A stretch of DNA of 34,389 nucleotides. Source: Nitrospirota bacterium (GTDB lineage Bacteria; Nitrospirota; Nitrospiria; Nitrospirales; UBA8639). Under the pieces are notes generated by a model. It did not search any database. It worked only from the letters and a program-made list of their open reading frames with translations, and was not told the DNA's origin. The stretch spans positions 1-34,389 of the forward strand of contig RFGT01000107.1 in NCBI GenBank assembly GCA_003696975.1, read 5' to 3'. How positions within the stretch are numbered: position 1 is the first letter of the stretch; each line of letters starts with the position of its first letter. A program made the position numbers and the translations under genes. Of the stretch, positions 1 to 34,389 are shown one piece after another.

Positions 1-168
1 AGAATAAGTAGTGAATAAAATTGGATAGTTTGTCGATTTGATGGGGGTACTTTGAATATAAATGAAGTAGAGGAATGGATAAGAAGAGATTGCTAAGAGC
101 TGAGAGAGGATTGAATTGGAGTTATCAACAGATGTTGATAAAACTGTGAATAACTGGAGGATTGTTTC
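1..168. promoter_or_regulatory. Putative oriC / dnaA upstream region with DnaA-box-like 9-mers
   Basis: This AT-rich, gene-free stretch precedes dnaA. Four 9-mers resemble the DnaA box TTATNCACA. TGTGAATAA at 145-153 is a perfect box on the minus strand. TTATCAACA at 122-130 (+) and its exact complement at 133-141 (-) form an inverted pair separated by two bases. AGTGAATAA at 10-18 (-) has one mismatch. Such clusters beside dnaA are known for origins and for dnaA autoregulation. I could not define an AT-rich unwinding element or a convincing -35/-10 pair. The origin may continue beyond base 1, so calling the whole segment oriC is inference. Confidence 0.55.
122..153. promoter_or_regulatory. 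DnaA-box cluster just upstream of dnaA
   Basis: Three 9-mers lie within 32 bases: TTATCAACA (122-130, +), TGTTGATAA (133-141, its inverse) and TGTGAATAA (145-153, reading TTATTCACA on the minus strand). The last one ends two bases before the TGGAGG ribosome-binding site (155-160). DnaA bound here would cover the dnaA translation start region, which suggests autoregulation. The matches are seen directly; binding is inferred. Confidence 0.6.
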
Positions 169-1518
169 GTGGATTCTCTCTCAATATGGAAAAAAACCTT
201 GAATATTCTTGAAGATCAAGTTGGAAAAGAGGTTGTAGAGGAATGGTTTCGTCAAACACGGTTGGGAGAAATTCAAGGATCTGCTGTTAAAGTAATTGTA
301 CCTAATAAATATGTTGGAGAGTGGCTTGGGAGAAACTACCGAAAAGTTCTCATTGATGCTCTGAGGATGGCAAATGTTGTTCATGATAACGAGGGGGTGG
401 ATATCCTCTTTGTAACAGGAGAGAATGTCCAACAAAGAGAAGAGCTGTCCTCGATGAGGGAGAGAAATTTGACCCTTCCGGGAGGACGCATTCGGAGACA
501 GTTACCTAACCCTAAATATACCTTTGAAAACTTTGTCGTGGGAGCAAGCAATCAGTTTGCTCATGCAGCGAGTTTAGCTGTAGCTGAGGCCCCAGCTCAG
601 GCCTATAACCCATTCTTTATCTATGGAGGCGTTGGACTAGGAAAGACACATCTTTTGAATTCTATTGGAAATTTTGTGTTAAATCGCCAACAGGATCTAA
701 GGATTGCCTATGTTACCACTGAGCAATTCACGAATGAGGTCATTAACTCTATTCGCTATGACCGGATGCAGGATCTAAGACGGCGGTATCGGAGCATAGA
801 CATGCTTCTCATCGACGATATTCAGTTTTTGGCGGGGAAAGAGCGAACACAAGAGGAATTCTTCCATACATTCAATGACTTGTATGAGGCAAGGAAACAA
901 ATTGTCCTATCAAGTGATCGCTTTCCCAAAGAGATGCCTTCTATGGAAGAGCGCCTACGTTCGCGGTTTGAATGGGGCTTAATCGCTGACCTCCAACAAC
1001 CAGATATGGAGACACGCATTGCCATCCTTCGTAAGAAGTCAGAGGATGAGGGGATTGTTATAGGAGATGATGTGATTCAGTTGCTGGCAACACATCTCAA
1101 AAGCAATATCCGAGAACTTGAAGGAGCCCTCATCCGGCTTGGGGCTTATACCTCCCTCACCGGGCAACAGATTACCGTTGAGATGGCGAGAATGGTTCTC
1201 CGAGACCTATTGGGAGAAATAAAAAAGGTGATCACAGTGGAGGATATCCAACAGGTGGTGGCAACTCGCTTTCATGTTAAAGTGTCTGAGCTGAAATCAA
1301 AACGCCGGACTAAAACTTTAGTGTATCCTCGTCAGATCGCCATGTATCTCTCACGAGAGTTGACGGAGACTTCCTTTCCGGAGATCGGGAAACAGTTTGG
1401 AGACAAAGATCACACCACGATCATCCATGCTTGCAAACAGGTTGAAAAAAGTATGGAAAAAGACCCTACCCTTCGCGGGGTTATTCAAAGTCTCAAAGAT
1501 GAAATCACTAGAGCCTGA
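169..1518 (+). CDS. dnaA: Chromosomal replication initiator protein DnaA
   Basis: DnaA is the AAA+ ATPase that binds DnaA boxes, melts the origin and helps load the replicative helicase. The 449-aa length is normal. Domain I covers roughly residues 1-80, a short linker follows, and the AAA+ domain III starts near 115. The Walker A loop GGVGLGKTH has K159 and Walker B has D216-D217 (IDDIQF). The C-terminal DNA-binding domain IV carries the signature DHTTIIH beginning at D414. The start is GTG at 169, preceded by TGGAGG at 155-160 with 8-base spacing, so the start is well supported. DnaA boxes upstream suggest autoregulation. Base composition is clearly lower in GC than in genes further into the window. 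Confidence 0.98.
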   Translation: MDSLSIWKKTLNILEDQVGKEVVEEWFRQTRLGEIQGSAVKVIVPNKYVGEWLGRNYRKVLIDALRMANVVHDNEGVDILFVTGENVQQREELSSMRERNLTLPGGRIRRQLPNPKYTFENFVVGASNQFAHAASLAVAEAPAQAYNPFFIYGGVGLGKTHLLNSIGNFVLNRQQDLRIAYVTTEQFTNEVINSIRYDRMQDLRRRYRSIDMLLIDDIQFLAGKERTQEEFFHTFNDLYEARKQIVLSSDRFPKEMPSMEERLRSRFEWGLIADLQQPDMETRIAILRKKSEDEGIVIGDDVIQLLATHLKSNIRELEGALIRLGAYTSLTGQQITVEMARMVLRDLLGEIKKVITVEDIQQVVATRFHVKVSELKSKRRTKTLVYPRQIAMYLSRELTETSFPEIGKQFGDKDHTTIIHACKQVEKSMEKDPTLRGVIQSLKDEITRA

Positions 1519-1524
1519 CGATTC

Positions 1525-1550
1525 TGGTATAATAATAGAATTGCTATAAT
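1525..1550 (+). promoter_or_regulatory. Two tandem extended -10 elements before dnaN
   Basis: TGGTATAAT (1525-1533) and TGCTATAAT (1542-1550) both match the extended -10 pattern TGnTATAAT exactly. No good -35 is visible for either, which is tolerated in extended -10 promoters. The second would start RNA around 1556-1558, only a few bases before the dnaN ATG at 1561. I see no Shine-Dalgarno sequence there. dnaN may therefore be made from an almost leaderless transcript as well as from dnaA read-through. The motifs are seen; the transcription start is inferred. Confidence 0.5.
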
Positions 1551-1560
1551 CGCTTATCCT

Positions 1561-2688
1561 ATGAAAGTCACCGTTACAAGAGACGAGCTTCTCACTGCGT
1601 TACAGCGAGTTCAAGGGGTAGTAGAAAAACGCAATACTATGCCCATTCTCGCGAATATTCTCCTTGAAGCCAAATCAGAAGGGCTTGATATCCTTGCGAC
1701 TGATTTAGAGATTAGTCTCCGAGGCTTCTATAAGGCTACGGTAGATGAATGCGGAGCGGTGACATTTTCTGCACGTAAGTTGCTAGAGATTCTCAGAGAA
1801 ATCAAAGAGCCTGAGATTGTCCTTAGTGTCAGTGAGACTAATGTAGTCCATATTAAAGCAGGACGAAGTCAGTTTAAAGTCATGGGACTCCCTAGCCAGG
1901 ATTTCCCCGTACTTCCTGCTATCGATCGTGATGGCCTCATCCCTGTACCTGGGGCTGGGATCCTCGATCTTTTAAAAAAGACACTCTTTGCGGTAGGAGA
2001 TAATGACACACGGTATGTGTTGAATGGGCTATTTATTCTTGTCAGCCCACAGGGACAAGCAACTCAGATACGGTTTGTGGGAACGGATGGGCATCGGTTA
2101 GCCGTCGCTGAGCAAACAGTCCAGATTCCACGTGAACAGAGCCAGGCCCGGGAGATGAAAGTCATCATCCCTAAAAAGGCTGCTTATGAGATGAAACGGT
2201 TACTCGAAGAAGATGAGACTGAACCCCTTCTTGGGTTTACCAAAAACCTCTTAATCTTTCGAAAGAGTGGGTTAGTCCTTACCTCGCGACTTATTGAAGG
2301 AAATTATCCAAATTATCAACAAGTTATACCAAAAGATTCTCCTCAAAAAATTGCGGTTCAGCGAGAGGAGCTCGAAGGGGGACTCCGGAGAGTTTCTCTC
2401 CTTTCGCGGGATAAAACATATACTGTCAAACTCACCTTTTCCCGTGACCATATCTCCCTCTATGCCAGCCACCCTGATATTGGGGAAGCAACTGAAGAGA
2501 TTCCGGCATCTTTTCAAGGAGGAGATACGTTTTCAGCAGGGTTTAATGCGAAATATCTTCTCGATGTCCTAAACGTCCTGTCAGAAGACCAGGTGACTCT
2601 ACAAATGGAGTCCCCCCTTAGCCCTTGCTTAATCCGGGAAGGAGAAGCGACAGGGTTTAAAGCTGTGGTCATGCCTGTTAAAGTTTAA
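1561..2688 (+). CDS. dnaN: DNA polymerase III sliding clamp (beta subunit)
   Basis: This is the ring-shaped processivity clamp that tethers DNA polymerase III and other partners to DNA. At 375 aa it has the standard length for three repeated clamp domains. Recognisable family stretches include the N-terminal MKVTVTRDELL, the NTMPILANIL segment, GTDGHRLA in domain 2 and LIEGNYPNYQQVIP at the domain 2/3 junction. The C-terminal VMPVKV matches the usual clamp end. It follows dnaA by 42 bases, the standard order. The ATG lacks an evident ribosome-binding site and lies 10 bases after a TATAAT. recF, the common next gene, is absent. Codon use is AT-rich like dnaA. Confidence 0.97.
   Translation: MKVTVTRDELLTALQRVQGVVEKRNTMPILANILLEAKSEGLDILATDLEISLRGFYKATVDECGAVTFSARKLLEILREIKEPEIVLSVSETNVVHIKAGRSQFKVMGLPSQDFPVLPAIDRDGLIPVPGAGILDLLKKTLFAVGDNDTRYVLNGLFILVSPQGQATQIRFVGTDGHRLAVAEQTVQIPREQSQAREMKVIIPKKAAYEMKRLLEEDETEPLLGFTKNLLIFRKSGLVLTSRLIEGNYPNYQQVIPKDSPQKIAVQREELEGGLRRVSLLSRDKTYTVKLTFSRDHISLYASHPDIGEATEEIPASFQGGDTFSAGFNAKYLLDVLNVLSEDQVTLQMESPLSPCLIREGEATGFKAVVMPVKV
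2304..2332 (+). other. DnaA-box-like tandem 9-mers inside dnaN
   Basis: TTATCCAAA (2304-2312) is directly followed by TTATCAACA (2313-2321), the same word as the box at 122-130. A weaker TTATACCAA follows at 2324-2332. The first two each differ from TTATNCACA by one base; the third has two differences. They encode part of the conserved clamp stretch NYPNYQQVIP, which partly forces the sequence, so function is uncertain. Confidence 0.25.
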
Positions 2689-2771
2689 GAGCCTTCGACA
2701 CAGACAGAATAGCAGAACCAATCCGCCAGCTTTTGGTCTTATTGCAATATTTGTTTGGAAGCTGCTCATAA

Positions 2772-5270
<2,499 letters not shown>

Positions 5271-5303
5271 TTGCACACTCCTTGCTAACACAGGAATGAC
5301 ATC

Positions 5304-7835
5304 ATGCCCGTAGAAGAACGGCTTACCCAGGTTGCCATCGAAGATGAAATGCGTCTGTCCTACCTCGACTACGCCATGAGTGTCATTGTAGGGCGCGCGC
5401 TTCCCGACGTGCGAGATGGGCTCAAGCCTGTGCACCGGCGCATTTTGTATGGCATGAACCAGATGGGATTAACGTTCAACCGGGCCTATCGCAAATCCGC
5501 CAAGATCGTCGGCGAGATCATGGGAAACTATCATCCCCATGGAGATTCTGCCATCTATGACACCCTGGTTCGCATGGCCCAAGACTTCACCATGCGCTAT
5601 CCGTTGATTGATGGTCAGGGGAATTACGGATCGGTTGATGGGGATCCCCCGGCGGCGATGCGCTATACCGAGGCGAGACTCACCAAACTCGCTGGCGAAA
5701 TGTTGGCAGATATTGACAAGGAAACTGTGGACTTCATTCCCACCTATGACGAATCCGACGTTGAGCCGGTCGTCTTACCAGCCAAGGTTCCCAATCTCTT
5801 GATCAATGGGGCGGGAGGCATCGCTGTCGGGTATGCCACCAATATTCCCACGCACAATCTAGGCGAGGTGGTCACGGCACTGATCGAGTTACTTGACCAT
5901 CCTGACCTAACCATTGACGACCTGATGCACATCATCCCTGGTCCGGATTTTCCCACGGCTGGTTTCATCTATGGTACGCAAGGTATCAGAGAAGCCTATC
6001 ACACTGGACGAGGCCTGCTTATTGTCCGGGCTAAAGCCCATATCGAAACCGATGACCGAACGGAACGCGACCGAATCGTCGTGACCGAGATTCCTTATCA
6101 AGTCAATAAGGCCAAGCTGCTGGAAAAGATCGCCGAGTTGATTCAGGAAAAGCGGATTGAAGGGATCTTTGATCTTCGGGATGAGTCTGACCGGGAGGGG
6201 CTTCGGGTGGTCATCGAGCTGAAGAAGGGCGAGATTCCACAAATCATTCTCAATCAACTCTACAAACATACTCAATTGCAAATCACGTTTGGGGTCATTC
6301 TCTTGGCCCTGGTAAACAATCGTCCTGAAATTCTAAATCTGAAACAAATGCTCCAGGCCTTTCTGGACCATCGGCGAGAAGTTATTCGGCGCCGGACCGC
6401 CTTTGAACTCCGGAAAGCCGAAGAGCGTGCGCATGTGATTGCCGGGTTAAAAATTGCGCTGGAACACCTGGATGACGTCCTGACTCTGATCCGTCGAGCG
6501 GCTTCGCCGGATGAGGCCAAACTCAGCCTGGTTCACCAATATGCGCTCACGGAACCCCAAGCCACGGCTATCTTGGATATGCGATTGCAACGTCTCACGC
6601 AACTGGAGCAAGAAAAACTTCAGCAGGAATACCAGGAACTCTTGGATCGAATTGCCCATCTCACTTCACTATTAGGCTCGGAGGAGCTCATCCGCGAAGT
6701 GATCAAAGAAGAACTGAGAGAGGTAAAAGAGGCGTATCAGGACAATCGCCGCACACAAATCGTGCCGGAGGAAGCAGAAATCAATATCGAGGACCTTATT
6801 GCCGAGGAACAGGTGGCTGTGACGATTACGCATGCAGGGTATATCAAGCGGCAGCCAGTCTCCCAGTACCAGGCGCAGCGACGCGGCGGTAAGGGCAAGA
6901 TAGGGATGGGGGTCAAAGAGGAAGATGTGGTGGAGACCCTCTTTACGGCCTCCACGCATGATTTTCTCTTATTCTTTACAGACACAGGGCGAGTATATTG
7001 GCTCAAGGTCTATGAAATCCCTGAATCTAGTCGGACGAGCAAAGGGAAGGCGTTAGTGAATCTCCTACCCTTGAGCCCCGACGAGCGGGTCACGGCCACC
7101 TTGCCTGTGAAAGAGTTTCGTGAAGATTTGTATGTCGTGATGGCTACACGCCGGGGAGTTGTGAAGAAGACCCCCCTGTCTGCGTATAGCAATCCGCGGC
7201 AAGGTGGGATCATCGCCTTGACCTTAGATGATGGGGATCGCTTGGTCGGCGTAGAAATGACCAATGGATGCCATGAAATTCTCCTGGGGACGAAACAAGG
7301 TATCGTCATTCGCTTCTCGGAACAGGACGTGAGACCCATGGGGCGGACAGCTCGGGGAGTGAGAGGAATCACGCTTTCAGAAGGCAATGAGGTGATTGGC
7401 ATGACGACAATGACCCCAGACGCTACAACCTCTATTCTCACCGTCACCGAGAAAGGATTTGGCAAACGGACTCTGCTCCAGGAGTATCGCCTCCAAAGTC
7501 GAGGGGGGCGAGGCGTTATCAGCGTCAAGGTCACCGAGAGGAATGGGATGGCGGTATCCTTTCATCAGGTCCGCGATACCGATGAGGTCATGATCGTGAC
7601 CGCTGCCGGGAAAATTCTGCGTATGCGTATTGATGACCTCCGAGAAATCGGCCGTAATGCGCAGGGTGTTCGCCTCATTGATATGGAAGAGGCCGATCGA
7701 GTCGTCAGCGTGGCAAAACTGGCCGAATCAACTGACGATCGGTTGGAGGAGGAGCAGCCCCCGCAACAGTCGTGTGACGCTCTTGATGTTGATGACACTG
7801 AACTCCCTGCAGAGAATCCACCGATTCATGAATGA
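5304..7835 (+). CDS. gyrA: DNA gyrase subunit A
   Basis: GyrA is the DNA cleavage and rejoining subunit of gyrase. The catalytic tyrosine is Y121 in [10 protein letters not shown]. The quinolone-contact region [14 protein letters not shown] keeps Ser82 and Asp86, equivalent to the sensitive E. coli S83/D87. The C-terminal beta-pinwheel contains QRRGGKG, the GyrA box that separates gyrase from topoisomerase IV. An acidic tail of about 35 residues ends the 843-aa protein. An AGGA at 5292-5295 lies 8 bases before the ATG, and gyrB ends 33 bases upstream, so the two are probably co-transcribed and made in step. No parC/parE is seen in the window. Confidence 0.98.
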
Positions 7836-7859
7836 CGGGATAACACGTGCTCCTCGCCT

Positions 7860-8450
7860 ATGACATCAGGCAAGAAACCACTCGATCCTATCGTCAAAGT
7901 TGGATTGGGGATCTTTGTTGGCGCCTTTCTCCTGATTGGGATTGGGATGTTTCTCTCCCGGCCGGATCGATCGATCCCACCTTACAGCGTTGGGTCCCAG
8001 GAGGGAACAGTGGTGGCCATCCATCTTCCGCCGTGGACCACCGATCATGAAATTGCCGCCTTGATTCAACGGTTCCAAAAAGTCCGGCGGGAGACACACA
8101 ACTTTGCCTCCATGAAGATCCGACCCACCACTCCACAGGATTCCAGAGGGCTGTACCAACGAATGACGGTTTATATCTTTTCCTCTCCTGAGTGGGCTGA
8201 GCCTGAGACGTTGCATCGCTACCTTACCGCCTCTAAAGGAGATCAGGTTGACCAAGCTTTCAAGCGAGAATTTGAACAGGCAGCTCGAGGGGGCTATCGG
8301 TTCGATGAGCAGATAGAGGAAGGATGGTTAGGGCCTATTTCTCCACCGGGTCATCTTCCCTCCCAGCAGGTTCGCTTGTTGTTTCGGGAGACGGTGAGCG
8401 CTGACTCGTCGGCCATGCAGCGGAAAGACGAGCCGGGTGGTCAAGGGTAA
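7860..8450 (+). CDS. Single-pass membrane protein of unknown function
   Basis: I do not recognise this 196-aa protein. A short basic N-terminus (SGKKPLDPIVK) is followed by one hydrophobic segment at about residues 13-33, so it is probably anchored in the inner membrane with the remainder outside. The soluble part has a mixed, globular composition, including HLPPWTTDHEIAALIQRF and the possible strand MTVYIFSSPEW. No cysteine, zinc or catalytic motif stands out. The ATG is 24 bases after the gyrA stop, suggesting it belongs to the gyrase transcript; no strong ribosome-binding site is seen. Its last 116 bases overlap the convergent dciA gene, so the extreme C-terminus should be treated with caution. 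Confidence 0.75.
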   Translation: MTSGKKPLDPIVKVGLGIFVGAFLLIGIGMFLSRPDRSIPPYSVGSQEGTVVAIHLPPWTTDHEIAALIQRFQKVRRETHNFASMKIRPTTPQDSRGLYQRMTVYIFSSPEWAEPETLHRYLTASKGDQVDQAFKREFEQAARGGYRFDEQIEEGWLGPISPPGHLPSQQVRLLFRETVSADSSAMQRKDEPGGQG

Positions 8451-8895
8451 GGGCTTTGGCAATGAGTTCGGTCAAGCATTGACGGAGAGCAGGATTACGG
8501 ACTCCTGCGGTGCAATGGATTGCACGGGCGAGCATGTCAGGGGATGGCGAACCGAGAGGCGGCCCCTCTGAAGGTGGTGGAGTCGGAATAGGAGGGAGTG
8601 TCCCTACACGCAAGGCGAGATCTCGAATAAGGGAACATTGCGTCACTGCCTGAATGGAAGCAAGCAGTGAAGGCTTCAACAACGCCAACTGGTGCAACCA
8701 GACGGAGTTGTCAACCGTAATAAAGAGTTTGTAAGACTTGATGGCGCGTGGCCACGTGTGAGCGGCAACGGTCGGTCCCACAATCTGGGTCCAGTACCGC
8801 TGGAGACGAAATTCCCACCATTTCACCTCGAATCTGTGAGTTCGGGCAATTCGTCTGAGGACAGTCTGAATAGGGGTGAAGGGTTGGTGAGTCAT
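8335..8895 (-). CDS. dciA: DUF721 protein, DciA-like replicative helicase loader
   Basis: The 186-aa product matches the DUF721/DciA family. DciA interacts with the DnaB helicase and assists its loading in bacteria without DnaC or DnaI. The family core lies at about residues 25-85: a Trp-rich start (KWWEFRLQRYWTQIVG), then AAHTWPRAIK, then the strand LFITVDNSVWLHQLALLKP. A proline/serine-rich linker (about 100-115) leads to a less conserved C-terminal part. The nearby dnaA-dnaN-gyrBA genes fit a replication role; in mycobacteria the family member lies between recF and gyrB. It diverges from smpB and its 3' end overlaps the upstream membrane protein by 116 bases. Family confidence is good; exact function rests on homology. 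Confidence 0.8.
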   Translation of the reverse strand: MTHQPFTPIQTVLRRIARTHRFEVKWWEFRLQRYWTQIVGPTVAAHTWPRAIKSYKLFITVDNSVWLHQLALLKPSLLASIQAVTQCSLIRDLALRVGTLPPIPTPPPSEGPPLGSPSPDMLARAIHCTAGVRNPALRQCLTELIAKALTLDHPARLSAAWPTSQRSPSPETTSEPAGREDDPVEK

Positions 8896-8966
8896 CTCTC
8901 TTTTCGCTTCTGTTTTCTCTTACAAAAGGGCTTCGAGAAAAATTGCTCAGACACGAGCACGGGACA

Positions 8967-9449
8967 ATGCCAATAGCTTCCGAAAAACTCATCGCCACGA
9001 ATCGGAAAGCTTATCATGATTATACCATTGAAGAGACGCTGGAAGCAGGGCTGGTCCTGACCGGCACGGAGGTAAAGGCCTTACGAGAAGGGCATGTGAA
9101 CCTCCGCGAAAGTTACGCCACCGTGGCAGAAGGAAAGGCTATCTTGCACAACTGCCATATTGGACACTATAGCCATGGCAATCTGATGAATCATGATCCC
9201 CTGCGACCACGTGTTCTGTTATTGCATCGAAAGGAAATTCAGCGGCTAATCGGGAAAGTGCAGCAACGCGGGTTGACGCTTATTCCCCTCCGGATCTATT
9301 TCACAGCCAGAGGATTGGCGAAGATCGAACTAGCCCTTGCACGAGGGAAACGAGCTTATGATCGTCGAGAGACGGTCAAGGAACGGGAAGCCCGACGAGA
9401 GGTGGATCGTGCCATGAAGACTGCGGGGCAGAGGCGACGCGTATCCTAA
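8967..9449 (+). CDS. smpB: SsrA-binding protein SmpB (trans-translation)
   Basis: SmpB binds tmRNA and delivers it to stalled ribosomes for trans-translation. Family hallmarks are NRKAYHDY near the N-terminus, EAGLVLTGTEVKALREG, a central GNLMNHDPLRPRVLLLH-like segment, and a basic tail beginning GKRAYDRRETVKERE. I chose ATG 8967 (160 aa) over an in-frame TTG at 8943, because the family normally begins a few residues before the NRKAYHDY stretch. Neither start has a strong ribosome-binding site. The tmRNA gene often follows smpB, but the 99 bases before engB are too short and do not resemble it. The 71-base gap to dciA must hold the divergent promoters. Confidence 0.96.
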   Translation: MPIASEKLIATNRKAYHDYTIEETLEAGLVLTGTEVKALREGHVNLRESYATVAEGKAILHNCHIGHYSHGNLMNHDPLRPRVLLLHRKEIQRLIGKVQQRGLTLIPLRIYFTARGLAKIELALARGKRAYDRRETVKEREARREVDRAMKTAGQRRRVS

Positions 9450-9548
9450 AAGGATTGACAACGAAACTAGCTGGGTGAAGCCCTTAGCCTGCGGCGGTAT
9501 GCGAACGGGAAAGAGTAACACGGTTAACACCGCATTCACAGGGCGGCC

Positions 9549-10157
9549 ATGAAAATCCTAGCGGCAGACTTTGTCCGCAGTTGTCTCCATCCCGAAGAGT
9601 ACCCGCGGGAGAGGTTTCCTGAAATTGCTTTTGTGGGACGTTCCAACGTGGGAAAGTCTTCGTTGCTCAATTCCCTGGTCCAACGCAAAGGGCTGGCCAA
9701 AATCAGTGCTACGCCAGGTAAGACGCGCCACGTCAATTTCTTTCGCGTGGCCACGAACGATCCCATACTCCGGGTGCTCTATTTCGTGGACTTGCCAGGG
9801 TATGGATATGCCCATATCTCGAAAGCCTTTCGGGCTCAATGGGTCTCAATAGTTGATCAATATTTTCAACGACTTCCGGCCAAACGCGTTGTCCTCTTTG
9901 TACTCGATTGTCGAGGGCTTTCTCCACTCGATCAGACTACCTTTGCCTGGCTCACAGACCAAGGGATTACCCCGCTCCTGCTAGCGACAAAGGTAGACAA
10001 GTTGCCTAGCCATCGACATCAAGCGAGCGTGGACCACATTCGTCAAAGCTTGGCGATAGGCGAGACCATTCGCATTCTGACCTATTCCTCCCGAACCCAT
10101 GAGGGCCGGGTAGAAGTCTGGGGAGCAATACGAGAGCGCATGATGATGGAAGGTTAA
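9549..10157 (+). CDS. engB: Ribosome-biogenesis GTPase EngB (YihA/YsxC)
   Basis: EngB is a small GTPase needed for assembly of the large ribosomal subunit. All GTPase motifs are present: G1 GRSNVGKSS with G35-K36-S37, G2 TPGKTR, G3 DLPGYG, G4 TKVDK and a G5-like YSSRT. At 202 aa the length is typical. The ATG follows an AGGG about 6 bases upstream. The gene converges on surA and shares its stop: the palindrome TTAA at 10154-10157 gives TAA on both strands, leaving no room for a separate terminator. Confidence 0.97.
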   Translation: MKILAADFVRSCLHPEEYPRERFPEIAFVGRSNVGKSSLLNSLVQRKGLAKISATPGKTRHVNFFRVATNDPILRVLYFVDLPGYGYAHISKAFRAQWVSIVDQYFQRLPAKRVVLFVLDCRGLSPLDQTTFAWLTDQGITPLLLATKVDKLPSHRHQASVDHIRQSLAIGETIRILTYSSRTHEGRVEVWGAIRERMMMEG

Positions 10158-11113
10158 GGAACCTCAAGAGGCGTGGTACTATGAAATTTCACTTCGATAT
10201 AAGCCTTATCTTTCAACTCTCTCACCCAGGCCTGATAGGCTGCATCGAGTTTTTGCTGGTAAAGCCTCTGGTGAATCTGCTCGCGGACGGCTTCGAGCGG
10301 CTTGACTGTTGGGGGTTTGACTTCCTCCAAGGCGAGAATATGAATTCCCAGTCGGGTCTGAATGGGATGGCTGAACTCCCCGGGTGACAACTGTTCCAGG
10401 ACCGCGGCTAAAGGAGCCAGCAACTCCTCACGTCGCACATACCCTAGGTCCCCGCCATGAGCACGTTCGGGACCGTCAGAGTATCGTTCTGCCAGCTTAG
10501 CGAACGCCGCTCCTGCCCGGAGTTCCTCAAATACACGCTGAGCGCGAGCCTTCGTTTCGCGTTCAGACTCACCAGGCCGGGGAAGAAATAAGATTTGGCG
10601 CAGGTGATATTCCGGGGGATTCAGAAATTGATGAGAGAACTGCTTATAGTACGCTTGGATTTCGCGAGGTGAAACCACTACGTGTCGTCGGATGCTAAAG
10701 TCTCGGACTCGCTGGAGAAGTAGCTCTTCTCGAAGACGCTGGCGAACAAGCGGCTGGGGCAGCGCAGATGCTCCGTTTGTGGAGAGCTTCTGCAGGGCTC
10801 CTTCGACCTGCTCGTCCGTGACGGTGAGCCCCAATGCCTTGGCTTCTTGGAGTTGGAGTTTCCGTTCTATCAGCCGATTGAGCACATCGTATTCCTTTTG
10901 CTGAATCCGTCGTTGCAGCTCGGCTCCGCTAAAGCGGGCCTGTAGTCGGATGCGTTCATCCCGAAGCTCACGCTGAAGTTCGGAAAGGGTGATCACCTCT
11001 GTGTTAACAATCGCGGCAATACCGTCAGCTAACGGTTTGGCTGCGGGAGAAGATGCCGGGAAAATGGTTCCCTCTGCCACAAGCCAGGCCAGGGCCATCC
11101 ATAGAAGTCTCAC
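10154..11113 (-). CDS. surA: SurA-type periplasmic chaperone / parvulin peptidyl-prolyl isomerase
   Basis: This is a periplasmic folding factor for outer-membrane proteins. From the GTG at 11113 (319 aa) it begins with a classic signal peptide: MRLLW, a hydrophobic stretch, and a likely cleavage after SSPAA. A SurA N-terminal domain follows, rich in helices with ERKLQLQEAKALG. One parvulin domain comes next, shown by HLRQILF, AERYSDGPERAHGGDLGYV and TRLGIHILALEEV. E. coli SurA has two parvulin domains, so this is a shorter relative. The frame stays open to an ATG at 11254, inside mfd, but the added 47 residues precede the signal peptide and look non-coding. It is downstream of mfd. Confidence 0.85.
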   Translation of the reverse strand: MRLLWMALAWLVAEGTIFPASSPAAKPLADGIAAIVNTEVITLSELQRELRDERIRLQARFSGAELQRRIQQKEYDVLNRLIERKLQLQEAKALGLTVTDEQVEGALQKLSTNGASALPQPLVRQRLREELLLQRVRDFSIRRHVVVSPREIQAYYKQFSHQFLNPPEYHLRQILFLPRPGESERETKARAQRVFEELRAGAAFAKLAERYSDGPERAHGGDLGYVRREELLAPLAAVLEQLSPGEFSHPIQTRLGIHILALEEVKPPTVKPLEAVREQIHQRLYQQKLDAAYQAWVRELKDKAYIEVKFHSTTPLEVP

Positions 11114-11234
11114 TTGCAGGCCTGGCCAATATGGCCTGCCCCGAAGGCTAGCCAGGATTACCTGAGCGAACCAAAGACAGGGGTGCCATTGGGAAGGCAC
11201 CTGCTCCCACGAGATGTGCCGTACCGTGGCAACG

Positions 11235-14200
11235 TTAGTGAGAAGACAAGGCATACTGCTGAAGGCCCTTCAAGACGTGCTGGAGTTCTTGCTCAAGAGA
11301 GGCCCAATCTTGGCAAGTGGTCGAGAGTTCAATGGTCCGGGGAGCAAGAAATCGAAGCCGACCCTGGGCAGCGTCCATCAACCACTGAATCCCTGACGCG
11401 GACAGGGTAACGTTGGGGCGAAACACGAGACTGATCCCTCCAGGCTTTGTTTCTACCGTTTCCACCCCACTAGCCTTGGCTAAGATCTTGATATGCATCA
11501 CTTCAAATAACCGCTCCACGGGGTCAGGCAGTAGTCCATAGCGATCCTGAATCTCGCCGTGCAAGACAGCGAGCTCCCCAATATGCTGGCAGGAGGCCAA
11601 GCGCTTGTACAGTGACAAACGCTGATGTTCATCTTCCACGTATTCTTGCGGAATATAGGCAGATACTGAGAGGTGGAGCGTGGGATCGTAGTCTTCCTCC
11701 ACCTGCTGCCCCTTTAATTGTTGAACCGCTTCTTCGACCATTTTCATATAGAGATCGAGTCCCACCGCGGCAATATTGCCGGACTGCTGCTTCCCAAGCA
11801 AATTTCCAGCCCCTCGAATTTCAAGGTCGGCTGCAGCAATCCGAAACCCCGATCCCAAATCAGCAAATTCCTGAATGGCCATGAGACGCTTCTGGGCCTC
11901 AGTCGTGAGGACTTCCTCATTGGGGAAGAAAAAGTAGGCATAGGCCTGTTCCCCAGCACGGCCTACTCGACCGCGAAGTTGGTACAACTGAGCTAACCCG
12001 AAGAGATCAGCCCGGTCGACAAGAATCGTGTTGGCCCGGGAGAGATCCAGGCCCGATTGGATGATGGCGGACGCCACGAGCACGTCAGCTTCCCCATGGA
12101 AGAATCGCAACATGACTCCTTCCAGCACGCGTTCGGGCATCTGTCCGTGAGCCATGATCACCCGAGCCTCCGGCACAAGCTCCTGGAGCCAGGCTGCCGT
12201 CCGTTCCATGGTTTCCACACGGTTATGCACATAAAACGTTTGTCCGCCTCGGGCCAACTCGCGGCGAATGGCTTCTCGCACCACATGAGGGTCAAAACGG
12301 AGAACATGCGTCCTGATGGCTAACCGACCTGCCGGCGGGGTGTCAATTACCGACAAATCCCGAACTCCGGAAAAAGCCATTTGCAGGGTGCGCGGAATAG
12401 GAGTCGCGGTGAGGGTCAGCACATCGACGTGGGTGCGAAGCTGTTTTAAGCGTTCCTTATGACGCACGCCAAACCATTGCTCCTCGTCAATGATAACTAA
12501 TCCCAGATTTTTAAACTGCACATCCTTTTGAAGGAGCCGGTGGGTCCCGATAACAATGTCGATGACTCCCGAGGCCAAATCTGCCAGGAGAGCTTTCACA
12601 TCACGGGGCGTTTGAAACCGAGAGAGCACGCCAATGCGCACGGGAAATGCCGCGAATCGTTGGCAGAACGTTTCGTAATGTTGCTGGGCCAGCAAGGTCG
12701 TGGGCACCAGGACTGCCACTTGCCGCCCGTCTTGGACCGCGGTGAAGGCGGCTCGCATGGCCACTTCGGTTTTCCCGTATCCCACGTCACCGCAGACCAG
12801 GCGGTCCATGGGCTTAGGCGATGCCATATCGCGGCGAATCTCCTCGATAGCCCGCAACTGATCAGGCGTTTCCTCGTAGTCAAACGCCGCCTCGAATTCA
12901 TGGGTCAAGAGCGGATCTTCACGGTAGGTTCTGCGTTGAATGACTTCGCGACTAGCGTACAGTTGGACAAGTTCCTTGGCCATATCTTCGATATTTTTTC
13001 TGACACGCGCCGTGGTTTTGGCCCAACTCCCACTCCCCAGGCGATCGAGTTTGGGGACGTGCTGTTCCGCTCCACGATAGCGTTGAATCTGATTGAGGCG
13101 ATCCAAGGGCACGTACAGCGTGTCCTGGCCCGCAAACTGGAGGATCAGGTAATCGCTTTCGAACCCTTGAACGGAGAGACGGCGAAGTCCTTGATACCGA
13201 CTGATGCCATAATGGACATGGACGACATAGTCCCCGACATTCAGATCATCCAGAGACGAGAGAAAGGTCGCTGCCTTGCTCTTGCGAGGATGCCGAAGGC
13301 GAGAGGACTTAGCAAAAAGTTCTTCTTCCGTGACAATGGTGAACCGTCCCCCATCCCAGACGAACCCCGACGACAGCAAACCATGGGTGATGAAAAATGG
13401 AGTCTGCGCCGCGAACGTCGGGGCCCAGAAACGCGGCTCCCAATTGACGGCTGGTGCCTCGTGTTCGGAAAACAGGGTCAGCAAGCGTCCAGCTTGGCCA
13501 TGATGCCGGGCCACCACCAGAACCGGACCTTTGTGTCGCAGGGATTCAAGCGTTTGCTGGGTCTGACGAAAGGCCATGCCCTGAAGCCCTAGCCCCACGC
13601 TTCGGGGACTCTGAACAGGAAAGGAAACAATAGGATGCCACTTGTCTTCACCTGGTGGGTGCAGATCGCAGGCAAGGGTTGTCCAGGCCTTGAACATGGG
13701 CTGCAGGTCTTCCCAGTGGAGGTAGAGGGTCTCGGGAGGAGGATAGGCTGAGGAATGGTGCGAACTCTGCTCCCACGCGGTCACCACGTTCTCCCATACC
13801 TGCTTGGCCTGCTTGACCAACTGCCCGGGACGATCCAGCACCACAATGGACGGTTCGGGGAAATACTCGATGAGTGTATGGAGTGGGGAATAGATTTCAG
13901 GACAGTACCATTCAGCGTCGTTGGGGATGCCTGCTCCGGCGCTGTCGAGATCTTGAGACGGCCGCACGTATTCCCGGGCAGGCAGGATCCACCCTTGAGA
14001 GAGCGACATTGTGGATTCCTGGGTGGAGGGGTCGAAGAGTCGTGTGGATTCCACTGTATCTCCGAGAAACTCTATTCGTAAGGGATCGTCATAGGCAGTG
14101 GAAAAGATATCGATAATCCCTCCCCGCACGGCAAACTCCCCGGGAATATCAACAACGGAAACCCGTCGGTATCCTAGGCGAAGCAAGTGGACCAGCAGGT

Positions 14201-14804
14201 GCTCGCGCTCTATCACTGTACCCGGCTTCAAGGACAGACAAGCTCGGGAAAATACCGTTTGTGGGAGGATGCGCTGAAGTCCGGTCTCCAGGGATGCGAC
14301 TACGATGGTTGGAAGATGTTGCTGCAACCGAAACAACGCGCGCATACGTTGGGCGATCCGATCGGTCGAAGGAGGGACCGCCTCGTAGGGGGCGTGCCCG
14401 CGGTCGGGGAAATAGGCGAGCGTCTCTTGCGGAAGGCCGTACAAGGTGTAAAAGAAGTGGAGGTCTTGATAGAGTTGCTCTGCGTCTTGAGGGGTGGGAG
14501 TGAGAAGTAGCCAGGAACTCGGCCCACCATGCCCGGCCGTGAGATGCGGATCCCCGGGACAATCGCTCAATAATTGTCGGGGGTGCATGAGCAGGGTGAG
14601 CACCCATGCCAGGCAGGCGCCATGGGGTCCGACAATAAAGGCTCTGCCGCTTGGGCATGAAAGGGCTGCCCGCAGAGGACTCAGCACCTGAGCGCAAGTT
14701 GTGGGAACGGACATGGTCAGAGGATTGTCTGCCGATTTATCCATGGCGAGAGACATCCACTGTGCCAGACCCGGAGTGGTCTCTGGTGTGGTGGGCTGTG
14801 TCAC
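11235..14804 (-). CDS. mfd: Transcription-repair coupling factor Mfd
   Basis: Mfd pushes stalled RNA polymerase off damaged DNA and recruits UvrA. At 1189 aa it has the family order. A UvrB-like N-terminal part comes first, with [15 protein letters not shown] and [10 protein letters not shown]. The RNA-polymerase-interacting domain follows ([17 protein letters not shown]). The RecG-like translocase comes next, with Walker [10 protein letters not shown] (K678), DEEQWFG and [11 protein letters not shown], then QLRGRVGR and the C-terminal TRCF domain. The listed start is GTG 14804, which overlaps rfaE2 by 68 bases. In-frame ATGs at 14756, 14744 and 14714 are alternatives, the last lying after the rfaE2 stop. 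None has a clear ribosome-binding site, so the N-terminus is uncertain by up to 30 residues. Confidence 0.97.
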
Positions 14805-15312
14805 GGAGTGAAGCGTCCTGAGTGGATGAGTGAAGGATTCGCTCGATCAAGTGGCTTGTGGATACGCCAGGCACACAAGGGAGCGCATGAACGGCTCCCC
14901 CTTTGGCCTCCACGAGGTCACGTCCAATGATTTGGTCGGGCGGCCAATCGCCTCCTTTGACGAGAACGTCTGGTTGGAGAGCGGCGATTACCTGGAGGGG
15001 ATTCGGTTCGTCGAAGACAACCACATAGTCCACCATTGCTAGCGCAGCCACCACTTCCGCCCGTTGCGTATCGGGGACAATAGGTCGCCCTGGCCCTTTT
15101 CTTAACAGTCGCACAGAGCGATCACTATTCACAGCCACAACCAGGATGTCACCCAAGCTCCGGGCAGACTCAAGATACCGGATATGTCCAATATGCAGGA
15201 GATCGAAGCAGCCATTGGTCAATACCACCCGTGCCCCTGCTTTCTGCTGTTGGGTGAGAAGGGAACGCAATTCCGAAAGCGGTTTGACTTTTTCTCGCAA
15301 GCGCCCAGACAT
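14737..15312 (-). CDS. rfaE2: D-glycero-beta-D-manno-heptose 1-phosphate adenylyltransferase
   Basis: The enzyme transfers AMP from ATP to heptose 1-phosphate, making ADP-heptose for the lipopolysaccharide inner core. The nucleotidyltransferase signature is NGCFDLLHIGHIRYL, with the HxGH motif. Further family stretches are VAVNSDRSVRLLKG-like, RAEVVAALAMVDYVV and PDVLVKGGDW. It is the stand-alone transferase, lacking the kinase domain of the E. coli bifunctional HldE. At 191 aa it is about 30 residues longer than the usual domain. The hydrophilic tail ([14 protein letters not shown] and on) overlaps the possible mfd start. It is first in the rfaE2-mfd-surA run and implies an LPS outer membrane. 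Confidence 0.93.
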   Translation of the reverse strand: MSGRLREKVKPLSELRSLLTQQQKAGARVVLTNGCFDLLHIGHIRYLESARSLGDILVVAVNSDRSVRLLRKGPGRPIVPDTQRAEVVAALAMVDYVVVFDEPNPLQVIAALQPDVLVKGGDWPPDQIIGRDLVEAKGGAVHALPCVPGVSTSHLIERILHSSTQDASLRDTAHHTRDHSGSGTVDVSRHG

Positions 15313-15651
15313 TTTTCAAGCTCGGGCTTCCGATTTCAAAGAAACTCAGAGGTGCAAGCCGCACCCTCTTGTGATCTCCAATCCGGTAGTATCATACCGC
15401 GTTCCAATAGGAAATCCCAGATTTCCCCACCTCATAACGCCATCACCACCAAAATCAGATCCCGGGAGGCGACGGTGTCGAATAGGGGCACACGAAATAG
15501 GGATAAAGAGAAGTTGGGACTTGCTTGAGAATCAACAGGCATCTGCTGCATGATGTGACCCGCTGAATAGGACGGATGAGGACCTCACGCCAATACATAA
15601 TTCCCCGATGGATCCCACACTGAACTCCTAATAAAGGCCTGCATTCACCTC
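15313..15651. other. Intergenic region between divergent rfaE2 and transporter genes
   Basis: This 339-base stretch should carry promoters for both neighbouring transcription units. I see no coding pattern on either strand and no confident -35/-10 pair. One 9-base inverted repeat, GTATCATAC at 15388-15396, could be an operator or part of a minus-strand -10 (TATGAT). Nothing else is supportable. Confidence 0.4.
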
Positions 15652-17127
15652 ATGCCGTCAAAGACCTTTGGAATGAAACAAAAAATCGGTCTGATAGCCG
15701 GGCCGCTTTTGGGTATGATGATGTATGGGTTGCCGCTCTCGTCTTTATCGGAAGAGGCTAAGGCGCTTGCTGCGATTCTCGTGTGGGTGGTGGTGTTTTG
15801 GATCAGTGAGGCGATTCCTTTGCCAATGACCGCCTTGCTAGGGGCCGCGGTATGTGTGCTTGTGGGATTGGGAACTGTCAAGCAGGTCTTTGCTTCGTTC
15901 GCGCATCCCATCATTTTTCTCTTCATCGGCAGTTTCTTTCTCGCAGAAGCCGTAGTCATTCATGCCCTCGATCAGCGGATTGCCACCTGGCTGCTCTCCC
16001 TTCGTTGGGCCACCTGCAGCCCGCGACGCCTGCTCTTCACCATGGGATGTGCGACGGCTCTGCTCTCCATGTGGATCAGCAACACTGCCGCAGCCGCCAT
16101 TATGGTGCCGATGGTCTTGGGAGTCCTCTCCATGCTGCGAGGCGTGGAAGCTGAGGCCGAAACATCAGAAGCAGGAGCCCTGCTGCTGATCGCGTATGGG
16201 GCAGCGGCTGGAGGCATTGCCACCATGGTCGGGACGCCACCTAATTTGATTGGGGTGGGCTTGTTGACAGAACAGGCCCACCGCACCCTGTCATTTCTGG
16301 ACTGGCTTGCGGTGGGCTTGCCGATCGCTGGGGTGATGCTTGTACTCATCTATCACGTCCTGTTTCGTCTTCATCCATTGCCCCCAACCCTGCCGCTGCT
16401 GCAAGAACACGTTCGGAGATTGCAAGTGCAATTAGGGCCGTGGACTCCAGGCCAACGCAACGCCTGTGTGGCCTTGACCCTCGCGGTTGGCTTGTGGATT
16501 TTTCCCGGGCTCGCAGGTGCGATCGCAGGGCGAGATCATGAACTTGTCGTATGGTTGAATACGCGACTCCCCAAGGAATTGGTTCCCATTGTTGCCGCTG
16601 GGCTCTTGTTTGTCCTCCCCGTGAATTTCCGTACGGGTGAATTTACCCTCTCATGGAAACAGGCGATGAACATCAACTGGGGAACGATCCTGTTATTTGG
16701 CGGAGGGTTGACCTTTGGGCATTTGATGGTGGAAACCTCTCTTGCCCGATCGATTGGAGAAGGGTTGGTGACTGTGTTTGGCAGCAGCACGTTGTGGAAT
16801 TTGACGGCCGTGGCCATTGGTACAGCATTGGTGCTGACAGAGATGGCCTCGAATACTGCGGCGGCCAGTATGCTGGTGCCTGTGGTGATTGCGATCGCCC
16901 AATCGGCTAATGTCTCCCCGGTTCCGCCGACTCTAGGAGTGTGCCTGGCAGCCAGTTTAGCGTTCGTCCTGCCCGTATCCACGCCACCCAACGCCATTGT
17001 CTATGGCACCGGCTTGGTTCCTCTTCTCTCCATGATTCGAGCAGGCTTGGTTTTGGATATCATGGGCGGTATTGTCATCTGGCTTGCACTTCGGATCCTG
17101 TGTCCGGTATTGGGGCTGAGTGAATGA
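15652..17127 (+). CDS. DASS/SLC13-family sodium:anion symporter (dicarboxylate or sulfate type)
   Basis: This polytopic inner-membrane carrier of 491 aa belongs to the divalent anion:Na+ symporter family. The two SNT motifs that bind sodium and substrate are present: MWISNTAAAAIMVP in the first half and EMASNTAAASMLVP in the second. WISEAIPLPMTAL, MVGTPPNLIGVG and VSTPPNAIVYGTG are also family features. About eleven hydrophobic segments are apparent. The substrate cannot be told from sequence; C4-dicarboxylate, sulfate and similar anions are all possible. ATG 15652 was taken; ATG 15673 is an equally good start. The stop overlaps the next gene's ATG (ATGA at 17124-17127), so translation is probably coupled. 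Confidence 0.9.
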   Translation: MPSKTFGMKQKIGLIAGPLLGMMMYGLPLSSLSEEAKALAAILVWVVVFWISEAIPLPMTALLGAAVCVLVGLGTVKQVFASFAHPIIFLFIGSFFLAEAVVIHALDQRIATWLLSLRWATCSPRRLLFTMGCATALLSMWISNTAAAAIMVPMVLGVLSMLRGVEAEAETSEAGALLLIAYGAAAGGIATMVGTPPNLIGVGLLTEQAHRTLSFLDWLAVGLPIAGVMLVLIYHVLFRLHPLPPTLPLLQEHVRRLQVQLGPWTPGQRNACVALTLAVGLWIFPGLAGAIAGRDHELVVWLNTRLPKELVPIVAAGLLFVLPVNFRTGEFTLSWKQAMNINWGTILLFGGGLTFGHLMVETSLARSIGEGLVTVFGSSTLWNLTAVAIGTALVLTEMASNTAAASMLVPVVIAIAQSANVSPVPPTLGVCLAASLAFVLPVSTPPNAIVYGTGLVPLLSMIRAGLVLDIMGGIVIWLALRILCPVLGLSE

Positions 17128-17912
17128 CCGATCCACTGGCTATAAAACGACACTGCAAGGTGGCAGTCGTGCTGCCCGCCTTTAATGCGGCCAAGACCTT
17201 GAAACAAACAGTTCAGGAGATTCCTCGCGAGTGGGTGGACTGCATTATTTTGGTGGACGATGCCAGCCAAGATCAGACCGCCACCTTGGCGAGACAGTTG
17301 GGCCTGTACGTCGTTGAGCATGCGCGAAATCGCGGCTATGGAGGCAATCAGAAGACCTGTTATCAGGAAGCTCTGGCCCAGGGCGCAGAGATTGTGGTGA
17401 TGGTGCATCCGGATTACCAATATGATCCACGTCAAATCCCCCAACTCATCACACCCATTCTGCTCGGAGAATGTGATGCTGTGTTGGGATCTCGAATGCT
17501 GGGAGGCAAATTTCTCCAAGGCGGGATGCCGGTCTGGAAGTTTTACGGAAATGTGCTCTTGACGGCACTGGCCAATTTGGTGCTCAAGGTCTTTTTTTCC
17601 GAATACCATTCCGGCTTTCGCGCCTACTCGCGACGCTATTTGGAAACGGTCAATTTCTTGGCAAATTCCGAGGACTTTGTCTTCGATATGGAAATCCTGA
17701 TTCAAGGTATTATCCACGAACTGCGAATCTGTGAGATCCCAATCTCCACACGTTACCCTCCTGAAGCGTCACAAATTGGCGTACTCAAAAGTCTCAAATA
17801 TGCCGGATCCATTTTGGTGGTGCTTACACGCTTCTGGATCCATCGGAGGGGGTGGCATCGCTTTAAGAGTTTCGCCCCGATGTCTTCCAACCCGGTCGAT
17901 CCCCTCACCTAG
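17124..17912 (+). CDS. Family 2 glycosyltransferase (dolichol/polyprenyl-phosphate sugar synthase-like)
   Basis: The 262-aa protein has a GT-A fold glycosyltransferase domain. The first strand is VAVVLPAFNAAKTL, and the nucleotide-binding ILVDDASQDQT follows. The metal-binding DxD-like position reads HPDYQYDP; relatives usually have DADGQYDP, so the first acidic residue is replaced by His-Pro. SGFRAYSRRYLETV and a later FVFDMEILIQ also fit DPM1-like enzymes. No long membrane domain is present; a hydrophobic then Arg/His/Trp-rich C-terminal segment (ILVVLTRFWIHRRGWHRF) could attach to the membrane. Donor and acceptor are unknown. It overlaps the upstream transporter by four bases. Confidence 0.85.
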   Translation: MTDPLAIKRHCKVAVVLPAFNAAKTLKQTVQEIPREWVDCIILVDDASQDQTATLARQLGLYVVEHARNRGYGGNQKTCYQEALAQGAEIVVMVHPDYQYDPRQIPQLITPILLGECDAVLGSRMLGGKFLQGGMPVWKFYGNVLLTALANLVLKVFFSEYHSGFRAYSRRYLETVNFLANSEDFVFDMEILIQGIIHELRICEIPISTRYPPEASQIGVLKSLKYAGSILVVLTRFWIHRRGWHRFKSFAPMSSNPVDPLT

Positions 17913-17928
17913 CCGTGGATTGTTTCTT

Positions 17929-17953
17929 GGCACCGGTCAGGGCGCCCGTTTTT
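17929..17953 (+). terminator. Candidate intrinsic terminator after the glycosyltransferase gene
   Basis: GGCACC (17929-17934) and GGCGCC (17941-17946) can form a six-base-pair stem with one A-C mismatch around the loop GGTCAG. Five T residues follow at 17949-17953. It lies 17 bases after the glycosyltransferase stop and just before a strong promoter. The stem is short, so confidence is moderate. Confidence 0.4.
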
Positions 17954-17970
17954 AGCCTTGAACCTTTCCA

Positions 17971-17998
17971 TTGACAATCCCTGAGGCTTGACTATAAT
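17971..17998 (+). promoter_or_regulatory. Full-consensus sigma-70 promoter for the Fis-type regulator
   Basis: TTGACA at 17971-17976 and TATAAT at 17993-17998 both match consensus exactly, separated by 16 bases. Transcription would begin near 18005, leaving a leader of about 27 bases to the ATG at 18032. This is the best promoter seen in the window. Confidence 0.85.
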
Positions 17999-18031
17999 GC
18001 ACATCCTCTTCTTGTGTAAAAAGGATCTCCC

Positions 18032-18622
18032 ATGCCAGTTCATATTGTGGTGGTCAGTGCGGATCAGCATCTGGCTGACCAAGTCTCCGAGCCTATGCCT
18101 CACCGTGTTCGGATCTCTGTGGTTCGCACGATTGAGGAGCTTTCTCAAGAGGTCCAAACCCAATCGATCCAGGGCGTGGTTGTTGATCCGATGAATGCCG
18201 CCCATATGCTGCAGGCGGTGACGCAATCTGTCGATCTCTCGCGAACAGCAGTAGTAGTCGGACCGCCTCCCGTGCTTCAGGCGGCTGCGAGACTTGGGGA
18301 ATGGCTTGGAAATGGGAGGAAGACTGCGGCGGCTCAGGGCGGTCGAGAGTGGACATTAGAGGACTTCGTCGAGTCAAAATTTGAGGAGTTTGTGAGGGCC
18401 ATGAAACTGAGCGCTGCACGAAGCTTATACCCCACGCTTATTCGAGCAGTGGAGCGACCCTTGATCAAACTCGCCCTCCAGGAGACCAATGGCAATCAAC
18501 TGCAAGCTTCTCAACTTCTTGGGATCAACCGCAACACGCTTCGCAAGAAAATGGTAGAACTCAACATCTCTACTAAACGCCAGAGGTCGAGAAATTCCGT
18601 CGATCCTGAAGACAAACCGTAG
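18032..18622 (+). CDS. Small Fis-type (NtrC C-terminal-like) DNA-binding regulator
   Basis: The 196-aa protein ends in a Fis-family helix-turn-helix at about residues 137-180: LYPTLIRAVERPLIKLALQE, then NGNQLQASQLLGINRNTLRKKM. This resembles the DNA-binding end of NtrC-type activators, but there is no AAA+ sigma-54 interaction domain. The N-terminal half (about 1-80) has a receiver-like alternation of strands (HIVVVSAD, ISVVRTI, GVVVDPM). It lacks the usual acidic pair, and I cannot identify a complete phosphorylation site. A linker of about 50 residues joins the parts. AGGA lies 8 bases before the ATG. It has its own strong promoter. Targets are unknown; a role like the nucleoid protein Fis is possible. 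Confidence 0.8.
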   Translation: MPVHIVVVSADQHLADQVSEPMPHRVRISVVRTIEELSQEVQTQSIQGVVVDPMNAAHMLQAVTQSVDLSRTAVVVGPPPVLQAAARLGEWLGNGRKTAAAQGGREWTLEDFVESKFEEFVRAMKLSAARSLYPTLIRAVERPLIKLALQETNGNQLQASQLLGINRNTLRKKMVELNISTKRQRSRNSVDPEDKP

Positions 18623-18712
18623 GCTACTTTGGCTTATCGGTAGCTCCTCCAGATGACGGTTCATGGGAACATCGCGCAAGTAAGCTTGTGAGATGAGAAA
18701 CGCGAGGATTTC

Positions 18713-18742
18713 TTGACAAGGCGCTCAAGGGTTCTCTAGCAT
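18713..18742 (+). promoter_or_regulatory. Candidate promoter for tRNA-Val (and thrS)
   Basis: TTGACA at 18713-18718 is a perfect -35. TAGCAT at 18737-18742, spaced 18 bases, is a fair -10 with four of six matches. Transcription would start around 18749, nine bases before the mature tRNA. It may also drive thrS, since I see no other clear promoter between the tRNA and thrS. Confidence 0.5.
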
Positions 18743-18757
18743 GTCCAAATTACGTAG

Positions 18758-18832
18758 AGGCGCGTAGCTCAGGGGGAGAGCGCTACCTTGACACGGTAGA
18801 GGTCGGCGGTTCAAGACCGCCCGCGCCTACCA
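18758..18832 (+). tRNA. tRNA-Val(GAC), CCA end encoded
   Basis: The 75-base gene folds into a complete cloverleaf. The acceptor stem AGGCGCG pairs with CGCGCCT. The D stem is GCTC/GAGC, the anticodon stem CTACC/GGTAG, and the T stem GGCGG/CCGCC with loop TTCAAGA. The anticodon loop TTGACAC places GAC at 18790-18792, which reads valine GUC and GUU codons. The discriminator base is A18829 and CCA is encoded at 18830-18832. The D loop is short (seven bases). It sits between the Fis-type gene and thrS. Confidence 0.97.
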
Positions 18833-18857
18833 TGTTTTAGGCTTAGACGGTGAAGGC

Positions 18858-18884
18858 CCTGTTCCCTGACCGTTGGGGAACAGG
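18858..18884 (+). promoter_or_regulatory. Stem-loop in the thrS leader
   Basis: CCTGTTCCC (18858-18866) and GGGAACAGG (18876-18884) form a perfect nine-base-pair stem around a nine-base loop, TGACCGTTG. It lies between tRNA-Val and the thrS ribosome-binding site (GAGGTG, 18896-18901). No T tract follows, so it is not an ordinary terminator. Possible roles are translational control of thrS, RNA processing or 3'-end protection of the tRNA precursor. The hairpin is seen; the function is unknown. Confidence 0.6.
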
Positions 18885-18909
18885 AGCCCGGTGATGAGGT
18901 GTACACTTC

Positions 18910-20883
18910 ATGTCTGTGCATGCCCACGAGTCCCAGCGGGATACCACCGCATCCCTGATTAGAGTGACCTTGCCTGACGGCACGACCCATGTGGTGCCAT
19001 CAGGGACCACCGCCAAAGAACTCTTGCGGAAGTATACCAGGCAGAATGCCCACGAGATCTTGGCTGTGAAGGTGAACGGGCAGCCTAAAGATCTCAATAC
19101 CTCGCTTACTGAGGATGTATCCGTTGAACCAATCACCTTTGCCTCTCCCGAGGGAAAAGAGATTTATCGTCATAGCAGTGCGCATATTATGGCGCAAGCT
19201 GTGAAAGAGGTCTTCCCTTCGGCGCTTTTGACGATTGGCCCTCCAATTGATGAAGGGTTTTACTATGATTTCGACTTTGAGCGGCCCTTTACGCCGGAAG
19301 ATTTGGAAAAAATTGAACTGCGAGCGCGGGAGATCATTAAAGCCAATTATCCCATTGAACGGCTAGAGATGTCGAAAGATGAGGCAATACAGTTTTTCCA
19401 TGACCGGGGCGAGCGGTTCAAAGCCGAGATTATCCGACAAATCGAAGACCCTCAGGTCTCGCTGTATCGCCAGGGAGACTTCATCGATCTCTGCCGGGGA
19501 CCGCATGTGGAATCGACCGGGCGGATCAAAGCCTTGAAGCTGCTCTCCAGTGCCGGGGCGTACTGGCGGGGTGATGAGCGAAATCCCATGCTTCAGCGCA
19601 TCTATGGCACGTCCTTCCCTTCTCAGGAAGAACTCGATGCGTATTTAACAAAACTCGAGGAAATCAAACGGCGGGATCACCGAAAGGTAGGGAAAGAGCT
19701 TGACCTGTTTAGTATCCAAGACGAAACCGGACCGGGGCTTATCTTATGGCATCCAAAGGGGGCATTGATTCGGTTGCAGATTGAGAACTTTTGGCGGGAG
19801 CAGCACCTTACGCAGGGATATGAATTGGTCTACTCCCCTCATGTGGCTCGTCTGGAATTGTGGAAAACCAGCGGGCATGTGGACTACTACCGGGACAATA
19901 TGTTTGCCCCAATGAGCGTAGAGTCCGCGCATTACCAACTGAAACCTATGAACTGTCCCTTCCATATTCTGGTGTATAAGAGCCACCTTCGCAGTTATCG
20001 CGATTTACCCATCCGATACGCGGAATTGGGCACGGTGTATCGTTACGAACGGTCAGGGGTGCTTCATGGGCTTTTGCGGGTACGAGGGTTCACGCAAGAT
20101 GATGCCCATATTTTTTGCCGGCCCGACCAAATTGAAGGAGAAGTTAAAGCGGTGTTGACGCTGACGATGCATGTGCTGCACCGATTTGGATTCACGGACT
20201 GCGAGCTCTACCTTTCAACCCGCCCTGAGCACGCTGTCGGGTCGCAGGAAAAATGGGAGCAGGCCACTGCGGCGTTGGAGGCAGCCTTGCAAGGTGGTGG
20301 GTTTGCGTATACGATCGATCCAGGGGAAGGGGTCTTCTATGGACCCAAGATCGATCTGAAAATCAAGGATGCTCTCGGGCGAGCGTGGCAATGTTCCACC
20401 GTCCAAGTGGATTTCAACAATCCTGAGCGGTTTGGGTTATGCTACATTGGCGAGGATGGAAAGGAGCATCAGCCTATCATGATTCATCGGGCATTGCTGG
20501 GGTCCATTGAGCGGTTCTTTGGGATCTTGGTCGAGCATTATGGCGGGGCCTTCCCCGTGTGGCTGGCTCCGGTACAAGTGCAGGTGTTGCCCATTACCGA
20601 CAAGCAACATGCCTATGGCCAAACGGTTGTTCACCATCTGCGCCGAGCCGGGTTGCGAGCGGAACTCGACGCACGCAATGAGAAGATCGGCTTGAAAATT
20701 CGTGAGGCTGAAAAGGCCAAGATTCCGTTTATGGCAGTGGTTGGCGAACGGGAGGCTCAAAGCGCTACGGTATCAGTTCGGGAGCGAGGAGGGGTCAATA
20801 AAGGGGTTATGACCGTTTCCGAAGTAGTGGATCTCGTTCGGAGCTGCATGCCCTCAGATGAACTGGCGAGTGTGCCCCAGTAG
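18910..20883 (+). CDS. thrS: Threonyl-tRNA synthetase
   Basis: This class II synthetase charges tRNA-Thr. At 657 aa it has the full bacterial layout: an N-terminal TGS domain (about 1-75), the editing/SAD domain starting HSSAHIMAQAVKEVFP, the catalytic core and the C-terminal anticodon-binding domain. The zinc ligands are C349 (MNCPFHI), H400 (DDAHIF) and H526 (MIHRALLGS). Class II motif 3 lies around GSIERFFGIL. GAGGTG at 18896-18901, eight bases before the ATG, is a strong ribosome-binding site. infC follows 11 bases after the stop, starting the thrS-infC-rpmI-rplT cluster common in bacteria. An upstream hairpin may regulate translation. Confidence 0.98.
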   Translation: MSVHAHESQRDTTASLIRVTLPDGTTHVVPSGTTAKELLRKYTRQNAHEILAVKVNGQPKDLNTSLTEDVSVEPITFASPEGKEIYRHSSAHIMAQAVKEVFPSALLTIGPPIDEGFYYDFDFERPFTPEDLEKIELRAREIIKANYPIERLEMSKDEAIQFFHDRGERFKAEIIRQIEDPQVSLYRQGDFIDLCRGPHVESTGRIKALKLLSSAGAYWRGDERNPMLQRIYGTSFPSQEELDAYLTKLEEIKRRDHRKVGKELDLFSIQDETGPGLILWHPKGALIRLQIENFWREQHLTQGYELVYSPHVARLELWKTSGHVDYYRDNMFAPMSVESAHYQLKPMNCPFHILVYKSHLRSYRDLPIRYAELGTVYRYERSGVLHGLLRVRGFTQDDAHIFCRPDQIEGEVKAVLTLTMHVLHRFGFTDCELYLSTRPEHAVGSQEKWEQATAALEAALQGGGFAYTIDPGEGVFYGPKIDLKIKDALGRAWQCSTVQVDFNNPERFGLCYIGEDGKEHQPIMIHRALLGSIERFFGILVEHYGGAFPVWLAPVQVQVLPITDKQHAYGQTVVHHLRRAGLRAELDARNEKIGLKIREAEKAKIPFMAVVGEREAQSATVSVRERGGVNKGVMTVSEVVDLVRSCMPSDELASVPQ

Positions 20884-20894
20884 AGCCTTAGAGC

Positions 20895-21416
20895 ATGACG
20901 CGACCTCTGCTGACAAAATATCGAGTGAACCATATGATTCGGGCACCTGAAGTCCGAGTCATTGGACCAGAGGGTGAGCAATTGGGCATTATGAAGAGCC
21001 ATGAGGCCCTCAAGCAGGCACAAGAGATGGGGTATGACCTCGTTGAGGTTTCACCCAATTCCGTACCTCCGGTCTGCCGAATTATGGATTATGGGAAGTT
21101 CAAGTATGAGCAGAGCAAAAAGGAGCACAAGATTCGGCAGCATCAAAAGTCTACACATGTGAAGGAGATCAAACTGAGGCCGCGAACGGACAAACACGAT
21201 CTTGAGACCAAGGTCCGACAGATTCGAAACTTTCTCGCAGACGGGAACAAGACGAAGGTCACCGTGATGTTTCGGGGGCGAGAAATGGCCAATCAAGAAC
21301 TTGGACGCGCGGCGATTAATAAAGTGATCGAGGAGATCAAGGAAGTGGGGGTGATCGAGATGGAACCCAAGATGGAAGGCCGCAATTTGTACATGATTGT
21401 AGCTCCCAAAAGTTAA
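20895..21416 (+). CDS. infC: Translation initiation factor IF-3
   Basis: IF-3 binds the 30S subunit, keeps subunits apart and checks the start codon. The 173-aa protein has the N-terminal domain signature [20 protein letters not shown] and the C-terminal domain with [18 protein letters not shown] lysine-rich linker joins them. The start here is ATG rather than the rare AUU known in enterobacteria, so start-codon-based autoregulation is not indicated. It follows thrS by 11 bases with a weak ribosome-binding site, which suggests coupled translation, and is followed 13 bases later by rpmI. Confidence 0.98.
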
Positions 21417-21429
21417 CCGCGAGGGAATC

Positions 21430-21633
21430 ATGGCGCGACAGAAATTGAAAACCCATTCGGGTGCAAGTAAACGATTTCGACGAACCGGAACCGGAAAGCT
21501 CGTGCGACGACGAGCGGGTGTACGACATATCTTGACAAGCAAACGGGCTAAACGGAAACGGCGGCTACTTCAAACTGTTCCAGTGGCCAAAAGCGATCAG
21601 AAGACTGCCACCAGGCTTCTCCCCTATTCATAA
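21430..21633 (+). CDS. rpmI: 50S ribosomal protein L35
   Basis: This 67-aa, strongly basic protein of the large ribosomal subunit carries the family start [19 protein letters not shown] and the downstream [14 protein letters not shown] stretch. A GAGGGA a few bases before the ATG is a good ribosome-binding site. The gene lies between infC and rplT, the standard arrangement. Confidence 0.97.
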
Positions 21634-21694
21634 CTCACACCGAGTAGGGCAGGAATAAAAGAAATACGCTTATAACACGAAGGGAGGAAATACG

Positions 21695-22066
21695 ATGCCT
21701 CGGGTAAAAGGGGGTCCACAAACGCGACGCAGACGAAAGAAGCGGCTCAAGCTCGCGAAGGGACAATACGGCGCGAGAAGTCGGCTGTTTCGGACAGCCA
21801 CAGAAGCTGTGGACAAAGGCTTGGCATATGCCTATGCAGGACGGCGGCAACGCAAGCGAGATTTTCGCCGACTTTGGATTGCACGGATCAATGCCGGGGT
21901 GCGAGCCCAGGGTTTGACCTATAGCCGATTCATGCATGCATTGCGGGAAGCCAATATAGTACTGGATCGGAAAGTTCTGTCTGATATGGCCGTCCGAGAT
22001 CCTCAGGGGTTCACGTATCTCGTGGAATGCGCAAAGGGCGGAGGCGTGAAGTCTGCTACGGGATAA
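21695..22066 (+). CDS. rplT: 50S ribosomal protein L20
   Basis: L20 is an early-assembly protein of the large subunit and a known repressor of its own operon in several bacteria. The 123-aa sequence starts [16 protein letters not shown] and contains [17 protein letters not shown] and [15 protein letters not shown], all family features. GGGAGG precedes the ATG at a good distance. The 61-base gap after rpmI is long enough for a control structure, but I cannot define one. Its last 11 bases overlap the convergent pheT. Confidence 0.98.
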
Positions 22067-22071
22067 CGCCT
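22042..22071. repeat. Inverted repeat spanning the rplT/pheT convergent stops
   Basis: AGGCGT (22042-22047) and ACGCCT (22066-22071) are complementary around 18 bases that include the pheT stop and most of the rplT stop. There is no T tract on either side, so it is at best a weak bidirectional transcription barrier. Confidence 0.25.
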
Positions 22072-23783
22072 AGTCCTTCCTGTGCCCACCTTTGACATAA
22101 GGTATCAAGATTCAACTCAAATACGGCAACAGGCTTTTCCACGTGCCAAGCCTCGAGTACGGCGGGGTGCAATTCGCCAATCAGCCCGATCTGGCAGGTA
22201 TTCCAGATAATACGTCCAGCGCGTCCCTCAAGAAAGGAGGGATGAGGGATAGGCTCCAGGATATAGGGTGTCAAGAGATAGTACAGCAGCATATCCAAGG
22301 TTGTGTGCACTTCCGAGAAATTGGCTGCTGGATGAGCCACAAGCGCGCCGAGCTTTGTGAGAGTCAGCGATCCATTTTCCTGTGTAGAGTCTGGAATGGC
22401 TACTTCTCCTACTTCAAACAGGCGGTGAGGATAGAACGATCGAGATGACGCACTTTCTACCCGAAGCAGAGATGGAATGATCCAAGAGCGGAGACAAGAG
22501 TAATTGTGCGACATCACGTTTTCAATCTCCAGCACGGCGGTTTCTGGGGTATCAGGGAGGTTCATGCGGCTGAGCAAATCCTCGCGGGACATCAGAATGT
22601 TGGAAAATATTTCTTGAAAGCCCGCCCCGATCATCAAATCCCGAACATGGTCGGATAACCGTTCCACGGACGACAGCCCCCCCACGGTAAATTGGGCAGG
22701 CATGAGAGGCGTGAAGGAATTGTAGCCCCGACTGATGGCTACATCCTCTGCCACATCCACCTGATGCATAACGTCCTGGCGATATGGTGGAAGGCGCACA
22801 GCGAGAGTATGCCGGCTGGCCTTAACGTCATATCCATAGGCGGCGAGTGCCTGCTGAATGGCTTCGGCACCCAAAGGGACACCCAGTGCGGCCTCAATGG
22901 CGTGCACCGAGATCCGCTGAATCTGGTTGATGGTGAAGGGTGTACGAAGAGTCCGGCCCCATTCGGTCGTCCAAGGATACACGATGTCGATGGGTTCAAT
23001 GGTTGCTCCCCGATCAGCTAAATTGACCGCGAAGATATTCAAAGTCAATAACACCATCCGCAGGTCCGTGCCCGTCACTTCCACCATGAGCTCGGTATCA
23101 CCTGGTTTGACCTCTCCAAGATCTTGACTGTTGATAATCGGCGGAAACGAGAGTACCTGCCCTTCTTGATCCCAGAGCAGGGGGAGCGAGGTGTGACCGG
23201 CAAGAATCTCTCCATATTCCTGGCCCTTGGGATGAATAGACAGAATTTCGCCGAGGGTGAGTTTTTCCGTAAATCCGAGAGGAACAAAACGGACCTCATC
23301 GGGTTTGACTAGCCCGTAGGTTACCGGAAAACGAATTGCCGCCAAACGATACAACCCGATCGAGACCGTCCAGCGCTTGTGGCCGTAGAGGTCCGCGAGT
23401 TTTTCTTGAGCCTGGATCAACTGGGTCAAACTGTCCTCGGTGATTGTGTACCCTCTCGCGCAGCAGGCCACGACGAATGGACGCACGGTTTCGAGCCCGG
23501 GCATGACGCGAATCCGCCGCCTGATCCGAGGCTTTTGAGAGAAGAACGAGTAGGTGACAGGTTGCTGTTGAAGGGCGGCCCGAATTTGACGGGCGATCCC
23601 TTCAACACACCAAAGATCTGGACGATTGCTGTCCTGAAGCTCAATGCGAAGTTCGCCGGTGGCTGGAACGTGATCCTTGATTTCACCTTTCACCAGGGGA
23701 AGCCACGCCTCCAGTTCATGGAGAGCGATGGATCGCCCGAGTAAGTGCTCAAGGTCATGATGGTAAATCGAAATCGTGGGCAT
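22056..23783 (-). CDS. pheT: Phenylalanyl-tRNA synthetase beta subunit, archaeal/eukaryotic type
   Basis: This is the beta subunit of the (alpha-beta)2 enzyme that charges tRNA-Phe. At 575 aa it is far shorter than the usual bacterial PheT (about 800 aa). It starts directly with an archaeal-type N-terminus ([20 protein letters not shown], then [18 protein letters not shown]) and lacks the bacterial EMAP-like tRNA-binding and C-terminal anticodon-binding domains. The B5 region is around residues 285-355. [15 protein letters not shown] and [14 protein letters not shown] are typical of archaeal beta subunits. An AGGTG lies five bases before the ATG. The gene follows pheS by 15 bases in the same frame and converges on rplT. 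Horizontal transfer is inferred from the architecture. Confidence 0.95.
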
Positions 23784-23794
23784 CTTCGCACCTG

Positions 23795-23812
23795 GGCGTC
23801 AAAAAAGACGCC
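23795..23812 (-). promoter_or_regulatory. Hairpin enclosing the pheS stop codon at the pheS-pheT junction
   Basis: On the coding (minus) strand GGCGTC, six T residues and GACGCC form a six-base-pair GC-rich stem. The pheS UGA begins at the last T of the loop and runs into the stem. The hairpin ends 11 bases before the pheT ATG, next to its AGGTG. A role in the coupling or ratio of the two subunits is possible but unproven. Confidence 0.45.
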
Positions 23813-25373
23813 TCCGCATTGAACGAATTTTTTCCAGATCGGCGGTGAATAAATCCCGAATATCGTGCAATCCCAGAGCGATCATGGCCATGCGATCCAA
23901 CCCTAACCCCCATGCGATGACGGGAACTGTCACCCCCAGGGGATGGGTCACTTCTGGTCGGAACAATCCAGCCCCTCCTAATTCCATCCATCCCAATTGT
24001 GGGTGCCGGACATGCAGCTCCACAGAGGGTTCTGTAAATGGGAAGTAGGCTGGCAAGAAACGACTTTCTTGAGCATGAGCCATTTCCCTGGCGAATAGGG
24101 TCAACAGCCCCAATAGTGTTCGAAAGGTAATATCTTCTCCCAACACAATCCCTTCGACCTGGAAGAAATCCGTGGCATGTGTGGCATCCACTTGATCGTA
24201 GCGGAAGCACCGGGCAATTGAAAAATATTTTCCGGGGATGGCTGGATGATGGGCAAGAGTTCGAGCGGAAACTGCTGTCCCTTGGCTTCGTAAGATCAGC
24301 CGTCTGGCTCGCTCCCGGTCATACGTATAGCGCCACCCCGTTGATCCCGTGCCCCCCCCATGTTCATGCGCGGCAGCTACCTGGGAAAGAAACGGCTCGG
24401 GGATATGCCCGGCATGCGAAGGATATTTCACAAAATAGACATCATGAATAGCGCGGGCCGGGTGGAATTGAGGCATGAACAAGGCATCCATATCCCAAAA
24501 TTCGGTCTCCACCAAGGGCCCCCGCATTTCCTGAAACCCCATGCTTATTAGCTTGAACTTCACTTGGTCTAGGAATTCCCGGTATGGATGGCGGCGGCCC
24601 ACGGCCGTGCGAGGCGGGCGGAGTTGAATCGTGTACTTGCGAAACCGCTTGGTCCGCCAGGCGCCATCTTTGAGAAGCTCTGGCGTGAGTTGGGAAATTT
24701 CTTCTTCCCCTACCCCGGGCTGACAGGCCACTGCCACGGAACGGCCTAAGGGCGTCAGGCGATATTCTCGGTGAATGCGTTCTTCGATGCGAAAGGGCTC
24801 CTGAGGGTTACCTCGCTTCACCGCATACTGGCGAGCCACGGCTTGCAGGACAGAGGGAAGCGTGAGAAGGTCTTGAGCTTGATCGCGCACACGTTCAAGC
24901 AAGGTCTCAAGCGCCTCAGCGGTGGGGCTTGGTTGCCCGGTGCGCTCGATAACCCCTCCAGCACCCAACCGAATCGCACCCTCCTTTTTTAAGGCGCCGA
25001 TAGCCCGACTGATTTCCGTCGGCTCAAATTGGCCGGCGTCAAGAAGGACGGGGATGGTCAGGTGCCGTCCTGCCTGTTCCGCTTCTTCCGCCATATGCAG
25101 AATCCATCGGGGAGGCGACCCGCGGGTCAGGTACTCTTTGCCGCGATCAGTGAGAGAAACCCAGAAGGTGACGGTTTCCGACTTGATTTCCAAGAGTTGT
25201 TTGGCCACAAGCCATCCCACCGCCATGCTGAGTTGGGAAGAATCAAGCTGGCACCGTTCGTGTAGATGTTGGTCAGAGAGCACGTGATCCGAGGGAGAGA
25301 ACGCTGCAAGGACTTGGATCTCCAGCGGGTGCAAGCTTTCAGAGAGAGTAGAACGATCCATGGCTCTAGACAT
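23799..25373 (-). CDS. pheS: Phenylalanyl-tRNA synthetase alpha subunit, archaeal/eukaryotic type
   Basis: This is the catalytic class II subunit of PheRS. At 524 aa it is much longer than bacterial PheS (about 340 aa). It begins with winged-helix-like segments (about residues 10-160) rather than the bacterial coiled coil. The catalytic core starts at H262 (HPYREF) and continues MGFQEMRGPLVETEFWDMD, HPARAIHDVYF, then RCFRYDQVDATHATDFFQVEG-like motif 2 and motif 3 GLGLDRMAMIALGLHDIRD. The combination MRGPLVETEFWD plus HPAR is characteristic of archaeal/eukaryotic alpha subunits. The ATG overlaps the rpe stop by eight bases; a second in-frame ATG is at 25361. It is the fifth gene of the larC-to-pheT run. 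Confidence 0.95.
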   Translation of the reverse strand: MSRAMDRSTLSESLHPLEIQVLAAFSPSDHVLSDQHLHERCQLDSSQLSMAVGWLVAKQLLEIKSETVTFWVSLTDRGKEYLTRGSPPRWILHMAEEAEQAGRHLTIPVLLDAGQFEPTEISRAIGALKKEGAIRLGAGGVIERTGQPSPTAEALETLLERVRDQAQDLLTLPSVLQAVARQYAVKRGNPQEPFRIEERIHREYRLTPLGRSVAVACQPGVGEEEISQLTPELLKDGAWRTKRFRKYTIQLRPPRTAVGRRHPYREFLDQVKFKLISMGFQEMRGPLVETEFWDMDALFMPQFHPARAIHDVYFVKYPSHAGHIPEPFLSQVAAAHEHGGGTGSTGWRYTYDRERARRLILRSQGTAVSARTLAHHPAIPGKYFSIARCFRYDQVDATHATDFFQVEGIVLGEDITFRTLLGLLTLFAREMAHAQESRFLPAYFPFTEPSVELHVRHPQLGWMELGGAGLFRPEVTHPLGVTVPVIAWGLGLDRMAMIALGLHDIRDLFTADLEKIRSMRRRLF

Positions 25374-26046
25374 GAATGGTTTGTGCCGCAGCTCGTAAAG
25401 CGTGAATGGTGGCCGTGTAATCCTGGCTGTGAAAGATGGCCGAACCTGCTACGAGAACCTGAGCTCCGGCCTGCACGACGGCTGAGGCATTGTCGACCTT
25501 GATCCCTCCATCGACTTCGAGCAAGGCTCGACTCTGCACGTGGAGCAACATCTGGCGCATCCGGCGGATTCTATCGAGACTTGCCGGGAGAAAATGTTGG
25601 CCTCCGAATCCAGGATTCACAGACATGATTAATACCAAATCCACCTCGGGAAGGATCTCTTCAAGTGCTGAAAGGGGAGTGGCTGGATTTAAGGTCACCC
25701 CGGCCAGCACACCACATTCTTTGATGGCCTGCACAGTGCGATGCAGATGAGGGCAAGCCTCGACATGAACGGTAAGATAGTTTGCCCCAGCTTGGGCAAA
25801 AGCTGTCAGAAACACCTCGGGATTGGTCATCATGAGATGGACGTCCAAGGGAAGGCGTGTAACTTTGCGCAAGGCCTCTACAATTGGCGGCCCTGCGGTC
25901 AAGTTGGGAACAAAATGCCCATCCATTACATCCACATGAATCATATCGGCTCCGGCGGCCTCGACTCGCGACACTTCCTCGGCCAATCGGCCAAAATCGG
26001 CAGACAGGATTGAGGGGGCGATCAGGACAGCCGACGAGGAGCTCAT
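25366..26046 (-). CDS. rpe: Ribulose-phosphate 3-epimerase
   Basis: Rpe interconverts ribulose 5-phosphate and xylulose 5-phosphate in the pentose phosphate and Calvin cycles. The 226-aa TIM barrel shows the family signatures: IAPSILSADFGRL, MIHVDVMDGHFVPNLT, PLDVHLMM, MSVNPGFGGQHF and LEVDGGIKVDNA. The Asp, His and Glu/Asp residues that bind the metal and act as acid/base are within these stretches. GGAG lies about seven bases before the ATG. The start overlaps the rsmB stop (ATGA, 26043-26046) and the stop overlaps pheS, so translation through this run looks coupled. Confidence 0.97.
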   Translation of the reverse strand: MSSSSAVLIAPSILSADFGRLAEEVSRVEAAGADMIHVDVMDGHFVPNLTAGPPIVEALRKVTRLPLDVHLMMTNPEVFLTAFAQAGANYLTVHVEACPHLHRTVQAIKECGVLAGVTLNPATPLSALEEILPEVDLVLIMSVNPGFGGQHFLPASLDRIRRMRQMLLHVQSRALLEVDGGIKVDNASAVVQAGAQVLVAGSAIFHSQDYTATIHALRAAAQTIHV

Positions 26047-27446
26047 AAGACACTCCGTTTTTTTCTCAACCGAGCTGCAAAAAAGCCATCCATCTCAAAT
26101 GGATTGCCTCCTGTCCAGAAATCTCCATCTTGGGAGAGAAGAACGTGACCAGCAGCGGGAAGCCAAGATTCGGCAGATTCGCGGACATATTCGGGGTGGC
26201 GCCGGCAGAAGCGAGCCACCACCTCAGTAGTTTCTTCGGGTTCTGTTGAGCAGGCACTATAGACCAACACTCCACCTGGTCTCAAGAGGTCCCCAACGTG
26301 ATCCAGAATGGTCAGTTGGTTCTCGGCATGGCGGGCAAGCTGGTCCGGACCTTTGAACCATTTGGCTTCTGGATGGCGCCGCAGAATCCCTAGGCCGGAA
26401 CAAGGGACATCGATCAAGATTCGGTCGAAGGCGCGAGGGAGTACCTCAGGCCAAGGCTTTTGTGACGGAACCGTCAGCAGATCGACCTGCACGGGGTGAA
26501 CGATCCGCACCCCCAACCGGTGGCAATTGTCCTGCAATCTCTTCAGGCGAGGCTGACTGTGATCCAGTGCGAAGATAACCCCTTGATTCTGCATGAGCGC
26601 GGCAAGGTGTGTGGTCTTCCCTCCTGGAGCTGCACAGGCATCTAAGACGAGGTGTCCAGGCTGGACGTCCAACAGAAGGGGCACGAGTTGAGCGGCTTCG
26701 TCCTCGACATAGCAAAGCCCTTCTTGTAAGGCAGAGAGCTGGCTAAGGGGGCCGCATTTCTCCAGATAGAGCCCAACCGGACTCACCGCAGTGCTGACGG
26801 GATGATATCCGTCTCGAGAAAGCCGAGCTTCCAGCGCCTGGCGCGACAGGCGCAGTGTGTTGGTCCGGAGCGTGATCGGGGGGATCTGCAATGTCTGCCG
26901 ACAAAGGCGTTCCGCTAAGTCTAGGCCGTGATTCCTGATCCACCGCTCCGCAAGCCAAGAGGGACAGGAATAACGGATAGAAAGAGCCCTACACACATCG
27001 TCTTCAAGTGAGGGCCAAGATGGGATGGGGCTACGCAGAAGCTGGCGAAGGACCCCGTTGACAAATCCGGTCCAATCCCGTCCGAGCTCTCCTTTGACCA
27101 AGTTCACAGATTCATTGATAGCCGCTGAGGCAGGAATTTTGCTGAGATACAGGAGTTGATAAGCCCCTAAACGAAGGGCGTAGCGGACGGCGAGAGGAAG
27201 GCGATGGACCGGGCGATGGCTTACTTGATCGAGACGCCAATCGAGAGTTTCTCGATGCCGGAGTACCCCATAGATCAATTCGAAAGCTAAGGCCGAATCG
27301 CAAGGGCTGAGAGGCGAATGACGGGTGACCCGGTCAAAGGCCTCATCGGCAAAGCACAGACGTTGCTCGATGAGGATCAGAACCCGCAAAGCCACCCGGC
27401 GAGCTGAGCATATGGAAGCACGGGAGGTATCAGAAGAGGAGATCAT
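26043..27446 (-). CDS. rsmB: 16S rRNA (cytosine-967-C5)-methyltransferase RsmB
   Basis: RsmB methylates C967 of 16S rRNA using S-adenosylmethionine. The N-terminal NusB-like RNA-binding domain (about residues 10-150) includes FELIYGVLRHRETLDWRL and INESVNLVKG. The methyltransferase domain has the SAM loop DACAAPGGKTTHLA and the two cysteines of the m5C family, in DVPCSGLGILRRHPE and YSACSTEPEE. The frame is open to 27569, but I start at ATG 27446 (467 aa), because the longer form would run 98 bases into pdxA and its extra residues are unlike the family. No clear ribosome-binding site precedes 27446. rpe overlaps its stop by four bases. Confidence 0.95.
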   Translation of the reverse strand: MISSSDTSRASICSARRVALRVLILIEQRLCFADEAFDRVTRHSPLSPCDSALAFELIYGVLRHRETLDWRLDQVSHRPVHRLPLAVRYALRLGAYQLLYLSKIPASAAINESVNLVKGELGRDWTGFVNGVLRQLLRSPIPSWPSLEDDVCRALSIRYSCPSWLAERWIRNHGLDLAERLCRQTLQIPPITLRTNTLRLSRQALEARLSRDGYHPVSTAVSPVGLYLEKCGPLSQLSALQEGLCYVEDEAAQLVPLLLDVQPGHLVLDACAAPGGKTTHLAALMQNQGVIFALDHSQPRLKRLQDNCHRLGVRIVHPVQVDLLTVPSQKPWPEVLPRAFDRILIDVPCSGLGILRRHPEAKWFKGPDQLARHAENQLTILDHVGDLLRPGGVLVYSACSTEPEETTEVVARFCRRHPEYVRESAESWLPAAGHVLLSQDGDFWTGGNPFEMDGFFAARLRKKRSVL

Positions 27447-27471
27447 GACCAACAATTCAAGGATAAGGAGT

Positions 27472-28530
27472 TCATGCCCGGGTAGCAAGCGTGGCTGCGA
27501 GGCGAATGGCTTCCAGAAGACTCTGGGGATCGGCCGTGCCTTGGCCCACAATGTCATAGGCCGTACCATGGTCCACCGACGTTCGGATAAAGGGTAAGCC
27601 CACGGTCACGTTCACGCTGCGGCCGAAGGCCACGGTTTTCAGGGGAATCAGGCCCTGGTCATGGTACATGGCCACCAGTCCGTCGAACTGGCCGCGGACC
27701 GCCGCTCCAAAGAGCGTATCGGCTGGCCATGGTCCACTCGCCGAGATACCGGCTCGCTGCGCCTTGCGCACCGCTGGGGCGATCACCCGACGTTCTTCCT
27801 GACCAAACAACCCGTCTTCTCCCGCATGGGGGTTCAAAGCGGCCACCCCGATGCGAGGTGCAGCCACCCGAAACAGCTTCTGAAGAGCCATATGGGCCAA
27901 ATAAATGGTGCGGAGCACACGGGCTTGGGTCAGGAGGGTGGGAAGGGCGCTTAGAGCCACGTGGGTGGTCGCAAAAACAATCTTCAGGGGGCCTCCCACG
28001 AGCATCATGCCTGCGGTTTTGGTGTGAGTAAGCGCTGCTAGCAGTTCCGTGTGCCCGGGGTAATCATAGCCTGCCAAATGAAGGGCTTTCTTATTAATAG
28101 GAGCGGTCACTATTGCTGCTACTTGTCCTTGTTGGGCCAACTGGACCGCGGTGCGAATATAAGCTACTGAAGCCGCGCCAGGGCCCGCTTGGGCCTTTCC
28201 CTGGCGAAATGGACCTAGCGGTTGACCGAGAGGATCGAGCAGGAGAATCTTTGAACGCGACCATGATGACTCATCGGGCTCGGGTGGGCTGGACAGAGGG
28301 AGTACCTTCACAGGAAGGTGCAACTGCTCAAGGGTTCGCTGCATGACATCAATTGATCCAATCACAAGCGGCCGGCAGACTCGCCAAACCGCTTGGATGG
28401 CCAACGCCTTGGCGATGATCTCGGGCCCAATGCCTGCGGGATCACCCATCGTGATGGCAAGAATGGGCCGGGTTGCATGCAGCGACGAGGCCCGGCGTCG
28501 AATAAGCGACTTTGGCGAACGGTGGCTCAT
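27472..28530 (-). CDS. pdxA: 4-hydroxythreonine-4-phosphate dehydrogenase PdxA
   Basis: PdxA oxidises 4-hydroxythreonine 4-phosphate in the DXP-dependent route to pyridoxal 5'-phosphate (vitamin B6). The 352-aa sequence has the N-terminal ITMGDPAGIGPEI, TAPINKKALH, YPGHTELLA with a metal-binding histidine, ALNPHAGEDGLFG, and MYHDQGLIPLK with another metal ligand. GLPFIRTSVDHGTAYDIVG near the end is a family hallmark. The first ~20 residues are rich in arginine and precede the conserved domain. The start ATG is four bases after the larC stop, and rsmB begins 25 bases downstream, within one probable operon. Confidence 0.97.
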   Translation of the reverse strand: MSHRSPKSLIRRRASSLHATRPILAITMGDPAGIGPEIIAKALAIQAVWRVCRPLVIGSIDVMQRTLEQLHLPVKVLPLSSPPEPDESSWSRSKILLLDPLGQPLGPFRQGKAQAGPGAASVAYIRTAVQLAQQGQVAAIVTAPINKKALHLAGYDYPGHTELLAALTHTKTAGMMLVGGPLKIVFATTHVALSALPTLLTQARVLRTIYLAHMALQKLFRVAAPRIGVAALNPHAGEDGLFGQEERRVIAPAVRKAQRAGISASGPWPADTLFGAAVRGQFDGLVAMYHDQGLIPLKTVAFGRSVNVTVGLPFIRTSVDHGTAYDIVGQGTADPQSLLEAIRLAATLATRA

Positions 28531-28534
28531 GGGG

Positions 28535-29737
28535 TCACTTTCTCGAGTTTTCCCCTAGCACCTCAGGATGCTTGCGGAGCTCTGCAAGGACCTGCTCTAA
28601 CACCAGCCGGACGGGCTGTCCGGTCTTTTTGGCAATAGTCAGGCAATCTTGGAATTCAGGGATCACTTTCGTTCCCGCGGGTGTTTGGCCAACTTTAACA
28701 CGAACAGGACCAACAGAAAGTTTCACGTGCCGGATCGTTCGCGGGAGCACGTACCGATGCAAGGAATATATGCGCACGCCGAACGTAGAGGTCTCCTCAA
28801 ACAGCGTTTTGGCTACGTGCTCCACCTGTTGGGGATGCGCCAGAGCAGACAAGAGGATTCCGGGCCGGCCTCGCTTCATGATGGTAGGGGTCAGCGTCAC
28901 ATCAACCGCCCCAGCCTGGAACAGCCGCTCTATGACGGCTTCGTAGATCTGGGGGTTCACATCGTCGAGTTGAGTCTCGAGTTGCACAATCGGCTCACTA
29001 TCTTGGTGAGAGCGCTCAGTCAGAGGTTTCCCAATGAAAATCCGGAGTACGTTTGGCCAATGGGGATCATCATGCGATCCTGCCCCATAGCCGACTAGGT
29101 GAGGGATCAGTGGAGGGAGTGGTCGGAAATCTTGCGTCAAGGTTGTCAGCACCGCGAGTCCCGTGGGCGTGGTAAGCTCGTGCTGAGGACCCTCCGCATA
29201 AATGGGGATCTGCTTGGAGAGTTCCGCCACTGCTGGACCAGGAACTGGAAGGGTTCCATGCGTGCAACTAATGGAGCCTGCTCCCACATTGACAGGTGAT
29301 GCCGAGACGCTCCCAATGTTCAGGAGATGACAGCCTAACAGTCCTCCTACGATATCGATGAGAGAATCCATGACCCCGACTTCGTGAAACCGGACCCGGC
29401 GCGGGTCGATTCCATGCACCCGGCCCTCTACAACCGCCAACCGATCGAATACCTGAAGAGATTGGGACTTTACGGAATCCGGCAATTGGCTCTGGCGCAA
29501 GAGCTGATGGATGTGTTTCAACGAAAGGGGAGCTTCCAACCCCTGCCGTATCCGGACGGTCACCTGGGTCGCTTGAAGCCCGGCACGGTGGACTTTTTCA
29601 ATTTCCAGCCGATAGCCTGACACCTTAAGCCCTCGAAGGGCGCGACGGAGACGTGTAGGGGAAAGCCCGGCATCAATGAGAGCCCCCAGCAACATGTCTC
29701 CGCTAATCCCGGAAAAGCAATCACAGTGGAGATGCAC
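28535..29737 (-). CDS. larC: Nickel-pincer cofactor biosynthesis protein LarC
   Basis: LarC inserts nickel, using CTP, into the pincer nucleotide cofactor of lactate racemase-type enzymes. The 400-aa protein carries the family start HCDCFSGISGDMLLGALIDAG, then VRFHEVGVMDSLIDIVG, HGTLPVPGPAV, TPTGLAVL and, in the C-terminal part, ETQLDDVNPQIYE and TPTIMKRGRPG. In Lactobacillus the N- and C-terminal parts are joined by programmed frameshifting; here they form one uninterrupted frame. The start is GTG 29737, with GAGGTG just upstream and an in-frame stop two codons before, so no longer form is possible. No larA, larB or larE is seen in the window. It heads the larC-to-pheT run. Confidence 0.92.
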   Translation of the reverse strand: MHLHCDCFSGISGDMLLGALIDAGLSPTRLRRALRGLKVSGYRLEIEKVHRAGLQATQVTVRIRQGLEAPLSLKHIHQLLRQSQLPDSVKSQSLQVFDRLAVVEGRVHGIDPRRVRFHEVGVMDSLIDIVGGLLGCHLLNIGSVSASPVNVGAGSISCTHGTLPVPGPAVAELSKQIPIYAEGPQHELTTPTGLAVLTTLTQDFRPLPPLIPHLVGYGAGSHDDPHWPNVLRIFIGKPLTERSHQDSEPIVQLETQLDDVNPQIYEAVIERLFQAGAVDVTLTPTIMKRGRPGILLSALAHPQQVEHVAKTLFEETSTFGVRIYSLHRYVLPRTIRHVKLSVGPVRVKVGQTPAGTKVIPEFQDCLTIAKKTGQPVRLVLEQVLAELRKHPEVLGENSRK

Positions 29738-30197
29738 GCTTCACCTCTGGATTCCCATTGCCAAGGAGTGGGGCGAGCCAAGATTGTCATGTGCCAAGAT
29801 ACAGGAGCGGCTTTCGTTCTCGCAAATACGGGAACTATCACCGCTAGGTGAGCGCTTGATCTTGAAACGCAGAAGCGTGGTGTCACATCGAGGTCTCGGG
29901 GAAACTCTCTCGCTCTCTCTGTTGGGGCTTGCTAAGCTGGATCGTGCTTGTCTCCAAATTCCTGCAGCCCGTCCTCTGCTTCGCACCATCGAGAAACGGG
30001 AAGGTTTGCTCTCGATTCTCTCGTGCGAGAATGCAGTGATGGAACCATCCCTGCGACTCATGAAAGAGGGGCAATATGGCGATGGATATTTCCGGAAAAG
30101 TGAACACCCTAGGGGATATGGCTTGTTCCAGCGCGTACCGCACGGGAGCTCCTGGGCGAGCTAGACAGGCAGGTCTAACAAGGGAGTTCCAGGTTCT
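29738..30197. other. Intergenic region between larC and phoU
   Basis: These 460 bases lie upstream of the larC run and downstream of phoU. Several frames are open, including 29676-30164 on the + strand and 29741-30061 on the minus strand, but none resembles a known family and all look compositionally random. Two short overlapping inverted repeats lie just after the phoU stop: TAGAC/GTCTA at 30162-30177 and AGCTC/GAGCT nearby. Neither has a T tract. The larC promoter must be here, but I cannot point to it. Confidence 0.4.
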
Positions 30198-30869
30198 TTA
30201 AGCTGTGGGTTGGGGCGGAATGGTATGGCGAATAATCTTGCCTTCCACCATGTACACCACAAGCTCGGCGATGTTGGTGGCATGGTCGGCAATCCGCTCA
30301 ATGTATTTGGAGATGAACGAGAGCCGAATGGCGCGTGTGATGGTCTTGGGATTTTCGATCATAAATGAGAGCAGCTCCCGAAACAGTTGTTCCGTGAGGT
30401 TATCGACGAAATCGTCGTCGTCGATGACCTTGCGTGCGAGCGCGGCGTCGGCTTTCACAAAGGCATCCAGGGATTCTTTGACCATGACCCGGGCCCGTTC
30501 AGCCATATGGGGGATGTCGATATAGGGCTTGAGCTGGGGCTCCTCGTTCAGTTCGATCGCACGCTCGGAAATGTTTTCGGCCAAGTCGCTCATCCGTTCG
30601 AGCTCCGAAGAGATTTTCATGGCGGTCGTAAGAAATCGCAGGTCCCTGGCGGCTGGTTGGTACAGGGCAAGGCATTCCAGGCTCATTTCGTCGATTTCGA
30701 CGTCCAAGGTATTGACCCTGCGGTCATTCTCAATGACTTGGCGGGCCAGGGCTTCATCACGCTCGATAAGAGCTTTAAGGGCATTGCGAATCTGATCTTC
30801 CACTAAGGCCCCCATCTCCAAAATTTTCCCCTTCACTTTGTTGAATTCTTCTTCAAAGTGGCGTTCCAT
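30198..30869 (-). CDS. phoU: Phosphate transport system accessory protein PhoU
   Basis: PhoU is a cytoplasmic helical protein that links the Pst transporter to the PhoR/PhoB sensor system and restrains phosphate uptake. The protein shows two three-helix repeats, each with the metal-binding-type pattern: LTTAMKISSELERMSDLAENI in the first and IRLSFISKYIERIADHATNI in the second. I start at ATG 30869 (223 aa, MERHFEEEF), not the ATG three codons upstream. AAGGATGAGG is well placed for the second ATG, and family members begin this way. It is the last gene of the pst operon, 26 bases after pstB. Confidence 0.96.
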   Translation of the reverse strand: MERHFEEEFNKVKGKILEMGALVEDQIRNALKALIERDEALARQVIENDRRVNTLDVEIDEMSLECLALYQPAARDLRFLTTAMKISSELERMSDLAENISERAIELNEEPQLKPYIDIPHMAERARVMVKESLDAFVKADAALARKVIDDDDFVDNLTEQLFRELLSFMIENPKTITRAIRLSFISKYIERIADHATNIAELVVYMVEGKIIRHTIPPQPTA

Positions 30870-30895
30870 ATGCCTCATCCTTGCAGGGTGTCCCC

Positions 30896-31747
30896 CTACC
30901 CGAAGCGACCGGTAATGTAATCTTCCGTTCGCCGATCCGAGGGATTGGTGAAAATTTTCTTCGTATCGTCGTATTCAATAAGTTCTCCCATCAGGAAAAA
31001 TCCCGTGACGTCCGACACGCGCGCGGCTTGCTGCATGTTATGCGTGACAATGACTACCGTAAGCTGTTCTTTCAAAGTATGCAATAACTCCTCGATCTTG
31101 GCGGTTGAGATGGGATCGAGCGCAGAACACGGTTCATCCATCAATAACACTTCAGGATTGACGGCCAGAGCGCGGGCAATGCACAGCCGTTGCTGCTGGC
31201 CACCGGAAAGCCCCAGTGCGCTTTGATGAAGGCGATCTTTGACTTCCTCCCACAATCCTGCGCCCTGCAGGCTCCGTTCCACAATTGCATCCAGCTCAGC
31301 CCGGCGGCGGATCCCCTGGAGTTGAGGTCCATAGGCCACATTTTGGTAGATGCTTTTGGGAAAAGGATTCACCTTTTGAAACACCATGCCCACGCGAGTC
31401 CGGAGATCGGTCACGTCCATGGAGGCGTCGTAAATGTCTTGTCCGTCCAGGCAGATCCTCCCCTTCAACCGGGTTCCCTCGATCAAGTCATTGAGTCGGT
31501 TCAGACATCGAAGCAAGGTGGATTTGCCACACCCGGAAGGACCGATGAAGGCTGTCACCTTTCTCGTTGGAATGGTCAACGTGATGTGAAAGAGGGCTTG
31601 TTTTTCCCCGTAATAAAAATCAACCTGCTCAATAGTGATCTTAGGTTTGCTGTCGAGTAGAGGATGAGGCATAGGAGGTTCCATGTCTTGGAGGTGCGCG
31701 AACGTAGTGTGCGGGTGCTGAGAAACGATGTCAACGCTAGACGGCAT
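30896..31747 (-). CDS. pstB: Phosphate ABC transporter ATP-binding protein
   Basis: PstB is the ATPase of the high-affinity phosphate importer. Walker A is GPSGCGKST, the ABC signature LSGGQQQR, Walker B VLLMDEP and the switch histidine lies in [21 protein letters not shown] and [13 protein letters not shown] are typical of PstB. The GTG at 31753 is in frame, but ATG 31747 (283 aa) is preferred because GGGAGG sits at the right distance. About 30 extra N-terminal residues precede the conserved domain. It lies between pstA and phoU in one operon. Confidence 0.97.
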
Positions 31748-31784
31748 ATCCACCTCCCTCGCAGTCGCCCCACTTGCGCCTGTG

Positions 31785-33407
31785 TTAAACCGCTGCCCCC
31801 TTCATTCGTTTTCGCATATAATTGCGAAGGGTAATGGCCGTCAAGTTGAGAGTGACCACGACCGTCACGAGAACAAGCGTCGTCACGTAGACCATAGGCT
31901 TTGCTGCTTCCACATTGGGTGATTGAAACCCCATATCGTAGATATGAAATCCCAAGTGCATGAACTTACGGTCGAGATGGAGAAACGGGAAATGGCTGTC
32001 GATTGGCAGGGACGGCGCCAACTTGACCACGCCTGTGAGCATCAGCGGTGCGACTTCTCCCGTGGCCCGAGCGACCGCTAAGATGAAACCGGTGAGAATC
32101 CCTGGCAGAGCGCAAGGCAAGATAACCCGCAAAATGCTTTCAAACTTCGTCGCACCAAGGGCGAGTGAGCCTTCTCGATACTCCTGGGGAACCGAGGCGA
32201 GCCCCTCCTCGGTGGCGACGATAACTACGGGAACGGTTAAGAGCGCCAAAGTGAGGGAAGCCCAGAGGATCCCCCCTGTTCCGAATGTAGGATTGGGCAA
32301 GGCCTCGGGGTACCAGAGTTGATCGATAGTACCACCCACCGTGTACACAAAGAATCCCAAGCCAAATACCCCGAACACAATCGATGGGATGCCGGCCAGA
32401 TTGTTGACCGCAATGCGCACCATCCGGACAACCCAACCCTGATGGGCGTATTCCTTCAGATACACTGCCGCGATCACCCCAAACGGAACCGCGGCGATAC
32501 TCATCATGAGGACCATCATGACCGTTCCCACAATAGCAGGAAAGATCCCACCTTCCGTGTTGGCTTCGCGGGGTTCCTCGCTGAGGAGGGCCCACACGTT
32601 GGCCAAATACATGAGACATTTCTCCATTACGTCCATCTCGTTTGGGCGTAGGGCTTTGATAATGAGTCCAATGGGAATGATCGTTTCTTGTCCGCTTGTG
32701 TCTTGCATCACCACGGCATAGTCATCAAGTTGATCCGTCAGGGCCTGAAGCTTGGCGACGTATTGCTGATAGATCTGTTCATAGTGAGCGATGTCCCGTT
32801 TGAGCGCTGCAATCTCGGGCGAGTCGCGTTCCCCTTTCAATTCATGAGCGCGAATCGCTAATCGAGCTTGCTCGATCTGATAGTTGAGATCCCCAATGAG
32901 GTCTTTCTCCACGTGCTGAATCTCTTCCTGTAAAGCGTTGGCGCGTTCGATCAGTTGCGGAAGAACCTGCCAACTCGCCTCCGTACCGCTGGCTACGATG
33001 CGGTCTCCCCGGAGGATGCGGGAGACTCGTCCATAGAAATTTCCCCATTCTCGCCGTTCGAGCATCACAGCATCTGGGGGCTTGGCGCGGGAGATAATGT
33101 CCTGTTCATCCACCCAGCGGAAATCCAACCCGTACAAATCCCGATTGCCGATCTTGATCAGGAGTCGGCCTTTCCCTTCAGGAAGTTCTGGTGATATGGA
33201 ATGGGGGATGATTTCGCGCTCGTGGATTTCGCCGAGTACCGTGGTTCCGTCTTTCAACGTGAGTTCCACAAGATCTTTGGGCCAGAAAAATCCCAATCCG
33301 TTGATCATAATGAGGAAGAGCAGCCCAAAGACCATGAGTAAGGATGCAGCGACTCCTAGCCCGCAGATCCAGATGAACAAGGTTCCTGACGACAAAAGCT
33401 TCTTCAT
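31785..33407 (-). CDS. pstA: Phosphate ABC transporter permease PstA, long form with insertion
   Basis: PstA forms the membrane channel with PstC. The transporter core starts near residue 286 (GGIFPAIVG). It includes [21 protein letters not shown] and the PstB-contacting EAA-type loop [20 protein letters not shown], then [14 protein letters not shown]. The first membrane helix is at about 8-38. Between it and the core is an insertion of roughly 245 residues, about four-fifths of the size of an ordinary PstA. The insertion contains a beta-rich part and a predicted coiled coil (about 155-225, charged heptads such as [17 protein letters not shown]). It is presumably periplasmic. The total is 540 aa against about 290 normally. 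pstC ends 17 bases upstream. Confidence 0.94.
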
Positions 33408-33424
33408 GTCTACGATCCCGCCGA

Positions 33425-34389
33425 CTAGTATTGTGAATATTTCGCCCGCAGCCGTTGGCGCACCACCTCCGCCACGGTGTTAAGGGTGGTGGTAAACAGC
33501 AGCAGGAGTAAGGCGGACAAAAACAAGACGCGGTACAGTGTCCCTTCGTGCGGGGCTTCAGGCATCTCCACTGCAATGTTGGCAGACAACGTGCGAAAGC
33601 CGTTGAAGAGATTCATGTCCATCACGGGCGTGTTACCCGTGGCCATCAAGACGATCATGGTTTCGCCCACAGCCCGTCCCAATCCGATCATCAGGGCAGA
33701 AAAAATGCCAGGACTGGCGGAGACCAAAACCAACCGAACCAAGGTCTGCCAGGGAGTCGCCCCCAAGGCCAGTGACCCAGCGATCAGATGCCGGGGGACA
33801 TTGGACAGTGACTCTTCCGCAATGCTGTAGATGGTGGGGATCACCGCAATTCCCATAGCAAACGCAATGACCAGCGCATTTCGTTGATCGTAGACCACGC
33901 CGAACATCTCTTGGAGCCATTGCTTGTAATTGCCTCCGTAGACGAGAACCTCAATTTCATGGTTCCAGGCCACACAGAGCCATGCGGATCCCGCCAGCAC
34001 CAGAAAAAGCGCGGTGAGTTCCAGCCAGGATCCGGATGTTCTGGTCACCGAGGCAGGGAGTAACTGCCAGAACAGACAGGCTATGATCACGGAAAGAGGG
34101 AGAACGAGGAACATGGCCGATACAGCGGGAAAGATCTTTTCAAGCAAAGGGGCGAACCATAATCCCGCTAGAAATCCCAAGACCACGGTAGGCAGGGCCG
34201 CCATGAGTTCCACGACGGGCTTGATTACGGACCGCAAGGCAGGACTCATGAACATGGCGGTATATATCGCGCCGAGCAAGGCCAGCGGTGTGGCCAGTAA
34301 CATCGCATAGAGGGTGCCCTTGAACGTACCGAAGATCAATGGCACCAAACCAAACTTGGGTTCGAAGGCATCGGAGCCGCTGGATGACT
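33425..34389 (-). CDS. pstC: Phosphate ABC transporter permease PstC, N-terminus outside the window
   Basis: The reading frame runs off the window end at 34389, so only the C-terminal 320 or so residues are present. The visible part starts SDAFEPKFGLVPLIFGTFKGT, which is typical of the region before the PstC transmembrane core. It contains ELMAALPTVVLGFLAGLW and the PstB-contacting loop [20 protein letters not shown], then GRAVGETMIVLMATGNTP. An internal TTG at 34348 is not the real start, because coding similarity continues upstream of it. pstS, the phosphate-binding protein, would be expected further upstream, outside the window. Confidence 0.95.
   Translation of the reverse strand, partial: SSSGSDAFEPKFGLVPLIFGTFKGTLYAMLLATPLALLGAIYTAMFMSPALRSVIKPVVELMAALPTVVLGFLAGLWFAPLLEKIFPAVSAMFLVLPLSVIIACLFWQLLPASVTRTSGSWLELTALFLVLAGSAWLCVAWNHEIEVLVYGGNYKQWLQEMFGVVYDQRNALVIAFAMGIAVIPTIYSIAEESLSNVPRHLIAGSLALGATPWQTLVRLVLVSASPGIFSALMIGLGRAVGETMIVLMATGNTPVMDMNLFNGFRTLSANIAVEMPEAPHEGTLYRVLFLSALLLLLFTTTLNTVAEVVRQRLRAKYSQY

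Follow-up and report, generated by a model that had tools for sequence, protein, structure and literature searches.

The closest described counterpart of the locus analysed here is found in the spirochaetes, where Spirochaeta, Borrelia and Treponema have an archaeal-type phenylalanyl-tRNA synthetase (PheRS) with an alpha subunit of 513-528 amino acids and a beta subunit of 514-573, the bacterial form being absent (Andam & Gogarten, 2011; PMC3191353). The spirochaete copies were placed near those of Thermococcales, and Nitrospira and Leptospirillum go unmentioned in that work. Archaeal-type synthetases likewise operate in CPR bacteria, in the form of TyrRS and TrpRS (PMC5370408). For PheRS in Nitrospirota, the open-access literature, to which our search was confined (subscription papers were not covered), yielded no description of a replacement.

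The enzyme and its locus

The window is the whole stretch of DNA that was analysed, 34,389 nucleotides from a Nitrospirota genome of 2.77 Mb (273 contigs, 95.1% complete). Within it larC, pdxA, rsmB, rpe, pheS and pheT form one run on the minus strand (Table 1), and thrS, infC and rplT approach pheT on the plus strand from the opposite side, with the convergent 3' ends of rplT and pheT overlapping by 11 bases. Since dnaA, with dnaN, gyrB and gyrA, lies at the left end of the window, the PheRS locus is situated some 22 kb from dnaA. An earlier note on this DNA, made from the sequence alone, had given the same coordinates and subunit lengths (524 and 575 amino acids) and had described the pair as convergent with rplT at the end of the larC-pdxA-rsmB-rpe run, all of which agrees with the gene map.

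Table 1. Features of the PheRS locus and its neighbours (positions in the window)
Feature	Position	Strand	Evidence
pheS, archaeal/eukaryotic-type PheRS alpha, 524 aa	23799..25373	-	NF003210, 560 bits against a cut-off of 350; trees
PheS N-terminal extension, about residues 1-215, predicted helix/strand, winged-helix-like	24729..25373	-	predicted structure, Foldseek
PheS class II catalytic domain, PF01409	23820..24635	-	profile match
pheT, archaeal/eukaryotic-type PheRS beta, 575 aa, without bacterial B2 and B8	22056..23783	-	TIGR00471, 458 bits against a cut-off of 283; predicted structure
PheT B3/B4 editing region, about residues 87-245	23049..23525	-	alignment to 2cxi_A
PheT B5 domain, PF03484	22722..22913	-	Pfam
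PheT catalytic-like module, PF17759	22107..22703	-	Pfam
rplT, convergent neighbour; marker of the slot holding bacterial pheST in related classes	21695..22066	+	
infC, member of the conserved thrS-infC-rplT block	20895..21416	+	
thrS, member of the conserved thrS-infC-rplT block	18910..20883	+	
rpe, directly upstream of pheS, 8-base overlap; neighbour kept across much of the class	25366..26046	-	
rsmB, upstream of rpe; conserved neighbour	26043..27569	-	

Judged by their sequences, pheS and pheT encode a PheRS of the archaeal/eukaryotic type (type 2). PheS matches NF003210 over 13-521 and PheT matches TIGR00471 (pheT_arch) over 1-562, both above the curated archaeal/eukaryotic cut-offs, whereas PheT scores 132 bits against TIGR00472 (pheT_bact), under the cut-off of 403 that a bacterial-type beta subunit, of about 800 amino acids, would exceed; this match is limited to part of the C-terminal half. 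A Pfam scan of PheT detects the B5 and CLM domains and neither the tRNA_bind (B2) nor the FDX-ACB (B8) domain. Residues 51-560 of PheT align with almost the whole of the human beta subunit, identity to human alpha is 37% over the aligned part, and the E-values exclude chance for the family matches. The closest solved structures are chains from Pyrococcus horikoshii, human, fungi (8s8b, which we take to be a fungal PheRS chain) and Plasmodium. When the PheS tree is rooted with bacterial PheS, the sequence from the window falls outside bacterial PheRS, with support of 100 on the separating branch. The non-bacterial type that the earlier note had read in both subunits is confirmed by the family models, and the lack of the bacterial tRNA-binding and C-terminal anticodon-binding domains in the beta subunit by Pfam.

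The predicted structure of PheT (pLDDT 90.6) superposes on the B1-B5 fragment of P. horikoshii (2cxi_A) with a TM-score of 0.95 on the target and an rmsd of 1.7. That of PheS is middling overall (pLDDT 79.5, pTM 0.48); its N-terminal part mostly reaches pLDDT 85-96 and is confident in residues 11-180, where helices and strands are patterned, and Pfam winged-helix matches to this extension are weak and under cut-off. Foldseek matches the PheS model best to full-length human alpha (3l4g_C), at a global rmsd that is high because domain placement is unsure. In the alignment to 2cxi_A, Ser212 and Asn218 of PheT correspond to Ser211 and Asn217 of P. horikoshii, which are invariant in all 69 PheT sequences of the beta alignment, and Leu202 is also retained in the window. 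Asn217 takes the place of the bacterial histidine (PMC3275996). The two proteins would be expected to assemble as an alpha2-beta2 enzyme, the only PheRS of the cell, that makes Phe-tRNA-Phe, with the putative B3/B4 editing site clearing Tyr-tRNA-Phe.

Distribution and history

In a survey of 296 sampled genomes of the phylum, 162 have an archaeal-type PheS over the cut-off and 119 a bacterial PheT over its own, the rest giving partial or missing matches; none of the 296 passes both cut-offs (tables compared by family and E-value). The archaeal type is found throughout the window's class, Nitrospiria (families f1-f11 in our numbering, fragmentary matches aside, with every scorable genome of this type), and in families f12, f13, f16, f19, f20 and f37. 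The bacterial type occupies f14, f15, f17, f18, f21-f36, f38 and f39, and a few single genomes of these families show partial matches only. Named carriers of the archaeal type include Nitrospira moscoviensis, Manganitrophus GAC4, Leptospirillum and, from the window's own family, MH1_Bin19. Rather than being peculiar to one genome, the replacement is shared by the class and by several lineages next to it. Of 120 genomes sampled in Spirochaetota, 20 are of the archaeal type. For the mixed set, one contig scan used an artificial bait of alternating fungal and Leptospirillum-like blocks, which enters no tree.

All bacterial copies of the archaeal type form one clade, with SH-aLRT support of 99 for the PheS catalytic domain and 100 for PheT, and with 100/100 in the concatenated tree; the three trees agree in nesting it in an archaeal grade and in placing an aenigmatarchaeal sequence (L159) just outside it. 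Its members are Nitrospirota, Spirochaetota, Latescibacterota, Fermentibacterota and single metagenome-assembled genomes (MAGs) of other phyla, whose labels (Gemmatimonadota, Armatimonadetes, Deltaproteobacteria) are record titles and may be wrong; several rows of the trees deviate in composition. Nitrospirota without Leptospirillum are a clade in the concatenated tree (100/98), and a union of the less firmly placed Leptospirillum with them is not rejected (AU p=0.43). The spirochaetes form a clade of their own (100/100), and the window groups with Nitrospirota, not among spirochaetes, within the same wider bacterial clade. The trees of both subunits proposed in the earlier note accordingly put the window inside the archaeal/spirochaete clade.

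Several bacterial phyla might instead have taken up the pair independently from related archaea, the single clade being an artefact of missing donors. Archaeal sampling is thin, with both subunits drawn from Aenigmatarchaeota and a single Pyrococcus fragment added for PheT, so that the monophyly of the bacterial copies is exclusive with respect to these rather than to all archaea, and the adjoining L159 shows that close archaeal relatives exist. Nevertheless, we consider independent uptake unlikely, given the support for the bacterial clade in all three trees and the AU tests, which reject a union of P. horikoshii with spirochaete PheT (p=0.0003, on limited sampling) as well as with Nitrospirota PheT (p=7e-7).

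Within the phylum, 20 archaeal-type carriers group together on the RpoB tree (99). Both f37, the sister of a large bacterial-type group (99), and f16, at another point of the tree, lie outside the main archaeal-type clade. A single clade of all Nitrospirota carriers is rejected on RpoB (AU p=0.0013), and at least three changes of PheRS type within the phylum are needed on this tree, so that a single uptake by one ancestor does not account for every carrier. Because the carriers are not one clade, transfer of PheRS within Nitrospirota is likely, a reading that is provisional in so far as RpoB is a single gene. The positions of f16 and f37 could also be accommodated if Nitrospirota had started out with the archaeal-type pair and bacterial pheST had been regained in the lineages that now have it (Thermodesulfovibrionia-like and others), and the bacterial PheT of many such families matches its model from about position 156 on only, unlike that of f14 and f17. 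We hold this regain to be unlikely: within the Nitrospirota clade of the PheRS tree f16 pairs with f37 (100/100), as fits a later transfer inside the phylum, and the bacterial pheST sits in the usual bacterial order rplT-pheS-pheT.

Replacement, slot and partner tRNA

Searching the window's own genome with PF01409 recovers one PheS, and no second PheS over threshold in this 95.1%-complete assembly; nothing exceeds the TIGR00472 cut-off for bacterial PheT. A second, weak match to the bacterial PheT model covers model positions 43-124 alone and probably represents the tRNA_bind domain of another protein. Bacterial PheT over the cut-off is equally absent from the complete chromosome of N. moscoviensis and from 15 other named carriers. 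The search for a second, bacterial-type pheS or pheT that the earlier note had called for thus came back empty, and its proposal that the native genes were lost and a foreign pair stands in their place is supported by the sole copy together with the tree positions. It is most improbable that the pair has an accessory or moonlighting role while another, unrecognised protein carries out phenylalanylation, since the catalytic and editing motifs are conserved, the genome holds no other PheS-family gene over threshold and the pair is universal in the class. Misassembly or contamination, by which the pair would stem from an archaeal or spirochaetal member of the sample, is a concern raised by the 273-contig MAG and one we reject as scarcely credible, as independent genomes, closed or in few contigs, from the family and N. 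moscoviensis have this pair in an identical gene order, and rplT and rpe on its flanks are those expected for the class. In plasmid and phage collections PheS was of the bacterial type only, with no match covering 80%, and viral contigs contained no relative.

Bacterial-type pheST often follows rplT in the same direction. Among the fetched loci with all three genes, a non-random sample in which some genomes are represented twice, 17 bacterial pairs are codirectional with and downstream of rplT, 51 archaeal pairs are convergent to rplT with pheT nearest, and two archaeal pairs, both from f37, are codirectional with rplT, that is, in the bacterial orientation. The convergent placement next to rplT is conserved and resembles the former site of pheST, and the simplest reading would be that the replacement took place inside that slot and that the main lineage underwent an inversion.

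The partner tRNA has bearing on how such an enzyme could have been accommodated. PheRS determinants at position 20 of tRNA-Phe are U20 in bacteria and G20 in archaea and yeast (PMC9976931). In archaeal-type Nitrospirota the position is U in 27 of 37 tabulated tRNA-Phe and C in 10; G20, which is a property of the tRNA and not defining for the enzyme family, occurs in none of the 37. U is found in all 21 bacterial-type Nitrospirota and all eight carriers from other phyla, and G in all ten Aenigmatarchaeota genomes with a tRNA-Phe match, these counts being of related genomes rather than independent events. As the recipient tRNA-Phe stays U20 or C20 and is never G20, it is probably the enzyme that has adapted to the bacterial tRNA-Phe, and not the reverse. 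C20 is seen in archaeal-type carriers only, and in the order Nitrospirales, most of whose tRNA-Phe were found by DNA search because their anticodon-stem pairs differ from the pattern, these pairs are inverted. Both features fit, without proving, a relaxed constraint on tRNA-Phe.

A probable inter-domain exchange among known systems

The sequences themselves establish the type of the enzyme, its presence as sole copy, its distribution, clade and synteny and the make-up of the tRNA, whereas activity, quaternary structure, editing, the direction and order of transfers and the adaptation of the enzyme are deduced from them. Taken together, the evidence makes it highly probable that this archaeal-type enzyme, the sole PheRS of the cell, replaced pheST in an ancestor of Nitrospiria. 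An ancestor of the class and close lineages would have acquired the pair and lost bacterial pheST, the newcomer coming to occupy the former slot beside rplT and its enzyme adapting to the tRNA. As the copies of Nitrospirota, Spirochaetota, Latescibacterota and others belong to a single clade, the pair was probably drawn from an archaeal-type PheRS that was already in circulation among bacteria. A fuller sequence of events, which we put forward tentatively and rate a little short of an even chance, would start from one inter-domain transfer that gave rise to a PheRS fitted to bacterial tRNA-Phe, with no need for G20. This enzyme would then have spread between phyla and repeatedly displaced pheST, in Nitrospirota in its own rplT slot, after which tRNA-Phe, freed of the bacterial enzyme, drifted in Nitrospirales towards C20 and inverted anticodon-stem pairs. 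An essential translation enzyme would on this evidence have crossed the boundary between domains of life and become fixed in the class to which the nitrite oxidiser Nitrospira belongs, and PheRS type offers a rare genomic marker for ordering Nitrospirota lineages.

Compared with archaeal PheRS (P. horikoshii 2cxi, Aenigmatarchaeota), the window's enzyme has the same domain layout, B1-B5 fold and editing Ser211 and Asn217, but its host is bacterial and its partner tRNA-Phe carries U20 or C20, not G20. Eukaryotic cytosolic PheRS (FARSA/FARSB, 3l4g) shares the architecture, and the human enzyme is the best full-length match for alpha; however, eukaryotes lie on a separate long branch in all trees. 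The CPR synthetases differ in that CPR tRNAs bear archaeal identity (PMC5370408), whereas Nitrospirota tRNA-Phe is bacterial at position 20. With the spirochaetes, where both subunits are also archaeal-type, the earlier note had drawn a parallel; the published account agrees (PMC3191353), and the common bacterial clade makes the relationship more than an analogy. In contrast to that account, spirochaete PheT and P. horikoshii do not group together once Nitrospirota and others are included, within the limited sampling of that AU test, and Nitrospirota carriers have the pair beside rplT. The spirochaete case may be one branch of a wider exchange. The kind of replacement is known from spirochaetes; the present analysis adds that it extends through a whole class of Nitrospirota, that the bacterial copies share a clade, that the pair lies in the slot beside rplT and that the tRNA has stayed unchanged.

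N-terminus of bacterial-type PheT

Across many Nitrospirota families that carry a bacterial-type PheT (f15, f21, f26 and others), the match to the bacterial PheT model (TIGR00472) starts only at about position 156, and the corresponding frames are near 690–710 aa, an observation drawn from L042–L063 together with the model rows starting near that position. On this basis the N-terminal tRNA-binding part seems to be missing from these proteins, whereas the PheT of families f14 and f17 is full length.

RpoB in Leptospirillum and Manganitrophus

The RpoB open frame of the Leptospirillum family (f20) spans about 1725 aa in L303 and L304 (genomes G010 and G019), and its model match is broken around positions 219–272, which suggests that several hundred residues have been inserted there as one large block. 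The rpoB of Manganitrophus GAC4, a complete genome, was matched in four pieces, probably reflecting frameshifts from long-read assembly.

The window's left end, tRNA-Phe and contig C52

Given dnaA, dnaN, gyrB and gyrA at its left end, the window probably lies close to the replication origin.

Locations of the features discussed
Feature	Location
dnaA, dnaN, gyrB, gyrA	window 169–7835
rpoB, Manganitrophus GAC4	G298:C1:853983–857960
C52, small contig of the window's MAG (L350)	G000:C52:1–5317
Family-type tRNA-Phe of the window's MAG (L351)	G000:C216

The tRNA-Phe anticodon stem of Nitrospirales is CAGCC/GGCTG (L309–L329), while in the remaining phylum it is mostly GAGGC/GCCTC or similar (L217–L239); the same comparison places C20 in the tRNA-Phe of several genomes. 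At the end of C52 lies a second tRNA-Phe of the window's MAG, whose GAGGACTGAAAATCCTC stem sets it apart from the type usual in the family. The contig also encodes the DISARM proteins DrmA and DrmB alongside a NERD-helicase gene, and may represent one of two things: a defence island that brings along a tRNA, or contamination of the MAG.
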